Assembly (NCBI RefSeq): GCF_964222135.1
Contig: NZ_CAXQBR010000104.1
Span: 1 to 64,000 of the forward strand
Direction: 5' to 3'
Origin: Euzebya sp.
GTDB lineage: Bacteria; Actinomycetota; Nitriliruptoria; Euzebyales; Euzebyaceae
Length of the DNA stretch: 64,000 bases
In this document: one piece after another, positions 1 to 64,000 of the stretch
How the letters are laid out: each line of letters opens with the position of its first letter
Position numbering within the stretch: position 1 is the first letter of the stretch
Program-made: the position numbers and the translations under genes
Notes under the pieces: generated by a model
Told to the model about the DNA's origin: nothing
Seen by the model: the letters and a program-made list of their open reading frames with translations, nothing else
Databases searched by the model: none

Positions 1-6
1 GGCGCC

Positions 7-22
7 GGGGGGGGCCCCCCCC
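7..22. terminator. G8C8 palindrome after the substrate-binding gene
   Basis: Eight G followed by eight C form a perfect palindrome, 15 nt beyond the stop codon of the leftward gene that ends at 38. Folded with a short loop it would give a very stable GC hairpin, so it may act as a terminator. There is no visible T-tract, and the position at the extreme window edge means it could also be an assembly-edge artefact. Confidence 0.35.
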
Positions 23-37
23 GACTGCAGGTGGTGG

Positions 38-1777
38 CTAGCCGTCCAGGCCGAGGACGTAGAACCAGGTCTGCTGCGCCGCGGTGAGGGTCTCCTCCAC
101 ACCGGTGACGCGCGGGTTGTAGTAGGCCTCCTGGCCCTCGGAGTACAGCGGGATGAACGGCATGTCCTCCGCCGCGAGCTGCTGGATCTCGTCGAAGATC
201 GCGGCCCGCTCCTCCGAGCCCGGCTCGGCCTGCTGCTCGTCGGTGATCAGCTGGTCCATCTCCTCGGACGCGTAGAACCCGATGAAGGTGTCCTCGGAGT
301 CGTAGAACGGCTCGATGTAGTCGTCCGGGTCGAGGTAGTCGGGGTACCAGCCCAGCAGGTAGGCGCCGTAGGCACCGGTGTTCAGCTGGTTCGAGTACTC
401 AGTCGCCCACTCGGCGGTGTTCGTGGTGATGTTGAACAGGCCGGACTCGTTCAGCGACCGCTGGATCGTCTCGGCGACCTGCGCCTGGTTGGTGTAGCGG
501 TCGGCGGGGTACCAGAGCTCGAACTCGATCGGCGTCTCGGGCAGGGAGCCCTCGTCGACCTCGATGTCGCTGATGTAGTCCGCGGCGACCTCGAAGGTGC
601 CCGGGATCATCGAGTACAGCGGCTGGGCCTGGCCCTCGAAGACCTCGTCCACGATCCGCTGGCGGTCGATCGTCGCGGCGATCGCCTGGCGGACGGCCGG
701 GTCGTCGAACGGCGGCTGGGTGACGTCGATGACGATGTAGGACGTGCGACCGCCCTCGACGCTCTGGATCTCGACGCCCTCCTCGCCCTCAAGGCCGGCG
801 ACCTCGGCGGGCGACAGGTCGTTGAAGGCCAGGTCGATCTCGCCGGCGGCCAGCGCGTTGCGCATCTGCTCGGTCGACTCGAAGAACTGGATGCGGACGG
901 TGTCGATCGCGGGCGCGTCGCCCCAGTACCCGTCGTAGGACTCGAGGGTCATGGAGACGCCCGGCTGGTAGTCGGTCATCTCGTACGGCCCGGTGCCGAC
1001 GATCGCGTCGGTGACGATGAACTCCTCGGCGGCCTGGCGCTGGTTCTCGTTGCCCTCGTCGTCGTCGGACGCCTCGACCGGCGCGTCCGGCGCGGTGTAG
1101 ACGTCACCGTCGGACGGGAGGATCGTGCCGACCGTGTAGTTCAGGCGGGACAGGAACGTCGAGTTGGCCTCGGTCAGGGTGATGGTGACCTCGTAGTCGC
1201 CGGTCGCCTCGATCGTGTCGATGCCGCCCAGCAGGAACGACGCCCCGTCCGGGTGGTTGATGTCGAGGGCCCGGTTGATCGACCACACGACGTCCTCGGC
1301 GGTGAACTCGCTGCCGTCCTGGAACGTCACGCCCTCGCGCAGCGTGAACGTGTAGGTCAGGCCGTCGTCGGAGATGTCCCACTCCGTGGCCAGGCCGGGA
1401 CCGATCTCGTCGGAGCCGGGCTGGAACTCCACCAGGCGGTTGGTGGTGTTGAACAGGATGTCGCTCGCCAGCTTCTCGTAGACGTCGGCCGGGTCGATCG
1501 TCGAGGGGATCTCGGTGGTGCCGAACACGAGGACGTCGCCGCCCGCCGCGTCCCCGCCGTCGTCGGCCGCGTCGTCGTCGGTCGCCTCGTCGGCGTCGTC
1601 GGTCGGCTCGGCGTCCTCGTCGGCATCCGCGTCCGCGGCGTCGTCGGCGGCCTCGGTGCCGGCCGTGTCGGTGTCGTCGTCGCCGCCGGTGTCATCAGAG
1701 CCGGAGCATGCGGCTGCGATCAGCGCCAGGACGGCGATGAGCGCCAGCATGCGCAGCGTCTTCAGGGGTGCGCGCAT
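38..1777 (-). CDS. ABC transporter substrate-binding lipoprotein, peptide/nickel type (SBP family 5)
   Basis: Probable extracytoplasmic receptor that delivers oligopeptides or similar solutes to an ABC importer. The ATG at 1777 gives 579 aa and follows GGAAGG by 7 nt; it was preferred over the longer open frame because it creates a signal peptide with lipobox LIAAAC (Cys24). Residues about 26-80 are an Asp/Ala/Glu/Thr-rich linker, followed by a full-length SBP_bac_5 domain with the family-typical segment GTGPYEMTDYQPG. No permease or ATPase gene is visible; a GC hairpin follows the stop, so it may be transcribed alone. The substrate cannot be told from sequence. Confidence 0.9.
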   Translation of the reverse strand: MRAPLKTLRMLALIAVLALIAAACSGSDDTGGDDDTDTAGTEAADDAADADADEDAEPTDDADEATDDDAADDGGDAAGGDVLVFGTTEIPSTIDPADVYEKLASDILFNTTNRLVEFQPGSDEIGPGLATEWDISDDGLTYTFTLREGVTFQDGSEFTAEDVVWSINRALDINHPDGASFLLGGIDTIEATGDYEVTITLTEANSTFLSRLNYTVGTILPSDGDVYTAPDAPVEASDDDEGNENQRQAAEEFIVTDAIVGTGPYEMTDYQPGVSMTLESYDGYWGDAPAIDTVRIQFFESTEQMRNALAAGEIDLAFNDLSPAEVAGLEGEEGVEIQSVEGGRTSYIVIDVTQPPFDDPAVRQAIAATIDRQRIVDEVFEGQAQPLYSMIPGTFEVAADYISDIEVDEGSLPETPIEFELWYPADRYTNQAQVAETIQRSLNESGLFNITTNTAEWATEYSNQLNTGAYGAYLLGWYPDYLDPDDYIEPFYDSEDTFIGFYASEEMDQLITDEQQAEPGSEERAAIFDEIQQLAAEDMPFIPLYSEGQEAYYNPRVTGVEETLTAAQQTWFYVLGLDG

Positions 1778-1890
1778 CAGGGTTCCTTCCGTGTGGTGTG
1801 GAGGGGCGCGATCATAGGCGAAGGTACGACCGTTGTCGTTGGTTTCCTCGTCGCGGCCTCCCATCGCCGCAGCAGCCCAACCGTGGCAGT

Positions 1891-1924
1891 GTTGCCGGAG
1901 AGCACGGGTTGCCGGAGAGCACGA
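1891..1924. repeat. 17-bp tandem duplication in the moxR leader
   Basis: Two adjacent 17-bp copies beginning GTTGCCGGAGAGCACG differ only at the last base. They lie between the divergent lipoprotein and moxR genes, 18 nt before the moxR GTG. This looks like a recent slippage duplication that may change promoter or leader spacing. Confidence 0.6.
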
Positions 1925-1942
1925 CCAGGAGACGACGACGTA

Positions 1943-2908
<966 letters not shown>

Positions 2909-2913
2909 CCGCC

Positions 2914-4164
2914 GTGCTGACGAGCCGCGGCATCACCCTCCTCTCGGGTGCCCTGCTCGCGTGGCTGGTCGGCCGGACCCTCGGCGTCGCCGAGCTGTAC
3001 GCGGTGGCGGTCGCGGTGCTCGCGGTCGTGGCGCTCGGCGTGGCGTTCGTCCGGGTGACCACCGGCTCGGTCGCCGCCCGGCGGCAGGTCGAGGTGCGGC
3101 GGGTGGTCGCCGGGGCCGAGGTCCCGGTCCTGGTGCAGCTCCGCAACGACGGGCGGATCCCCTCCCCCACCCTGCTGGTCACCGACCCGCTGCCCGAGGG
3201 CGTCGACGCGGTCGGCCACCCCGTCGCCGGGCAAGCGCGGTTCGTCATCGACGGCCTCCGCCCCGGACAGCTCGCGACCGCGCCGTACACCGCGGTGGCG
3301 GGGGTGCGGGGTCGCTACCGGATCGGACCGCTCGAGCTGCGCGTCCGCGACCCCTTCGGGGCGGCCGAGCGGGTGCGGCGCTACTCATCGGTCGACGAGG
3401 TCGTCGTCTACCCCCGCATCGAGCCGCTGCCGCCGATCACCGTCCGCGGCGCCCACATGGGCTCGGGCAGCTCGGACACGCGCCGGGTCTTCGCGACCGG
3501 CGACGACTTCTACACGATGCGCGAGTACGTCAGCGGGGACGACCTCAGACGGGTGCACTGGCCGTCGACGGCGCACCGGCAGGTGCTGATGGTCCGCCAG
3601 ATGGAGCAGCCCTGGCAGGCCCACGGGACGGTGTTCCTCGACGCCCGCCGGATGGCGCACACCCTGGGCGCGGACGGCACCTTGGAGAAGGCGGTCAGCG
3701 TCGCGGCGTCCCTGCTGCACCACCTCGACGCCGCCGGCTACGCCCTCCGCCTGGTCACCGACCGCGCGGCGGGACGGGGCGGACGGCCCGAACCGGTCGA
3801 GTCCGCGATGGACGCCCTGGCGGTCCTCGACCCGTCCGACTCCGGGGGGCTCGGTCCCGCGCTGGCGGCGACCCGCGGGGGCGAGGGCCTGTTCGTGGCG
3901 GTGCTGGGCGTGCCCGTCGGCACCGGCGACCTGGGCAGCCACCCCGACGTCCGCGCCCTCCTCGGGGTCCGCGGGTTCGGGCACCGCATCGCCGTGGTCC
4001 TGGGGCTGCCCGGGGACGCGCGGGCCGAGCGGACCGCCGCGCTGCTGCGGGCCGCGGGATGGCGCGCGGCGGCGACCACCACCGCCCGTCCGCTCGCCGA
4101 CGTGTGGGCCGACGTGACCCAACCGGGTCGGCACCCGGGTCTGGTGGACGGGGTGGGGGCGTGA
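2914..4164 (+). CDS. DUF58 domain-containing membrane protein
   Basis: A 416-aa protein starting at GTG 2914. Two hydrophobic segments occupy residues about 5-45, followed by a soluble region with the DUF58 core (GDDFYTMREYVSGDDLRRVHW near residues 196-216, broken here as GDDFYTMREY and GDDLRRVHW). DUF58 proteins resemble von Willebrand A folds and are almost always paired with MoxR ATPases. The gene lies 5 nt after moxR and overlaps the transglutaminase gene by 4 nt (GTGA), so the three are probably translated together. Its molecular role, perhaps envelope assembly, is not established. Confidence 0.93.
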   Translation: MLTSRGITLLSGALLAWLVGRTLGVAELYAVAVAVLAVVALGVAFVRVTTGSVAARRQVEVRRVVAGAEVPVLVQLRNDGRIPSPTLLVTDPLPEGVDAVGHPVAGQARFVIDGLRPGQLATAPYTAVAGVRGRYRIGPLELRVRDPFGAAERVRRYSSVDEVVVYPRIEPLPPITVRGAHMGSGSSDTRRVFATGDDFYTMREYVSGDDLRRVHWPSTAHRQVLMVRQMEQPWQAHGTVFLDARRMAHTLGADGTLEKAVSVAASLLHHLDAAGYALRLVTDRAAGRGGRPEPVESAMDALAVLDPSDSGGLGPALAATRGGEGLFVAVLGVPVGTGDLGSHPDVRALLGVRGFGHRIAVVLGLPGDARAERTAALLRAAGWRAAATTTARPLADVWADVTQPGRHPGLVDGVGA

Positions 4165-6461
4165 GCACCACCGTCGAGCGGCCGCGAGGGACCTCGAGGG
4201 CCCCGGATCGACCGCCGCCGCGCCCGGCCCCTCCCCCGTCGTCGCGATCGGCGGGCGTCAGCGACGACGTGATGACCGTCGCGCTGGCCGTGCTGCTGAT
4301 CGCCGCCGTCGTGCCGCTCCGCGCCATCTTCATCGGCACCGACTGGGTCCGTCCGGTCGTGGGTGGCGTGCTGCTGAGCGTGGGGATCGGCTGGGGCGCC
4401 CGCCGGCTCGGCGCCGGCCCCATCACGCACCTGGTGATGACGCTCGTCAGCCTGGCGGTGTTCATCACGATCGCGTTCCTCCCGTCGACGGCGCTGTGGG
4501 GGCTCCTGCCGACCCCCGACACGCTGCCGGCGCTGCGCGACCTGTTCCTGCACGGCCTCGAGCTGGTCGAGATCCGCCCCTCACCCACGTTCCCCGAGGC
4601 GGGCCTGCTGCTGCTCGCCGTCGGGGGCAGCTGGCTGGTCGCGTACCTCGCCGACGGGATGCTCTTCGTGCTCGCCTCCCCGGTGAAGGCGGTCACCGGT
4701 GCGGTCGTGCTGTGGGCGGTGCCCCTCGCGATCGCCCCGCAGGGCAGCTCCATCGCCCTGCCGGCCGCGACGCTCCTGGCCGCGGCCGCGCTCGTGCTCC
4801 TGCTCGGCACGGCCCGGGCGACCGCCCGGTTCGGCGTCGCGGTCCGCCCCTCCGGGCGCACCGGCGGCGGACGGGGGCTGCCGCTCAGCGGCGTCGTGCT
4901 CACCGCGTCCGCGATCGTGCTCGGCCTGGCCCTCGCCTCGGTGCTGCCGGGCTTCAGGGCCGAGCCGCTGTACACCGCGCGGGGCGGCTCCGGGACGACC
5001 ATCACGACCAACCCGATCGTCGACATCCGCCAGCGGCTGGTGGCGAGCGACACCGGTCCGGTGCTGCAGGTGACGTCGGAGCGGCCGGTGTACCTGCGGA
5101 CCACCGCGCTCGACGCCTACGACGAGGACGAGCAGTGGACGGCTGGGACGATCAGCGGCCAGCGCGTGTCCGGCATCGTGGACAGCCCGCCGCCGGTCCC
5201 CACCGAGCGGGTGGACGTGGGCATCACCATCGACGCCGACATCGAGTCCGGCGCCGTGCTGGCGCCCGCCCCCTTCCAGCCCGTCGAGGTGTCCGGTCCG
5301 AAGGCGGCCGTCCTCCGCTACGACCGCACCTCCTCGACCCTGACCGTCCCCGGGGACGCCCCGCTGGTCGACGGCGACGCCTACGCGGTGGGCGCGGCCA
5401 TCCCCCAGCCGTCCCCCGATGCGCTGCGCGCCCAGCCGACGCCGCCGGCGGGGTCGGCGTACACCCAGCTGCCCTCGAACGTGCCGGACGAGGTCGTGGC
5501 GCTGGCCCGCCAGATCGTCAACGCCGCCGGCGCGACGACCATGTTCGACGCCGCCCTGGCCATCCAGGACGAGCTGCGGACCTGGAGCTACTCGACCCAG
5601 CCCGACCCGGGGCTCGGCGCGACCGCGATGCTGCGGTTCATCGACGCCCGCGAGGGCTACTGCGAGCAGTTCGCCGGGACGATGGCCGTCATGCTCCGCA
5701 CCCTCGGGATCCCGTCACGGCTGGCGGTCGGGTACACCCCCGGGACCCAGCAGCCCGACGGCAGCTGGGAGGTCACGAACGCGAACTCCCACGCCTGGGT
5801 CGAGGTGCACTTCGGCGACCTCGGCTGGATCCCGTTCGAGCCGACCCCGCGGACCGACGGCAACGTGCTGGTGACCAGCACCTCCGCCGTCGTGCCGGCC
5901 CAGACCGCGGCGCAGCAGGCGGGGGAGGTGCCGGCATCGGGTGTCGACGCGGTCGGCCCGGGCGAGCTGAGCGACCTCATGGACCAGGGGCGTCCGGACT
6001 TCGAGGGGCAGGAGACCGCGGGCGGCGACGCCGACGACGTGCGGGCGGGCGCGGGCGGCACCGCCGCGCGGGTGTGGCCGTGGGCCGTCGCCATGCTCGC
6101 GGCGCTCGGGGTCGCCGGGCTGGTGGTGGGCCGCCGCGCCGGCCGCGTGGACCTGGGCGCACCGCCGGCGGAGCGCATCGCGACGGCCCGCAGGCGGGTG
6201 GAGGTGGCCGGCGCCGCCGTCGGCCGCGGCCGCCACCCGGCTGAGACCGACGTGGAGTACCTCTCCCGCATCGCCGGTGGCGACCGCGCCGGCATGGCGT
6301 TGGCGCGACCCGCCACGCGGGCGGTCTACGCGCCGGCGGTCGCGGTGGAGGAGGCCGTGGAGGCCGAGTCGGCCGCTCGCGCGCTCACCACCCGGTTGGT
6401 GGACGCCCAGCCGGCGTGGCGACGCGCCTACGCCCGCCTGCGCCTGGCGATCGGGCGCTGA
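4161..6461 (+). CDS. Transglutaminase-like membrane protein (DUF3488/TgpA type)
   Basis: A 766-aa envelope protein from GTG 4161, overlapping the DUF58 stop. The N-terminal third has about six hydrophobic helices (DUF3488), then an extracytoplasmic transglutaminase/protease-like domain, one more transmembrane helix near residue 635-655 and a cytoplasmic DUF4129-like tail. The papain-like triad is visible: Cys501 in YCEQFAGTMA, His544 in NSHAWVEV and an acidic residue in the following GDLGWIPFEPTPR segment. In bacteria this protein travels with MoxR and DUF58 partners; the enzymatic substrate is unknown. Confidence 0.93.
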   Translation: MSTTVERPRGTSRAPDRPPPRPAPPPSSRSAGVSDDVMTVALAVLLIAAVVPLRAIFIGTDWVRPVVGGVLLSVGIGWGARRLGAGPITHLVMTLVSLAVFITIAFLPSTALWGLLPTPDTLPALRDLFLHGLELVEIRPSPTFPEAGLLLLAVGGSWLVAYLADGMLFVLASPVKAVTGAVVLWAVPLAIAPQGSSIALPAATLLAAAALVLLLGTARATARFGVAVRPSGRTGGGRGLPLSGVVLTASAIVLGLALASVLPGFRAEPLYTARGGSGTTITTNPIVDIRQRLVASDTGPVLQVTSERPVYLRTTALDAYDEDEQWTAGTISGQRVSGIVDSPPPVPTERVDVGITIDADIESGAVLAPAPFQPVEVSGPKAAVLRYDRTSSTLTVPGDAPLVDGDAYAVGAAIPQPSPDALRAQPTPPAGSAYTQLPSNVPDEVVALARQIVNAAGATTMFDAALAIQDELRTWSYSTQPDPGLGATAMLRFIDAREGYCEQFAGTMAVMLRTLGIPSRLAVGYTPGTQQPDGSWEVTNANSHAWVEVHFGDLGWIPFEPTPRTDGNVLVTSTSAVVPAQTAAQQAGEVPASGVDAVGPGELSDLMDQGRPDFEGQETAGGDADDVRAGAGGTAARVWPWAVAMLAALGVAGLVVGRRAGRVDLGAPPAERIATARRRVEVAGAAVGRGRHPAETDVEYLSRIAGGDRAGMALARPATRAVYAPAVAVEEAVEAESAARALTTRLVDAQPAWRRAYARLRLAIGR

Positions 6462-6493
6462 GGGCGGATGGTCCCGCTCGGTTCCCGCTCGGG

Positions 6494-6844
6494 TCAGGCG
6501 CCGTCGTCGCTGCTGCGACGGCCCTCCATGTAGCGGCTGATCCCCCCGCGCACCTGCCCGCCGAGGTCGCCCGCGTGGTCCTCACCCATGTGCTTCAGCT
6601 GGGTCAGCACCGTGACGGCGCTGATGAGCATCAGGACGAACCCGGCGAAGCCCCACGCGATGTGGGCGACGATGCCGAGCAGCATCACCACGCCGATGAC
6701 GAAGCCGGCGATGCCGTACCGCAGCCGGGCCCGACGCGGGGCGGCCGGCAGGGTCGCCACCGTGCGCACGAACTTGGGATCCTCGTCGGCGAGCTGCGAC
6801 TCGATCTCGGAGAGGATCTGCCGTTCGCGGTCGGACAGTGGCAT
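6494..6844 (-). CDS. DUF3040 small membrane protein
   Basis: 116 aa from ATG at 6844. It opens with the DUF3040 signature LSDRERQILSEIESQL, has a basic stretch, then two adjacent transmembrane helices around residues 43-85 and a short charged tail. DUF3040 proteins are a hallmark of Actinomycetota and have no assigned function. The gene converges on the transglutaminase gene with a 32-nt gap and is probably its own transcription unit. Confidence 0.93.
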   Translation of the reverse strand: MPLSDRERQILSEIESQLADEDPKFVRTVATLPAAPRRARLRYGIAGFVIGVVMLLGIVAHIAWGFAGFVLMLISAVTVLTQLKHMGEDHAGDLGGQVRGGISRYMEGRRSSDDGA

Positions 6845-6965
6845 TGGGCCTCCGCAAGTCGGGGGTCGTGGATCGATCCTACGTCAGGCGCGGGGCTGCG
6901 GCGTGATCGACCTCCCGACGATTGTGGCCCAGATCATGCCCCTCCGCAGCACCGTTCATGCCCCC

Positions 6966-7772
6966 TCATCCGCCGCGCCGACCGGTGAACCGCGGGGACC
7001 TGCCCTGCATGGCGGCGGTGGCCGCCTCGACGAAGTCGGGGGAGCTGAGGCAGTGCTGCTGGTGGGCCCGCTCGGCCGCCAGCATCGCGTCGCGCTCGGT
7101 GGTGGCGGAGCGGCGCAGGAGGGCGGGGACGGCACCAATGGCGACGGTCGGTCCGGCCGCGAGCTGGGCGGCCAGGGCGTGGGCCACGGCGCGCACGTCG
7201 CCGCCCTCGTCGACCACGCGGTCGACCAGCCCCCAGTCGAGGGCGGTGCGGGCGTCGACCTTGCGGCCGGTCATCGCCATGTCCGCCGCGCGGCTGATCC
7301 CGATCAGGCGCGGCAGGCGGGTCAGGCCGCCGAGGTCGGGGATCAGCGCCCAGTTCACCTCGAGCAGCGCCAGCTCGGCGTCGGCGGCGGCGACCCGCAG
7401 GTGCGCGGCGAGGGCCAGCTGGCACCCGCCGCCGTAGGCCACGCCCTGCACTGCCGCCACGACCGGCACCTCGAGGTCCTCGAGCCCGGTGAACGCCTGC
7501 TGCAGCGCGGCGATCCACTCGTCGGCGGGCATCTCCCCGGACGCCTGCTGCCCGAACAGGCTGACGTCGAGGCCGGCGGAGAACGCGCGGCCCTCGGCCC
7601 GCAGCAGGACGGCGCGGACGGTGCCGTCCGCGATCGCGTCGCGTGCCGCGGCAGCGGCATCGTGCAGGCCGTCGAACAGCGCCTGGTCCATCGCGTTCAG
7701 CTTGTCCGGGCGGGTGAGCACCACCTCCCCCACCGCGTCGTCGCCGATGGTGAAGGAGACCCGGTCGCTCAT
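6966..7772 (-). CDS. Enoyl-CoA hydratase/isomerase (crotonase) family protein
   Basis: 268 aa from ATG 7772. Crotonase fold with RPDKLNAMD, SAGLDVSLFG (oxyanion-hole region) and YGGGCQLALAAHLRVA. In true enoyl-CoA hydratases the residue after Cys in GGGCEL is a catalytic Glu; here it is Gln, while the second Glu position (LLEVNWALIPD) is kept. The enzyme may therefore be an isomerase, hydrolase or other crotonase-fold activity rather than a simple hydratase. No fatty-acid genes are adjacent. Confidence 0.9.
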   Translation of the reverse strand: MSDRVSFTIGDDAVGEVVLTRPDKLNAMDQALFDGLHDAAAAARDAIADGTVRAVLLRAEGRAFSAGLDVSLFGQQASGEMPADEWIAALQQAFTGLEDLEVPVVAAVQGVAYGGGCQLALAAHLRVAAADAELALLEVNWALIPDLGGLTRLPRLIGISRAADMAMTGRKVDARTALDWGLVDRVVDEGGDVRAVAHALAAQLAAGPTVAIGAVPALLRRSATTERDAMLAAERAHQQHCLSSPDFVEAATAAMQGRSPRFTGRRGG

Positions 7773-7865
7773 GGCCGACAGCGTAGTGGTCGTCGCGGAC
7801 GGCGGTGGCCGGCCGGCGGGACGGCCGGTCCGCAGCCAGTGCCGCGGAGGACGCACGATCGGGGG

Positions 7866-7913
7866 CTTCTTCGCCGTGAGGCGAGGTAGGCCCCGATCGC
7901 GCCGAACCTCGGC
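7866..7913. repeat. Intergenic repeat element, copy 1
   Basis: A 48-bp stretch, in the gap between the crotonase and dinB genes, that matches 21040-21087 at about 41 of 48 positions. It includes an inner inverted repeat (TCGCC/GGCGA), and a longer outer match CGATCGGGG...CCCCGATCG that starts just upstream, so it can fold into a hairpin. Confidence 0.55.
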
Positions 7914-7950
7914 GCCGAACCTCGGCGCCGAACCTCAGCGCTGAACCTCG
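7899..7950. repeat. Four 13-bp tandem repeats
   Basis: Four consecutive copies of GCGCCGAACCTCG (units at 7899, 7912, 7925 and 7938; the last two each carry one change). They adjoin the repeat element that starts at 7866 and lie downstream of dinB, which ends at 7977. Confidence 0.7.
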
Positions 7951-7976
7951 GCCGTCCCTCGCCGCCCGCGCGGCAC

Positions 7977-9251
7977 CTAGTGGTCGTGGTCGTCCGACCC
8001 GCCGCGCGGCACCTCGTCGTCGGCGAGCAAGGTCCCGCGGGTCACCGCGAGCTCGCCGAACCGGTCGCGGGCGGCGTCGGCCGCCCGCTCGATCTGCTGC
8101 CAGCGGTCGTCGTCGGTCAGGCTGAGCTGGCGGGCGGCGTCCCCGGGCCCCAGCTTCGACACGCCGACGCCGATCAGACGCACCCGGACGCGCTGCAGCC
8201 GGAGCCCGTCGAGCAGCTCCCCGGCGTGGCGGTACAGCTGGGTGGCGTCGTCGATCGGGTAGTCGAGGGTCACCGACCGCGTCACGGTCTGGAAGTTCGC
8301 GTACCGCAGCTTGAGGGTGATCGTGCGGCCCGACGCGTGGCTGCGGCGGAGGCGGCGCGCGACCCGCTCGCTCAGCCTGAGCAGCTCCCGGCGGAGGACC
8401 TGGGGGTCGTCGACGTCGGCGTCGAAGGTCTCCTCCGCGCTCATCCCCTTGGCCGCCTGATGCGGCACGACCGTCCGGCCGTCCTCCCCCCTCCCCAGCG
8501 CGGTCAGCTGGGTGGCCATCGCCTCGCCGACCAGGCGGCGGAGCGTGTCGGCCGGCAGCTGGCGGAGGTCCCCGACGGTCCTGACCCCGAAGCGGGCCAG
8601 GCGCTCGGCGGTCTTCTCCCCCACCCCCCACAGGTCGCGGACGCCGAGGGGGGCCAGGTAGGCGTCGACGTCGGCGGCCCGCAGGTGGACCACGCCGTCG
8701 GGCTTGGCCTTCTGGCTGCACAGCTTCGCGAGGAACTTGTTCGGGGCGATCCCGACGCTCGCGGGCAGCCCCAGCTCGTCGCGGATCCGCGCGCGGATGT
8801 CGGCCGCGATCCGCTCGGGCGGTCCGAACAGCCGGACGCTGCCGCGCACGTCGAGGAAGGCCTCGTCGAGGGACAGGGGCTCCACCAGCGGGGTCACCGA
8901 GTCGAAGATCGCGCGGATCTGGGCCGACACCTCCCCGTACAGCTCGAAGCGGGGGCTCAGCACCACCGCATCCGGGCACAGCCGCAGCGCCCGCGCCATC
9001 GGCATCGCCGAACTGATCCCGCGCGCCCGTGCCTCGTAGCTGGCGGCCGCGACGACACCCCGGCCGCCGGTGCCGCCGACCAGGACGGGGAGGCCGGCGA
9101 GCTCCGGCCGCTCCCGCACCTCGACGGAGGCGTAGAACGCGTCCATGTCGACGTGGAGGATCGGTTCGGTGGGGGTCGGGACGCGGCGGGGGGCCCAGGC
9201 GCTGCCTGGGTCCCCGGCCCGATCGGGCAGTTCACTTCCGGTCACGTCCAC
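7977..9251 (-). CDS. dinB: DNA polymerase IV (Y-family)
   Basis: Translesion polymerase, 424 aa from GTG 9251 (a GTG two codons later is also possible). Palm motifs are intact: HVDMDAFYASVE near residues 33-44 and LSLDEAFLDV near 130, giving the metal-binding Asp/Asp-Glu set; the thumb helix-hairpin-helix (GVRDLWGVGEKTAERLARFG) and a little-finger domain follow. This is a DinB-type enzyme, not ImuB, because the catalytic acids are present. No LexA-type site was found in the 101-bp gap to the divergent kinase gene. Confidence 0.93.
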   Translation of the reverse strand: MDVTGSELPDRAGDPGSAWAPRRVPTPTEPILHVDMDAFYASVEVRERPELAGLPVLVGGTGGRGVVAAASYEARARGISSAMPMARALRLCPDAVVLSPRFELYGEVSAQIRAIFDSVTPLVEPLSLDEAFLDVRGSVRLFGPPERIAADIRARIRDELGLPASVGIAPNKFLAKLCSQKAKPDGVVHLRAADVDAYLAPLGVRDLWGVGEKTAERLARFGVRTVGDLRQLPADTLRRLVGEAMATQLTALGRGEDGRTVVPHQAAKGMSAEETFDADVDDPQVLRRELLRLSERVARRLRRSHASGRTITLKLRYANFQTVTRSVTLDYPIDDATQLYRHAGELLDGLRLQRVRVRLIGVGVSKLGPGDAARQLSLTDDDRWQQIERAADAARDRFGELAVTRGTLLADDEVPRGGSDDHDH

Positions 9252-9352
9252 GCCATCTTCGTCGGTCCACCCAGAAGTTGCGCTTCAGATCCCACCGCCG
9301 CGGGTCGACACCTCTGGCGCAACTGCTCACCACAGGGTGCCGCCGCCCCCAC

Positions 9353-10891
9353 ATGACGACCACCGATGCGCAGAGGCTCGCGCGCACAGCGGGCCTCAAG
9401 GACCTGCGCCTGCCCCACCTCGAGGAGGTGGACCGCCGACGCGCCCAGCTCTGGGCGCTGTCGCTCTTCGTCGCGCTCGTCCTGCCGGCGGTGATGGTGG
9501 TGTCGGGCCTCGACGGCGTCGAGAGCCAGATCACCGACGTCCTCGAGATCCGCAACGTGCGGCTGGGGCTGCTGGCCATGCTCGTCGTGGTGCTCGGGTA
9601 CGTGGCGGAGCGGGAGGTGACCCTCCGGCGGCTCACCGCGCTGCTGGTCGAGGAGCGGGTGCTGACCGCCTCCCTCGTCAACCGCGTCGACGAGCTGAAC
9701 CTGCTGCTGCGCGCCACCCGGGCGATGAACTCGGCGCTCGACCTCGACGCGGTCCTCGACCAGATCGCCGACTCGACCCACACCCTCCTCCGCGCGGGAG
9801 GGGTCTCGATCATGCTGGTCGACGCCGAGGATCCGGAGGTCCTGGCCGTGGCCGCGATCGCCGGTGACCCGGGGGTGTCGGTGGGACGGCGCCAGGCGAT
9901 CGGGGACGGGCTCGCCGGCGGGGCGGTCGCCCGCCGCGATGCCCTGCTGATCGGTGCCGACGACGACCAGCCTCGCGCCCGCCACCACCGCGGCGGGGCC
10001 CTGGTGGTCCCGATGGAGGTGCGCGGCCAGCTCGTCGGCGTGATCAGCGTCACCGCGGGCGGCGACCGCGAGCCGTTCACCGAGTTCGACCTCCGCGGGG
10101 TCAGCGTGTTCGCCGACGCCGCTGCGGCGGCGATCAGCAACGCCCGGGCCTACGAGCAGCAGCTGGGGCGGGTCGCGTCGCTGCTCGAGCAGGACCGCGC
10201 GAAGAACGAGTTCCTGACCCTCGTCACCCACGAGCTGCGGACGCCCCTCACGTCGATGATCGGGCTGATGACGCTGATGGCCCAGCGGGGCGAGGAGATG
10301 GAGCCCGCCAAGGTCGCCGAGTACGCCGAGATCGCCCGCAGCCAGGGCTGGCGGCTGGACCGGCTGATCGAGAACCTGCTCGAGAGCTCCCGGACGATGC
10401 GCGGGGCGCTCGACATCACGCTGGCGCCGGCCGACGTGGGCGCCGAGATCGACAAGGCCGCCGTGGGCCTGCAGCGCGCCCTGCCCGACCACCCGATCAC
10501 CGTCACCGCGCCGGCGGGGATCCTCCGCCAGGTCGACATGGACGCGATCCTGCGGATCATCGACAACCTGCTGTCGAACGCCGCGAAGTACACCCCGGCG
10601 GGCACACCGATCGACGTGCGGTTGGGGGAGACGGCGACCGGGCTGGTCGTGACGGTCGCCGATCACGGCCCCGGTCTGGCGCCGGAGGACAAGCAGGCGC
10701 TGTTCGAGAAGTTCACGCGCGGGCCCGACCCCTACGACCGCGGCGGGCTCGGCCTCGGGCTGTTCGTCGTGCGGGCCCTCGCCGAGGCGCACGGCGGCCG
10801 CGTCGAGATCGACGACACCCCCGGCGGCGGCGCGACGTTCCGCGTCTGGCTGACCGCCGAGCGGGTCGAGGACGCCACGCCCGCGGGCTGA
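9353..10891 (+). CDS. Sensor histidine kinase with GAF domain
   Basis: 512 aa from ATG 9353. Two transmembrane helices (about residues 32-50 and 68-85) lead into a GAF domain (about 115-265), then a HisKA dimerisation domain with the phospho-acceptor His in THELRTPLTSMIGL near residue 295 and a HATPase_c domain with N box (NLLSNAAKYTPAG) and G boxes (DHGPGL, GLGLGLF). No response regulator gene is adjacent, so it is an orphan kinase whose partner lies elsewhere. It is divergent from dinB. Confidence 0.92.
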   Translation: MTTTDAQRLARTAGLKDLRLPHLEEVDRRRAQLWALSLFVALVLPAVMVVSGLDGVESQITDVLEIRNVRLGLLAMLVVVLGYVAEREVTLRRLTALLVEERVLTASLVNRVDELNLLLRATRAMNSALDLDAVLDQIADSTHTLLRAGGVSIMLVDAEDPEVLAVAAIAGDPGVSVGRRQAIGDGLAGGAVARRDALLIGADDDQPRARHHRGGALVVPMEVRGQLVGVISVTAGGDREPFTEFDLRGVSVFADAAAAAISNARAYEQQLGRVASLLEQDRAKNEFLTLVTHELRTPLTSMIGLMTLMAQRGEEMEPAKVAEYAEIARSQGWRLDRLIENLLESSRTMRGALDITLAPADVGAEIDKAAVGLQRALPDHPITVTAPAGILRQVDMDAILRIIDNLLSNAAKYTPAGTPIDVRLGETATGLVVTVADHGPGLAPEDKQALFEKFTRGPDPYDRGGLGLGLFVVRALAEAHGGRVEIDDTPGGGATFRVWLTAERVEDATPAG

Positions 10892-11014
10892 GGCGCTCAC
10901 CGGTCCCGGGGCCGAGCAGGCGGGGTTCGCGGCCAACGCCGCCGGCCGCGTCGGGAGGGGTGGTGGCGCGTGGACGTCGCGGCGCGACCAGGGTGCGCGG
11001 GGTGCGCGCGCACG

Positions 11015-14000
11015 CTACCGACCCGCCGAACCGGGCGAGGAGTGCCACAGCTTGCGTCCCGGCCCGTGGGCGTCACCTCCGGCGGGGTCGTGGCTTGGGC
11101 AGCCCGGGAGGGTGCAGCGGCGGACGTGGCGGTGATCGGGGTGACGGGGGTCGTTCGGCGACAGCCGCGTGCTGTCCTGGGGGTCGAGCCCGCCGTTGCG
11201 TCCCGCGGGGTCCGCCCACGTCGTGCCGTTCGGGGTGAACCGGGTCGGCCGCCCGACCGGCTCGGCCGGGCCGGCACCGCCGAAGGGGATCGTGCGGCGC
11301 ATCTGCGGGTGCTCGCCCGGCCGGTGGGCGAAGGTCAGCCCGGAGCGGCCTGCGGCACCCCGGATCCCCTCCGACGGTGCGCCGTCGGAGAAGTCGCGGG
11401 CCGCCTGGTCGGTGGGGCGGCCCCCCTCCCCCAGCGCCTCGTCGAGCCACCCCTCCCGCCAGGCCGTCATCAGCCGCCGCAGGTCCCAGGCGCGGGAGGC
11501 GGTGATCGACACGCCCCGCCGGCCGCTGCGGTGCACCCGGCCCTCGGCGACCAGCAGCCAGGTGTGGAACACCGTCCAGGCGCAGGCGTCGTGGACGGAC
11601 TCGAAGAACGTCGCGTCACCGACCCCGGTCGCGTCGTCGAGGGACAGGAAGATCACCCGCTGCCCGGACTTCACCGGCGGGGTCTGGGTGGCGACCTTCA
11701 CCCCGCCGATGCGGACCAGCTGGCCCTCGCGGCAGTCGAGCAGGTCGGCGGCGCGTGTCACCCCCAGGCGGTCCAGCAGGGAGTCGTAGAAGGAGATCAC
11801 GTGCCGGCTCGCGTCCAGGCCGACGACCTCGAGCTCGGCCCGGACCCGCTCGGCGGGCCGGTACTCGGGCAGGCCGGCGGCCTCCTCGGGCTCGAGCAGG
11901 CCCAGCTGCTCGGGCTGGTCGGGCCCGCGGACCTTGTGGCGGGTCAACCCGGACCACCGCTCGGCCACCTCGAGCAGGAGGTCCCGGCGGGTCCGGCCCC
12001 TCCCCTCCCCCACCGCCCCCACCCCGACCCCGACCCCGCCGATGCCGTCGAGGGCGCCGGCGTGGGTGAGGGACTCGGCGACCGGCTGTGACAACCGTGC
12101 GCGCAGGCGCAGGTCGGCGACGGAGGTGAAGGGCCGGCCGAGCAGCAGCGAGTCGATCATGTCGTCGTCGATGCGCTCGACGTCCTGGAGGCCCAGGCGG
12201 ATCGCGTAGCGCCACCCCGGGACGTCGGCCGTGCCCTTGTCGAAGCCCGCCGGCGGGAGCGGCGTGCCGTCTGCTGCCCGCCGCCAGCCCGACGGCAGGC
12301 GCGCCGCGGGATCCCCCACCCCGAGGAGGGCGCTGGGATCAGCGATCCCGAGGAGGGCGTACGCCTCGTCGGCGGGGACCACCTCGACGGTGTAGTCGCG
12401 CGCGGAGGCGTTGACGTCCAACGGCAGGATCGCGACGCCGAACTGGCGGGCGTCCTCGAGGATCAGCCGTCGCGGGTACATGCCGGGGTCGTGGGTCAGC
12501 ACGCCGGCCATGAACTCGGGCAGGTAGTGGGCCTTCAGCCACGCCGAGCGGTACGTCGGCACGCTGAACGCCGCCGCGTGGGCCTTGCAGAACCCGAAGG
12601 AGGCGAACTGGCTGAGGGCATGCCACAGCCAGTCGGCCACCTCCACCGGCAGCCCGCGCTCGGCGGCGCCGGACGTGATCCATCGCTCGAGCTCGCCGAC
12701 CTGGGTGGGGTCGCCGAGGCGGCGGCGGACCAGGTCGGCCTCGGCCAGGTCGCAGCCGGTGACCGCCGCCACCGCTCGCATGACCTGCTCGTGGTAGACG
12801 ATCACGCCGTAGGTCTCGCCCAGTGCGCGCTCGAGGATCGGGTGGGGGACGCCCGTCGCCTCCTGGCGATGGCGGCGGCGCAGGAACGGCTTGATCATGT
12901 CGCCCTTCACCGGGCCGGGGCGGAACAGCGAGATGTCGACGACCAGGTCGTCGAGGTGCTCGGGCTGGAACTTGCCGATCAGCTCGCGCTGGCCGGGCGA
13001 CTCGATCTGGAACATCCCGAGGGTGCGGGTGGACTGGATCAGCTCGTAGGTGTCGGGGTCGGCCCAGCCGACCGCGTCGAAGTCGACATCGACCCCGCGG
13101 GTGCGACGCACCTGCTCGGTGCAGTGGGCCATCGAGCTGAGCATCCGCACGCCGAGCACGTCGAGCTTGCACAGCCCGAGGGCCTCGACGTCGTCCTTGT
13201 CGTACTGGGCCATGGCGAACCCGGCCGCGGAGCGCTCCATCGGGGCGATGTCGCGGAGGGTCCGGTCGGCCAGCAGGATCCCGCAGGGGTGCAGGGCGAT
13301 GTGGCGGGGGAAGCCGTCCAGGCGCTCGACGACGTCCAACAGCAGGCTGTACTGACTGCGCGACCCGTCGCGACGGTGGGCCGCCTCCAGGTTCAGCCCC
13401 TCGAGCTCGGGCAGGTGGGCGAGGGCGGGACGGACGTCGCCGGCACCGACGTGCGGGAAGGACTTGGCGATGTAGTCGACCTCGGCGGCCGGCATCCCCA
13501 TCGCCTTGCCGACCTCGCGGATCGCCATGCGGGCCTTGAACGTCTCGACCATCGCGACGCAGGCGACCCGGTCCTCGCCGTAGGTCCCCAGGAGGTCGCG
13601 GTAGATGTCCTCGCGGCGGGCGGACTCGACGTCGATGTCGATGTCGGGCAGCTCATCGCGGTAGGGGTTCATGAACCGCTCGAACGCGAGGTCGTGGGCG
13701 ACCGGGTCGACGTCGGAGATCCGCAGCGCGTAGGTGACGATCGACCCGGCCGCCGACCCGCGGCAGGCCGCCAGGATCCCCTTGTCGCGGATCCGCTGGA
13801 CGATCTCGGCGACGGTCAGGAAGTACGGGGCCAGGCCCAGGGTGCGGACCATGTCGAGCTCGCGGTCGAGCAGGTGGGTGTGGGTCGCCTCGACGCGCGC
13901 GAACCGCTCGTGGAGCCCGTGCTCGCAGCGCCGGCGCAGCTCGGCCAGGGCCCAGGCCGGATCCGACCCCTCCTCCCGGCCGGGTCCGGTGACGAAGTCG

Positions 14001-14944
14001 GGGACCCGCAGCCGGCCGAGGCCGATGTCGACACCGCACCGCTCGGCCACCCACATCGTGTTCACCAGCGCGTCGGGCCGCTCGGCGAACACCCGCGCCA
14101 TGGCCGCGGCGTCCTTGAAGTGGCCCTCGGCGTTCCTGCGGGTGCGGTGGTGGCGGGCGAGGGGGACCTGCTGGCGGACCGCGTCCATCACGTCGGCGAT
14201 CCTGGCGTCGGCCGGCGTCAGGTACCGGGCGGCCTGGTGGGCGACCGCGCGGACGCCCAGGTCGTCGGCCAGCGCGAAGGTCCGCCGGGCGACGTCGTCG
14301 TCGCCCGGCGCGAGGTGGTGGGTGACGCCGATCAGCAGCCGCTCGGGCCCGAGCAGGTGCAGCCACCGGCGGGTCTCGGCGCGGGCGGCGTCGACCCGCC
14401 CGGCGGCCAGCAGGCGACCGACGGGGGACTCGGCGCCGAGCAGCGCGAAGACGCCGGGGTCAGCCCCGCCGAGGCGGTGCACCACCTGCGCCCAGCGCAG
14501 GTGGGGGTCGGACCGCTCGGACTCGAGGTGGTGGTCGGTGATCGTGCGGGCGAGGGTCGCGAACCCCCGGTCGTCCGCGGCGATCAGCGTGACGCGGGCG
14601 GCGTCGTCCTCGAGCCAGGCCTGCCCGGACCCCGGTCCCATGACCCGCCCGATGCCGCTGCGGGAGGCGCGGGTGATGCCCCACCCCTCACGCACGCGTC
14701 CGCGGTCGTCGGCCTCGGGGAACAGCGCCAGGTCGGCCCCGTAGATCGGGCGCACCCCCGCCTGCCCGCAGGCCTGGGCGAACCGGACCGCGCCGTACAA
14801 CCCCCCGCGGTCGGCGATGCCCACCGCCTCCATGCCGGCCCGCGCCGCGGCCTCGGCCAGCTCGCGCGGCCGGATCACCCCGTCGCGCAGCGAGTAGCAG
14901 GTCCGGGTGGCGAGGTGGGTGACGGCGGGTGCGGCGCTCGGCAT
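11015..14944 (-). CDS. dnaE2: Error-prone DNA polymerase III alpha subunit DnaE2
   Basis: C-family polymerase of the ImuA-ImuB-DnaE2 mutasome type, used for damage-induced mutagenesis. The ATG at 14944 gives 1309 aa starting directly before the PHP domain (HLATRTCYSLRDG); GGAAGG lies 11 nt upstream. The catalytic Asp pair is in PDIDIDVES near residue 430, and helix-hairpin-helix and OB domains follow. It is longer than the roughly 1050-1200 aa usual for DnaE2 because the last about 100 residues form a proline/glycine-rich tail with no recognised domain. A LexA-type site lies 55 nt upstream. imuA and imuB are not in the window. Confidence 0.93.
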   Translation of the reverse strand: MPSAAPAVTHLATRTCYSLRDGVIRPRELAEAAARAGMEAVGIADRGGLYGAVRFAQACGQAGVRPIYGADLALFPEADDRGRVREGWGITRASRSGIGRVMGPGSGQAWLEDDAARVTLIAADDRGFATLARTITDHHLESERSDPHLRWAQVVHRLGGADPGVFALLGAESPVGRLLAAGRVDAARAETRRWLHLLGPERLLIGVTHHLAPGDDDVARRTFALADDLGVRAVAHQAARYLTPADARIADVMDAVRQQVPLARHHRTRRNAEGHFKDAAAMARVFAERPDALVNTMWVAERCGVDIGLGRLRVPDFVTGPGREEGSDPAWALAELRRRCEHGLHERFARVEATHTHLLDRELDMVRTLGLAPYFLTVAEIVQRIRDKGILAACRGSAAGSIVTYALRISDVDPVAHDLAFERFMNPYRDELPDIDIDVESARREDIYRDLLGTYGEDRVACVAMVETFKARMAIREVGKAMGMPAAEVDYIAKSFPHVGAGDVRPALAHLPELEGLNLEAAHRRDGSRSQYSLLLDVVERLDGFPRHIALHPCGILLADRTLRDIAPMERSAAGFAMAQYDKDDVEALGLCKLDVLGVRMLSSMAHCTEQVRRTRGVDVDFDAVGWADPDTYELIQSTRTLGMFQIESPGQRELIGKFQPEHLDDLVVDISLFRPGPVKGDMIKPFLRRRHRQEATGVPHPILERALGETYGVIVYHEQVMRAVAAVTGCDLAEADLVRRRLGDPTQVGELERWITSGAAERGLPVEVADWLWHALSQFASFGFCKAHAAAFSVPTYRSAWLKAHYLPEFMAGVLTHDPGMYPRRLILEDARQFGVAILPLDVNASARDYTVEVVPADEAYALLGIADPSALLGVGDPAARLPSGWRRAADGTPLPPAGFDKGTADVPGWRYAIRLGLQDVERIDDDMIDSLLLGRPFTSVADLRLRARLSQPVAESLTHAGALDGIGGVGVGVGAVGEGRGRTRRDLLLEVAERWSGLTRHKVRGPDQPEQLGLLEPEEAAGLPEYRPAERVRAELEVVGLDASRHVISFYDSLLDRLGVTRAADLLDCREGQLVRIGGVKVATQTPPVKSGQRVIFLSLDDATGVGDATFFESVHDACAWTVFHTWLLVAEGRVHRSGRRGVSITASRAWDLRRLMTAWREGWLDEALGEGGRPTDQAARDFSDGAPSEGIRGAAGRSGLTFAHRPGEHPQMRRTIPFGGAGPAEPVGRPTRFTPNGTTWADPAGRNGGLDPQDSTRLSPNDPRHPDHRHVRRCTLPGCPSHDPAGGDAHGPGRKLWHSSPGSAGR

Positions 14945-14998
14945 CGAGGTGGTGTCCTTCCGACGTGCGGTGACTCCCACGCCGGAGATCCACCGCAT

Positions 14999-15012
14999 CG
15001 AACATGTGTTCG
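14999..15012. promoter_or_regulatory. LexA (SOS) box of dnaE2
   Basis: CGAACATGTGTTCG has both half-sites of the actinobacterial LexA consensus CGAAC-N4-GTTCG without mismatch. It sits 55-68 nt before the dnaE2 ATG, within the 119-nt gap after the diguanylate-cyclase gene. It predicts DNA-damage induction of dnaE2, as known for this family. Confidence 0.88.
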
Positions 15013-15063
15013 CCTACGATGAGTCTGGGGTGCGACATCCCACCCGTCAACCGGACCGTCGCG

Positions 15064-16887
15064 TCAGGTGCCGACATCGCCCACGGCCGTCAGCCCCGGG
15101 CGGGCGGACGCCACCTCGACCCGGTTCCGCCCGCCGGCCTTGGCCCGGTACAGCGCCGCGTCGGCCGCCGCGACGACGTCGCCGGGGTCGCCGCCCGGCG
15201 CGAGCTGCGCGACGCCGAGCGAGGCCGTCACGCCGCCGGCCGCGGGATGGGTCAGGTCGGCCTCGGCGATCGCGGCGCAGAGCCGGTCGGCGAGGACCGT
15301 CGCGGCCGCCAGGTCGGAGTCGCGCGCCAGCACGGCCAGCTCCTCGCCGCCGTAGCGGTACGCGTCGTCGGTCGTCCGGGCTTCGCGGACCAGCACCTCG
15401 GCCACCGCTCGCAGCACCGCGTCGCCGTGCTGGTGGCCTCACTCGTCGTTCAGCCGCTTGAAGTGGTCGAGGTCGATCAGGACCAGCGACACGTCCCGGC
15501 CGCCGCGGGCGCTGAGGGAGGCCTCGACCGCGAGGTCCGCGTCGAACCGCCGGCGGTTGTACAGGCCGGTCAGGCCGTCCCGCTCCGCGGCATCCGCCGT
15601 CCGGGAGGCCACCCGCGCGGCTCGCAGGGCGGCACCGGCCTGGATCGCGAGCAGCTCGAGCGGCGCGGTGCGAGCCTCGAGGCGCGTCCGATCGCCGCGC
15701 ACCTCGAGGACCCCGACGACCGACGCGCCCACGACCATGGGGACGGCCATCACGTGGTGGTCCCGGCCGGCGCGCAGCTGCGTCCGCGCATCCCGTGCGG
15801 CGCCGCCCACGGCCCCCTCCCCAAGGGCGACCGACGCGAGCACGTCCGCGGTGGTGCTGTGCACCGGGTGGAGCAGGTCCTCGTCGCCGAGCAGCCACAC
15901 CGTCGCCGTCGCGGCCTCGACCATCTCCGCAGCCGCGACGGCGACCCGCCGCGAGACCTCCGCCGGGGAGTGGCTGCCCGCGACGTCCCGCGCGACGTCG
16001 ACCACGGTGGCTGACATCAGCGCCTGCTCCTCGGCGTCGGCGCGGGCCCTGCCCAGGGCGGCGTGGTCGGCCTCGAGCGCGTCGGCCATCGCCGCCAGCC
16101 CCTCCGACAGCTCCGCGAGCTCGGCCGGCGCCCCCGACTGCGGCCGGGCGGTGAGGTCGCCGGTCCGCATCCGCGCCAAGGTGTCGAGCAGGTCGGTCAC
16201 CGGCTGCTCGATCCCGCGCACCAGCCGCGAGCGGGCGTGGCGGGCGCTGACCAGCAGGGCGAGGGACAGGGCGGCCACGACGGACACGCCCACCTGGATC
16301 GCCACGCGCTCCTCGCGCATGGCTGCATCCCGCCGCGCGACGACCATCCCGGTCGCCACGTCGTTGGCGGCGCGGTACTCCTCGAACAGGGCCATGCCCT
16401 GGAGGAGCACCCGCCGGAGCTGCGGGCGGCCGATGTCCTCGACCTCGAGGTCGGTGACGACGTCGGCCCACCCGGTCACCCACCGCTCCTGGGCCATCAG
16501 GACGTCGACGACGGCGACGCCGAGGCCACCGGTGACCAGCCGGTTGCGGGCGACGTCGGCCGTCAGCTCGGCCCGCTGCACCACCCCGTCGCGGTACGGC
16601 GCCAAGAACGCGTCGTCACCGGTGGCCAGCCACCCCCGGATGCCGGTCTCCTGGTCCAGCATCGCCTCGTGGGAGCGGCGGAGGTCCCGGGTGAGGTCGG
16701 TGATGTCGCGCAGACGGGGGTGGATCGCGCCGAGGACCAGGGTCGCCACGACCGCCACCGCCAGGCACAGGACGCCGGCCGCGGCGATGAGGGTGCGCTG
16801 CTGCCGACGGGCGTCGGCGATCAGGCTGGGCCGCGCGGCCGCGTCCGTCGCGAGCTCCGTCCTGCGGCGGGTCCGGGACGTGGGCAC
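15064..16887 (-). pseudogene. CHASE3-HAMP-GAF-GGDEF protein interrupted by an in-frame TGA
   Basis: Would encode a 606-aa diguanylate cyclase, but codon TGA at 15439-15441 splits the GGDEF domain. From GTG 16887 the first part (482 aa) has a transmembrane helix, a CHASE3 sensor (DQETGIRGWLATGDDAFLAPY region), a second helix, HAMP and GAF, and stops just after FKRLNDE. The same frame continues with GHQHGDAVLRAV and a perfect GGEEL signature to 15064, so no other lesion is seen. The family normally has one residue (often Arg, CGA) where the TGA stands, so a single C-to-T change explains it. It may be a true nonsense mutation, a sequencing error or a readthrough site. Confidence 0.8.
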
Positions 16888-16958
16888 ACCGCTGAGATCG
16901 GTGCGCGGGGCGCCGACCTGAGCGGTGGCCGCTCAGCCTCGGGCCCCAGCTGCGGGAC

Positions 16959-17159
16959 TCAGGCGCGGTCGTCGGCGAGCGGACCACGCTCGTGGCGGCG
17001 GAGCCACCGGGCGAGACGGCGGAGGCCCTTCACGACGATGCCGTCACCGCGCCGCTCGCACCAGGCGTCGCTGAAGCGGTCGAGCAGCCACACGACGACG
17101 GGCAGCGCCAGCCCGGCGATCACCCAGCGGCGGAGCGGTCGCCAGACGAGGAAGCCCAC
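16959..17159 (-). CDS. Small membrane protein, unknown function
   Basis: 66 aa from GTG 17159, one base after the stop of the 52-aa gene upstream, so probably translationally coupled to it. One hydrophobic helix (about residues 13-26, WVIAGLALPVVVWLLDRF) is followed by a basic, Arg-rich cytoplasmic tail. No family was recognised. It ends about 70 nt before the diguanylate-cyclase gene on the same strand. Confidence 0.6.
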   Translation of the reverse strand: MGFLVWRPLRRWVIAGLALPVVVWLLDRFSDAWCERRGDGIVVKGLRRLARWLRRHERGPLADDRA

Positions 17160-17160
17160 G

Positions 17161-17319
17161 TCAGCGCAGGAAGCGGCGGAGGATGGAGCTCAACCCGCCG
17201 CGGCGTCCGGTGGTCGTCGTCGCCGGGCGCCGGCGGGTCGTCGTGGCCGTACCGCGTCGGCGGCCGCTCATCATCGAGCCGACGCGCTGGAGGATCCGTC
17301 CGATCGAGTTCGTGTTCAT
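17161..17319 (-). CDS. 52-aa basic protein, unknown function
   Basis: Short gene from ATG 17319 with an excellent Shine-Dalgarno GGAGG 6 nt upstream, which is the main reason to call it. The product is rich in Arg and Thr/Gly, with amphipathic ends (NSIGRILQRVGSMM at the start, LSSILRRFLR at the end) and a low-complexity Thr/Arg centre. It overlaps nothing and is coupled to the 66-aa membrane protein downstream. No homologous family was recognised. Confidence 0.65.
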   Translation of the reverse strand: MNTNSIGRILQRVGSMMSGRRRGTATTTRRRPATTTTGRRGGLSSILRRFLR

Positions 17320-17391
17320 AGGACCCTCCTAACCGGACCGACCGCGCCCAACACGCGTCCACCTGGCCACTGGGCTGCCATCCTCGGAGGG

Positions 17392-17934
17392 GTGGACGAC
17401 ATCTCCCCGCCCGACCGCTGGGCCGAGCGCACCATCGACGACGTGCTGTCCCCGGACGTGCGGCTGCTGCTGGTGGGGATCAACCCCGGCCGACGGTCGG
17501 CCGAGCTGAACCGCCACTTCGCCGGGCCCGGCAACCGGTTCTGGCCAGCCCTGTCGGCGAGCGGCCTGGTGCCCGGGCCGATCGGGCCGGCCGAGCAGCA
17601 CGAGCTGCCGGCGCACGGGATCGGCATCACCAACCTGGTGGCGCGCGCCACCGCGACGGCTGCGGAGGTGACCCGCGAGGAGCTGCGCGCGGGCGGCGCC
17701 GCGCTGGTCGAGCGGATCGCGTGGACGGACGTCCGGGTCGTCGCCGTGCTGGGCGTCACCGCCTACCGCGTGGCGTTCGCCGCCCCCCGTGCCGCCCGCG
17801 GGCCGCAACCCGACCGGCCCGGGTGGTGGCTGATGGACAACCCGAGCGGGCTCAACGCCCACGCCCAGGTCCCCGAGCTGGCCCGGCAGATCGCGGCAGC
17901 CGGTCGGGCGGCCGGGCTCGTGGGCGGCGGGTGA
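17392..17934 (+). CDS. mug: G/U mismatch-specific DNA glycosylase (Mug family)
   Basis: Base-excision repair glycosylase removing uracil or related lesions from mismatches with G. The 180-aa frame from GTG 17392 carries the Mug motifs GINPG (active-site Asn) and HFAGPGNRFWPAL near residues 39-51, and the C-terminal loop NPSGLNAH. The start is not certain: no ATG is available, and GGAGG lies almost directly against the GTG, too close for a standard ribosome site. It converges with the dioxygenase gene with a 3-nt gap. Confidence 0.9.
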   Translation: MDDISPPDRWAERTIDDVLSPDVRLLLVGINPGRRSAELNRHFAGPGNRFWPALSASGLVPGPIGPAEQHELPAHGIGITNLVARATATAAEVTREELRAGGAALVERIAWTDVRVVAVLGVTAYRVAFAAPRAARGPQPDRPGWWLMDNPSGLNAHAQVPELARQIAAAGRAAGLVGGG

Positions 17935-17937
17935 GGG

Positions 17938-18798
17938 TCAGCCCAGCTGGAACGACCGCGTCGACAGGCCGTACATCCAGTCCGCGATCGTGGTGGTGAC
18001 CGGCCCGGTCGGATCGTCGGCCGCCCCGAGGGTCACGAACAGCGGGATGAAGTGGTCGACGGTCGGGTGGGCGTAGGGCATCCCTGGCGCGGCGGAGCGG
18101 AATCGGGCCAGCTCCTCGACGTCGCCGCGGGCGAGCGCGTCGGCGGTCCAGGCGTCGAAGTCGCGTGACCAGCCGGGGATCACGTCCGGCCGTCGGAAGT
18201 CCACGAAGGGCAGGCCGTGGGTGGTGAACCCCGACCCGATCACCAGCACCCCCTCGGCCCGCAGCTCGCGCAGCCTGGCGCCGATCGCCAGCAGGCGGTC
18301 GGGGTCCTGCGTGGCCATCGACAGCTGGACGACGGGGACGTCGGCGTCGGGGTACATGATCTTGAGGGGCACCCAGGCTCCGTGGTCGAGGCCGCGGGAG
18401 GGGTGGGCGTGCACCGGCTCGTCGTCCGGCAGCGCCGCCGCGACGCGACGGCGCAGGTCGTCCGCCCCTGGCGTGTCGTAGCGCATCCGGAAGTAGCGCG
18501 GGTCGAAGCCGCCGAAGTCGTACACCAGCTCGGTGCCGGGTCCGCTGGCCGACATCATCGTCGACGCCGTCTCCCAGTGGGCCGACACGATCACGATCGC
18601 CCGCGGCTTCGGCATCGACGACGCCCAGGTGAACAGCTCGGCCATCCACACCGGGTCCTCGAACGTCGGCGGCGCGCCGTGGCTGAGGAACAGGGCGGGC
18701 AGCGGGCCGTCGGCGGGCGTCCAGGCCCGCTGGGCCCGGGTCAGCGGCAGCGCGCGCTCGAGGTGGACGTCGAAGGGGTGGGTGGTGGCGGCGGGCAT
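17938..18798 (-). CDS. Class III extradiol ring-cleavage dioxygenase, DOPA 4,5-dioxygenase/YgiD type
   Basis: 286 aa from ATG 18798. LigB-fold protein with the expected metal-binding and active-site His residues in FLSHGAPP, IVSAHWE, HAHPSRGLDHGAWVPL and the conserved FTTHGLPF segment. Relatives open catechol-type rings such as L-DOPA; many bacterial members have an unknown natural substrate. A strong 22-bp palindrome lies 15 nt upstream of the start, just downstream of a TACAGT -10 element, so the gene is probably repressed by a MarR-like or similar dimeric regulator not encoded nearby. Confidence 0.9.
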   Translation of the reverse strand: MPAATTHPFDVHLERALPLTRAQRAWTPADGPLPALFLSHGAPPTFEDPVWMAELFTWASSMPKPRAIVIVSAHWETASTMMSASGPGTELVYDFGGFDPRYFRMRYDTPGADDLRRRVAAALPDDEPVHAHPSRGLDHGAWVPLKIMYPDADVPVVQLSMATQDPDRLLAIGARLRELRAEGVLVIGSGFTTHGLPFVDFRRPDVIPGWSRDFDAWTADALARGDVEELARFRSAAPGMPYAHPTVDHFIPLFVTLGAADDPTGPVTTTIADWMYGLSTRSFQLG

Positions 18799-18812
18799 CG
18801 CGTGACCTCGGC

Positions 18813-18834
18813 GGTAGTTAGAATCCTGACTACC
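18813..18834. promoter_or_regulatory. 22-bp palindromic operator upstream of the dioxygenase gene
   Basis: The outer arms GGTAGT and ACTACC are perfect and 9 of 11 symmetric pairs match overall, with TTAGAATCCTGA at the centre. On the leftward strand it begins directly after a TACAGT -10 element (18835-18840), so a bound dimer would cover the transcription start. The TAGTnAG-AT-CTnACTA pattern resembles operators of MarR/HxlR-type regulators. Confidence 0.6.
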
Positions 18835-18846
18835 ACTGTAGCGCGG

Positions 18847-20901
18847 TCAGCCCGCGACGAGGCCCTCCACGAGGTGCGGCGGCACCGGGTCGTAGCGGTC
18901 GTGGACGGCGGTGAACCGCGCCCGGCCGTGCGTGGCCGACCGCAGGTCGACGGCGTAGCGGACGATCTCCGCGGTCGGCACCTGGGCCACGATGACGACC
19001 TCGTCATGGGTGTCGCCCTGCTCGGTGCCCGTCAGCTGGCCGCGGCGCTGCTGCAGGTCGCCCATGACCTCCCCCTGCAGCTCGACGGGCACGGTGACCT
19101 CGACGTGGCTGATCGGCTCGAGCACCACGACCCCGGCCTGCGGCAGCGCCTCGCGGAGCGCGATCGATCCGGCGACCTTGAAGCTCATCTCGTCGGAGTC
19201 GACAGAGTGGTACTTGCCGTCGAGCACGGTCGCGGACACGTCGACGAGGGGGAAGCCGTGCAGGCCGCCGCGGGCCATGGACTCCTCGATGCCGGCGCCG
19301 ACGGCGGGGATCAAGCCCTTCGGGATCGCGCCGCCCACGACCGCCGAGTCGAAGCTGAAGCCGGTGCCCTGGGGGAGCGGCTCGAAGCGGACCTCGGCGA
19401 TGGCGAACTGGCCGCGGCCGCCGGACTGCTTCTTGTGCTTGCCCTCGGCGGTCACGGTGCGGGTGATCGTCTCCCGGTAGGCGATGCGCACCGGCTCGGT
19501 CTCCACCGACACCCCGTAGCGCCGGGCGATCCGGTCGAGGACGACCTGGATCTGCATCTCGCCGGTGCCCCAGAGGACCGTCTGGTGGGTCTCGTCGTTG
19601 CGCTCGAGGACCAATGAGCGGTCCTCCGCCATCACCTTGCCGAGCGCGGCGAAGAGCTTGTCCTCCTCACCGGTGCTCGCGGCGTGGATCGCGACGCCGT
19701 GCACCGCGGCCGGCGGGTCGGGCAGCAGGGCCTGCCACCCCCGGGCGGTGTCGCACAGCGTGTCCCCGGTGCGGACGTCCCCCAGCTTGGTCGCCGCGGC
19801 GATGTCCCCGGCCTGCACCGTCGACACCGGCTCGTGGTCGGCGCCGCGCAGCCGCACCACCCCGTGGAACCGCTCCTTGTCGCCGGTGCGCGAGTTGATC
19901 AGCACGTCGTCTGCGTGCAGCGTGCCGCTCAGGACCTTGAAGGTGGTGATCTGCCCGACGTAGTCGTCGGATCGCGTGGCGAACGCCAGGACCACCAGGG
20001 GCCCGTCGGGGTCGGCGGGCACGACCATCTGCTCCTCGCCGATGCGGACCGGCGCGCCGGGCAGGTCCGCCGGGGCGGGCCCGACGTGGCAGATGAACTC
20101 CATCAGCCTGTCCACCCCGACCGGGCCGGTCGCCGACCCCACCAGCACGGGGAACACCTCGCCGGCGTCGACCCCGTCGTGGAGGGCCCGCTCGAGCTCC
20201 TCCGCGGTCGGCTCCTCACCCTCCAGGTAGCGCTCCAGCAGGTCGTCCTCGGTCGCGACGACGTCCTCGACCAGCTGCTCGTGCGCCGCGTGCTCGGCCT
20301 CGGCGATCTCCGGCGGGATGGCGTCGGACTCCTCGGCCTGGCCGGAGTCGTAGAGGAAGACGTGCTCGGTGAGCAGGTCGGCCACGCCGTGGAAGGCGGC
20401 CTGCTCGCCGATGGGCAGCTCGATGAGCTCGACGCCCTGGCCGAACCGGGCGCGGATGTCGGCCAGGATCACCTCGAAGGGGTCGCGCGCGCGATCCATC
20501 TTGTTGATGAAGACCATGCGGGGGACGCCCATGCGGGCGGCCGTCCGCCATTGCAGGACGTCGTCGGGCTGCACGCCCGCGGTCGCGTCGATCACGAACA
20601 CCGCCAGGTCGGCGACCGCCAGGCCGATGGCGGCGTCGTCGACGAAGTCCGCGTAGCCGGGGGTGTCGATCAGGTTGATCCGGTGGTCCCCGATCTCGAG
20701 GGGCGCCATCCCGAGGTCGAGGGACTGGGTGCGCCGGTGCTCCTCGGGGTCCGCGTCCGTGACCGTCGTGCCGTCCTCCACCCGTCCCAGGCGCTGTATG
20801 AGACCCGCGCGGAACAGCATGGCCTCGACCAGCGAGGTCTTCCCGTTCCCCGAGTGGCCCACCAGAGCCACGTTCCTGATACGGCCGGTTGGGACTCCCA
20901 T
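18847..20901 (-). CDS. Elongation factor G-like GTPase (EF-G2)
   Basis: 684-aa translational GTPase of the FusA2/EF-G2 class. The ATG at 20901 follows GGAGG by 8 nt. G motifs: GHSGNGKTS near residues 14-22 (canonical EF-G has AHxDxGKT), DTPGYADF, NKMDR; domains II-V follow with AEGKHKKQSGGRGQFA in domain IV. The variant P-loop and the many substitutions argue that this is not the housekeeping FusA. Function of such paralogues is unclear; some bind ribosomes without promoting translocation. Confidence 0.93.
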   Translation of the reverse strand: MGVPTGRIRNVALVGHSGNGKTSLVEAMLFRAGLIQRLGRVEDGTTVTDADPEEHRRTQSLDLGMAPLEIGDHRINLIDTPGYADFVDDAAIGLAVADLAVFVIDATAGVQPDDVLQWRTAARMGVPRMVFINKMDRARDPFEVILADIRARFGQGVELIELPIGEQAAFHGVADLLTEHVFLYDSGQAEESDAIPPEIAEAEHAAHEQLVEDVVATEDDLLERYLEGEEPTAEELERALHDGVDAGEVFPVLVGSATGPVGVDRLMEFICHVGPAPADLPGAPVRIGEEQMVVPADPDGPLVVLAFATRSDDYVGQITTFKVLSGTLHADDVLINSRTGDKERFHGVVRLRGADHEPVSTVQAGDIAAATKLGDVRTGDTLCDTARGWQALLPDPPAAVHGVAIHAASTGEEDKLFAALGKVMAEDRSLVLERNDETHQTVLWGTGEMQIQVVLDRIARRYGVSVETEPVRIAYRETITRTVTAEGKHKKQSGGRGQFAIAEVRFEPLPQGTGFSFDSAVVGGAIPKGLIPAVGAGIEESMARGGLHGFPLVDVSATVLDGKYHSVDSDEMSFKVAGSIALREALPQAGVVVLEPISHVEVTVPVELQGEVMGDLQQRRGQLTGTEQGDTHDEVVIVAQVPTAEIVRYAVDLRSATHGRARFTAVHDRYDPVPPHLVEGLVAG

Positions 20902-21039
20902 GGCACGAACCTCCGCAGACGCCTCTGGCGAAACCTGAGCGTAACGAACGGTGCCGCAGGTGGGGAGGGGGAGATCACGTCGTTCGACCCCCTCCGTCCG
21001 GGCCGATCGTCCCGTCGGTCCGCTGCTGGGATCGCGCCG

Positions 21040-21087
21040 ATCCTCGCCGTCAGGCGAGGGAGGCCCCGATCGCGCCCGACCTCGCCG
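21040..21087. repeat. Intergenic repeat element, copy 2
   Basis: About 85% identical to 7866-7913, sharing GGCGAGG and AGGCCCCGATCGCGCC. It lies in the 243-nt gap between the divergent EF-G2 and exonuclease genes. The rest of this gap shows a TACGGT -10-like sequence at 21107-21112 but no other gene. Confidence 0.55.
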
Positions 21088-21144
21088 ACCCTCCGCGGCC
21101 CGGGCTACGGTTGTCGAGGTCCCACCGGCACCCGCGGAGCCCCC

Positions 21145-22053
21145 ATGTACGTGCACCTCGTGGACGGCACCTTCGAGCTGTTCCGCCACCACCACGCGCC
21201 CAACAACGACGACCCCGAGCGCGGGGCCGTCCGCGGCGTCCTGCGGTCGATGGTGTGGCTGCTCGAGCGCGGTGGTCCCGACGACATCCCGGCCACCCAC
21301 GTCGGGGTCGCCACCGATCACGTCATCGAGAGCTTCCGCAACGCCCTGTGGCCGACCTACAAGTCGTCGGCCGGCGTGCCCCCGGAGCTGCTCGACCAGT
21401 TCACCCCGCTCGAGGACGCCCTCAGGGCGCTCGGGCTGGTGGTCTGGGCCATGGAGGAGCTGGAGGCCGACGACGCGCTGGCCGCCGCGGCGGCGCAGGC
21501 GGATGCCGACGACCGGGTGGCCAAGGTGATCATCGCCACGCCCGACAAGGACCTCGGCCAGTGCGTCCGCGGCGACCGGGTCATCCAGTGGGACCGGATG
21601 CGGGGCACCACGCGCGACGCCGACGGCGTGTTCGACAAGACCGGCGTCACGCCTGCGCAGATCCCCGACTGGCTCGGGCTGGTGGGCGATTCCGCCGACG
21701 GCTTCCCCGGCCTGCCCGGGTTCGGGGCGAAGACCGCCGCGGCGCTGCTGACCCGCTTCGGCCACATCGACGACATCCCCGACGACCACGCGGCGTGGGG
21801 GAAGGTGCGCGGGGCCGCGAAGCTCGCCGGCGTGCTGCGCGAGAACCGCCAGGAGGCCCTGCTGTTCCGCACGATCGCCACGCTGGTGGACGACGCGGAC
21901 CTGGGCACGACCGTCGACGACCTGGAGTGGACCGGCCCGACGCTCGACTTCGAGGCCATCTGCGCCGAGTACGACTGCGACGATCTCCTCGACCGGGTGG
22001 CCGCGCTCCGCGACGGCGGCGCACCGCAGACCCAGGCCGAGCTGCCGCTCTAG
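21145..22053 (+). CDS. 5'-3' exonuclease (FEN1/PolI N-terminal domain-like)
   Basis: 302 aa from ATG 21145. Stand-alone structure-specific 5' nuclease related to the N-terminal domain of DNA polymerase I. It has the acidic metal-binding residues in MEELEADDAL near residue 105-114 and in TPDKDLGQCV, and the helix-hairpin-helix segment VGDSADGFPGLPGFGAKTA near 185-203. No polymerase domain is attached. The next gene starts at the base directly after its stop, so the two may be co-transcribed. Confidence 0.92.
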   Translation: MYVHLVDGTFELFRHHHAPNNDDPERGAVRGVLRSMVWLLERGGPDDIPATHVGVATDHVIESFRNALWPTYKSSAGVPPELLDQFTPLEDALRALGLVVWAMEELEADDALAAAAAQADADDRVAKVIIATPDKDLGQCVRGDRVIQWDRMRGTTRDADGVFDKTGVTPAQIPDWLGLVGDSADGFPGLPGFGAKTAAALLTRFGHIDDIPDDHAAWGKVRGAAKLAGVLRENRQEALLFRTIATLVDDADLGTTVDDLEWTGPTLDFEAICAEYDCDDLLDRVAALRDGGAPQTQAELPL

Positions 22054-23136
22054 ATGGCCGCCTCGCTGACCCCCGACCCCGTCACGACGATCACCACCGA
22101 GGACTACCACACCGGCGGCGAGCCCTTCCGCATCGTCACGGGCGGCGTCCCGGAGCCGGAGGGGTCCACGGTGGCCGAGCGCCGGCTGTGGGCGGTCGAG
22201 CACCTCCAGGACGTCCGCCGCCTCTTGGTGAACGAGCCCCGCGGCCACGCGGACATGTACGGGTGCATCGTCACCCCGCCCGACGACGACGGTGCCGACC
22301 TCGGCTGCCTCTTCTTCCACAACGACGGGTTCTCCACCGCCTGCGGGCACGGGACGATCGCCCTCGCGACGTGGGCCGTCGAGACCGGCAGGGTCCGCGC
22401 GACCGCCGGGGAGGGGGAGGTGCGGATGGTGATCGACGTGCCGTCCGGCCGCCTCCCGGTGCGGATCCCGTTGGACGACGACGGCCGTCCCGCCGGCGTC
22501 GTCTTCCGCAACGTGCCCTCGTTCGTCGCGGGCGCGCAGATCATCGAGCACGGCGGCCAGCACCTGGCGGTGACCGTGGCGTTCGGCGGCGCCTTCTACG
22601 GGATCGTCGACGCCGGGCTGGCGGGGCTGCGGGTCGTCCCCGAGGAGCTCGGCGCGATCATCGCCCTCGCACGCGACCTGAAGGCCGAGCTGAACCGGAC
22701 GCCGTGGGTCCACCCCGAGGATCCGCGGCTGTCGGGCATCTACGGGATCATCGTCGTCGACGAGCCCGATCCCGACGACCCGCCGCTCGAGGAGGTGCGG
22801 GTGCGGCTCGGGGACCCCGCCGAGGCGGTCGTGGTCCAGCGGAACGTGACCGTCTTCGCCGACGGCGAGGTCGACCGCTCCCCCACCGGCAGCGGCACCT
22901 CCGCCCGCCTCGCCGCCCTGCACGAACTCGACGACCTGCCGGCCGGTGCGGTGCTGGTGAACCGGTCGATCGTCGGCTCGGTCATGCTCGGCGTCGTCGA
23001 GGACGACGAGCCGGTCATGGTCGGACCGCACCGCGGCTACTCCACGCTGGTCGCCGGCCAGGCGTTCCGGACCGGCAGCCACACCTTCACCCTCGACCCC
23101 CGCGACCCCTTCGCGACGGGGTTCCTGCTGCGCTGA
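22054..23136 (+). CDS. Proline racemase family protein, probable trans-3-hydroxy-L-proline dehydratase
   Basis: 360 aa, ATG immediately after the exonuclease stop. The first catalytic Cys is present in STACGHGTIAL near residue 102. The second, which in proline racemases and hydroxyproline epimerases sits in SPCGTGTSA, is Thr here (DRSPTGSGTSARL). That Cys-to-Thr change is the known hallmark of trans-3-hydroxy-L-proline dehydratases, which yield a pyrroline carboxylate. Substrate DFN and DxG segments look intact. No hydroxyproline transport or reductase genes are adjacent, apart from the downstream MFS carrier, which might import or export the substrate. Confidence 0.88.
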   Translation: MAASLTPDPVTTITTEDYHTGGEPFRIVTGGVPEPEGSTVAERRLWAVEHLQDVRRLLVNEPRGHADMYGCIVTPPDDDGADLGCLFFHNDGFSTACGHGTIALATWAVETGRVRATAGEGEVRMVIDVPSGRLPVRIPLDDDGRPAGVVFRNVPSFVAGAQIIEHGGQHLAVTVAFGGAFYGIVDAGLAGLRVVPEELGAIIALARDLKAELNRTPWVHPEDPRLSGIYGIIVVDEPDPDDPPLEEVRVRLGDPAEAVVVQRNVTVFADGEVDRSPTGSGTSARLAALHELDDLPAGAVLVNRSIVGSVMLGVVEDDEPVMVGPHRGYSTLVAGQAFRTGSHTFTLDPRDPFATGFLLR

Positions 23137-23152
23137 TCCCTCACCGGCCGGG

Positions 23153-23158
23153 TAGCGT
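23153..23158 (+). promoter_or_regulatory. Leaderless-type -10 element of the MFS gene
   Basis: TAGCGT followed by 7 nt and then CTG at 23166. The same TANNNT-to-start spacing is seen before several other genes in this window, which supports CTG as the first codon of a leaderless mRNA. Confidence 0.45.
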
Positions 23159-23165
23159 CCCGGCC

Positions 23166-24368
23166 CTGCGCCGCTCCTCCGCCAGCCGGGCCCTCGGGCT
23201 CGTGCTCTTCGCCGTCGCGTTCGGGACCAACGTCCCGACGCCGCTGCTGCTGCGCTACCGGGAGGTCCTCGACCTCTCCCCCACCGTCCTGACCGCGATC
23301 TTCGGCGTGTACGCGGCCGGCCTCGTGCCGACCCTGTTCGTGGCCGGGCCGGCGTCGGACCGGTACGGCCGGCGGGCGGTCGTGCTGCCGTTCACCGTCG
23401 TCGCGGTCCTCGCCTCGGCGGTGTTCCTCGGCGCGTCCTCGTCCCTCCCCCTCCTGCTGATGGGCCGGCTGCTGCAGGGCGCGGTGTCCGGGGCGGTGTT
23501 CAGCGTCGGCAGCGCGTGGATGGGCGAGCTCGTCGAGGACCCGGGGACCGCTGCGCGGCGGGCGACGACGGCGCTCAGCCTGGGCTTCGCGCTCGGGCCG
23601 CTGACGGCCGGTCTGCTCGGCCAGTGCGCACCCGGGCCGCTGGTCGTGCCGTACCTCGTCCACCTCGGCCTGCTGGCCGCCGGCCTGGTGGTGCTGCGCG
23701 GGGTGCCCGAGACGTTGCGGATCCGCCGCCCCGATGCGCCGCTCGTCAACCTCGGCGTGCCGCCGGCCGCGCGTGCGCCGTTCCTGGCCTTCGCGGTCCC
23801 CGCCGGGTTGTGCGTCTTCGCGTTCCCGTCGGTGTCGGTGACCGTCCTCCCCCTCGGGTTGCAACAGGCGATGCCCGGGCTCGACGTGGCCGTCACCGGG
23901 GTGGTCGCCGGCGTCACGATGCTCTCGGGCGTGCTGGTCCAGCAGGTCGCGCGGCGCACGGATCCGACGAGGGCAGCGCCGCTCGGCGCCGCCGCGGGCA
24001 CGGTCGGCGTCGCGGTGGGGCTCATCGGGATCCTGCTCGACGCCCCCTGGCTGCTGCTGCCGGCCGCGGTGCTGCTCGGCTGCGGGTACGGGCTGACCCT
24101 CGCGTCCGGCCTCGGCGCCACCCAGCTGCTGGCCGCCGCAGACGCCCGCGGTGCGCTGACGTCGACGTTCTACGCGGTCGCGTACCTCGGCTTCGGCGTC
24201 CCGCTCGTCATGGCCGCCGTCAGCGACGGGACCGACTTCATCGGGTCCCTCGTCGGCCTGCTCGGCGTCGGCGTGGCGCTCGCGGCGGTCCTGGCCGTGG
24301 GCCCGGGCCGCCGCCACCTCGAGCGGCGGCGACCCGGAGCGACCTACTCGGCGGGGGCGGCCAGGTAG
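23166..24368 (+). CDS. Major facilitator superfamily transporter
   Basis: About 400 aa with 12 predicted helices; the MFS motif A region is visible as GPASDRYGRRAVVLPF after helix 2 and GRLLQGAVSGAVFSVGSAW in helix 4. Substrate unknown. The start is unusual: no ATG/GTG exists before helix 1, and the first GTG (23202) would cut into it. CTG at 23166 lies 7 nt after a TAGCGT -10 and keeps a short basic N-terminus RRSSASRALG, so it is my choice. The 3' end overlaps the convergent CWB2 gene by 25 nt. Confidence 0.85.
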   Translation: MRRSSASRALGLVLFAVAFGTNVPTPLLLRYREVLDLSPTVLTAIFGVYAAGLVPTLFVAGPASDRYGRRAVVLPFTVVAVLASAVFLGASSSLPLLLMGRLLQGAVSGAVFSVGSAWMGELVEDPGTAARRATTALSLGFALGPLTAGLLGQCAPGPLVVPYLVHLGLLAAGLVVLRGVPETLRIRRPDAPLVNLGVPPAARAPFLAFAVPAGLCVFAFPSVSVTVLPLGLQQAMPGLDVAVTGVVAGVTMLSGVLVQQVARRTDPTRAAPLGAAAGTVGVAVGLIGILLDAPWLLLPAAVLLGCGYGLTLASGLGATQLLAAADARGALTSTFYAVAYLGFGVPLVMAAVSDGTDFIGSLVGLLGVGVALAAVLAVGPGRRHLERRRPGATYSAGAAR

Positions 24369-26875
24369 ACGTCGGGGTCGACGTCCTCGCCGTCGAGGAG
24401 GCTGAACGACGAGATGGTGTCGAACAGGACCGAGCCGTCATCGGCGACCTGGACCCGGCCGGGGCAGTTGTTGGCCCCGACGACGGGACCCACGTCGACG
24501 CGCTCGGCGTCGCCGGTCGCCAGGTCGACCCGCACGGTGCCGCAGGCGCCGTCACCGGGACCTCGGGGCGCCGCGCCGGTGGAGAACGCCGCCCAGCTGC
24601 CGTCCGGGCTGACCGTCGGGCGGTTCGCGCCGCCGGTGGGCACCCCGGCGTCGTCGACGCTGATGGCCCGGGTCTGGTCGGCTGCACGGTCGCGGACGTA
24701 GACGTCGGCGTCCGGGGCCTCGTCACCCTCGGCCAGACCCGTCGCGTCGGTCGCGAACACGACGACCTGGCCGTCGGCGCTGATCCCCAGCCGCCCCGCG
24801 TCGTTGAAGTCCTCGGTCGACGTCTGCGCGCCGCCGGTCGCGACGGAGGCGATCTCGAGGGTGCCGCTCGCGATCTCGTAGGTGTAGACGTCGGTGCCCT
24901 CATCGGTGTCCGCGTCGATCAGGGGCAGGTCGGTGTAGAAGGCGATGGTCGAGCCGTCGTCGCTCAGCGCCGGCGTGCCGACCCCGCTGCCGTCGCCGAA
25001 CGGGGTGCCGTCGGGCAGGGTCACCGCGCCGGTCTCCCCGGTCGTGCGGTCGTGCCACAGGATGCCGAACCCCGACGCGCCGGAGAACTGGCCCCGGTAG
25101 GACACGACCGTGCCGTCGTCGGAGATGTCGATGTTCGACGGCTTGCTGATCGGCGTGCCGTCCAGGTCGTAGGAGACCAGCTCGACCGAGCCGTCCGACA
25201 GGTCGTGGACGTACCCGGAGGTGAGGAACCCGCCGCCGGGGGCGTCGGGGTCGAGGCCCGTGTCCGGTGAGGTGAAGACCACGTACCCGGCGCTCGCGAC
25301 GTTCGGCGGGCCGTCGCTGAAGGTGATGCCGGCGGCGGCGGGCTGGCCGTCCGCGTCGACGTCGACGAGCGTGACCTCCCGGCCCGCCGGCGTCTGGCGG
25401 ACCGCGTAGACGTGCCGCAGACCGTCGGACTCGCCCTCGACGACCTCGCCGTCGGACACGAAGGCCATCAGCGACCCGTCAGCCGAGATGGCCGGGTAGT
25501 CCCCGCCGGCGGCGGTGCCGTCGGCACCGAGGGACACGAGGGACAGGTCGGACACGCCATAGGTGGCCGTGGTCGTCTGCACCGCCCCGTTCGGCAGCTC
25601 GACGCTGATGTCGAGGCCGCAGCCCTCGCTCGCGGCGGTGATGACCACGTCGACCACGCCACCGGACACCGGCACCTCGACGGGCTCCGCGAGGCAGCTG
25701 CCGGCCGCGGTCACCGAGGACGCCGTGCTGCCGGGCAGCGCGACCCGGACCGTCTGGCCGCTCGACACGACCGCGCCCTCCGCGGGCGTGAACACCATCT
25801 CGACCGCCGGCGGCAGGTCCAGGGCGACGCGGGCGTCCTCGCAGACGCCGGGCGCCGTGACGCAGGTCAGCACGGGGAAGCCCGCGACGTCATCGGTGTC
25901 GACCGCGAAGCCGGCGCCGGACAGGAACGCGGTGGTCGCGGGCGGCAGCGCGTCACCGGCGGCCAGGACGATCGGGGCGTCGTTGAGCGCGCTGTGCGCG
26001 GCGGCGGCGAACCCGCCGGCCCACGCGTCCGCCCCCTGCCCCTCGACGAGCAGCACCTGGGCGGCGTCGGCCGCCGTGGGCGCGCCGCGCTTCTCCGCGA
26101 CGGCGGCGGCCGTCGAGGCCCGGTCCGGGCCGGCGAGCCGCTCGGTGGTGATGCCCATGGCGCGGATCTCGGCCTCCACCGCGTCGCTGATCGCCGCGGT
26201 GCCGCCCATGATCTCGACCTGGCGGATGCCCGCGTCGAGCAGGTGCTGGCGCGTCGAACCCGTCAGGCGCTCGGTCTCGGTCAGCAGCACCGGCCAGCGG
26301 TTCTCCGCCGCCATGCCGCCCGCCGCGAGCGCGTCGGCGAACCCCTGCGTCGGGTCGGTCGCCCCCTCGGACGGGAACGCCCGCGCGAGGATCACGGTGT
26401 CGGCCTCAGGGGCGTCCGTGGCCGCGACGGCGACCGCGGTCTCGAAGCGCGAGCCGCCGGCGCGGCGCTCGACGGCGAAGCCCTCGGCGGCCCGCTCGTC
26501 GGCGACCGCCGGGGCGAGCGCGCTCTCACCGCCCAGCAGGATGACCCGCGAGGGGCCCAGGCGGGTCAGCTCGGCGAGGACCCGAGCGGGCACCGGGCCG
26601 TTGCGGGGCACCAGCAGCAGCGGGCTGTCGGCCTGCAGGACGCCCGACGCGAGCGAGTCGGCGAACTCGTCGTCCCGGCCGATCACGACGGTGTCGACGG
26701 ACTGGAAGTCCGTCGCCTCGCTGAGGAGCACGGCGATCTCGGCGTTCGAGATCGGGTCGTCGTCCTTCACGATCGAGGTGGTGTCGGTCGTGGTCGTGGT
26801 GGCCGCCCCCGCGGCGGGGGCCAGGGCCGCCGTGCAGGCGAGCACGGCGAGGAGGGCGAGCAGTCGACGTCGCAT
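24344..26875 (-). CDS. Cell-wall-binding repeat 2 (CWB2) surface protein with C-terminal beta-propeller
   Basis: 843-aa secreted protein from ATG 26875 with a signal peptide ending near AAGAATT. Residues about 45-340 hold CWB2 repeats, with the family phrases VVIGRDDEFADSLASG, VILLGGESAL, ADTVILARAF, VEIMGGTAAISDAVEAEI and ERLAGPDRASTAAAVA. After an Ig-like spacer, the C-terminal half has repeated segments such as ISADGSLMAFVSDG, ISDDGTVVSYRG and VSPDGSWAAFSTG, typical of PD40/WD40-like propellers. CWB2 modules attach proteins non-covalently to the cell wall; the propeller may bind a ligand. Role unknown. Confidence 0.9.
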   Translation of the reverse strand: MRRRLLALLAVLACTAALAPAAGAATTTTTDTTSIVKDDDPISNAEIAVLLSEATDFQSVDTVVIGRDDEFADSLASGVLQADSPLLLVPRNGPVPARVLAELTRLGPSRVILLGGESALAPAVADERAAEGFAVERRAGGSRFETAVAVAATDAPEADTVILARAFPSEGATDPTQGFADALAAGGMAAENRWPVLLTETERLTGSTRQHLLDAGIRQVEIMGGTAAISDAVEAEIRAMGITTERLAGPDRASTAAAVAEKRGAPTAADAAQVLLVEGQGADAWAGGFAAAAHSALNDAPIVLAAGDALPPATTAFLSGAGFAVDTDDVAGFPVLTCVTAPGVCEDARVALDLPPAVEMVFTPAEGAVVSSGQTVRVALPGSTASSVTAAGSCLAEPVEVPVSGGVVDVVITAASEGCGLDISVELPNGAVQTTTATYGVSDLSLVSLGADGTAAGGDYPAISADGSLMAFVSDGEVVEGESDGLRHVYAVRQTPAGREVTLVDVDADGQPAAAGITFSDGPPNVASAGYVVFTSPDTGLDPDAPGGGFLTSGYVHDLSDGSVELVSYDLDGTPISKPSNIDISDDGTVVSYRGQFSGASGFGILWHDRTTGETGAVTLPDGTPFGDGSGVGTPALSDDGSTIAFYTDLPLIDADTDEGTDVYTYEIASGTLEIASVATGGAQTSTEDFNDAGRLGISADGQVVVFATDATGLAEGDEAPDADVYVRDRAADQTRAISVDDAGVPTGGANRPTVSPDGSWAAFSTGAAPRGPGDGACGTVRVDLATGDAERVDVGPVVGANNCPGRVQVADDGSVLFDTISSFSLLDGEDVDPDVYLAAPAE

Positions 26876-26889
26876 GGCAGAGGACCTCG

Positions 26890-26920
26890 TGAGGCAGCCC
26901 GGTTCGCCCCCCCGGCCTCA
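26890..26920. terminator. Possible terminator after aceE
   Basis: TGAGGC at 26890-26895 pairs with GCCTCA at 26915-26920, with extra GC pairing inside. It lies 16 nt beyond the aceE stop and just before the CWB2 gene start on the same strand, so it could end aceE transcripts. No T-tract. Confidence 0.4.
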
Positions 26921-26935
26921 GCGCTGCACCACGCC

Positions 26936-29671
<2,736 letters not shown>

Positions 29672-29873
29672 GTGATGCCCTCCGTACGGGTTTCGGTGCA
29701 CCAGAGCCTATGCGGCGCGGCCACGCCGTCGAGGGGTGCGGACGCGGAGATCCGGTGCTGACAGGTCGGTGACGCGGCTCCCGCCGGACGGTGCGGTCGA
29801 GCCGTCGGTGCGTATCCTCCCCGGACGCGCTCGCGCGCGACGACCGTCCACCCCGGAAGGGACCCCTGAACCG

Positions 29874-30326
29874 ATGCGCTCCACCCGCCGCCTGCTGCCA
29901 GGCCTGCTCCTCGCCCTCGCCGTCCTCGTGGGCGCCTGCAGCCCCTCGGCGCTCGCCTTCACCATCGGTGACTGCGTCAACCTGCCCGACGGGTCCCAGA
30001 TCGACGACTACGAGTCGGTCGATTGCGAGGAGGCCCACGACGCCGAGGTCTTCGCCCTCCCCCAGCACCCCGGCGGCGAGGAGGAGGCGTACCCGGGCGA
30101 GTCCGCGCTGAACGAGCTCGCCCGCGAGCGCTGCGAAGCCGAGTTCGAGCCCTACGTCGGCACCGCGTACGCCGACTCGGCCATCTACTACACCGCGCTG
30201 ACCCCGGGCGAGGAGTCCTGGACCGAGGCGGATGACCGCGAGATCGTCTGCCTGCTGGTCGGCGAGCCGCAGGATGACGGCACCTTCGCCCAGCTCACCG
30301 GCTCGAAGGAGGGGTCGGGCGAGTAG
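29874..30326 (+). CDS. Septum-formation-family lipoprotein
   Basis: 150 aa from ATG 29874, behind GGAAGGG. Signal peptide with lipobox LVGAC (Cys22), then a small extracytoplasmic domain with paired cysteines (GDCVNLPDG, VDCEEAHDAEVFA, ERCEAEF, IVCLLVG) as in the actinobacterial Septum_form family. The family name comes from an association with septation; direct biochemical function is not known. The gene is divergent from aceE and ends 17 nt before the convergent DUF3039 gene. Confidence 0.85.
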   Translation: MRSTRRLLPGLLLALAVLVGACSPSALAFTIGDCVNLPDGSQIDDYESVDCEEAHDAEVFALPQHPGGEEEAYPGESALNELARERCEAEFEPYVGTAYADSAIYYTALTPGEESWTEADDREIVCLLVGEPQDDGTFAQLTGSKEGSGE

Positions 30327-30343
30327 CCGGCCCCGGGTGATGG

Positions 30344-30646
30344 CTACTCGCCGTCGCCGTCCCCGCCACCGCGGCCCTGCATGCGGTCCTTGATCCGCTT
30401 GCAGTCGGGGCACACCGGGTACTTGGACCCGTCGCGGCTGGGCACCCACTTCTTGCCGCACAGCGCCTTGATCGGCACGCCGGTGACCATCGACTCGGTC
30501 ACCTTTGCCCGGGGGTTGCGTCCCCAGACGTAGTGGGCGAAGCGGTCGTGGTCGCCGTCATCGGTGCGGCGGAGCTGCTCGCGCTCCTCGACCCGCGTCA
30601 GCTCGTCGACGTCGGGGACGATCACCGGGGTCTGGGTGTCGCTCAT
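30344..30646 (-). CDS. DUF3039 family protein
   Basis: 100 aa from ATG 30646 with AGGAGG 7 nt upstream. Conserved DUF3039 features are the segment HYVWGRNPRAKVTESMVTG and two cysteine motifs, LCGKKWVPSRDGSKYPVC and CPDCKRIKD, which look like a zinc-binding site. Widespread in Actinomycetota and of unknown function; the zinc site suggests nucleic-acid or protein binding. Divergent from the DUF1028 gene with a 54-nt gap. Confidence 0.92.
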   Translation of the reverse strand: MSDTQTPVIVPDVDELTRVEEREQLRRTDDGDHDRFAHYVWGRNPRAKVTESMVTGVPIKALCGKKWVPSRDGSKYPVCPDCKRIKDRMQGRGGGDGDGE

Positions 30647-30687
30647 CTGGCCCTCCTGGCGCTGTCGAGTCCGCGCCTGCGGGCACC

Positions 30688-30693
30688 TACGGT
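30688..30693 (+). promoter_or_regulatory. Leaderless-type -10 element of the DUF1028 gene
   Basis: TACGGT lies 7 nt before the ATG at 30701, so the mRNA probably starts at the A of the start codon. No Shine-Dalgarno sequence is present. Confidence 0.55.
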
Positions 30694-30700
30694 AGCGGCC

Positions 30701-31549
30701 ATGACCTACTCCATCGCTGCCGCCGACCCCGACCGCGACCAGGTCGGGGTGGCCGTCCAGTCGAAGTTCCTGGCCGTCGGGAACCTCGTGCCCTGGGCGC
30801 GGGGCGGGGTGGGGGCGTGCGCCGTCCAGGCCTTCCCGGACGTCACCGTGGGGCCGCGGGCGCTCGACCGCCTCGAGGCCGGGGAGGACCCCCAGGCGAT
30901 CCTCGACGACCTGGTCGTCGACGACCCGATGGCCGCCCAGCGCCAGACGGGCCTGGTCGCCGCGGACGGGCGCGCGGCCAGCCACACCGGCGAGGCCTGC
31001 TTCGCCTGGCGGGGGCACCGCGTCGGCCCCGGGTTCGCGATCCAGGGCAACGTGCTGGTCGGGCCGGAGGTGGTCGACGCGATGGCAGAGGCGTTCCTCG
31101 CCGCCACGGCCCGACCGCTGGCCCACCGGCTGCTGGCGGCGCTCGAGGCGGGGCAGGCCGCTGGCGGGGAGAAGCGCGGGATGGAGTCGGCCGCCGTCGT
31201 CGTGCGCCAGCCCGGCGGCGGGTACGGCGGCAACCACGACCGGCTGGTCGACCTGCGGGTCGATCACGACGACGACCCGATCACCCGGCTCGGCGAGCTG
31301 CTCGAGATCCGCGACCACCACTTCGACCGGGCGCCGGCGGAGGAGTGGGTGCCCCTCGACGACGACCTGACCGTCGAGGTGGCCGCGCGCCTCCGCGGCG
31401 GCGGGTGGCTGGCCGAGGGGCAACCCCTGGCCCATGCGCTGATGGGCTACCTCGGGTGGGAGAACCTCGAGGAGCGCTGGACCGACGCGGTGTCGATCGA
31501 CCCCGTCGCCCTGGCCCACCTCCGGCGGCACCTGCCGCGGTCGGGCTGA
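30701..31549 (+). CDS. DUF1028 family protein (Ntn-hydrolase-like)
   Basis: 282 aa from ATG 30701. The N-terminal domain carries the DUF1028 pattern: YSIAAADPDRDQVGVAVQSK, AVGNLVPWARGGVGACAVQA and GFAIQGNVLVGPEVV. The fold is related to Ntn-hydrolases, but whether this protein is an active amidase is unknown. The C-terminal part (about 215-282) resembles a peptidoglycan-binding-like tail seen in some members. Leaderless promoter; it is followed 43 nt later by a TetR gene with its own promoter. Confidence 0.9.
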   Translation: MTYSIAAADPDRDQVGVAVQSKFLAVGNLVPWARGGVGACAVQAFPDVTVGPRALDRLEAGEDPQAILDDLVVDDPMAAQRQTGLVAADGRAASHTGEACFAWRGHRVGPGFAIQGNVLVGPEVVDAMAEAFLAATARPLAHRLLAALEAGQAAGGEKRGMESAAVVVRQPGGGYGGNHDRLVDLRVDHDDDPITRLGELLEIRDHHFDRAPAEEWVPLDDDLTVEVAARLRGGGWLAEGQPLAHALMGYLGWENLEERWTDAVSIDPVALAHLRRHLPRSG

Positions 31550-31580
31550 CCCGGGGGGTCACAGGAGCCGGGTCGGCCGC

Positions 31581-31586
31581 TAGGGT
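31581..31586 (+). promoter_or_regulatory. Leaderless-type -10 element of the TetR gene
   Basis: TAGGGT ends 6 nt before ATG 31593; no ribosome-binding site lies between them. Confidence 0.55.
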
Positions 31587-31592
31587 GAGACG

Positions 31593-32210
31593 ATGTCTCC
31601 GCCGACGGACGCGACGACGACGTTCCGACGACCTGGGGGGCGTCGGGGGCGGGCACGCCTGACGACGCTGCTCGACGCCGCCGAGGCGCTGGTCGTCGAC
31701 GGCGACGTGGACGCGATCACGCTGGATGCGGTCGCCGAGCGGGCGTCGCTGCCGCTGTCGACGGTCCGCGCCCAGGCTGACGACGTCCGGGCGCTGTTCG
31801 ACCAGCTGGTCCTGCGCCTGCTCGACCGCCACGACGCGGTGCTGAACCGGGCGCTGCCGACCGAACCCGAACCGCTGGTCGAGGTGGCGGCCGGGGTCTA
31901 CGACACCTACGTCGCGCACTACCGCGCCGTCCCGGCCTTCCGTGCGCTGCGGTGCTCGTCGCGGTTCACCGACCGCCACCGCGAGTGGTTCGATCGGCGG
32001 GTGCGCCGGATGCTGATCCGCGTCCAGAGCCGGACCGTCCCGACGAACCTGACCGTCGAGCAGCTGCGGATCCCCTGGACGGTCGCCGACGCGATGCTCG
32101 AGGCGGCGTTCCGCCACGAGCCCGACGGCGACCCGGTGCTGATCGATGAGGGCCGTGCCCTGGTCCGCAACTCCGTCGAGCGGCTGGTCACCGCGACCGC
32201 CGCGGTCTAG
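31593..32210 (+). CDS. TetR-family transcriptional regulator
   Basis: 205 aa. The N-terminal helix-turn-helix spans about residues 22-67 (LTTLLDAAEALV, ITLDAVAERASLPLSTVRAQ), followed by an all-helical ligand domain with FRALRCSSRFTDRHREWFDRR. The recognition helix departs somewhat from the TetR norm (no KxxLF Tyr pattern). It ends 6 nt before the convergent DUF6504 gene. Its target genes cannot be inferred; no palindrome was noticed at its own promoter. Confidence 0.85.
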   Translation: MSPPTDATTTFRRPGGRRGRARLTTLLDAAEALVVDGDVDAITLDAVAERASLPLSTVRAQADDVRALFDQLVLRLLDRHDAVLNRALPTEPEPLVEVAAGVYDTYVAHYRAVPAFRALRCSSRFTDRHREWFDRRVRRMLIRVQSRTVPTNLTVEQLRIPWTVADAMLEAAFRHEPDGDPVLIDEGRALVRNSVERLVTATAAV

Positions 32211-32216
32211 CCGGCG

Positions 32217-32504
32217 TCAGTCCCAGACCCGGTCGAGGCGCCAGGTGCCGCCCTCGGCCACGAGCTCGTAGATGCCCCGTGTCGGAGTTCCGTTCTGCGC
32301 CTCCACCCGCCACAGGTCCCGTTGGGGCACCTCCACCCCTCCCCCGGTCCAGTACGCCGCGTCCTCGCGCCAGTGCCCCAGGACCGCCAGCACCCGGTAG
32401 CGGCCGCCCCGCCAGGTGAACCCGGCGGGGACCGCCCGGTCCTCGGCGGTGCTGTCGGCGTCGTCGACGTGGACCTCGACGGGTTCCCGGTATCGCTTCG
32501 TCAT
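32217..32504 (-). CDS. DUF6504 family protein, probable SOS-regulated
   Basis: 95 aa from ATG 32504, with CAGGAG 5 nt upstream. The sequence matches DUF6504: REPVEVHVDD near the start, the central PAGFTWRGGRYRVLAVLGHW, and the C-terminal GIYELVAEGGTWRLDRVWD. From memory, such genes in actinobacteria are usually found next to imuB or dnaE2, suggesting a role in damage-induced mutagenesis. Here it is about 17 kb from dnaE2, but its promoter has a LexA-like box. Transcripts would have a 5' UTR of about 138 nt with a hairpin. Confidence 0.85.
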   Translation of the reverse strand: MTKRYREPVEVHVDDADSTAEDRAVPAGFTWRGGRYRVLAVLGHWREDAAYWTGGGVEVPQRDLWRVEAQNGTPTRGIYELVAEGGTWRLDRVWD

Positions 32505-32554
32505 CGTCGCTCCTGGGTGCGGAGGGGAGATCGATGACCGTCGGGAAGGGAGCA

Positions 32555-32598
32555 GGGACGGGTGGTGTCGCGCCTTCCCAACGCGACCCACCCGTCCC
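32555..32598 (-). other. Stable hairpin in the 5' UTR of the DUF6504 gene
   Basis: The outer arms (32555-32564 and 32589-32598) pair over 10 bp, GGGACGGGTG with CACCCGTCCC; after a small bulge TCGCG pairs with CGCGA; the loop is about 9 nt. It lies between the LexA-controlled promoter and the gene start. It could be an attenuator or a terminator for the upstream rocD transcript (rocD ends at 32704); no T-tract follows. Confidence 0.55.
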
Positions 32599-32648
32599 TG
32601 CAGGCGGTCTCCCGGACGGCTGGGGGATGCGCCGTCTCAGGAGCCACC

Positions 32649-32678
32649 ATCGTACATGTGTTCGATCTCGTGCGTCAA
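32649..32678 (-). promoter_or_regulatory. Promoter with LexA-like box upstream of DUF6504
   Basis: Read leftward, TTGACG (32673-32678) and TACGAT (32649-32654) form a sigma-70-type promoter with an 18-nt spacer. Within it, TCGAACACATGTACGA (32650-32665) matches the TCGAAC-N4-GTTCGA LexA consensus at all but one base, and that base belongs to the -10 element. LexA bound here would block the promoter. Confidence 0.72.
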
Positions 32679-32703
32679 CCGGGTTGTCGTCACCCGACCG
32701 GCA

Positions 32704-33948
32704 TCACCCGAGCACGTCGACCATGCGGTCGACGATCCAGTCCGCCTCCTCCGCGGTGATCACCAGCGGGGGCGCCAACCGGATGGTCGTCTCGTGGGTG
32801 TCCTTCGCGAGGAGGCCGGCGGGGCCTGCCGGCCCATCCACCTGGGCGGACAGCAGCGCCTCGCAGTAGCGGCGGGCCGGCGGGTCGGCGTCGACCAGCT
32901 CCACGCCGAGCCACAGCCCCCGGGCGCGCACCTCCCGCACCCGCGGCAGGTCGGCCGCCCGGAGCCGTGCGGCCATCCGCGCCCCCAGCTCGTCGGCGTT
33001 CCGCTGGTGGGACCCCTCCGCCAGGAGGGCCACGACCTCGCGGCCGACGGCGCAGGCCAGCGGGTTCCCGCCGAAGGTCGACCCGTGCTGGCCCGGCCGG
33101 ATCACCCCGAGCACGTCGGTCCGCCCGACCACGGCCGACAGCGGCACGATGCCCCCGCCGAGGGCCTTGCCCAGCAGGAGCAGGTCAGGGCGGACGTCCT
33201 CGTGGTCGCAGGCGAACGTCCGGCCGGTGCGCCCGAGCCCCGACTGGATCTCGTCGGCGATCAGCAGCACCCCCTCGGCGTCGCAGATCTCGCGGACGTC
33301 CCGCAAGTAGCCGTCGGGCGGGATGACCACGCCGGCCTCCCCCTGGATCGGCTCGATGAGGACCGCGGCGGTGCGGGGGGTGATCGCGTCGGCGATGGCG
33401 TCCGCCCGGCCGTAGGGCACGCGCACGAAGCCCGGCGTGTAGGGGCCGAAGTGGTCGTGGGCGAGGGGATCGTCTGAGAAGGACACGATCGTGGTGGTGC
33501 GGCCGTGGAAGTTGCCCTCGGCGACGATGATCTCCGCCGTCCCGTCGGGGACGCCCTTGACCTCGTAGGCCCACTTGCGGGCGGTCTTGATGCCCGTCTC
33601 CACCGCCTCCGCGCCGGTGTTCATGGGCAGCACCAGCCCGGCCGGCCGCCCGTCGGCGTCGACCTCGATGCGGCACAGGTCGACCAGCTCGGCGCAGAAG
33701 GGGCCCAGCTGGTCGTTGTGGAAGGCCCGGCTGGTCAGGGTGAGCCGGTCGAGCTGGGCCCGCGCCGCCGCGACCAGGCGCGGGTGGCCGTGCCCGAAGT
33801 TGAGCGCGGAGTACGCCGCCAGGGCGTCGAGGTAGCGGCGACCGTCCTCGTCGGTCACGTAGGCCCCGGACGCGGTGGCGATCACGACCGGCAGCGGGTG
33901 GTAGTTGCGCGCGCCGAAGCGCTCCTCGAGCTGCAGTGCCAGCGACAT
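32704..33948 (-). CDS. rocD: Ornithine aminotransferase
   Basis: Class III PLP aminotransferase, 414 aa from ATG 33948, converting ornithine to glutamate-5-semialdehyde. It shows RNYHPLPVVI near the start, NTGAEAVETGIKTARKW, the dihydrophobic DEIQSGLGRTG, and the PLP lysine in LLLGKALGGGIVPLSAV near residue 250. The start overlaps the stop of the upstream arginine-degrading gene by one base (TGATG), indicating translational coupling and a shared pathway: arginine to ornithine to glutamate semialdehyde. Confidence 0.94.
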   Translation of the reverse strand: MSLALQLEERFGARNYHPLPVVIATASGAYVTDEDGRRYLDALAAYSALNFGHGHPRLVAAARAQLDRLTLTSRAFHNDQLGPFCAELVDLCRIEVDADGRPAGLVLPMNTGAEAVETGIKTARKWAYEVKGVPDGTAEIIVAEGNFHGRTTTIVSFSDDPLAHDHFGPYTPGFVRVPYGRADAIADAITPRTAAVLIEPIQGEAGVVIPPDGYLRDVREICDAEGVLLIADEIQSGLGRTGRTFACDHEDVRPDLLLLGKALGGGIVPLSAVVGRTDVLGVIRPGQHGSTFGGNPLACAVGREVVALLAEGSHQRNADELGARMAARLRAADLPRVREVRARGLWLGVELVDADPPARRYCEALLSAQVDGPAGPAGLLAKDTHETTIRLAPPLVITAEEADWIVDRMVDVLG

Positions 33949-34805
33949 CAGGCCACATCCTCCACGAGCGCGGGACCGGCCGCCACGGCGCGGGTGAGCC
34001 GCGTGTCGAGCGGCAGCGTCAGACAGCGGACCGCCCCGCCGGCCTTCGTGAACTCCCCGACGTCGACCACGACGACGTCGAAGCCCCAGGCCTCCAGCGC
34101 GCGGCCGACCGGCGGCGGGCAGGCGGGCATGACGACGGTGCGACCGACGACCGCGCTGTTCGCCGCGAACGTCGCCGCCTGGTCCGCGTCGAGCACCAGC
34201 GGCTCGGGGATCTGCGCCATCACCGCCCGGGCGCCGGCGGCGTCGTAGGCGTCCGGGAACACGATGGCCCGCCGCCGGTCGAGGGGGCAGAGGGTCAGGT
34301 CGACGTGGTACCAGCGCGGGTCGGCCAGCTCGACGCCGACGACCTCGCGGCCGGTCCAGCCCGACACGAAGGCGTGCGCCGACGTCGTGGACCGCTGGCC
34401 GTGGCCGGCGACCAGCACCTCGCCGAGGGGGAGGCAGTCCCCGAGCCCCTCGAGCACCGCGCCGTCCGGCAGGTGGGCGACGGCGAGGTCGTGCGCCGCG
34501 GCCCAGGCGGCGAACCGGTCGGTCTCCCCCGCGCGCTCGGGCCAGCGCATCCGCCCGGCGATGAAGGTGGCGCCGTCGACCAGCCCGGCGTTCGCGGTGA
34601 ACACCATGTCGGGCAGGTCGGGGACCGCCTCGACGACCTCCACCTCCGCCCCGGCCCGGCGGAGGGCTTCCGTCAGATCGAGCCACTGCACCATGGCGAG
34701 ATCGCGGTCCACCACGCCGTGCATCCACGGGTTGATCGCGTAGGCGACCTCGTAGTGGGTCGGCGGGCACATCAGGTACCGCCGGCCCCAGCTCAGCTCC
34801 TCCAC
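33948..34805 (-). CDS. Guanidine-modifying enzyme, dimethylargininase/arginine dihydrolase (ArgZ)-like
   Basis: 285 aa from GTG 34805 (AGGAGG 9 nt upstream). The beta-alpha propeller (pentein) family is clear: YLMCPPTHYEVAYAINPWM at residues 10-28, MVFTANAGLV at 67-76, His in WYHVDLTLCPL, and the nucleophilic Cys in GGAVRCLTLPL near 260. These phrases are much closer, from memory, to the catalytic domain of cyanobacterial arginine dihydrolase ArgZ than to classical dimethylargininase, and the Asn at 72 corresponds to the residue linked with release of ornithine. Coupling to rocD supports arginine to ornithine conversion. Databases may call it dimethylargininase. Confidence 0.85.
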   Translation of the reverse strand: MEELSWGRRYLMCPPTHYEVAYAINPWMHGVVDRDLAMVQWLDLTEALRRAGAEVEVVEAVPDLPDMVFTANAGLVDGATFIAGRMRWPERAGETDRFAAWAAAHDLAVAHLPDGAVLEGLGDCLPLGEVLVAGHGQRSTTSAHAFVSGWTGREVVGVELADPRWYHVDLTLCPLDRRRAIVFPDAYDAAGARAVMAQIPEPLVLDADQAATFAANSAVVGRTVVMPACPPPVGRALEAWGFDVVVVDVGEFTKAGGAVRCLTLPLDTRLTRAVAAGPALVEDVA

Positions 34806-34829
34806 GCCACCAACCCTCCTGTTCCGGTC

Positions 34830-34844
34830 GTCTGATCGTCAGAC
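34830..34844. promoter_or_regulatory. Probable GntR/FadR-type operator
   Basis: GTCTGA and TCAGAC form a perfect 6-3-6 inverted repeat 25 nt upstream of the arginine-enzyme gene. The overlapping TTGTCTGACGA on the leftward strand fits the FadR-subfamily operator TNGTNNNACNA exactly. A FadR-type GntR regulator is encoded 300 bp away. Confidence 0.6.
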
Positions 34845-34890
34845 AATACGCGATCGCGGAGGTGGAGGGACGGGGATCTGCGGCGGGCGG

Positions 34891-35107
34891 GCTGGGCGCC
34901 CACACCCCCGGGGTCTGTCCGGTTCGTTGCGTCCTGCGAGACGAAGGTGACAGACCCCGCCGGCTGGGCGTGCCACCCCCCGGAGGTCTGTCGGGTCTGT
35001 TGCGCCCTGCGAGACGAAGGTGACAGACCGGTGCTCAGGTGCTGCGCGACAGACCGGCGCTCAGCCGCTGCGCGACAGACCGGCGCTCAGCCGCTGTGCG
35101 TAAGACC
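34891..35107. repeat. Two 72-bp units and a 26-bp tandem array sharing GACAGACC
   Basis: Units at 34891-34962 and 34963-35034 are imperfect direct repeats; each has GGTCTGTC and GACAGACC (34912/34949 and 34985/35022) that can pair around a 29-nt loop containing CCTGCGAGACGAAGGT. From 35022 three 26-bp repeats, each opening with GACAGACC, follow at 35022, 35048 and 35074, ending in a degenerate GTAAGACC. This fills the 312-nt gap before the GntR gene, which otherwise holds only the operator and promoter. No ORF is supported. Confidence 0.7.
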
Positions 35108-35117
35108 CCGCCGGCTG

Positions 35118-35741
35118 TCAGGCGCCGGCGACGCGGACGAGGGTGTCGCGGGCGCGGGCGACGTGGTGCAGCGCGGCGGCGAGGTAGCCCTCGCGGTCCC
35201 CGGCGCGAAGGAGCTCGAGGAGCCGGGTGTGCTCGGCGACCTTGTCCGGCTCGGGTTGGGCCCGGTCGGCGGACACCAGCAGCAGACGGAGCTCGCCTGC
35301 CAGCTGGGAGTGGAACGCCGTGATCCGCGGCGATCCCGCGGCCTGCACGACGGCGCGGTGGAACGCCTCGTCCGCTTCGGCCCCCGCCTGGGTGTCGCCG
35401 GCGTCGACGGCGCGCCGCATCGCCTCGAGCGCCTCGGCGGCGGCGGTCGTGTCGCCCAGGTCCGCGGTCGCGACGTGGCGCTCGATCATCGATCGCGCCG
35501 CGATCAGGTCGTCGACGTCCGCCGCCGTGTGGCGGGTCACGATCGCGCCGCGGTGGTGCGCCTGGGTGACCAGGCCCTCGGCGACCAGCACCTTGATGGC
35601 CTCGCGGACCGTCGACCGCCCGACCTCGAACCTGGCGGCGAGCACCTGCTCGCGGAGGGACGCCCCCGGCGCGAGCGCGCCGCCGAGGATCTCCCCGCGG
35701 ACCGCCTGGGCGACCTGGTCGGTCAGGCTGAGCCGTTGCAC
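35118..35741 (-). CDS. GntR-family regulator, FadR subfamily (FCD domain)
   Basis: 207 aa from GTG 35741. The winged helix at residues 5-70 includes LREQVLAARFEVGRSTVREA and LVAEGLVTQAHHRGAIVTR; the FCD effector domain spans about 75-205, with metal/ligand His residues in EAFHRAVV and ALHHVARARD. It lies upstream of the arginine enzyme and rocD on the same strand and is their likely regulator, given a FadR-type operator before that operon. Effector unknown; arginine, ornithine or a product are reasonable guesses. Confidence 0.88.
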   Translation of the reverse strand: MQRLSLTDQVAQAVRGEILGGALAPGASLREQVLAARFEVGRSTVREAIKVLVAEGLVTQAHHRGAIVTRHTAADVDDLIAARSMIERHVATADLGDTTAAAEALEAMRRAVDAGDTQAGAEADEAFHRAVVQAAGSPRITAFHSQLAGELRLLLVSADRAQPEPDKVAEHTRLLELLRAGDREGYLAAALHHVARARDTLVRVAGA

Positions 35742-35748
35742 CGGCGGG

Positions 35749-35754
35749 ACGCTA
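35749..35754 (-). promoter_or_regulatory. Leaderless-type -10 element of the GntR gene
   Basis: TAGCGT on the leftward strand ends 7 nt before the GTG at 35741, with no Shine-Dalgarno between. Confidence 0.5.
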
Positions 35755-35798
35755 CCGCACGGACCGGACCGCGCCGGGACCGTCGATCCGCCGCGCGG

Positions 35799-36731
35799 TC
35801 AGCCACCGCCCCCCAGGGGGCTCGCGTCGAGGAAGGCCCCCGCCACCTGGTCGATCGGGGTGCCTGCCTGCGCCTCGGCGTTCAGATCGGCCAGGGCGTC
35901 GGTCGTCAGCTCCGCCGACAGGGACCCGACGAGCCGTTCGGCCCGGTCGTCGAGCACCGTGGTGTCGAGCCGGACCACGGGGGCGACCACCTGCGCCGGG
36001 AACACCCCCTGGTCGTCGGTCAGCGCGACCAGGCCGAGCTCGCGGGCCAGCCCGGAGGTCGCGCTGGCCATCCCCGCGATGCAGGTCCCCTCCGCCGTCC
36101 CCCGCAGGGCCTCCTCCTCCCCCGCGCCGCGGGTTGCGGTGGCGTCCGGGGCGATCGCGTAGGTGTCGGCCAGGTAGGCGTACCCCGACGGCGCGTCGAG
36201 GAAGGCCGGGTCGGCGCAGAGCGCGCCGTCGACCTGTCCGAGCTCGCCCGCCAGCCAGGTCAGCGTCGCGTCCTCGGCATCGGTCAGGGCCTCGGGCCGG
36301 ACGAAGAACGCGAGGCGGGCGTCGACGCCGCTCGAGGTGAGCCACCGCAGCCCGTTGCCCTCCTCCTCCGCCGCCACCGCCTCATAGGACTCCTGGGCGT
36401 CGATCGGCGGGGCGGTCAGCCCGAGGGCGAGCGCCCACGTCGCACCCGAGTAGTCCCAGTAGACGTCGATGTCGCCGTCCAGGGCGGCCTCGCGCACGTC
36501 GGTGGTGTCGCCGAGGTCGGGCACCACCTCGGCGGGGTGGCCATCGCGGTCGAGCAGCCCGGCGGTCAGCGCGGCGAGCACCTGCTGCTCGGTCGTGGAC
36601 CCCGCCCCCACCCGGATCGGCCGGGGGTCGTCGGCGCCGTCGCAGGCTGTGAGCGCGACCGCCACCAGCAGCGCCAGGACCGGCGCGATGAACCGGCGTG
36701 CGGAGCGTCGGGAGGCGGTTGGGGCTGGCAC
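35799..36731 (-). CDS. Glycine betaine/choline-type ABC substrate-binding lipoprotein (OpuAC/OsmF-like)
   Basis: 310 aa from GTG 36731. Signal peptide with lipobox ALTAC (Cys30), then the OpuAC fold with VGAGSTTEQQVLAAL, YWDYSGATWALALG and a closing LNAEAQAGTPIDQVAGAFL. Such receptors bind betaine, choline or related quaternary amines. No permease or ATPase gene is adjacent, so it either serves a transporter encoded elsewhere or is a non-transport sensor. Divergent from the Tat thioredoxin gene with only 24 nt between starts. Confidence 0.88.
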   Translation of the reverse strand: MPAPTASRRSARRFIAPVLALLVAVALTACDGADDPRPIRVGAGSTTEQQVLAALTAGLLDRDGHPAEVVPDLGDTTDVREAALDGDIDVYWDYSGATWALALGLTAPPIDAQESYEAVAAEEEGNGLRWLTSSGVDARLAFFVRPEALTDAEDATLTWLAGELGQVDGALCADPAFLDAPSGYAYLADTYAIAPDATATRGAGEEEALRGTAEGTCIAGMASATSGLARELGLVALTDDQGVFPAQVVAPVVRLDTTVLDDRAERLVGSLSAELTTDALADLNAEAQAGTPIDQVAGAFLDASPLGGGG

Positions 36732-36737
36732 TCCCCG

Positions 36738-36747
36738 ACGCTACTCT
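36738..36747. promoter_or_regulatory. Overlapping divergent -10 elements (OpuAC-like / thioredoxin-like)
   Basis: In ACGCTACTCT the leftward -10 TAGCGT (36738-36743) and rightward -10 TACTCT (36742-36747) share the TA at 36742-36743. They lie 6 nt from GTG 36731 and 8 nt from ATG 36756, so both mRNAs would be leaderless or nearly so. Confidence 0.55.
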
Positions 36748-36755
36748 CGCGCACC

Positions 36756-37742
36756 ATGCACCGCAGTTCGCCGAGCTCCTGGCACCGCAGATCGTTCTTG
36801 CGCGTCGCGTCGGCCGCGACCGCCGGACTGGCGCTGACGGCGTGCGGCGGCGAGGGCGCGGCCACCGGCGGGACCGCGTCGGAGGCCCCGGCGACCGATT
36901 CCGCGGACCTCCCCGCACCGGATGCACAGGGCACGCTCTTCGTGCAGCAGGCCTCCGTCGAGTACCTCACCGGCCAGGACCGCTACCTCGCCTTCGGGGT
37001 GCTCACGACGGAGATGTCCCCGCTCGGGGAGGACCGTCCCGTGCAGGTCTACCTCCGCCGCATCGCGACGTCGCCGGAGGAGACCGCGGAGGTCGTCGCC
37101 GGCCCGCTCGAGACGACCTTCAGCCCGGCGGTCGACACCGGCCAGCCGGTGTACTTCGTGCGGACCGACCTCAGCGACGAGGGGCTCTTCGAGATCGTGG
37201 CGCTGGCGGGCGAGGACTTCGGCACCGCGGCGATCCAGGTCGTCGACCCCCAGGACTCGAGGGTGAAGGACCCGACGGACCAGTCGCCCGTGATCCCGGG
37301 CACCGAGGCGATCAGCGCGCCGACCGCCACGGTCGCCGACGACCGGGGCGTGTTCGACATCTGCACCCAGGACCCCGAGTGCGGCATGCACGAGATGAGC
37401 CTGGACGAGGCCCTGCAGACCGGCCGCCCGGTCGCGCTCATGTTCGCCACCCCGCAGTTCTGCCAGACCGCCGTCTGCGGCCCGTCGGTCCAGACCCTCG
37501 AGACGATCCGCACCGAGGGCGACTGGGGCGACACGATCTTCATCCACAGCGAGATCTACGCCGAGGAGCCGAGCGGCACCGAGGTCGCCGCGACACCCGT
37601 CGTCGACGCGGTCGCGGCGTGGGGCCTGCCCACCGAGCCGTGGTTCTTCACGATCGGCGCCGACGGCGTCGTGGTAGACCGCCTGGACGGCCCGATGCCC
37701 CGCGAGATCCTGCAGGCGATGCTCGAGGACCTCACGGCCTGA
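36756..37742 (+). CDS. Tat-exported thioredoxin-like lipoprotein
   Basis: 328 aa from ATG 36756. The N-terminus has a twin-arginine motif (RRSFLRVASAATAG) followed by a lipobox LTACG, so the folded protein is probably exported by Tat and lipid-anchored. The C-terminal 150 residues are thioredoxin-like: PVALMFATPQFCQTAVCGP, with a CX4C pair in place of the usual CXXC, and a conserved EPWFFTIGADG strand. The middle region has a beta-sandwich character. The redox partner is unknown. Known analogues are predicted disulfide or copper-handling proteins, but this is uncertain. Confidence 0.82.
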   Translation: MHRSSPSSWHRRSFLRVASAATAGLALTACGGEGAATGGTASEAPATDSADLPAPDAQGTLFVQQASVEYLTGQDRYLAFGVLTTEMSPLGEDRPVQVYLRRIATSPEETAEVVAGPLETTFSPAVDTGQPVYFVRTDLSDEGLFEIVALAGEDFGTAAIQVVDPQDSRVKDPTDQSPVIPGTEAISAPTATVADDRGVFDICTQDPECGMHEMSLDEALQTGRPVALMFATPQFCQTAVCGPSVQTLETIRTEGDWGDTIFIHSEIYAEEPSGTEVAATPVVDAVAAWGLPTEPWFFTIGADGVVVDRLDGPMPREILQAMLEDLTA

Positions 37743-37745
37743 GCC

Positions 37746-38405
37746 TCACCCCCTGGGCGACCAGGGGGAGGGGTGGGTCACGAGCAGGGCCGTCATGGCC
37801 TCGGCGACCGCCCGCGGGTCCGGCGCCTCGGTGAGGGCGCGGACGACGACCAGGCCATGGGCCCTCGCGGCGAGGACCGGCGCGGCGGTGTCCGGGGCCA
37901 TTCCCCCGGTGACGTACCACGGGGTCGTCGCGACGGCGGCGGCGTGGCGGACCGGTTCGAGCCCGACGCCCGGCCGGCCCTCCTTGGTCGGGGTCGCCGA
38001 CACCGGTCCGACGGCGAAGTAGTCGCAGTCCTCGCGCTGGGCGCGGTCGACCTCGGCGATCGAGTGGGTCGAGCGGCCGATCAGCAGATCCGGGCCCACG
38101 ATCGCGCGTGCGGTCGCCGGATCGGCGTCGTCCTGGCCGACGTGGACGCCGTCGGCACCGGCCGCGACCGCGAGCTCGGGATCGTCGTTGACCACGAACA
38201 AGGCGTCGTGGCGGTCGCACGCCGCCCGGAACGCCGGCGCGGCGGCCAGCTGGGCGTCGCGGTCCGCGTCCTTGTCGCGCAGCTGGACCAGGTCCACCCC
38301 GCCGGCCAGGACCGCGTCGAGGAACGCGTCGAGGTCGTCCCGCAGCGGGGTGCAGAGGTACAGCCTGGCCTGCCCCAACCGCGACCGGCGGCGGTCGGGC
38401 GTCAC
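37746..38405 (-). CDS. thiE: Thiamine-phosphate synthase
   Basis: Joins hydroxymethylpyrimidine diphosphate and thiazole phosphate to make thiamine phosphate. 219 aa from GTG 38405. ThiE motifs are complete: VQLRDKDAD (substrate Lys), VVNDDPELAVAAGADGVHVGQDD, GPVSATPTKEG, and YVTGGM near the C-terminus. The start overlaps the stop of the upstream membrane-protein gene by 4 nt (GTGA). Part of a leftward thi region with thiO-thiS-thiG upstream. Confidence 0.95.
   Translation of the reverse strand: MTPDRRRSRLGQARLYLCTPLRDDLDAFLDAVLAGGVDLVQLRDKDADRDAQLAAAPAFRAACDRHDALFVVNDDPELAVAAGADGVHVGQDDADPATARAIVGPDLLIGRSTHSIAEVDRAQREDCDYFAVGPVSATPTKEGRPGVGLEPVRHAAAVATTPWYVTGGMAPDTAAPVLAARAHGLVVVRALTEAPDPRAVAEAMTALLVTHPSPWSPRG
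37749..37768. terminator. Bidirectional hairpin between the thioredoxin-like gene and thiE
   Basis: CCCCCTGG pairs with CCAGGGGG across a GCGA tetraloop, 6 nt after the stop of the rightward gene. It also covers the last codons of thiE. No T-tract, as usual in this window. Confidence 0.55.
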
Positions 38406-38785
38406 CCCTCCCCCTCCCCCGAGGACCCGTCGTCGTCGCCCGCCGCCGCATCCTCGGCGACCGGGTCCTCCACCCGCGCGAGTCGGCGGGGGCGGATCCC
38501 GACGTCCGGCGCGCTCAGCCGCTCCCCCCGGCGGTCGGCCGTCCCCGCGCCCCCGAGGGCGTGCAGAGCGGTGATCACGGCGGTCGCGAGCAGCATCGCC
38601 GCGGCGAACATGGCCGCCCAACGGCCCATCAGCGCGAACGTCAGCCCGTTGAGCGCACCGTCGACCACGCAGCCGAGCACCGCGAGGGCGGCCAGCGCGC
38701 CGGCGGAGGTCTGCAGCCGACCCGGCACGTCGCGGAAGTCGACGAGCGGCCGCTCCTGCGGATCGGGACGTCCCGGGTGCTCCAT
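38402..38785 (-). CDS. Two-helix membrane protein, unknown function
   Basis: 127 aa from ATG 38785, between thiG and thiE on the same strand. Two hydrophobic helices at about residues 27-48 and 55-75 are flanked by a Pro/Arg-rich start (MEHPGRPDPQERPLVDFRDV) and an acidic tail. It overlaps thiE by 4 nt and so is probably expressed with the thiamine genes, but no known thiamine function matches it. No family was recognised. Confidence 0.7.
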   Translation of the reverse strand: MEHPGRPDPQERPLVDFRDVPGRLQTSAGALAALAVLGCVVDGALNGLTFALMGRWAAMFAAAMLLATAVITALHALGGAGTADRRGERLSAPDVGIRPRRLARVEDPVAEDAAAGDDDGSSGEGEG

Positions 38786-38819
38786 GGCCGGGAAGGGTAC
38801 CGGCGCCGGCCCAGACGAC

Positions 38820-41001
<2,182 letters not shown>

Positions 41002-41008
41002 GCACGGA

Positions 41009-41014
41009 ACCCTA
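41009..41014 (-). promoter_or_regulatory. Leaderless-type -10 element of the thi operon
   Basis: TAGGGT on the leftward strand ends 7 nt before the thiO GTG at 41001. The short leader leaves no room for a TPP riboswitch between this promoter and the gene. Confidence 0.5.
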
Positions 41015-41067
41015 TCCGCCGCGGGGCCGCCGGCAGGACCCCGGAGGGCGTCCCTCAGGCTCCCCTC

Positions 41068-41799
41068 ATGAAGTCGTGGCACCCTGCGCGCGTGGCCGCC
41101 GTCGACCCACCCGACGTCCTGGTCGTCGACGACGACCCGGCGATCCTGGCGTCGCTCGGCCGGGCGCTCGCGCTGGAGGGGTTCGCACCGCGCACCGCAG
41201 ACGGCGGGCTGGCCGCCCTGGCCGCGGTGCGCCGCCGTCGTCCGGACGTCATCGTGCTGGACGTCGGCATGCCCGACGTCGACGGGGTCCGGGTGGCGCG
41301 GCGGCTGCGGGCGGACGGCATCGACGTCCCGATCTGCGTGCTGTCCGCCCGCGACGAGGTGGCCGACCGCGTCGCCGGGCTGGAGGCCGGTGCCGACGAC
41401 TACGTCGTCAAGCCCTTCGCCCTCGAGGAGCTGGTCGCGCGGCTGCACGCCCTGCTGCGGCGGGCCGGCGCGGCCGGGGCGGGGGACGGCGACGTGCGGG
41501 TCGTCGGCGACCTGGTCCTCGACCGCGCGCGACACGAGGTGCGGCGGGCCGAGGAGCCGATCGAGCTGACCCGTCGGGAGTTCGAGCTCCTCGACGCGCT
41601 GATGGCCCACGCGGGCGTGGTCCTGTCCCGCACCCAACTGCTCGAGCTCGTCTGGGGCTACGACTTCGAGACCGACGGCAACGTCGTCGACGTGTTCATC
41701 GGCTACCTCCGCCGCAAGACCGAGGCGGGTGGGGGTCCACGGCTGATCCACACCAAGCGGGGCGTCGGGTTCGTGCTCCGGCCGGCGGACGGCGGGTAG
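41068..41799 (+). CDS. OmpR/PhoB-family response regulator
   Basis: 243 aa from ATG 41068; GTG 41092 is also possible. The receiver has the acidic pair in VVDDDPAI, phospho-Asp in [13 protein letters not shown] and Lys in [13 protein letters not shown]. The C-terminal winged helix includes [14 protein letters not shown] and [20 protein letters not shown]. It is followed 7 nt later by its cognate sensor kinase gene, forming a two-component system. Close in layout to MprA/PhoP-type pairs; signal unknown. Confidence 0.93.
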
Positions 41800-41806
41800 C
41801 CCGCCG

Positions 41807-43324
41807 ATGCGGAGCCTCCGCGGACGCGTCGCCCTGGTCGCCAGCCTGGTGGTGGCCCTCGGCTTCGTGCTGACCGGCGTCGTCGTCCTGCGCGTCGCCG
41901 AGGACCGTGCCGTGGACCGCCTGGACGACCAGCTGGCCGAGCGCCTCGCGATCCTGACCGACGCCGGCCGGCCCGGGCCGGGGTTCGGCGGCGGTCCGCC
42001 CGGCGGGTTCGGCGGCTTCGGCGGGTTCGGGGGCAGTGCCGACGGGACGGGGGAGGCAGACGACGACGCGGACGACGACCAGGACGACGACGCGGACGAC
42101 GAGGGCTGGACCGGGCCGTCCGGCGCGCCGCTGGCGGCGGTCCAGCGGCTCCGCCTGGCCGCCGAGCGGTCGCTCGGCCGTGGGTACTTCCTGGCGGTGC
42201 GGGGGCCCGGTGGCGGGACCCTGGCGACCCTCGGCGACGAGCCGGCGAACGACCCGCCGGCCGGTGCGGACGGTGACACGGCCACCTACGTCGACGACGC
42301 GGGCCGGCGCTGGCGGGTGATGACCGCGACCGTCGCCGAGGGCCTCGCGCAGCTGCAGATCGGCGGTGACGTGGACCAGCTGGTGGAGGAGTCGGTCGCG
42401 TCGCTGCGGCTGGTGCTCGTCGTCGTGGGCGGGACGGCGACGGTGGTGACCGGGCTGGCCACGGCGGCGGCCGCGGCGGCGTCCACCCGGCCCCTCCGCC
42501 GCCTCGGCGAGGCCACGCGGACCGTGGCGGAGACCCGGGACCTGTCCACCCGCGTGCCGACCGACGGGGTCCCCGCGGAGGTCGCGGAGGTCAGCGACGC
42601 CCTGAACACGATGCTGGGCCGGCTCGAGGCGGCCGATGCCGCCCAGCGCAGCGCCCTGCACGGCGCGCAGCGCTTCGCAGCCGACGCCGGCCACGAGCTG
42701 CGGACCCCGCTGACCGCCCTGCAGGCGGACCTCGACGCCCTCGTGCGCAACCCCGCGGCCCCGGCGGCGATCCGCGAGGAGGCGCTCGCCGCCGCGGCAG
42801 CGGAGGTCCGCCGGCTGTCCGCCCTGCTCGCGAGCCTGCAGGCCCTCGCCAGGGCCGACGCGGGGATGGCGGAGCCGCCGGGTCCGGTGGACCTCGCCGA
42901 CGTCGCCGCCCAGGCCGTCGAGTCGGTCGCCCGGCGCCACCCGTCGGTCCGCCTGGATCCGCCCGCGGTCGACGGGTCGGTCGTGGTGCGCGGCAGCGAG
43001 GCGTGGTTGCGCAGCACCTGTGACAACCTGCTGGTGAACGCCGCCGTCCACGGCCGGGCCGACGGGCACGTCGTCACGCGCGTGCGGCGCACCGCCGACG
43101 GCGTCGAGCTGGTCGTCGATGACGACGGGCCGGGGATCCCCGCGACCCAGCGGGAGGCGGTGGTCCACCGCTTCGTCCGCGGCGCGGACGCCGACGACCG
43201 TCCGGGCAGCGGCCTCGGCCTGTCGCTCGTCGCCCAGCTGGTCGCGCTGCACGGCGGACGGGTCGCGCTCGGCGACAGCCCGCTCGGCGGCCTCCGGGTG
43301 GCCGTGACCCTCCCCGCGGCCTGA
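41807..43324 (+). CDS. Sensor histidine kinase with Gly- and Asp-rich sensory loop
   Basis: 505 aa. Transmembrane helix 1 at about residues 8-30 and helix 2 near 198-225 enclose an extracytoplasmic loop. The loop holds a Gly/Phe run (GGFGGFGGFGG near residues 66-76) and then an Asp stretch (DDDADDDQDDDADD), an unusual arrangement that might bind cations or cell-wall polymers. HAMP, HisKA (DAGHELRTPLTAL) and HATPase_c (GSGLGLSLVAQLV) follow. Paired with the upstream response regulator. Confidence 0.92.
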   Translation: MRSLRGRVALVASLVVALGFVLTGVVVLRVAEDRAVDRLDDQLAERLAILTDAGRPGPGFGGGPPGGFGGFGGFGGSADGTGEADDDADDDQDDDADDEGWTGPSGAPLAAVQRLRLAAERSLGRGYFLAVRGPGGGTLATLGDEPANDPPAGADGDTATYVDDAGRRWRVMTATVAEGLAQLQIGGDVDQLVEESVASLRLVLVVVGGTATVVTGLATAAAAAASTRPLRRLGEATRTVAETRDLSTRVPTDGVPAEVAEVSDALNTMLGRLEAADAAQRSALHGAQRFAADAGHELRTPLTALQADLDALVRNPAAPAAIREEALAAAAAEVRRLSALLASLQALARADAGMAEPPGPVDLADVAAQAVESVARRHPSVRLDPPAVDGSVVVRGSEAWLRSTCDNLLVNAAVHGRADGHVVTRVRRTADGVELVVDDDGPGIPATQREAVVHRFVRGADADDRPGSGLGLSLVAQLVALHGGRVALGDSPLGGLRVAVTLPAA

Positions 43325-43332
43325 ACCAGCCC

Positions 43333-43692
43333 TTACAGGGAGGGGTCGGACAGGTCCAGGGACCGCATCTGGTCCTCCAGCCGCTGGACCTCGATCGCCA
43401 CCGCCTCGAGGTCCCGGGCGATCCGCACGTCGTACTGCGGGTAGAGGATCTGGAAGGACGTCTCGGCCGCCCCGATCTGCCAGCCGACGGTCTCGCAGAA
43501 CTCACCGAGGTCGAACTCCCAGGTGAACAGCAGCTCACGTCCGTCGTCGTGCACCCACTCGGTCAGGAACCGGTTCGGACGGCGGGCGTACTGCACCGTG
43601 CCCTTCCGGTCCACCTGCACCGCACCGAACCCCAGCGCCTCGAGCTCCGCGTGCAGCGCGTCCGCGCCGTCGGGGTCACCAGGACTCTGCAC
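43333..43692 (-). CDS. Conserved-looking 119-aa protein, unknown function
   Basis: 119 aa from GTG 43692. The middle is rich in aromatic residues (YARRPNRFLTEWVHDDGRE, LLFTWEFDLGEFCETVGW) and the C-terminus is a predicted helix with coiled-coil character (AVAIEVQRLEDQMRSL). Soluble, with no signal peptide. I do not recognise a family. It is divergent from the PASTA kinase gene, sharing an overlapped promoter, so the two may be co-regulated. Confidence 0.75.
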   Translation of the reverse strand: MQSPGDPDGADALHAELEALGFGAVQVDRKGTVQYARRPNRFLTEWVHDDGRELLFTWEFDLGEFCETVGWQIGAAETSFQILYPQYDVRIARDLEAVAIEVQRLEDQMRSLDLSDPSL

Positions 43693-43698
43693 CCGGCC

Positions 43699-43708
43699 AA
43701 CCTACACT
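43699..43708. promoter_or_regulatory. Overlapping divergent -10 elements (119-aa protein / PASTA kinase)
   Basis: AACCTACACT carries leftward TAGGTT (43699-43704) and rightward TACACT (43703-43708), sharing the TA. The distances to GTG 43692 (6 nt) and GTG 43717 (8 nt) suggest leaderless mRNAs in both directions. Confidence 0.55.
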
Positions 43709-43716
43709 GGCGCCGC

Positions 43717-45726
43717 GTGTCCTCCCCTCCCCCGAACCCCTCGGGCCTGCAGCCCCCGGACGTCGCCGAGCGCCCCCGACCTGGCGGTCGGGTGCTCGCC
43801 GACCGCTATGCCGTGGGCAAGCGCATCGGGGCGGGTGGCATGGCGACGATCATCCGCGCGACCGACACGCACATGGATCGGGAGGTGGCGATCAAGGTCC
43901 TGCACCGCCACCTGGCCGACGACCCGGAGATCCGCGCGCGGTTCAAGCTCGAGGCCCGGCACGCCGCGTCCCTCAGCCACCCGAACGTCGTCGCGGTCTA
44001 CGACCAGGGCGAGACCGACCTGCCCTACATCGTCATGGAGCTGGTGGACGGGCCCAGCCTGCGGGAGGTGCTGGCGGGCCACGGCCCCCTCTCCCCCGCC
44101 CAGATGCTGGCCGTCGTCGTGCCGCTGTGCCAGGCCCTCGCGACCGCGCACGCCCAGGGTCTGGTGCACCGCGACGTGAAGCCCGAGAACGTGCTGATCA
44201 CCCCCGACGGGATGCCGAAGCTCGCGGACTTCGGCATCGCCCGGGTGATGGCCGCGACCAGCCACACCGCGACGGGCACGCTGGTCGGCAGCGTCCACTA
44301 CCTGGCCCCCGAGCTGGTCGGCGGCATCGAGGCCACCCCGGCGAGCGACCAGTACGCGCTGGCCGTCATGGCCTTCGAGCTGCTCACCGGCCGCAAGCCG
44401 CTGCCGGCCGAGACGCCGATGGCCATCGCGCTCCGCCACGCGAACGAGGACGTCCCACCGCCCAGCCGCTACGCCCCCGAGGTGCCACCCGCCCTCGACA
44501 CGGCCATCGCCATCGCCACCTCGCGGGACCCCCAGCAGCGCTACGCCTCGGTCGAGGCGTTCGCCGCCGCCCTCACCGCCGCGGTGCCCGACGGACCCGA
44601 CGCGGTCACCACGACGTCGTCCGACGGCACCGTCCACACGATGATCCTGCCGCCCGAGGACCTCGACACCATGTCGCTGTCCGCGGCCGCGCTGGACGAG
44701 CGGACGCGGGCGGAGCAGGCGCTGGAGGCGCGCCGCGCCGCCCCGCCGCCGCGGCGCTCGGGTCCGCGACGACGCCCCGGTCGTCGGGCGGGTCGCGGCG
44801 CGGGCATCGCCGCCGTCGTGGTGGTGGTGCTGGGGCTGCTCGCCGGCGGCGGCTGGCTCTACTGGGACCAGGTCGTCGCGCCCGTCGCCGCGGTCCCGGG
44901 GCTCGTCGGGCTGGACCGCGCGGAGGCCCAGTCCGTGCTCGCGGACCGCGGGTTCACCCTGGAGATCGACGAGTCGGCCGAGGAGTACCGGCTCGAGGAG
45001 CCCGCCGGGACGATCATCGGCCAGCGCCCGTCGGAGGGGACGGAGATGCGCGCCGGCGGGATCGTCCGGGTCGGCGTGTCGCTCGGCCCGCGGACCGTCG
45101 AGATGCCGGAGTTCGTGGGCCGGCCCTACGACGACATCACCGCAGAGGTGGAGGCGAACTTCTTCGACCTCGCCGAGCCGGCCCAGGAGCACTCCGACAC
45201 CGTCCCGGTCGGGCACGTGATCAGCCAGGACCCCCCGCCGGGCGAGCCGGTCCCACAGGGCAGCGACATCAGCGTCGTCGTGTCCCTCGGGGTCCGCCAG
45301 GTGGCGGTGCCGGCGGTCGTCGGGCTGCCCGAGGCCGACGCGCTGGCCGCCCTGGAGGCCGCCGAGCTGGCCGGCACCATCGTCGCCGAGGAGCACTCCG
45401 ACGAGTTCCCCGAGGCCGGCACGGTCATCGCCCAGTCCGTCCCGGGCGACAGCCAGGTCGACGTGCGGAGCGGCATCGAGCTGACCACGTCGCTCGGGCC
45501 GCTGACCATCGAGGTGCCTGACGTGGTGGACATGAGCCCGGAGGACGCCCGCGCTGAGCTCGAGGGCCTGGGCCTCGTCGTCGAGGAGTACACCGAACCG
45601 CAGCAGACGCTCGGCCCCCTCACGTTCGGCCAGCCCTACCGGGTGCAGTACACCGACCCCGCGGTGGGCACGCCGGTCCAGCGCGGCGCCACGGTGACGA
45701 TCGCGTACCTCACGCCGCCCGGCTGA
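43717..45726 (+). CDS. PASTA-domain serine/threonine protein kinase (PknB type)
   Basis: 669 aa from GTG 43717. The kinase domain (about residues 30-290) has GAGGMATIIRATD, VAIKVLHRH (Lys), VHRDVKPENVLI, DFGIARV and SVHYLAPE. A Pro/Arg-rich juxtamembrane stretch, one transmembrane helix near 370-385, and four extracytoplasmic PASTA repeats follow (each with a V/P-x-V-x-G/D-hydrophobic core such as VPAVVGLPEADALAAL). PASTA domains sense muropeptides or lipid II, so the kinase probably couples cell-wall state to growth. No phosphatase, pbp or rodA genes are adjacent, unlike the main pknAB locus. Confidence 0.93.
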   Translation: MSSPPPNPSGLQPPDVAERPRPGGRVLADRYAVGKRIGAGGMATIIRATDTHMDREVAIKVLHRHLADDPEIRARFKLEARHAASLSHPNVVAVYDQGETDLPYIVMELVDGPSLREVLAGHGPLSPAQMLAVVVPLCQALATAHAQGLVHRDVKPENVLITPDGMPKLADFGIARVMAATSHTATGTLVGSVHYLAPELVGGIEATPASDQYALAVMAFELLTGRKPLPAETPMAIALRHANEDVPPPSRYAPEVPPALDTAIAIATSRDPQQRYASVEAFAAALTAAVPDGPDAVTTTSSDGTVHTMILPPEDLDTMSLSAAALDERTRAEQALEARRAAPPPRRSGPRRRPGRRAGRGAGIAAVVVVVLGLLAGGGWLYWDQVVAPVAAVPGLVGLDRAEAQSVLADRGFTLEIDESAEEYRLEEPAGTIIGQRPSEGTEMRAGGIVRVGVSLGPRTVEMPEFVGRPYDDITAEVEANFFDLAEPAQEHSDTVPVGHVISQDPPPGEPVPQGSDISVVVSLGVRQVAVPAVVGLPEADALAALEAAELAGTIVAEEHSDEFPEAGTVIAQSVPGDSQVDVRSGIELTTSLGPLTIEVPDVVDMSPEDARAELEGLGLVVEEYTEPQQTLGPLTFGQPYRVQYTDPAVGTPVQRGATVTIAYLTPPG

Positions 45727-45728
45727 GG

Positions 45729-46559
45729 TCAGCCGCCCGCCTCGACCACGACCTCGCTGAGCGCGAGGTCGGCGTAGCGGTCGCCGGGGATCGCCTCGGT
45801 GACGACGATGCGGATCCGGTCGGCGTCGACGGGCTCGGGCAGCCGGATCGCCTGGGCCCCCATCGCGTCCTCGAGGGCGACCCGGAACTGCCGGTCACCG
45901 ACGTCGATGCGGACCGCGGCCGCCCGGCCGTTCTCGGCGAAGTGCTGCTCGCTGGTCTGATCGCCGTTCCAGAGGAGCAGGCGGCGGACGGCGACCTCCG
46001 AGGCGAGGGTGATGTCGAGCCACTCGTCCACACCCGGTCCCTGGGCGGACTCCGTCCACGCCGTCGCCGGATCGCCGTCGATGGCGAGGGAGGCCGGGTG
46101 GTCCTCGAGGGCGGAGCTGGCGGCCGCGGCCTGGAGCGCCACGCCACGCGGCACCACGTCGGCGCCCGGCGTCCGCACTCGCGACGTCACCAGCGCCAGG
46201 AGCACACCGGCGGTGATCAGCGCTCCCAGGATGACCAGCGCCAGGACCAGCCCGGGCCCGTCGCGGCCGGCTGCCGGCCCCGGTGCGGTGTCGGGGGGGT
46301 CGAAGGCGGACTCGGGCAGGGCATCGCCGCCGGGCACCTCGTCGCGGAGCGGTGTGCCGCAGCGCGCGCAGATCGGTCGGCTGGCGGCGTTCCCGGCCCC
46401 GCACTCCCCGCACTCGACCAGCCGCGGGGCGTCCGGGTCGGCGACCACGGCCGTCGGCTCGGGGGCGGGGCCGAGGCGCTGCCCGCACCGCGTGCAGAAG
46501 CGCGCCCCCTCCGGCGGGTCCTCCCCGCAGCGGGGGCAGGCGCGCACCCTCGCCATCAC
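45729..46559 (-). CDS. Zinc-ribbon membrane protein with C-terminal discoidin-like domain
   Basis: 276 aa from GTG 46559 (or ATG 46556), overlapping the receiver gene. Two zinc ribbons at the N-terminus (CPRCGEDPPEGARFCTRCGQ; CGECGAGNAASRPICARCG) precede one transmembrane helix near residues 108-130 and an extracytoplasmic F5/8 type C-like domain with ALEDHPASLAIDGDPATAW, WLDITLASEVAVRRLLLWN and GDRYADLALSEVVV. This class of domain binds glycans. The arrangement suggests an envelope protein with a cytoplasmic metal-binding sensor. Function unknown. Confidence 0.85.
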   Translation of the reverse strand: MMARVRACPRCGEDPPEGARFCTRCGQRLGPAPEPTAVVADPDAPRLVECGECGAGNAASRPICARCGTPLRDEVPGGDALPESAFDPPDTAPGPAAGRDGPGLVLALVILGALITAGVLLALVTSRVRTPGADVVPRGVALQAAAASSALEDHPASLAIDGDPATAWTESAQGPGVDEWLDITLASEVAVRRLLLWNGDQTSEQHFAENGRAAAVRIDVGDRQFRVALEDAMGAQAIRLPEPVDADRIRIVVTEAIPGDRYADLALSEVVVEAGG

Positions 46560-46909
46560 GGGCCGGCCATCTCCTCGATCAGCGCCTCCAGCTCGTCGAC
46601 CCCGAACGGCTTGGCCAGGTGGCGCACCCCGGTGGGCACCGCGCCGGGTCCGTCTGACAGCAGCGCCGCGCTGAGCAGCGCCACCTCGCTCGGCATCAAC
46701 CCGTCGGCCTGCAGGCGTCCGAGCAGCTGCAGCCCGGACTCGCCGGGCATCGAGACGTCGAGGAGCATCGCGTCGACGTCGGCGGCGCGGAGGACGTCGT
46801 AGGCCTCGGCGGCGGACGCGGCGAGCACGACGTCGTGGCCCCAGCGCTCCAGGTTGATCTGCAGGATCATCCGGAGGTCGGGCTCGTCATCGACGACCAG
46901 GAACCGCAT
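46556..46909 (-). CDS. Single-domain response regulator receiver
   Basis: 117 aa from ATG 46909. A complete CheY-like receiver: acidic pair in VVDDEPDL, phospho-Asp in AMLLDVSMPGESG and Lys in HLAKPFGVDEL. There is no output domain, so it acts by protein contact or as a phosphate sink. It is translationally coupled to the zinc-ribbon/discoidin gene downstream. No kinase gene is adjacent. Confidence 0.92.
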   Translation of the reverse strand: MRFLVVDDEPDLRMILQINLERWGHDVVLAASAAEAYDVLRAADVDAMLLDVSMPGESGLQLLGRLQADGLMPSEVALLSAALLSDGPGAVPTGVRHLAKPFGVDELEALIEEMAGP

Positions 46910-46944
46910 CGCTCATCCCTCCGGGGGCGGACCCCCCTGTGGTC

Positions 46945-47556
46945 CTACTCCTGATAGCTGTAGCGCTGCTCGGTCTCGGGGAAGGCGTCGTTGTGGTAGC
47001 CGCGCTCCTCCCAGAAGCCGCGCCGGTCGGCCGTCATCACCTCGATGCCGGTCACCCACTTGCAGGACTTCCAGGCGTATCGCTTCGGCAGGACCAGCCG
47101 GAGCGGCCAGCCGTGCTCGACGGTGATGTCCTCACCGTCGCGGCGCCAGGTGAAGATCACGTCGTCGTCGAGCATCGCGTCGAGCGGCACGTTGGTCGTG
47201 TAGCCCTCCGCGCCGTGCAGCATGACGTGCGACGCCTCCGCGGTGGGTCGCAAGGCCGCGAGGGCGGTGCGGCTGGCGACGCCGAACCAGTCGTTGTCGA
47301 ACATGCTCCACTTGGTCACGCAGTGGAAGTCGCTGCGCACCGTCGTGGTGGGCAGCTGCTTGAACTCGGCGATCGTCCAGGCGGTGGGGTTCTCGACGGC
47401 GCCCCAGCCGCGGATCGTCTGAGTGCGCTCGTCGACGGCGGGAGCGTGGCCGAAGTGCAGCACCGGCCAGCCGCGCGCCTCGTACTGGCCGGGCGGCAGG
47501 CGGTGGGCGTTCGGGCTGGTCACGTCGTGGTCGCTCCTCGCGGTCGGTGCGGGCAT
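46945..47556 (-). CDS. Molybdopterin-dependent oxidoreductase (sulfite oxidase-like)
   Basis: 203 aa from ATG 47556 (GTG 47523, with GAGGAG 10 nt upstream, is also plausible). The molybdopterin fold is marked by DFHCVTKWS with the Cys that ligates Mo, GWGAVENPTAW, MLHGAEGYTTNVPLDAM and GWPLRLVLPKRYAWKSCKWV. No Tat signal or haem domain is attached, so it is a short, probably cytoplasmic member of the SUOX/YedY superfamily. Substrate unknown. Confidence 0.88.
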   Translation of the reverse strand: MPAPTARSDHDVTSPNAHRLPPGQYEARGWPVLHFGHAPAVDERTQTIRGWGAVENPTAWTIAEFKQLPTTTVRSDFHCVTKWSMFDNDWFGVASRTALAALRPTAEASHVMLHGAEGYTTNVPLDAMLDDDVIFTWRRDGEDITVEHGWPLRLVLPKRYAWKSCKWVTGIEVMTADRRGFWEERGYHNDAFPETEQRYSYQE

Positions 47557-47578
47557 CCTGCCCCCTCGGGTGGGTGGG

Positions 47579-48613
47579 TCACCCGAAGAAGACGCTCGCC
47601 ACCTCGTACATCTCCGGGGGGACGCGCTTCAACTCGCGGGTGGCCTCGGCGAGCGGGCAGGTCCGGATGCTGTTGCCGTGCTGGCCGACCATGACGCCCC
47701 AGCTCCCGGCCTCGGCGTGGTCGGCGGCGGCGACGCCGAGGGACGACGCGAGCACCCGGTCAGCTGCGTTCGGCGACCCGCCGCGCTGGACGTGGCCCAG
47801 CACGGTGACGCGCGTCGAGAACCCGGTCCGCCGCTCGATCTCCGGGCCGAGCAGGTTGACCAGGCCGCCCAGGCGCGGACGGCCGAACTCGTCGGTCTCG
47901 TAGTCGGGCAGCGCCATGGACCCCTCCACCGGGACCGCGCCCTCGGCCACCACGACGATCGAGAAGTTCCGGCCCAGCCCGTGGCGCCGTCGGAGGTGGC
48001 GGCAGACCGCGTCCAGGTCGAAGGGCTTCTCGGGGATGAGGATCGCGTCGGCGCCGCCGGCCATCCCGGCGTAGGTGGCGATCCAGCCGACGTGGCGGCC
48101 CATCACCTCGAGGATCATCACGCGGTTGTGGCTCTCCGCGGTCGAGTGGAGGCGGTCCACGGCCTCCGCCGCGATCTCGACGGCGGTGGAGAACCCGATG
48201 GTCGCGTCGGTCCCGCCGAGGTCGTTGTCGATCGTCTTCGGGATGCCGATGATCGGGATGCCGTGGTCCTCGGCGAGCACGCGGGCGGCCGAGAGGGTCC
48301 CCTCCCCGCCGACGACCAGGAACCCGTCCAGCTCGTGGATCTGCAGGGTCTCCCCGATCCGGGCGACCCCGTCCGGGGCGGCGACGGGGTCGGTCCGGCT
48401 GGTGCCGAGCATCGTGCCGCCGAGGTGGAGGGTGCCCTTCACCGCGCTGCGGTCCAGGCGCTCGCAGGCCGCGTCCAGGACGCCCTGCCAGCCGTTGCGG
48501 AAGCCCAGCACCGCGATGTCGTAGGACTCGGCCCGCCTGACGACCGCGCGGATCACCGCGTTCAGGCCGGGGCAGTCGCCCCCGCCCGTCAGGATGCCGA
48601 TGCGCCTGGTCAT
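47579..48613 (-). CDS. pfkA: 6-phosphofructokinase
   Basis: 344 aa from ATG 48613. Glycolytic kinase phosphorylating fructose-6-phosphate. Motifs: ILTGGGDCPGLNAVIR, VVGGEGTLSAA, PKTIDNDLGGTD, VMGRHVGW. Gly in GGEGT (the position of E. coli Gly104) favours ATP; Lys in PKTIDND (the position of Gly124) is a feature of PPi and group III enzymes. The combination is usual for actinobacterial ATP-PFKs of group III. Divergent from glpK. Confidence 0.94.
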   Translation of the reverse strand: MTRRIGILTGGGDCPGLNAVIRAVVRRAESYDIAVLGFRNGWQGVLDAACERLDRSAVKGTLHLGGTMLGTSRTDPVAAPDGVARIGETLQIHELDGFLVVGGEGTLSAARVLAEDHGIPIIGIPKTIDNDLGGTDATIGFSTAVEIAAEAVDRLHSTAESHNRVMILEVMGRHVGWIATYAGMAGGADAILIPEKPFDLDAVCRHLRRRHGLGRNFSIVVVAEGAVPVEGSMALPDYETDEFGRPRLGGLVNLLGPEIERRTGFSTRVTVLGHVQRGGSPNAADRVLASSLGVAAADHAEAGSWGVMVGQHGNSIRTCPLAEATRELKRVPPEMYEVASVFFG

Positions 48614-48697
48614 GGGACCGCATGCTAGGGGGCGCCGCGGACGCGCGTGCTAGACAGGCGGGGTCACAGCCCGCGGCGCCGGGGCAGATCACCCGGG

Positions 48698-48740
48698 GAG
48701 TCCAAACCGCCCAGGAGTCAGACCGCCCAGGAGTTCAGAC
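48698..48740. repeat. Direct repeats in the glpK leader
   Basis: Two full copies and one partial copy of a 16-17-bp unit (GAGTCAGACCGCCCAG in the middle copy) lie just upstream of glpK. Each junction carries an AGGAG; the last one, 10 nt before the ATG, is the likely ribosome site. Confidence 0.6.
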
Positions 48741-48743
48741 AGC

Positions 48744-50255
48744 ATGGCCACCATCCTCACCATCGACGCCGGCACCACCGGTGTGACCGCGCTGCTCGTC
48801 GACGAGGCCGGCCAGCTGCTCGCGCGGGGGTACGCGGAGTTCCCCCAGCACTTCCCGCGACCCGGCTGGGTCGAGCACGACGGGGCGGAGATCACCGACG
48901 CGCTGCTCGACGCCTGCCGCGCGGCCCTCGACGAGGGGGGTATCGACGCCGCGGACCTGACCTGCATCGGGATCACCAACCAGCGCGAGACCGCGATCGT
49001 GTGGGACCGGGCGACGGGTGACCCGATCCACCACGCGATCGTCTGGCAGGACCGCCGGACCGCAGGGGTCTGCGACCGGCTCGTGTCCCACGGCCACGAC
49101 GCGGCGATACGGTCGACCACCGGCCTGGTCGTCGACGCGTACTTCTCGGGCACCAAGGTCGCGTGGCTCCTCGACCACGTGGAGGGGGCGCGGACGCGCG
49201 CCGAGGCCGGCGAGCTGGCGTTCGGCACGATCGACACGTGGGTGGTCCACCAGCTGACGGGCGGCGCGGCCCACGTCACCGAGCCGTCGAACGCGTGCCG
49301 CACGATGCTGTACGACATCGGCGCCCGGGAGTGGTCGCCGGCGATGTGCGAGCTGCTCGACGTGCCGATGTCGCTGCTCGCCGAGGTGCGGCCGAGCACG
49401 GGGGAGTTCGGGACCACCGACCCCGAGGTCTTCTTCGGCGCGTCGATCCCGATCACCGGGATCCTCGGCGACCAGCAGGCCGCGCTGTTCGGGCAGGGCT
49501 GCTGGACCGAGGGCACGTCGAAGAACACCTACGGCACCGGGTCCTTCGTGCTGCTCAACACCGGGTCGACGCGGCCGACGTCCGCGCGGCTCCTCGCCAG
49601 CATCGGCTGGGACCTGGGCGACGGGCCGACGTACGTGCTGGAGGGATCGATCTTCGTGACCGGTGCGGCGGTCCAGTGGCTGCGCGACGGCCTCGGGGTG
49701 ATCGAGTCGGCGGAGGAGACCGGGCCGCTGGCGGAGTCGGTGGGCGACACCGGCGACGTGTACCTCGTCCCGGCGTTCACCGGGTTGGGCGCCCCCCACT
49801 GGGACCCCTACGCGCGGGGGACGATCGTCGGGCTGACCAGGGGGACGACCCGGGCGCACCTGGCGCGGGCCGTCGTCGAGGCGATGGCGTTCCAGACCCG
49901 CGACGTGATCGAGGCGATGCAGGACGACTCGTCGGTCACGCTCGAGGAGCTCCGCGCCGACGGCGGCGCCTCCGCCATGGACCTGCTGTGCCAGCTCCAG
50001 GCGGACCTCCTCGGCGTGCCGGTCCTGCGTCCGCAGGTGCGCGAGACGACCGCGCTCGGCGCCGCGTTCGCCGCCGGGCTGGGCGCCGGCGTGTGGTCGT
50101 CGACGGACGACCTGGCCGACGTGTGGCAGCTCGACGCCCGGTTCGAGCCGTCCATGGACGACGACGAGCGCCACCGCCGCCAGCTGCGGTGGCGGGAGGC
50201 GGTGCACCGCTCCCGTGGCTGGGCCGTGGACGACGACGAGGGAGGCGTGGCGTGA
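48744..50255 (+). CDS. glpK: Glycerol kinase
   Basis: 503 aa from ATG 48744. Phosphorylates glycerol to glycerol-3-phosphate. FGGY-kinase motifs are complete: DAGTTGVTALL at the start, TNQRETAIVWDRATGDPIH, SGTKVAWLLDH, NTYGTGSFVLLNTG, and GAPHWDPYARGTIVGLTRGT. Overlaps the next, unknown gene by 4 nt (GTGA). No glpF or glpD is adjacent. Confidence 0.95.
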   Translation: MATILTIDAGTTGVTALLVDEAGQLLARGYAEFPQHFPRPGWVEHDGAEITDALLDACRAALDEGGIDAADLTCIGITNQRETAIVWDRATGDPIHHAIVWQDRRTAGVCDRLVSHGHDAAIRSTTGLVVDAYFSGTKVAWLLDHVEGARTRAEAGELAFGTIDTWVVHQLTGGAAHVTEPSNACRTMLYDIGAREWSPAMCELLDVPMSLLAEVRPSTGEFGTTDPEVFFGASIPITGILGDQQAALFGQGCWTEGTSKNTYGTGSFVLLNTGSTRPTSARLLASIGWDLGDGPTYVLEGSIFVTGAAVQWLRDGLGVIESAEETGPLAESVGDTGDVYLVPAFTGLGAPHWDPYARGTIVGLTRGTTRAHLARAVVEAMAFQTRDVIEAMQDDSSVTLEELRADGGASAMDLLCQLQADLLGVPVLRPQVRETTALGAAFAAGLGAGVWSSTDDLADVWQLDARFEPSMDDDERHRRQLRWREAVHRSRGWAVDDDEGGVA

Positions 50256-50815
50256 GCATGCAGCAGGCCTGGGACTTCGAGCTGTCGAGCGCGCTGGCCG
50301 CGCACCGGCCGACCCTCGGGTGGTTGCCCGACCACCTGGTGCAGCTGGTCCCCGAGGAGCCCGTAGCCGCGCACCTGCTCAGCATGGCGAGCGACCTGTG
50401 CGACGCCGGCCACGTCCACCTGGACATCATCCTGTGGCTCCTCACCGACGTCGAGCTGCACTCGGTGATCGTGTCCGAGGAGCACTACGACCGCGGTCCC
50501 GAGGACGTCGAGACCACGTTCGAGGCGACGGTGTCGAGCCACCCGCTCGACACCGTCGTGGGCACCCAGATCTCGACGGCGAGCCACCCCGACGGGTTGC
50601 AGCTCGACGTGTCGCTCGCCGTCATGCTGGACACCCCCGGCCACACCGGGCACGCGGACGCCGTCGGGGTCGACGAGGAGGACGTCTTCAGCTACGCGCT
50701 CGCCCTGCAGCCCGCGTCGTTGAACTTCACCGTCGGGCCGGAGAAGACCGACGAGCTGGTGATGTTCGGCCGCGACCTGCTCGACGCCCGCAACGCGCTC
50801 CTCCGCCGGCGGTAG
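50252..50815 (+). CDS. Unknown 187-aa soluble protein coupled to glpK
   Basis: 187 aa from GTG 50252 (ATG 50258 is possible), overlapping the glpK stop. The N-terminal half is helical (ALAAHRPTLGWLPDHLVQLV, HLLSMASDLCDAGHVHLDII), followed by a beta-rich stretch (VSSHPLDTVVGTQISTASH). No family, signal peptide or catalytic motif was recognised. Coupling to glpK suggests co-expression with glycerol use, but nothing in its sequence shows a link to it. Confidence 0.7.
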   Translation: MSMQQAWDFELSSALAAHRPTLGWLPDHLVQLVPEEPVAAHLLSMASDLCDAGHVHLDIILWLLTDVELHSVIVSEEHYDRGPEDVETTFEATVSSHPLDTVVGTQISTASHPDGLQLDVSLAVMLDTPGHTGHADAVGVDEEDVFSYALALQPASLNFTVGPEKTDELVMFGRDLLDARNALLRRR

Positions 50816-50821
50816 AGGAGG

Positions 50822-51568
50822 TCAGGCCGCCTGCTTCTCCTCGTCGATCTGGCGGCCGAGGGCGGCGAGGTCACCTGATCCGATCTCGGCCTGGCCGGAC
50901 TTGACCGCGGCGGCGTACTCGTCGACGTACTCCTGGCCGCTCAAGAGCATCAGCTCGTACATCAGCTCGTCCGTGGCGCTGCGCAGCACGAAGCGGTCGT
51001 CGTCGCGGCCGGCGTAGCGGCTGAAGTCGAGCGGCTGGCCGATCCGCACGCCGACGTCGCCGCCGAGGCGGGGCACCTTCGCGCCCGGGGGGAGGATGTC
51101 GAACACGCCGAGCATGGCGACGGGGATGATCGGCACCCCCGTGCGCAGGGCCAGGCGGACGGGGCCGGTCTTGCCCCGGTACAGCCGGCCGTCGGGCGTG
51201 CGGGTGCCCTCTGGGTAGATGCCGAGCAACTTGCCCTGCTCGAGGATCTCCTGGCCCTTCTGCAGCGACCGCTCCGCGGCGTCCCCGCCCTCGCGGTTGA
51301 TCGGCATGACGCCGACGTTCTCGAAGAAGTACTTCTGCCAGCCGGAGAAGTAGTCGCTCTTGCCGAGGAAGAAGATCGGCCGGTCGACGTAGGCCGGAAG
51401 GAAGAAGTGGTCGAGGAACGACAGGTGGTTCGAGGCGAGGATCGCCGGGCCGGTCGCCGGGATGTGCTCCACCCCCTCGATCGAGGGGCGGTACACAGCT
51501 GTCAGCACAGGCGGCAGCACGGCGTGGATGGTCCTGTAGAGCAGGGGCATCCGTTCATCTCGAGCCAC
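50822..51568 (-). CDS. 1-acyl-glycerol-3-phosphate acyltransferase (PlsC-like)
   Basis: 248 aa from GTG 51568 (GGAGG 5 nt upstream). Membrane-associated acyltransferase of phospholipid synthesis. The HX4D motif is NHLSFLD near residues 47-53, with block III in GIYPEGTRTPDGRLYRGKTG and block IV in VPIIPVAM. Acyl acceptor is inferred, not shown. It converges on the glpK-linked gene with a 6-nt gap. Confidence 0.9.
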   Translation of the reverse strand: MARDERMPLLYRTIHAVLPPVLTAVYRPSIEGVEHIPATGPAILASNHLSFLDHFFLPAYVDRPIFFLGKSDYFSGWQKYFFENVGVMPINREGGDAAERSLQKGQEILEQGKLLGIYPEGTRTPDGRLYRGKTGPVRLALRTGVPIIPVAMLGVFDILPPGAKVPRLGGDVGVRIGQPLDFSRYAGRDDDRFVLRSATDELMYELMLLSGQEYVDEYAAAVKSGQAEIGSGDLAALGRQIDEEKQAA

Positions 51569-51629
51569 CGGTCCTCCGTTTCCTCTTCTCGCTCCACCGG
51601 CTGGTAAGAAGTGTTCCCCCGAACGGGTC

Positions 51630-52154
51630 GTGAGAAGTCTAGTGGACGCACCCGATCAGACGAGGGCCGACGACGTGGACCCCCAGCACGGGCGGGGCAC
51701 CGCCCTGACCGCATTCGACCGCCGCACCGCGCAGGCGGTCGTCACGGTGCTCGGACGCGCGGGCATCGACGCCTGGCTCGCGGGCGTGGACGCCGAGGAG
51801 GCGGAGGTGCACGTCCCCGAGGGCCGCCGCGACGAGGCCCTCCGCGCGCTGGGTGCGCGGATGGAGGAGGTGCGCCAGGCCGCCGCGGAGGTCGACGCGG
51901 CCGAGGCCCGGCGCCGTGGTGATCGGGGGCGCGCCCCCCGGGCGGCCCCGCGGGATCCCGACGACGTGCACGACGGCCCGCCGTTGGTGATGGAGCGGCT
52001 CCGCGGGATGGGTTGGCTCCTCGCCGTCCTGCTGGTCCCGCTGCTGGCGGTCACGCTCGCCCCGACCCTGCGCGGTGACGTGGCGATCCGCGCGGTGGTG
52101 GTCGTGGCGGTGGTCGTGGTCGCCGTGATCGTGTACCGGCGGCGGCGGTCCTGA
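51630..52154 (+). CDS. Membrane protein of unknown function
   Basis: 174 aa if started at GTG 51630 (GTG 51642 is possible). The first half is soluble and contains a 60-residue segment like DUF2007-type signal-transduction modules (VVTVLGRAGIDAWLAGVDAEE, VHVPEGRRDEALRALG); the second half has two transmembrane helices at about 126-170. Its stop overlaps the likely CTG start of the UbiA gene, suggesting co-translation. Confidence 0.65.
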   Translation: MRSLVDAPDQTRADDVDPQHGRGTALTAFDRRTAQAVVTVLGRAGIDAWLAGVDAEEAEVHVPEGRRDEALRALGARMEEVRQAAAEVDAAEARRRGDRGRAPRAAPRDPDDVHDGPPLVMERLRGMGWLLAVLLVPLLAVTLAPTLRGDVAIRAVVVVAVVVVAVIVYRRRRS

Positions 52155-52984
52155 CCACGCCGACCGGTCTGCTGGCGGCGTCCCACCCGGGACCTTCGGC
52201 GGTCGTCGCGATCACGGCGCTCGGCCTGGCCGTGGCGGCCGGGGCCGGGCCGGGTCGCAGCGCCCTCGTCGTCGCCGCGGTCGCCTGCGGGCAGCTGTCG
52301 ATCGGGTGGTCCAACGATTGGCTCGACGCCGTCCGCGGGCTCGACGACGACCGGCAGGACAAGGCGGTGGGCACCGGCCGGGCGACCGTCGGGGCGGTGC
52401 GCACCGCGGCCCTCGTGGCGCTGGCCGCCTGCGTCGTGCTGTCGGCCCTCCTCGGCCCCCTCGCGGCCGCGGTGCACCTGGTGGCCGTCGCGGGCGGCTG
52501 GGCCTACAACGCGCGGTTGAAGACGACGGCCCTGAGCCCCCTCCCCTACCTGGTGTCCTTCGGGTTGCTCCCCTCGGTCGTGACCGCCGCCGCGGGCGCC
52601 GGCGCGGCGCCGGTGTGGGCGACGGCGACCGGCGCGTGCTTCGGGGTCGGCGGGCACTTCGCCAACGTCCTGCCCGACCTGGCCGTCGACGCGGCTGCGG
52701 GGGTGCGGGGGCTCCCCCACCGGGTGGGTCGGGCCGGGACGCTCGCCGGCACCGTCGGGGCGCTCGGGGTCGGGGCGGCGACGGTCCTGGTCGTCCCCGG
52801 GGACGCGGCGGTGGACCCGCTGACCGCGGGCGTCGCGGCGGTGGTCGCCGGGCTGCTCGTGGCGGTGCTGGGCCTGGGGGCGGCTCGTCGGGACGAAGCG
52901 GCCTACCGCGCCGCGATGGCCACCGGGCTGCTCATCGTCGCCCTGCTCGTGGTCCGCGGTGACGCGCTGGTGGGCGCGGCCTAG
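52151..52984 (+). CDS. UbiA-family prenyltransferase with probable CTG start
   Basis: About 277 aa; integral membrane protein that transfers a polyprenyl chain to an aromatic or small acceptor. Asp motifs are NDWLDAVRGLDDDRQDKA (motif 1) and DLAVDAAAGVRGLPHRVG (motif 2). The first GTG (52232) would lose the conserved N-terminal ASHPGPS segment and helix 1; the frame is open back to CTG 52151, which overlaps the preceding stop as CTGA, so CTG is the likely start. The 3' end overlaps the convergent homogentisate-type enzyme by 4 nt. Acceptor unknown. Confidence 0.82.
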   Translation: MTTPTGLLAASHPGPSAVVAITALGLAVAAGAGPGRSALVVAAVACGQLSIGWSNDWLDAVRGLDDDRQDKAVGTGRATVGAVRTAALVALAACVVLSALLGPLAAAVHLVAVAGGWAYNARLKTTALSPLPYLVSFGLLPSVVTAAAGAGAAPVWATATGACFGVGGHFANVLPDLAVDAAAGVRGLPHRVGRAGTLAGTVGALGVGAATVLVVPGDAAVDPLTAGVAAVVAGLLVAVLGLGAARRDEAAYRAAMATGLLIVALLVVRGDALVGAA

Positions 52985-53871
52985 AGGACCGCCGCGACCG
53001 GGAAGGCCACGTACTCGGCGAAGAAGAGCAACCAGATCTGGGAGTAGAACCGCTTGAGCGAGGCGGGGTCGTCGGAGTCGATGCGCCGGGCGATGACGGC
53101 GAGGGCGGCCAGCAGGGCCACGTGGCCGACCGCGAGCAGGGTGCCGTTGACCCCCGCCAACCCGACGACGCCGGCGACGATCAGGGACACGTAGCACGCG
53201 GCGAGGATCGCGAGGCCGACGGCGAGGACGCGCGTCAACCCGACCCGCAGGACGAGGGTGGCGATGCCGTGCTGGGCGTCGCCGACCGCGTCGGGGATGT
53301 CCTTGAACCAGCTGATGGCGATCGTCAGGCCGAGCACCATCCCGGTCAGCGCCCAGACGTGCTGGGGGATCGCCGCCGCGCCCGCCACCCCCGCGTGGAA
53401 GTGCGCGTACACGAACAGGTTCACCGTCAGCGCGCGCACCGACGTGATCGACGCGGCCGCGGCGACGTGGAACCGCTTGAGGCGCAACGGCGGCACGGAG
53501 TACGCCGTCCCGACCGCCAGGCCGATCAGGACCGCGGCGAGCAGCCACGGCCCCGCCACCACCGCGGCCCCCACGGCGACCAGCGCGGACAGCGCCACCC
53601 AGGTCCGACCCGTCCGGACCGTGATCGCCCCGGCCGCGAGGGGCAGGCCCGGCTTGTTGATCCGGTCGATCTCCACGTCGGTCAGCTGGTTGATGCCGAC
53701 GATGTAGACGTTGGTGGCGAGGGCGGCGAGCAGCGCGAGGGCCAGCGACCCGACGCCGGCGGCAGCAGGCCCCTCCCCCGTCCATGCCCCGGCCATCGCC
53801 CACAGCCCGACGACCGCCAGCACCGTGCCGATGATCGTGTGGGGTCGCGCTAAGCCGACGAAGCCGGCCAC
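52981..53871 (-). CDS. Homogentisate prenyltransferase-like UbiA enzyme
   Basis: 296 aa from GTG 53871. The signature sequences fit homogentisate phytyl/solanesyl-transferases: NQLTDVEIDRINKPGLPLAAG (split: NQLTDVEIDRINKPGLPL) near residues 60-78, and KDIPDAVGDAQHGIATLVLR near 185. These enzymes open the route to tocopherol or plastoquinone in phototrophs. About nine helices. No clear ribosome site precedes it; the start lies within the disrupted 3' end of the ROK gene, so it may depend on coupled translation. Confidence 0.88.
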   Translation of the reverse strand: MAGFVGLARPHTIIGTVLAVVGLWAMAGAWTGEGPAAAGVGSLALALLAALATNVYIVGINQLTDVEIDRINKPGLPLAAGAITVRTGRTWVALSALVAVGAAVVAGPWLLAAVLIGLAVGTAYSVPPLRLKRFHVAAAASITSVRALTVNLFVYAHFHAGVAGAAAIPQHVWALTGMVLGLTIAISWFKDIPDAVGDAQHGIATLVLRVGLTRVLAVGLAILAACYVSLIVAGVVGLAGVNGTLLAVGHVALLAALAVIARRIDSDDPASLKRFYSQIWLLFFAEYVAFPVAAVL

Positions 53872-54823
53872 CGGCGATCTCGGGGGAGGCGTCGCGCAGC
53901 GCCAGCAGCGCGGCGCCGACCATGCCGGCGTCGGGACCGAGCTCGGCCGGGACGACGGGCACCTCCGGTCGGTGCCCGTGGCCCATCACGTGCTCGGCCA
54001 GCGCCTGTCGGGCCGGTTCGAGGATCAGCTCGCCCGCGGCGGCCGCGCCGCCGCCCACCACGACGATCTCGGGGTCGAAGGCGTTGACCACGCTGGCGAT
54101 CCCGACGCCGAGGTAGCGACCGACCGTCGTGAGGATCTCGACCGCGGGGGCGACCCCGTCCACCGCGGCGTCCCCCAGCGCCTCGGGAGTGGGCGGTTCG
54201 GATCCGTCGAGCGGCGTGCCGGCGAAGCGGCCCGCGGCGTGCGCGGCGGTGGCCATCCGGCGCATCGCCGTGCCGCTGGCGTAGGCCTCGAGCTCGCCCT
54301 CGACGCCGCTCGGTCCCGGTTCGCCGCCGATCTCGACGATGATGTGGCCGAGCTCGCCGGCGAAGCCGTGGGAGCCCCGCAGCAGCTCGCCGCCGATGAT
54401 GAGGCCACCGCCGACGCCGGTGCCGAGGGTGAACAGCGCCATCGCCTCGCGGATGTCGCGTGCCGCGCCGACGGCGAACTCCCCCCACGCCGCCGCGCTC
54501 GCGTCGTTCTCGACGAGCACGTGGGGGTTCCCGAGCCGCGCGGACATCTGCTGGCCGAGGGGGTACTCCGACAGCGAGATGTTCGGTCCGTAGCGGGTCA
54601 CCCCCTCCCGGGTCACGAGGGCGGGGAAGCCGATCCCGAGCGGCATCGAGGTGCAGTCCTCGCCGTCGCACAGCGTGGTGATCGCGGCGACGATCGCCTC
54701 GACCAGCTCATCGCCGTCCTTCGGGGTCGGCCGCAGGTCCCGGTGCTCGACGGTGCCGTCGGCGGCGACCAGGCCGCTCAGGATCTTGGTGCCGCCGACG
54801 TCGACACCGATGGCCTGGCCCAC
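53850..54823 (-). CDS. ROK-family glucokinase with disrupted 3' end
   Basis: Sugar kinase of the ROK family, GTG start 54823, one base after the baeRF stop. DVGGTK near residue 9 and TLGTGVGGGLIIGGELLRG are intact, with GELGH His at the active site. The family zinc motif CXCGXXGC is missing: the segment reads GGEPGPSGVEGELEAYASG. The expected end is about residue 320 (GMVGAALLALRDAS), but the frame has no stop there and stays open for about 2 kb through other genes. A TAG at 53850-53852 would be reached if one base were inserted, most simply in the C5 run at 53886-53890. The end given assumes this. Confidence 0.7.
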
Positions 54824-54824
54824 C

Positions 54825-55922
54825 TCAGAACCGCAGGAGCGCGGCGACGGGGTGGCCGTCGAGGCGGGAGGGGTCGCGGAACAGCTCGATGCGGGCACCG
54901 CCGAGCACGCACTGCTCGATGACCTCGTCGATCAGGTCCTCGACGGGGGTGACGGGCCCGCCGAACGCCTCGGCGTCCTGGGCGTGCAGCGTCAGCATGC
55001 CGGTTGCGGACTGGTACCCGGGCTGGCCCGCCCCCTCCACGACGAAGAGGGTCTCGACCCGCCGCTCATTGCAGGCCTCGAGGACGTGCCGCAGTCCGCG
55101 GGCGACCCGCTCGGACTGGCCGTCACCGGCGGCGAGCCGGTCGAGCAGCTCGCGGCGCCGTCCGGACACGCGCTCCTGCTCGACGGTCGCGAAGGCGTCG
55201 AGCAGCTCCTCCTTCGAGGGGGCGGAGGGGAGGGACACCTCGCCGTGCACGACCGCCTCGAGGTAGGGGTGCAGGGTCTTGCGGAACTGCTCGACCTCCT
55301 GGTGGGGGCCGGCCAGGACGAGCGCGTCGAACGCGTCGTCGGTGTGGACCTGGCGGAACGCCTCGGCGGCGTCCTTGAAGTGGTGGAGGAGCGCGTGCTC
55401 GATGTTCCGCGCGAACCGGGCCTGGGACCACCCGCCGGTGTCGTGCTGGCCGGGGACGTCGGAGTCGATCTGGTGGTACTCGACCATGCGACCCAGGCGG
55501 TAGCGGAACAGCCGGGCGGAGTCGCGCTCGATCAGCGCCAGGCCGATGTGCATGTGGCGGCCGAGCATCGCCTGCAGCGGCACCACGTAGGGCCGGTCGT
55601 TGACGCGGGCGATGTTGCGGAACGGCTCGGCGGTGTGGATGCGGTCGAAGATCACGCCGCCCGAGGCGAACAGGCCGAGCCCCTTCACGCCCTCGCGGTT
55701 GAAGTCCTCGCCGACCCAGCGGCGGATCGCCTCGGCGTCTGCGGCCACCGATCCGCCGTCGTCGCCGGCGACGGCGTCGCGGAGCAGCGCCTCCAGCCGG
55801 GCCTCGTAGTCGGCAGCCCGCGGGAACCGGGCCCCGTCGGTGTTGAGGAAGACCGATGTCACGGGGTCGTCCGTCACCGGTCTACTCACCAGTGCCTTGA
55901 TGCCGCTGGCGGTCAGCTCCAT
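54825..55922 (-). CDS. Bacterial archaeo-eukaryotic release-factor family protein (baeRF/Vms1-like)
   Basis: 365 aa from ATG 55922 (GGAGGG upstream). Has the eRF1/Vms1-like fold pattern: RFPRAADYEARLEALL, GLGLFASGGVIF, and a loop HDTGGWSQARF at residues 160-170 where eRF1 has GGQ, then ALVLAGPHQEVEQFRKTL and CNERRVETLFVVEG. This group is proposed to act on stalled ribosomes or peptidyl-tRNA, but bacterial members are little studied. The gene lies between ROK and DUF5304-ArsA genes. Confidence 0.85.
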   Translation of the reverse strand: MELTASGIKALVSRPVTDDPVTSVFLNTDGARFPRAADYEARLEALLRDAVAGDDGGSVAADAEAIRRWVGEDFNREGVKGLGLFASGGVIFDRIHTAEPFRNIARVNDRPYVVPLQAMLGRHMHIGLALIERDSARLFRYRLGRMVEYHQIDSDVPGQHDTGGWSQARFARNIEHALLHHFKDAAEAFRQVHTDDAFDALVLAGPHQEVEQFRKTLHPYLEAVVHGEVSLPSAPSKEELLDAFATVEQERVSGRRRELLDRLAAGDGQSERVARGLRHVLEACNERRVETLFVVEGAGQPGYQSATGMLTLHAQDAEAFGGPVTPVEDLIDEVIEQCVLGGARIELFRDPSRLDGHPVAALLRF

Positions 55923-55941
55923 GCGCAGAACCCTCCGATGA

Positions 55942-56214
55942 TCAGTCGATGTGTACCCGCGTCAACCTATCGTTCATGACCGCCTGCGCGCGGTCCGACG
56001 CCTCGACGTGCCCCTCGGCGACGACCTTCACGGCCAGCGCGAGCTCCCGCGCGGCGGCCAGGAGGTGGGCGGTCACGTCGGGGCGCGAGGTGCCGACGGC
56101 TTGCAGCACCACGCAGATCGGGCACAGCTGGCACTCGGGGCTGCCGCCGAACCCGTGGGTGTGCGGGCGCGAGGTCGCCGACTGATCGTGGCCGGCATCG
56201 GTCGGGTCGCTCAC
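55942..56214 (-). CDS. Small CxxC protein, DUF5304-like
   Basis: 90 aa from GTG 56214. A cysteine motif CQLCPIC near residues 28-34 is followed by a helix (AHLLAAARELALAVKVV). Small proteins with this layout occur next to ROK glucokinase and ArsA genes in actinobacteria such as Streptomyces, where the equivalent gene is reported to affect glucokinase and carbon catabolite repression. Family assignment is from memory and moderate. Confidence 0.7.
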   Translation of the reverse strand: MSDPTDAGHDQSATSRPHTHGFGGSPECQLCPICVVLQAVGTSRPDVTAHLLAAARELALAVKVVAEGHVEASDRAQAVMNDRLTRVHID

Positions 56215-56266
56215 AGGGTCGTCGAGTCTACGGGGCCGGCCCGGACGCGGCGGTGGCGGCGACCGG

Positions 56267-57466
56267 TCAGCGGGGCAGGTCGCGGGAGCGGCCGGCGGGC
56301 CCCGTGGGCCGGAAGCTGACGCGCAGCCGACCGTCGGCCAGGCCGGCCCCGGTGATCGCGCAGCGCCGCAGGGCCGCGGGCAGCAGGATCGACCGGGTGT
56401 AGCTGCCCACCTTGACGTACAGCTCGTCACCGCGGTGGAACGCGTCCACCTCCCCCTTCGCGACGAACGGCAGCGCGACGGTGAGCAGCCAGCCCTCGTC
56501 GGTCGGCTCGAAGGTCAGCGGCGACCCGACGTACAGCAGCTCGTGCGGCTTGGCCTCGACGTAGACGGCGGCGGCGAGCTCGCCGAGGCGGTCGATGCCG
56601 ACCATCTCGTCGTCGAACAGCGGGGCGGTCAGGAGCGGCACGTCGCCGAACCCGGCGCGGATCTCCTCGAGCTGCTCGGCCTGCCGCGTCCGCCAGGTGT
56701 CGAACCAGGGGTCGGTGACCGCGTCGGGCAGCAGCCGGTTCACCACGACCGCGTCGACGTGGTAGCCGAACAGCGACAGGTACGTGTAGGTGCGGCGGGC
56801 CTCGGCGACGACCATCCGCTCGGGGTTGGTCACGAGCCGCACCGAAGTGGTCTCGGTGTCCGCCAGCAGGTCGCGGACCTCCTCGAGGTGGCGGTAGAGG
56901 CGCTCGACGCTGCCGTGCAGGCCGTCGGCGGGCAGCGGCATCGACGTCATCTGACCGAGCACCGGCCGGACGACCCGGGCGACCTTCCGCTCGATCGGGA
57001 AGATCCGCTCCATGTACCAGCCGAGGGCGTCGGGCAGGCTGAGCAGCCGGAGGGTCTCGGCCGTCGGGGCGCAGTCGACGACGATCACGTCGTAGTCGCC
57101 GCTGGCGGCGAACCGCTGCACGTCGATCAGGCTGAAGATCTCCTCGAGGCCGGGCAGGACGCTCAGCTCCTCGGCCTGCACCTCGCCGATGCCCGACCAG
57201 CGCAGCAGCGCGATCAGGTAGTCCTGGATGTCCCGCCAGTTGTCCTCGAGGCGGGCTTGCGCGTCGAGCTGCACCGCGTCGAGGCCGCCGACGACCTCGA
57301 CGGGGTCCGGGCCGAGGGGCACGTCGAAGCTGTCGGCCAGGGAGTGCGCCGGGTCGGTCGACATCACGAGCGTCCGCAGCCCGGCGCGTGCGGTGGACAG
57401 CGCCGTGGCCGCGGACACCGACGTCTTGCCAACCCCTCCCTTGCCGGTGAAGAGGAGGACCCTCAC
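56267..57466 (-). CDS. ArsA/GET3-family ATPase
   Basis: 399 aa from ATG 57466, overlapping the SRPBCC gene by 4 nt. Deviant Walker A GKGGVGKTSV at residues 8-17, the switch I DPAHSLADSFDVPLG, and VVDCAPTAETLRLL for switch II. A C-terminal HSP20-like/alpha-crystallin domain with VALPFVAKGEVDAF is present, as in actinobacterial ArsA-like proteins. Not linked to arsenic genes; the role is unknown and may be targeting or chaperoning membrane proteins. Confidence 0.92.
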   Translation of the reverse strand: MRVLLFTGKGGVGKTSVSAATALSTARAGLRTLVMSTDPAHSLADSFDVPLGPDPVEVVGGLDAVQLDAQARLEDNWRDIQDYLIALLRWSGIGEVQAEELSVLPGLEEIFSLIDVQRFAASGDYDVIVVDCAPTAETLRLLSLPDALGWYMERIFPIERKVARVVRPVLGQMTSMPLPADGLHGSVERLYRHLEEVRDLLADTETTSVRLVTNPERMVVAEARRTYTYLSLFGYHVDAVVVNRLLPDAVTDPWFDTWRTRQAEQLEEIRAGFGDVPLLTAPLFDDEMVGIDRLGELAAAVYVEAKPHELLYVGSPLTFEPTDEGWLLTVALPFVAKGEVDAFHRGDELYVKVGSYTRSILLPAALRRCAITGAGLADGRLRVSFRPTGPAGRSRDLPR

Positions 57467-57897
57467 GACTCGGCGCGCTGCTTGATCGCCTTCAGCGAGT
57501 CGGTCACGGTCTTCTGGGCGATGCGCTTGCGGACCATGCCGGGGAGGGGGACGTTGCTCTGCACCTCGAGGGTGTAGGTGAGCGTGGTCGTCCCGTCGCC
57601 GTTGTCCTCCATGTCGTAGGACCCGTCGTTCTTCGAGATCATGTCGCCGTCGACGAGGCGCCAGTCGACCCGGGTGTCGGTGTAGGTGTAGGCGAGGGTC
57701 ATGTGCACGGTCAGCCCCATCGAGCTGAGCGCGAAGCGGACCTGCTTGGCCCAGCCGTCGTCGTAGGACTCGAGGACCTCGGCGCTCTTGAACTCGTCCA
57801 GCCAGTCCGGGTAGGACTCGTAGTCGCCGACGACGTCGTACACCGTCGGCAGGTCGGCGGCGATGGTGATCGACTCGGTCACGCTGTCGGTGGCCAC
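57463..57897 (-). CDS. SRPBCC (polyketide cyclase/START-like) protein
   Basis: 144 aa from GTG 57897. A hydrophobic-pocket lipid/ligand-binding fold: AADLPTVYDVVGDYESYPDWL at the start (split: AADLPTVYDVV, YESYPDWL) and a C-terminal helix MVRKRIAQKTVTDSLKAIKQR. Occurs upstream of ArsA-like genes in many actinobacteria, probably as a partner. Ligand unknown. Confidence 0.88.
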   Translation of the reverse strand: MATDSVTESITIAADLPTVYDVVGDYESYPDWLDEFKSAEVLESYDDGWAKQVRFALSSMGLTVHMTLAYTYTDTRVDWRLVDGDMISKNDGSYDMEDNGDGTTTLTYTLEVQSNVPLPGMVRKRIAQKTVTDSLKAIKQRAES

Positions 57898-57974
57898 GTG
57901 GGGGTCCCTTCGTCGTCGCGGCGGCGCTGCGATGAGCCGCCCAGGTGCTCGGGACATGCTACGGGGGCGACGGG

Positions 57975-58622
57975 TCAGATCAGCGCGCCGAGGCCTCCGA
58001 GGACGATCACGCCGACCGTCACGCCGATCACGAGGTACATGAACCGCCGGGCGTCCAGGCGGGGCGGCCGGCCGGCGCGGGCCGCGTCGAGGTCCCCCGG
58101 GCCGGTCACCCAGATCGTCGACATCCCGACGACGAGGGGCGTGGCCGCGAGCAGCCCGGCGGTGCCGCCGAGGGCCAGGGCGAACGCGCCCAGCAGCCAC
58201 AGGGCGGCGATCCCCATCCGCGCCGCGCCCATGCCGGCCTGCCCCGCGGCCAGGTGGCCGAGGCCGGGGAGGAGCAGCTCACGTCGCCGTGCCGCGGCCC
58301 AGTCGACGTCGGGACCCGCCCCCTCCTCGGCGTCCATCCGGGCGCCGCAGACGTCACAGCTGAACGTGGTCGAGGGGTTGGTGGTGTCGCACACCGCGCA
58401 GCGCCAGACCATCTCGCCGTCGACCGAGGCGAACCGGCCGACCGCCACCGGCCGTGCGGTGCTCGGGGCCGTCGGGGAGGCGGGGCCGGGCTCGTCGGGC
58501 TCCGGGCGTCCGGGCTGCGCGGGGTCGGGGTCCTCCCGCCGGGGCGCGTCGAAGACCTCGTAGCACTGGCCGCAGAACCGCGCGCCCTCGGGGTTGGTCG
58601 CCCCGCAGCTCGGGCAGCGCAC
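57975..58622 (-). CDS. Zinc-ribbon membrane protein
   Basis: 215 aa from ATG 58622. A zinc ribbon CPSCGATNPEGARFCGQC opens the protein, a Pro-rich linker follows, then a second CAVCDTTNPSTTFSCDVCG zinc ribbon, and three hydrophobic helices in the C-terminal half (AALWLLGAFALALGG, LLAATPLVVGMS, FMYLVIGVTVGVIVLGG). No catalytic motif. Function unknown. Confidence 0.8.
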   Translation of the reverse strand: MRCPSCGATNPEGARFCGQCYEVFDAPRREDPDPAQPGRPEPDEPGPASPTAPSTARPVAVGRFASVDGEMVWRCAVCDTTNPSTTFSCDVCGARMDAEEGAGPDVDWAAARRRELLLPGLGHLAAGQAGMGAARMGIAALWLLGAFALALGGTAGLLAATPLVVGMSTIWVTGPGDLDAARAGRPPRLDARRFMYLVIGVTVGVIVLGGLGALI

Positions 58623-58627
58623 GCCCG

Positions 58628-59320
58628 CTACCCCGCCTCGTCCTGCTGCGAGGCCGCCGCCTCCACGAGCTTCGCCTCGTGGGCGGCGACCTGGCCCGAC
58701 CCGCTGCCGCCTCCGGCGTCACCGGCTCGCCCCCCGGCCTCATGCTCGGCCGCCGCCTCCACGAGCTTCGCGTCGTGGGCGGCGACCTCGCGGGCGCAGG
58801 TGGCGAGCTCGGCGGCCTGGTGGGTGAGCAGGTCGGGGTGCGGTTCGGCGCCGGGGGTGCGGCCGCGCTCGAGGCGGCGCTTCAGGTCCGTCATGCCGGC
58901 GCGGACCGCTGCGCGGTGCGCCACCAGCCAGCGGCGGGCGTTCCCGTGGGTGAGGCGTCCGCGGATGAGGTGGTTGACGACGACGCCGTCGGTGCCGTCG
59001 AGGTGGAACCACTCCGCGGTGCCCTCGAGGTCGCCGGAGATCGACAGCTCGACCCCCTTGTCGCGCGGCCTGATCCGGTCGACCGTGATGACCAGCTCCT
59101 GGCGGGCGGCCCCTCGGCGGGTGAGCGACGCGACGGCGGGGATCCGGGGCGGGGGTCGGAGGTGCACCTCGAAGCGGTCGCCGCCGAGCGGCGTGACGTC
59201 ACAGCCCGGCCACCAGGTCGACCAGCCGGCGATGTCGCACACGACGGCGTTGACGGTGTCGCGGCGGCATCGGATGAACACCTCGTCCCATGCCTCGACG
59301 TCCCGGTTCTCGGTCTTCAC
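58628..59320 (-). CDS. SRPBCC-like protein with duplicated C-terminal tail
   Basis: 230 aa from ATG 59320. The first about 150 residues resemble a START/SRPBCC fold (WSTWWPGCDVTPLGGDRFEV, GTAEWFHLDGTDGVVVNHL). The tail contains VAAHDAKLVEAAA and VAAHEAKLVEAAA, encoded by a 41-bp near-identical DNA repeat, with a Gly-rich link between. Lies 5 nt before the zinc-ribbon gene on the same strand. Ligand unknown. Confidence 0.75.
   Translation of the reverse strand: MKTENRDVEAWDEVFIRCRRDTVNAVVCDIAGWSTWWPGCDVTPLGGDRFEVHLRPPPRIPAVASLTRRGAARQELVITVDRIRPRDKGVELSISGDLEGTAEWFHLDGTDGVVVNHLIRGRLTHGNARRWLVAHRAAVRAGMTDLKRRLERGRTPGAEPHPDLLTHQAAELATCAREVAAHDAKLVEAAAEHEAGGRAGDAGGGSGSGQVAAHEAKLVEAAASQQDEAG
58652..58788. 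repeat. 41-bp in-frame direct repeat inside the SRPBCC-like gene
   Basis: Copies at 58652-58692 and 58748-58788 differ at one base; the offset is 96 bp (32 codons), so the frame is kept and both copies encode an AHxAKLVEAAA helix. Confidence 0.8.
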
Positions 59321-59365
59321 GGCCCCGATGGTAGAGGAGCCCCTCGGATGCCCCCTGCAGCCGGG

Positions 59366-60280
59366 TCAGGCGACGAGCGCGACGAGCAGGCTGGCCACCA
59401 GCACCGCGCCGGCGATCAGGCTGCGCACCGTCCGCTGCCCGTCGGCGTCGGGTCCGGTCCCGGCCTGCGTGGCGACGGCGCGCCACGCGGCGATCATCAC
59501 CGCGCCCGCGACCAGCCCCCCGAGGTGGGCCTCCCAGGCGATCCGCGGGATGATCAGCGGCAGGGCGAGGTTCAGGAGGAGGAGCGGCAGCAGCTGGTTC
59601 AGCCCCGCCCGGCCCGCCGGGGTGTGGCGCGACAGGAACGCCGAGGTCACGTAGGCGCCGAAGAGCCCGAAGATCGCGCCGGACGCGCCGATGGCGGTGC
59701 CCCCGTCGTTGGTCAGCTGGAACGCGAGGCCGCCGGCGGCGGCCGACGCCGTGTAGAAGAGCAGGAACGGCACCGACCCGAAGCGCCGCTCCAGGTCCGG
59801 ACCGAACACGAACAGCGCCCACATGTTGAACAGCACGTGGAAGAACGAGCGCGGGTCGTGCACCAGGGCGGCGCTGACCATCCGCCAGACCTGGCCGTCC
59901 TCGACCGCGGCGACGCCGTGCGCGAGCGGCTCGGCCACGGGTTGCCAGGCGGCGGGCGCGAGGAACCCGAGCACCCCGATCGCCGCGGTGACGTACAGGA
60001 TCGCGCGGACGACCGGCGCGCCGTCCAGTCCGCTCCGACCGCGGATCTGCGCGGCGTTGACGACCCGGCTGCGCCCGGTCGGGGCGGCGCACTCGGGGCA
60101 CTTCTGCCCCACGGCCGCCTGCCGGGTGCAGTCGACGCAGATCGGCCGGCCGCAGGACGAGCAGGCCAACCGGGTGGGCCGGTCGTCGTGGCGGTAGCAC
60201 GTCGGCACCGGCGCGGGCGACGGCATCCCGAGCGCGCGATCCTGCGGCTGGGGAGGGGGGTAGTTGGACCCGTCGACCAC
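59366..60280 (-). CDS. Rhomboid family intramembrane serine protease with N-terminal zinc finger
   Basis: 304 aa from GTG 60280. The N-terminal 75 residues have a B-box-like zinc finger (CYRHDDRPTRLACSSCGRPI; CTRQAAVGQKCPEC). Six helices follow with the rhomboid catalytic Ser in GASGAIFGLFGAY, His in WEAHLGGLVAGA, and FFHVLFNMWALFVFG. Intramembrane protease cleaving membrane substrates. Start chosen to keep the zinc finger; the ribosome site is weak. Confidence 0.9.
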   Translation of the reverse strand: MVDGSNYPPPQPQDRALGMPSPAPVPTCYRHDDRPTRLACSSCGRPICVDCTRQAAVGQKCPECAAPTGRSRVVNAAQIRGRSGLDGAPVVRAILYVTAAIGVLGFLAPAAWQPVAEPLAHGVAAVEDGQVWRMVSAALVHDPRSFFHVLFNMWALFVFGPDLERRFGSVPFLLFYTASAAAGGLAFQLTNDGGTAIGASGAIFGLFGAYVTSAFLSRHTPAGRAGLNQLLPLLLLNLALPLIIPRIAWEAHLGGLVAGAVMIAAWRAVATQAGTGPDADGQRTVRSLIAGAVLVASLLVALVA

Positions 60281-60363
60281 GTCTGCCAGCCTGCCACGTG
60301 CCGTCCACGGCCCCCTCCACCGGGTTGGCGGGGTGCGGTAAAGCTTCCCCCAAGCCCCACTCG

Positions 60364-61146
60364 TCAGCGCAGGAGGGCGCGGTACTCCCCCAGCGGCAGT
60401 GCGAGGAAGCCCTCGGCGAACCCGCGGCCGCCCAGGGTGCCGCTCGCGCTGCGATAGGCGGCCAGACCCGAGGCCGAGCGGACGTAGTCGACGGTCTGCA
60501 GCGCCGTGCGGTACTCCGCGAGCGCCGCCTGCTTCCGCGCGAAGACCTCGACGACGTCGACCAGGACGGTGACCGGCCCGGGGGCCCACACCTCGTAGCC
60601 GAACACCACGACGTCGTCTCCCAGGTCGCTCGCGACCAGCCCGTCCACCGCGGCGCGGGGGTCGGGGTGGGGATCGAGGGGGGACGGCACGTACACCGTG
60701 GCGACATCACGCCCGTGGTCGGTGATCAGCTGCGCGACCGCATCCACCTCCTCGGGCAGGCCGCCGTCGGGGAGGCGGGCGAACGTCGGCGTCGCCTCCA
60801 CCCCCAGGTGGCGGAGCGCCCGTCGCGTCTCCGCCTCGCGGACCGCGGTCACGTCAGCCCCTCCCCCGGCCGTCGCACCGCCGGAGGTCAGGACCAGGAC
60901 CCGCACGTCGTCGCCGTCGTCGGCGTGGCGGGCGAGCGTCGCCCCCGGCCCGATCGCCTCGTCGTCGGGGTGCGGCGCGACGACCAGGACCGGCCCCCCA
61001 GGCGGTCCGGGCATGAGCGTCGGCCCGTGCCCCGCACGCGTGGTGAGGGACAGGGCGAGCTCGCGGGCCTGGGGCGGCAGGCCCGTGAGCACCCCACGGC
61101 CCGCCATCCGGACGCGGCGGCGGATCGCGCGGATGCCAGGGGTCAC
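60364..61146 (-). CDS. PIG-L/LmbE-family deacetylase
   Basis: 260 aa from GTG 61146, overlapping the C2H2-like gene by 4 nt. Zinc hydrolase that removes acyl groups from sugar N-acyl substrates. Motifs: VVAPHPDDEAIGPG near residues 50-63 and PSPLDPHPDPRAAV with metal-binding His residues near 148-160. Many actinobacterial members act in mycothiol or glycan synthesis, but this one is not clearly MshB. Upstream gene order suggests an operon with the small zinc finger and the hydrolase. Confidence 0.88.
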   Translation of the reverse strand: MTPGIRAIRRRVRMAGRGVLTGLPPQARELALSLTTRAGHGPTLMPGPPGGPVLVVAPHPDDEAIGPGATLARHADDGDDVRVLVLTSGGATAGGGADVTAVREAETRRALRHLGVEATPTFARLPDGGLPEEVDAVAQLITDHGRDVATVYVPSPLDPHPDPRAAVDGLVASDLGDDVVVFGYEVWAPGPVTVLVDVVEVFARKQAALAEYRTALQTVDYVRSASGLAAYRSASGTLGGRGFAEGFLALPLGEYRALLR

Positions 61147-61313
61147 CGGTCCTCCCCCGGCCCGACGTCCGGCTTGACCAGGCCGACCCGGGCCGCCTCG
61201 GGCTGGAGGGGGTCGGTGACCTCCGGGCCGAGGTCGTGGTCGGTCCGCAGGTGGTCGGCCAGCATGGCCTTCAGGTCGAAGCGCAGCGGGCAGTGGGGGC
61301 ACTGCAGGGCCAT
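61143..61313 (-). CDS. 56-aa C2H2-like zinc finger protein
   Basis: ATG 61313 with GGAGG 9 nt upstream. It has one C2H2-type pattern: CPHCPLRFDLKAMLADHLRTDH (C-x2-C-x12-H-x4-H; written here as CPHCPLRFDLKAM and LADHLRTDH). Such a short zinc-finger protein is unusual in bacteria. It starts 14 nt after the hydrolase stop and overlaps the deacetylase gene (GTGA), so it is probably in the same operon. Confidence 0.72.
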   Translation of the reverse strand: MALQCPHCPLRFDLKAMLADHLRTDHDLGPEVTDPLQPEAARVGLVKPDVGPGEDR

Positions 61314-61327
61314 GGCGGGATCCTCCG

Positions 61328-62185
61328 TCAGGTCGTGGGCTGCTCGCCGGGACCGGCACCGTCCGCCGCCGCGAGGAACGGGACCAGGACGTCGAGCAGG
61401 CCGGTGGGGTTCTCGGTCGCCGGGGAGTGCAGCGCGTCGGGGACCACGGCGTACCGCGCGGTCGGGATCCGGTCGGCCAGCATGCGCTGCTCGCGGGGCC
61501 GCCAGGTCCGGTCGCCCTCCCCGTGGCAGACCAGCACCGGGATGTCGATGCCGTGCAGGAACGCCCCGAGGGGCATCGCGGTGATCAGGTTGCGCCCGAC
61601 CCCGACGACCGCGTCGGGCGACATGGCGAGGAAGCGCTCTCGGACCAGCGCGTCGCGACCGTCGACCGCGCCACCCCCGGCGCCCTCGCCGGCCTCGCCG
61701 CCGAGCACCGCCCACGCCGCGTCCATCCCGCGATCCCGTGCGGTCGCGGCGACCCGCTCGACCATCGCCCGCGCGTCGTCCCCGAGGGCACCCAGGCCGG
61801 TGCCGAGGAGGGTGAGGGACCGCAGCCGCTCGCTCGCCAGGTAGGCCACGCGCTGGGCGACGAGGCCGCCGTGGCTGTGGCCGAGCAGGTGGACCTCACC
61901 GAGGTCCATCGCGTCCAGCAGACCGAGGACCCAGCGGGCGTGGGCTGCCAGGCCCCAGTCGTCGTCGGACGGCGGCGGGCAGCTGCCGTGCCCCGGCAGG
62001 TCCGGCACGACAACCCGGCGGACGGCGCCCAGCGGCTCCACGACGTCGACGAAGTCCTCCTTCGAGCCCGTCCAGCCGTGGAGCGCGACGAGCGGCGTCG
62101 CCCCGACTGCGGCTCGGTCGCCGGCCGGCACGTCGATGCATGCGGGCGCGACCTCGCCGATCGGGGTGTGCGCGGGGGCGGACAT
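61328..62185 (-). CDS. Alpha/beta hydrolase
   Basis: 285 aa from ATG 62185 (an upstream ATG at 62233 is in frame). Classic fold: oxyanion LHGWTGSKEDFVD, nucleophile elbow GHSHGGLVAQRV, acid in CHGEGDRTW, and the catalytic His in PDALHSPATENPTG. Substrate cannot be inferred. Divergent from hemQ with a 74-nt gap. Confidence 0.9.
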   Translation of the reverse strand: MSAPAHTPIGEVAPACIDVPAGDRAAVGATPLVALHGWTGSKEDFVDVVEPLGAVRRVVVPDLPGHGSCPPPSDDDWGLAAHARWVLGLLDAMDLGEVHLLGHSHGGLVAQRVAYLASERLRSLTLLGTGLGALGDDARAMVERVAATARDRGMDAAWAVLGGEAGEGAGGGAVDGRDALVRERFLAMSPDAVVGVGRNLITAMPLGAFLHGIDIPVLVCHGEGDRTWRPREQRMLADRIPTARYAVVPDALHSPATENPTGLLDVLVPFLAAADGAGPGEQPTT

Positions 62186-62259
62186 CACCTCGAAGTGTGC
62201 CGTACGCCCGGGCGCTGGCAGGATCTCTCCCACTGCCCGCCACCCGAGAGGGACCTCTG

Positions 62260-63057
62260 ATGCCGACCGTGCCCAGCCAGGGCTGGGGTGTCCTGCACCT
62301 CTTCTTCCACTTCCGCCGCGCGATGCTCGAGGACCCCGTCCACGCCGGCGGGGACTTCATCCAGCGCATCACCGAGCTCGACGGTCGCGAGGGCTACCAG
62401 GTGATCGCCTTCAGCGTCCTCGGGCAGAAGGCCGACCTCGGGCTGATGGTCCTCGGCCCCGACCTCGACGTCCTCGACGCGTTCGCCACCGAGCTGCCGA
62501 ACAGCCCGCTCGGCGCGGGGCTCGTGCCCGCCGCGAGCTACGTCAGCCTGACCGAGACGAGTGAGTACACCTCGACCGGCGAGGACGAGCGCGCGCGCCT
62601 GGTCTCCGAGGAGGGGATGGATCCGGACGACCCCGAGCTCGAGGCCCGGGTGCAGGCCTTCGACCAGCGCATGGCCACCTACGTCGAGCACAAGCTGCAC
62701 CCGAACCTCCCCCGGACCCGCGTCATCGGCTTCTACCCGATGAGCAAGCGCCGCCTGCCGGACGCCAACTGGTACGAGCTCGACTTCGCCGAGCGCAAGC
62801 GGCTGATGGGCGGCCACGCCCGCGTGGGCCGCGGCTACCGCGGGCGGGTCACCCAGCTGATCACCGGGTCCACCGGTCTCGACGACTGGGAGTGGGGCGT
62901 CACCCTGCTGACCGACGACCCGGCGACGCTGAAGGAGATCGTCTACGAGATGCGCTTCGACGAGGTCAGCGCCCGCTACGCGGAGTTCGGCCCGTTCGTC
63001 ACCGGCCTGGTGATGGAGCCCGACGCCCTGGTGCGGCGCCTCGGGCTGTCGCCGTGA
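62260..63057 (+). CDS. hemQ: Hydrogen peroxide-dependent coproheme decarboxylase HemQ (ChdC)
   Basis: Chlorite-dismutase-family enzyme catalysing the final step of the coproporphyrin-dependent haem pathway, coproheme to haem b. 265 aa from ATG 62260 behind GAGAGGGAC. Contains SEYTSTGEDERARL, GFYPMSKRRLPDANWYELDF, and the haem-ligand region LMGGHARVGRGYRGRVTQL, and WEWGVTLLTDDPATLKEIVYEMRFDEVSARYAEFGPF (given in parts). Coproporphyrin pathway enzymes of this type are usual in Actinomycetota. Confidence 0.94.
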   Translation: MPTVPSQGWGVLHLFFHFRRAMLEDPVHAGGDFIQRITELDGREGYQVIAFSVLGQKADLGLMVLGPDLDVLDAFATELPNSPLGAGLVPAASYVSLTETSEYTSTGEDERARLVSEEGMDPDDPELEARVQAFDQRMATYVEHKLHPNLPRTRVIGFYPMSKRRLPDANWYELDFAERKRLMGGHARVGRGYRGRVTQLITGSTGLDDWEWGVTLLTDDPATLKEIVYEMRFDEVSARYAEFGPFVTGLVMEPDALVRRLGLSP

Positions 63058-63100
63058 CCGCCGTCCGCGGGACCGCGAACCCGATCCCGGACACGACGAA

Positions 63101-63119
63101 GGGGCCCTCGCGGGGCCCC
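63101..63119. terminator. Hairpin terminator between hemQ and HU
   Basis: GGGGCCC and GGGCCCC pair around a 5-nt loop, 43 nt after the hemQ stop and 38 nt before the HU stop. The genes converge, so it may terminate both. No T-tract, as in other high-GC actinobacterial hairpins. Confidence 0.65.
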
Positions 63120-63157
63120 TCCGGTCATCGCGGTGCGCGTGTGCGCACCACCGGCGC

Positions 63158-63433
63158 CTACTTGTTGACGGCGTCCTTGAACTTCTTGGCGGCCTTGAAG
63201 CGCGGGGTCTTCGAGGCGGCGATGTCGATCTCCTCGCCCGTCTGCGGGTTGCGGCCCTTGCGGGCGGCGTTCTCGCGGTGGTCGAAGTTGCCGAAGTCGG
63301 TGACCGAGACCTTCTCGCCCGAGGCGACCGCGTCGGTGATCGTGCTGACGATCGCGTCGAGCGCGGTGTTCATGTCGCTCTTGGACATGCCCGCGGCGTC
63401 GGCCGCGGAGGCGATGAGCTCTGACTTGTTCAT
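63158..63433 (-). CDS. hup: HU family DNA-binding protein
   Basis: 91 aa from ATG 63433, strong ribosome site GGGAGGG. Nucleoid-associated dimeric HU: MNKSELIASAADAAGMSK, VTDFGNFDHRENAARKGRNP with the DNA-intercalating Pro, and IDIAASKTPRFKAAKKFKDAV. It lacks the Lys/Ala-rich tail of mycobacterial HupB, so resembles the short form. Convergent with hemQ. Confidence 0.95.
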   Translation of the reverse strand: MNKSELIASAADAAGMSKSDMNTALDAIVSTITDAVASGEKVSVTDFGNFDHRENAARKGRNPQTGEEIDIAASKTPRFKAAKKFKDAVNK

Positions 63434-63586
63434 GATGGGCTCCCTCCCGTGATGGGTGGTCGTCGTGGTGGATCCTGCGCCGGTGGGCAGGAAGCGGACC
63501 CTGCAAGCTGGTCTGGCCCGCGAGTCGACGCGCTACGTTGCCCGCCGACGGCCCGTCTCGCAAGCACCCTCGACCATATCGGTCGT

Positions 63587-64000
63587 GTGGTCGTCCTCGG
63601 CGACTCGCTCTCGTTCCACGGTCCAGAGGGCCCTGTCCCCCTCGCCGACCCGCGCCTGTACCCGAACGTCCTCGGGGTCGAGCTCGACCGCCTGACGGGT
63701 CGCCCGTGGGCGGTGGAGGTGTGGGGCCGGGCCGGCTGGGGCGTCCGGGAGCTGTGGCTCGCGCTGCAGAAGGACGTCCACCTCCAGCAGCAGCTGCTCA
63801 TCCCCGCCGACGCGGTGGTCCTCGGCATCGGCTCCGCCGACCAGCTCAGCGTCGCGGTGCCCCGCTGGGTGGTGATGGCGCTGCCGTACCTCCGGCCGAC
63901 CGGGCTGCGACGGGCGCTCCGCCGCCGCATCGACCACGTCCACCCCGCCCTCACCCGGCTGACCGGCGGCCGGATGCGCTACACGCCGCCGTCGGTCATC
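63587..64000 (+). CDS. Diglucosylglycerate octanoyltransferase-like SGNH protein (partial, right edge)
   Basis: From GTG 63587 the frame runs off the window edge with 138 codons. The opening VVVLGDSLSFHGPEGP is an SGNH/GDSL block I (GDS), and the following DPRLYPNVLGVELD, WGRAGWGVRELWLALQKDV and VVLGIGSADQLSVAVP resemble, from memory, mycobacterial OctT, which octanoylates diglucosylglycerate at the start of methylglucose lipopolysaccharide synthesis. The start is uncertain as no clear ribosome site is seen. The 3' end lies outside the window. Confidence 0.75.
   Translation, partial: MVVLGDSLSFHGPEGPVPLADPRLYPNVLGVELDRLTGRPWAVEVWGRAGWGVRELWLALQKDVHLQQQLLIPADAVVLGIGSADQLSVAVPRWVVMALPYLRPTGLRRALRRRIDHVHPALTRLTGGRMRYTPPSVI

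Follow-up and report, generated by a model that had tools for sequence, protein, structure and literature searches.

A lone in-frame TGA within the GGDEF domain of a Euzebya sensor-cyclase gene: probably a recent nonsense allele

Premature stops in GGDEF genes have been described in Shigella flexneri 2457T, in which dgcE, dgcM, dgcN and dgcQ are interrupted and four intact GGDEF genes are kept (PMC11327459). In that study c-di-GMP was measured and was raised by dgcE, dgcQ and dgcN and lowered by dgcM. Plasmid-borne dgcN with its premature stop, expressed in E. coli, yielded a band at the size of the full-length protein and raised c-di-GMP; the discussion of the same paper claims the same for dgcQ, while its results assign the second band to an adjacent Met (PMC11327459). 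The RxxD motif is named there as the I-site (PMC11327459). An in-frame UGA can also specify selenocysteine (Sec). The bacterial SECIS element (bSECIS) is described as having a loop of 3-9 nt, a stem of 4-16 bp, a G in loop positions 1-2 and a distance of 16-37 nt from the UGA (PMC13188914). Cys homologues exist for nearly all known selenoproteins, and Sec usually lies in a redox site (PMC13188914, PMC12013277).

The window, by which we mean the whole stretch of 64,000 nucleotides that was analysed, comes from a draft genome of Euzebya sp. (5.06 Mb, 111 contigs, 97% complete). The first-pass annotation had placed a TGA inside an otherwise intact GGDEF domain, between FKRLNDE and GHQHGD, with the frame kept downstream, and this description holds. 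The TGA lies on the minus strand at the position it gave (Table 1) and becomes X483 in a frame of 607 residues, with FKRLNDE on one side and GHQHGD on the other. The frame has this one stop and is otherwise unbroken, and the 124 codons 3' of the TGA contain zero further stops. Pfam matches both parts of the domain, and when the TGA is read as X they join into one GGDEF domain (profile 2-161, 130.7 bits). As the gene stands, no single translated product has a complete GGDEF domain, the stop falling between profile positions 48 and 51. The HAMP score, just over its cut-off in the table, is 24.9 bits against the cut-off of 25 when X replaces the stop in the read-through frame. Third-position GC is 0.967 before the stop and 0.96 after it, as would be seen in a frame on which coding constraint had acted until recently. 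Seven codons separate the stop from the GTG at 15417. What was earlier called a perfect GGEEL motif is in fact a departure from the canonical GG[DE]EF signature; it is located after the stop, the relatives have F, and the form is the sole GGEEL among the 35 own-genome motifs scored and occurs in 2 of 85 distant GGDEFs.

Table 1. Features of the interrupted GGDEF gene, in window coordinates
Feature	Position	Strand	Remark
In-frame TGA, codon 483 of 607-codon frame	15439-15441	minus	
Whole frame, GTG start 16887, final TGA 15064-15066, single internal TGA	15064-16887	minus	
CHASE3 match, residues 67-112	16552-16689	minus	34.1 bits vs cut-off 28
HAMP match, residues 228-273	16069-16206	minus	25.8 bits vs cut-off 25
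GAF-like stretch, residues 306-421	15625-15972	minus	GAF_2 23.7 bits, under Pfam cut-off 28.6
GGDEF first part, 5' of stop, profile 2-48 of 161	15442-15585	minus	Pfam, 1.4e-10
GGDEF remainder, 3' of stop, profile 51-161	15121-15438	minus	Pfam, 2.4e-20
RTTD (RxxD motif), five residues ahead of signature	15367-15378	minus	I-site by label
GGEEL signature	15337-15351	minus	GGEEF in six intact class relatives
Possible restart frame, GTG at 15417, 117 aa	15064-15417	minus	About the first third of the domain missing

Six relatives from the same class (L113-L118) match the sensor part over nearly its full length at 29-39% identity. Each is one open frame of 624-702 codons that includes the GGDEF motif, and at the stop column they have Y, Y, F, F, L and H, with TGA in none. 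Columns that are invariant in the six are kept in the interrupted gene at 17 of 20 positions before the stop (residues 435-482) and at 28 of 33 after it (residues 484-595), and at 35 of 48 in the sensor part; the F of the signature is one of the invariant columns lost. There is no sign in these columns of faster decay 3' of the stop. Conserved columns kept equally well on both sides indicate that the lesion is young or not real. In a leave-one-out count over the seven genes, the interrupted gene keeps the smallest share of invariant columns both before and after the stop, and this may be read as evolutionary distance; by pairwise identity, L117 is equally far out after the stop. The sensor part has no match in three other genomes of the genus and one other of the family, with up to 26 candidates scored per genome, and the gene thus appears to be patchily held. 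A wider search of 396 genomes of the phylum, with up to four candidates scored in each, gave no match better than that in G039.

The origin of the TGA can be considered against other GGDEF domains. The sample comprises 151 GGDEFs with a sense codon at the stop column, 85 distant and 66 near. From the genome itself, 51 matches gave 40 fetched sequences, of which 35 fitted the motif. Seventeen loci gave no column row: L128, L129, L135, L136 and L142 repeat GGDEFs already counted, and in the others the motif was not fitted or the locus is not a GGDEF locus; a chance window match (Ala) was excluded by the signature filter. L087, a locus with a stop flagged inside it, has Ala at the column. The near GGDEFs have L (22), H (17), Y (7), F (5), A (4), R (3), S (2) and six singles, and the distant ones Y (30), H (23), F (10), L (7), W (6), A (3), C (3) and one each of Q, R and K. 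A single C-to-T change from CGA, as first proposed, would be enough arithmetically, but CGA is present at the column in 0 of the 151, as is TGA, and an Arg (CGA) predecessor is poorly supported by this comparison. In three window genes CGA is used at 2.9 per 1000 codons vs 15.9 for TGG. Codons one substitution away from TGA occur among the 85 distant GGDEFs (TGG 6, TGC 3, TTA 1) and in none of the 66 near ones; W is the residue in DgcB (6tts), the solved relative with the best score. If the TGA arose in a single step, Trp or Cys would be a likelier source than Arg, yet no near GGDEF is one step away. Judging from these columns, a single-step origin would require a residue that is unusual at this position (Trp or Cys, 9 of 85 distant GGDEFs), and otherwise more than one change would have been needed.

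Among the 51 Pfam GGDEF matches in the genome, a stop lies inside one, which is this gene. This uniqueness and the third-position GC on both sides make the TGA more than a chance stop. At C78:7800-8291 of the same genome, a TAG is flagged outside the Pfam GGDEF match, and the match itself is stop-free. In two control families, the ABC matches had a stop inside in 1 of 120 cases (a TAG; 150 of 212 candidates were scored), and the 54 HATPase matches had none. Separately, at C79:16889-17217 two overlapping frames share an HATPase_c domain (profile 1-50 in one and 46-110 in the other), as a frameshift would leave it. A change of genetic code that makes UGA a sense codon throughout was considered and rejected: 50 of 51 GGDEF, 119 of 120 ABC and 54 of 54 HATPase matches are without a stop, and the ABC exception is TAG.

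Lone stops were also surveyed by a codon-usage scan of 861,109 bases, or 17% of the genome, of which 81,109 (the window and contig C12) had been taken because a lesion was already known there. The scan returned 15 candidates, or 22 with a relaxed filter. Three of them each lie within one gene, namely the GGDEF TGA, a TAG at C12:16303 and a TAG at C3:44291. The first TAG (C12:16303-16305, minus; L256) is alone in an ABC-transporter ATPase whose best solved relatives are CmpD and nitrate transporters. The second (C3:44291-44293, minus; L219:4291-4293) is the single stop in a malic enzyme gene that is otherwise open, and two solved homologues have E there; of the three, it alone comes from the 780 kb that had been taken without a lesion being known. 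The remaining 12 candidates (19 when relaxed) were judged by eye, mostly as neighbouring genes with a start just past the stop; one of the relaxed 19, C67:117316, has eight stops in 400 codons and another frame that is open. A TGA in a formate dehydrogenase gene, described below, would have failed the first filter (0.10 vs 0.15 just past the stop) and would probably have passed the relaxed one, so the first filter misses cases. Isolated nonsense substitutions are therefore present in this genome at a low rate, as TAG as well as TGA. The lone TAG lesions in the malic enzyme and ABC ATPase genes argue for a process that is not UGA-specific, and ordinary mutation or base error fits such low-rate lesions better than a UGA-specific programme.

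Because this genome carries Sec machinery, it would be too simple to call every in-frame TGA in it a stop. A tRNA-Sec with anticodon UCA (C65:119779-119870, L194; 70.7 bits, gathering threshold 47), SelB (C65:43057-44892, L215; 303.5 bits, cut-off 242.25) and a formate dehydrogenase with an in-frame TGA (C73:22760-24118, L212) were all found. The formate dehydrogenase match (NF041513, 1888 bits vs a cut-off of 1400) spans the TGA; 19 nt past this codon comes a GUC loop, carried by a stem of 7 bp. The organism is thus very probably a Sec decoder that reads UGA as Sec in at least the formate dehydrogenase gene. Nothing ties this ability to the GGDEF TGA. Searches for related literature found none on Euzebya with selenocysteine, and no Sec-containing diguanylate cyclase appears by title among the literature matches listed.

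That the GGDEF TGA specifies Sec is highly improbable. A Sec-containing diguanylate cyclase would be consistent with the machinery just described, with the stable stem-loop right after the TGA, where the next 47 nt fold well (-23.3 kcal/mol for the 50-mer), and with the Cys that 3 of the 85 distant GGDEFs have at the column, in one case in the same FKRLNDE context. The hairpin, however, has a shuffle z-score of just -1.18, with 29 of 200 shuffles as good, and 7 of the 66 sense paralogues have a fold that is as good or better. A loose SECIS test is passed by 44 of the 66 sense paralogues and by 53% of 2047 codons (three window genes), and the published loop, stem and spacing limits by 56 of 66 and by 76% of 2028 in-frame codons. 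In a genome of such high GC content a SECIS-like hairpin has almost no value as evidence, the same test being passed by most sense codons. At the GGDEF TGA those limits are satisfied by weak stems of 4-5 bp and failed by the strongest hairpin (stem CAGCAC/GTGCTG), whose loop lies 12 nt (or 15 nt) after the UGA vs the published 16-37. A stem of at least 7 bp with a G[GU] loop is present at the formate dehydrogenase site and after 6.3% of the 2028 codons, and the GGDEF TGA fails it. An Rfam scan of the site gave no SECIS match; its single sub-threshold match lies on the opposite strand (AS1726, 20.9 bits vs 50). Cys is at the column in 0 of 66 near GGDEFs, and the column is not known to be a redox site. 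No second TGA-containing GGDEF homologue was found either, TGA being absent at the column from the 151 GGDEFs and the six class relatives. If true, the reading would place Sec inside the catalytic domain, beside the conserved ND..GH motif, and would link selenium to c-di-GMP signalling, with c-di-GMP output tied to selenium supply, an outcome that we hold to be most improbable. Ordinary UGA readthrough, or a restart downstream that gives some functional cyclase, is very unlikely. The dgcN and dgcQ observations in Shigella speak for it, as does the GTG that follows the TGA at a short distance, but none of the 43 tRNA matches (RF00005) has a stop-reading anticodon. Suppressor tRNAs were rejected on the ARAGORN anticodons of all 43, and of the tRNA genes found only tRNA-Sec can read a stop. 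A restart product would also lose roughly a third of the domain, and with it the segment in which the first metal-binding Asp lies.

Two ordinary accounts are left. Of the three options first offered for the TGA, a fresh nonsense mutation and a base error both fit, while a readthrough codon has no positive support at the site, the only stop-reading anticodon being that of tRNA-Sec and the hairpin being the same as after sense codons. A base error or minority variant in the draft consensus, with an intact gene in the cell, is unlikely, though it is the strongest rival. The assembly is fragmented into its many contigs, the gene is undamaged apart from the TGA, and two other conserved genes are each interrupted by a single in-frame stop, one of the two within 780 kb of unselected sequence, isolated substitutions of this type being the form that errors would take; the split HATPase domain on C79 suggests another lesion. 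Against this, one clear case per 780 kb is in our judgement, with this genome alone scanned, an unremarkable rate for real pseudogenes, and the GGEEL departure, which lies in the same domain, is a hint that this copy has really diverged. No literature on stop-codon errors in metagenome-assembled genomes was found. The reading that we consider probable is a recent nonsense allele of a redundant cyclase-type gene, with the TGA base itself correct. The six open relatives provide intact homologues, and the gene differs by a single disabling change, as in a nonsense allele or recent pseudogene. It has a stop in an otherwise open frame, is unique in this among the GGDEF matches and is similarly conserved on both sides; we infer a correct base, an inactive protein, a recent event and a dispensable gene.

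Under the nonsense-allele reading, a sensor-cyclase gene (CHASE3-HAMP-GAF-like-GGDEF) would be dispensable in this lineage and would recently have gained a nonsense substitution within its GGDEF domain. Translation would end after 482 residues, past the DLDHFKRLNDE segment. The truncated product would retain the sensor and GGDEF positions 2-48 of 161 and would be without the GGEEL signature and RxxD; since the active site would be incomplete, no c-di-GMP is expected from it. If translation restarted at GTG 15417, the product would be missing the opposite side of the active site. With fifty further GGDEF matches in the genome, the loss could be masked. The inactivity of the truncated product is not certain, as Shigella genes with premature stops can raise c-di-GMP, though in those genes the stop lies ahead of the domain. 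The gene would then be another damaged copy of a redundant signalling gene, and its chief value would lie in the caution it offers for annotation.

The lesion may have little consequence for the neighbouring gene. A DnaE-type polymerase gene (11015-14944, minus) lies downstream of the GGDEF gene on the same strand. Its best NCBIfam match, 'error-prone DNA polymerase', scores 683 bits, below the cut-off of 939, and the polc superfamily is over its cut-off. A perfect CGAACATGTGTTCG site (CGAAC-N4-GTTCG) is present at 14999-15012, in the gap just upstream of the polymerase gene; it is the one such site in the window, where the chance mean is 0.05 and 5 of 100 shuffles have one. We take CGAAC-N4-GTTCG to be the LexA box of actinobacteria, and by these features the polymerase gene looks like an SOS-controlled DnaE2. 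If the site is a LexA box, transcription of the polymerase gene would start from a promoter of its own, and the GGDEF lesion need not affect it. The polymerase gene is absent from the 1.5-kb flanks of the six class relatives.

Each of the known systems shares part of this arrangement. Like the formate dehydrogenase gene of the same genome, the GGDEF gene is otherwise open around an in-frame TGA in an organism that has tRNA-Sec and SelB. In contrast to bacterial selenoprotein genes, it has no near Cys homologues, and its strongest hairpin is too near the UGA and no stronger than hairpins after sense codons. The class relatives L113-L118, putative CHASE3-HAMP-GAF-GGDEF-like proteins, are similar to it in length and align with it end to end. 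All six have RxxD five residues before the signature and an R[YF]GGEE context, as here; they differ in being single open frames with a sense codon at the column and GGEEF, whereas this gene has the stop and GGEEL. The Shigella genes, as presented in PMC11327459, still encode GG[DE]EF downstream of the stop, with RxxD as well in dgcE, dgcM and dgcQ; here too a signature, in the GGEEL form, and RxxD are encoded past the stop. Their stops, however, precede the GGDEF domain, and a frame that starts near the stop encodes an intact domain, whereas in Euzebya the stop splits the domain itself (PMC11327459).

Follow-up and report, generated by a model that had tools for sequence, protein, structure and literature searches.

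A putative LexA operator in the core promoter of a DUF6504 gene, a probable stand-alone ImuB-C member of a split DnaE2 module in Euzebya sp.

The DUF6504 locus and its putative LexA operator

The window, the whole 64-kb stretch of Euzebya sp. DNA analysed here, carries genes for a DUF6504 protein, DnaE2 and a Y-family polymerase, together with two putative LexA boxes and a structured leader (Table 1). The box and promoter of the DUF6504 gene occupy a 199-nt gap between the stop codon of an aminotransferase gene (32704) and the DUF6504 start codon (ATG, 32504). Because both genes bordering this gap lie on the minus strand and the next gene past DUF6504, a TetR-like gene at 31593-32210 (plus strand), is convergent, DUF6504 is the sole plausible target of the box.

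Table 1. Positions of the genes and regulatory features in the window
Feature	Positions	Strand	Remarks
LexA box TCGAACACATGTACGA (putative operator)	32650-32665	-	Motif match and conservation
-10 element TACGAT	32649-32654	-	Includes the non-consensus A of the box; kept in 4/4 genus genomes
-35 element TTGACG	32673-32678	-	Spacer to -10, 18
Structured RNA leader	32539-32606	-	Match to covariance model R1, 67.7 bits
Leader hairpin	32552-32601	-	Conserved loop TTGGGAAGG, 32573-32581
CCTTCCC, putative pseudoknot partner	32543-32549	-	Complementary to hairpin loop GGGAAGG
AGGAGCG, ribosome-binding-site-like	32508-32514	-	
DUF6504 gene, stand-alone ImuB-C family protein, 95 aa	32217-32504	-	PF20114, hhalign, structure model
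Second LexA box GCGAACACATGTTCGA (putative)	14998-15013	-	Directly upstream of dnaE2
dnaE2	11015-14944	-	Start inferred at ATG 14944; ORF open from 14998
Y-family polymerase gene, DinB/Pol IV type	7977-9251	-	DxD, DE residues, QLSL clamp motif

The first-pass annotation had described a box one base off the SOS consensus, and its sequence and coordinates proved exact: TCGAACACATGTACGA differs from the actinobacterial consensus TCGAACNNNNGTTCGA by a single mismatch, T13 to A. The positions given for the odd base inside TACGAT and for TTGACG 18 nt upstream were likewise confirmed, and with them the overlap of the LexA box with the core promoter. The TTGACG/TACGAT pair is the only sigma-70-like match within 32400-32800 (mean of 0.0 in shuffles), and a TTGAC/TACGAT pair with such geometry occurs once in the window.

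The further proposal that the odd base itself forms the -10 element is supported by comparison, since the T13-to-A substitution is fixed in the genus (4/4 genomes) and specific to the DUF6504 box, being found in none of the 67 other DUF6504 boxes examined, nor in the dnaE2 boxes of the same four genomes. In each of the four genus boxes, GTACGA is followed by T, giving TACGAT within the operator; the corresponding -35 variants (TTGACG, TTGTCG or a weak TTGCAG) lie 17-18 nt upstream, that of G002 being poor. Among the DUF6504 boxes examined, the built-in -10 is confined to this one genus. In most genomes of the order, TTGAC-N17/18-TAcggT instead precedes a palindromic box that begins ~6-13 nt past the -10 and overlies the presumed start site. 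An operator base that would make a -10 element in a single genus is apparently new.

As expected of a LexA regulon member, the promoter holds a TCGAAC-N4-GTTCGA-type box, which has one mismatch, sits inside the core promoter and is conserved. In a sample of 54 loci, some of them from other classes of the phylum, 45 have a box no more than one mismatch from the consensus in the 300 nt preceding DUF6504; further windows of this length from the same loci have one in 4 of 466 cases (Fisher p ~5e-51, a value that overstates independence because the loci are phylogenetically related), and simulated sequences in 0.1%. The gene is present in 50 of 61 relatives. Every class genome with DUF6504 (50/50; 30 + 20 loci) has an upstream box within two mismatches, and 45 of the 50 have one within a single mismatch; that of G006, of the latter kind, sits at -395. 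Conservation of the box upstream of DUF6504 across Actinomycetota, which the first-pass annotation had named as a check, was thereby borne out, and this phylum-wide LexA box appears to be new.

The wider genome provides a setting for such a regulon. Across 5.06 Mb, 34 sites have at most one mismatch, versus 5 for a reversed control pattern, and the two that fall in the window are those at DUF6504 and dnaE2. The genome encodes a LexA with DNA-binding and S24 domains, whose gene has a box of the same type (GCGAACATCCGTTCGA) upstream; the recA promoter has ACGAACACGCGTTCGA, and further boxes lie upstream of uvrD-like, exonuclease and 2OG-Fe(II) oxygenase (AlkB-like) genes. As lexA, recA and repair genes all carry sites, this organism appears to use the motif as its SOS box.

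Several of these loci have features of their own. At the recA locus (L012, G000:C16:17480-20495), an intein-like insertion with LAGLIDADG and intein-splicing matches follows RecA residue 73. A helix-turn-helix (excisionase-like) gene starts at the LexA-like box TAGAACGGATGTTCGA at L078 (G000:C41:41560-44575), possibly marking a mobile element under SOS control. At L083 (G000:C83:25052-28067), the LexA-like box TCGAACACACGTTCTA immediately precedes a 2OG-Fe(II) oxygenase (AlkB-like) gene.

Family assignment of DUF6504 and its linkage to dnaE2

ImuB-C was named in 2013 by Aravind and colleagues, and stand-alone forms were described (PMC3765255). DUF6504, which the first-pass annotation had regarded as lacking an assigned function, is placed in this family by PF20114 and hhalign. 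The 95-aa protein of the window matches PF20114 at 57.8 bits (cut-off 24.2), and the same model scores 26.0 bits, over the curated cut-off of 24.2, on the plasmid-encoded ImuB of Rhizobium lusitanum (507 aa), aligning with residues 429-504; this match to an ImuB C-terminus argues that DUF6504 corresponds to ImuB-C. Roseomonas ImuB scores 18.8 bits, under the Pfam cut-off, and a search of Cupriavidus ImuB with PF20114 gave no match. By hhalign, a profile of 49 DUF6504 proteins matched the C-termini of three ImuB proteins with a probability of 96.4% and a pairwise E of 1.2e-9. The structure model is all-beta with seven strands (pLDDT 83.8), and a conserved C-terminal tryptophan, W94, is kept in at least 90% of DUF6504 proteins. 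Searches of the PDB by sequence and by fold returned no significant match to the protein, in agreement with the published description of ImuB-C as a beta-barrel without close PDB relatives (PMC12926913). NCBIfam gave no DUF6504 match, no mention of DUF6504 by name was found in the literature searched, and a single-protein search for DUF6504 retrieved five named loci, all from Nitriliruptoria. Membership of DUF6504 in the ImuB-C family is thus well supported by profile comparison.

The first-pass annotation had also placed the SOS link at a distance from dnaE2. A link independent of dnaE2 is not supported, as DUF6504 normally adjoins dnaE2 on its upstream side. Indeed, dnaE2 is the next gene after DUF6504 in f4 and f5 relatives, in many more distant families and in most of the other Actinomycetota in the sample; a 'DUF6504 family protein' is also annotated 6 nt ahead of dnaE2 on a plasmid of Arthrobacter. 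The two genes are 10-21 kb apart in the genus of the window and 6-17 kb apart in family f3, always with the same strand and order; in some f4 genomes, the gap is 1.5-6 kb. Wherever DUF6504, dnaE2 and the polymerase gene share one contig, the polymerase gene comes after dnaE2. Unsplit operons usually have the single box of the 18-kb stretch ahead of DUF6504. In the split genomes, dnaE2 has a box of its own in 20/20 cases within two mismatches and in 17/20 within one, these 20 being the genomes from which the region ahead of dnaE2 was retrieved on account of its separation from DUF6504. Because both parts carry a LexA box after separation, selection would seem to maintain their induced co-expression; a split module with duplicated LexA-box control is apparently new. 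Between dnaE2 and DUF6504, the window also contains an ORF (16063-17934, plus strand) with a C-terminal uracil-DNA glycosylase superfamily domain.

The gene at 7977-9251 is the only confident Y-family (IMS) polymerase gene of the genome, and its product has a RecA-NT-like tail, as judged by eye. It has no upstream LexA box within two mismatches, and an opposite-strand gene separates it from dnaE2; thus, co-induction of this polymerase is unsupported. Several near-complete genomes of the order that lack DUF6504 (f2, G015) contain an additional divergent, ImuB-like IMS gene, which suggests that the stand-alone domain has given way there to a fused ImuB.

A module of DnaE2, stand-alone ImuB-C and PolY-RecA is of a known kind (PMC6511836, PMC12926913, PMC8072749). 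Modules of DnaE2, stand-alone ImuB-C and PolY/RecA have been published (PMC3765255, PMC6511836, PMC12926913), the papers describing them dating from 2013-2026, and a Deinococcus imuB-C operon is under RecA/LexA control (PMC8072749). Like the DnaE2B-[ImuB-C]-PolY-RecA module of Actinobacteria (PMC12926913), the present system combines a stand-alone ImuB-C, DnaE2 and an apparently active Y-family polymerase in a genome with no clear ImuB; linkage, gene order and the single confident IMS gene were seen, whereas the RecA-NT motif was judged by eye only. The present system departs from that module in having its genes spread across 25 kb, separate LexA boxes at ImuB-C and dnaE2, and a structured RNA leader ahead of ImuB-C; the paper in question mentions neither LexA nor DUF6504. 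The Deinococcus deserti system (PMC8072749) shares the stand-alone ImuB-C and DnaE2 under RecA/LexA control, which is experimental there and predicted here. It forms one lexA-led operon with an inactive PolY, whereas here lexA lies elsewhere, the genes are scattered and the polymerase appears to be active. The mycobacterial imuA'-imuB / dnaE2 cassette is similarly split, with SOS control of each part (putative here), but there ImuB-C forms part of an inactive polymerase and ImuA' accompanies it; neither feature is apparent here.

The structured leader of DUF6504

The stretch from the box to the DUF6504 start codon contains a hairpin of 20 bp (MFE -47.1 kcal/mol, z -6.4). When 16 leaders from the order are aligned, 14 pairs form the consensus, and at 10 of these both partners vary. 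Paired cells make up 88.2% of this alignment versus 76.6% in shuffles, and the covariation score is 0.438 versus 0.218; none of 500 shuffles reached either the observed paired-cell share or the observed score, and pairing fell to 38-54% in slid controls. At E<=0.05, a covariance model of the leader gave one match in each of 20 genomes from the order, and all inspected matches lay in the DUF6504 leader. Matches included G010, G014, G025 and G026 even though these were outside the model, G026 being very close to a member. Among the 23 order genomes with DUF6504, 20 thus match at this threshold and a 21st does so weakly, as against none of the seven without the gene. Three weaker matches elsewhere (G054, G015 and G030; E 0.08-0.4) are probably due to chance. 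The model found no match in other sampled classes, and Rfam gave none up to E=1 for seven leader loci.

The loop motif GGGAAG is near invariant among the leaders. The exact loop complement CCTTCCC occurs downstream in 13 of 21 leaders, where 0.4% would be expected, which suggests that the GGGAAGG loop and the downstream CCTTCCC form a pseudoknot. A pseudoknot-like leader before DUF6504 is apparently new. In L035 (G006:C1:56745-60005), tandem GGGCCCACCTCCCCAGGGTTTGTCTGCC-like units lie between the hairpin and the start codon. A coding role for the leader, with an ORF open to GTG 32591, was considered and rejected: open lengths differ in other genomes, and the hairpin covaries.

The two arms of the leader stem make up an extended and almost perfect inverted repeat of G and C in a GC-rich genome, as would befit a protein-bound DNA palindrome or a transcription attenuator instead of a regulatory RNA. 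This reading is possible but doubtful, as wobble cells on the sense strand comprise 22 G-U against 4 A-C, an excess that indicates a sense RNA, and the window leader scores 67.7 bits in the sense direction versus 25.3 in the antisense. The near-invariant loop with its recurrent complement speaks against it as well, as does the finding of no terminator-like U-run at the leader. The leading guess is that the leader acts in translational control. A roughly even case can be made for the more specific proposal that it represents a new class of cis-regulatory RNA which, once LexA is released, would control the translation or the stability of a subunit of the SOS mutasome, possibly by binding the DUF6504 protein itself.

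Proposed mechanism and implications

Taken together, DUF6504 very likely provides a DnaE2 translesion-synthesis module with its ImuB-C subunit, in stand-alone form, as a member of the LexA regulon. The sequence basis of this reading covers the box, its promoter overlap and conservation, family membership, the split and the RNA covariation. A LexA dimer bound at 32650-32665 would cover the promoter spacer and the -10 element and so block RNA polymerase. Upon DNA damage, RecA-stimulated self-cleavage of LexA would release DUF6504 along with dnaE2, which has its own box at 14998-15013. The small, beta-rich DUF6504 protein would presumably then bridge DnaE2 to a RecA-bound Y-family polymerase; following published models, in which ImuB-C is docked against the PHP domain of DnaE2 (PMC12926913, 2026), the contact to DnaE2 may be made through this domain. 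The folded leader probably adds a post-transcriptional layer of control. The ancestral arrangement was probably one operon, DUF6504-dnaE2-polY, under a single box, with the genes later pushed apart in the order of the window.

Other explanations bear on different steps of this scheme. The box is vanishingly unlikely to be a palindromic 16-mer that fits the consensus by accident in a genome rich in GC: several one-mismatch sites in the genome are intragenic and probably no operators (L007 and L082, in coding DNA, were left out of the regulon members), but comparative conservation is overwhelming and refutes this explanation as far as sequence can. It is very unlikely that another damage regulator, of the PafBC type acting on RecA-NDp promoters, mainly drives the promoter with LexA in a secondary role. 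A TGTCR-N11-TAnnnT motif does occur just upstream of the box in 22 of 71 DUF6504 promoters (expected fraction, 0.0004), yet it is absent from the genus of the window and from most of the order, and the near-universal feature is the LexA box. LexA control may, on the other hand, be real while DUF6504 serves a DinB-like repair polymerase or other repair enzymes, not DnaE2, as a damage-recognition or accessory protein. Stand-alone ImuB-C genes are indeed found beside DinB, Ku/ligase and photolyase genes as well (PMC3765255), the genome has a Pol IV-type polymerase, and DUF6504 no longer shares an operon with dnaE2 in this order. Nevertheless, this role is unlikely, given that the linkage to dnaE2 on the same strand and in the same order persists there with both genes keeping their boxes, that the two genes are adjacent in most other sampled lineages, and that most near-complete genomes of the class without DUF6504 (f2, G015) have the divergent ImuB-like IMS gene.

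The promoters with TGTCR-N11-TAnnnT belong to f4, f12 and f38 relatives (e.g., L051, L065 and L034) and resemble RecA-NDp/PafBC promoters, suggesting dual damage control by LexA and a PafBC-like regulator in those relatives. The dnaE2 promoter of the window has a partial version of the TGTCR type, ATGTCGCAC-N8-CATCGT.

With DUF6504 as the probable ImuB-C subunit, a domain of unknown function is placed in the SOS mutagenesis machinery and tied to LexA across a phylum. The structured leader, if its regulatory role is true, would be a second, post-transcriptional gate on induced mutagenesis, for which the literature searched showed no counterpart. The operator that contains its own -10 offers a concrete case of a regulatory site that may have evolved from start-site to core-promoter occlusion. 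Finally, the split operons amount to a natural experiment, in which the separated ImuB-C and dnaE2 genes have each kept a putative LexA box.
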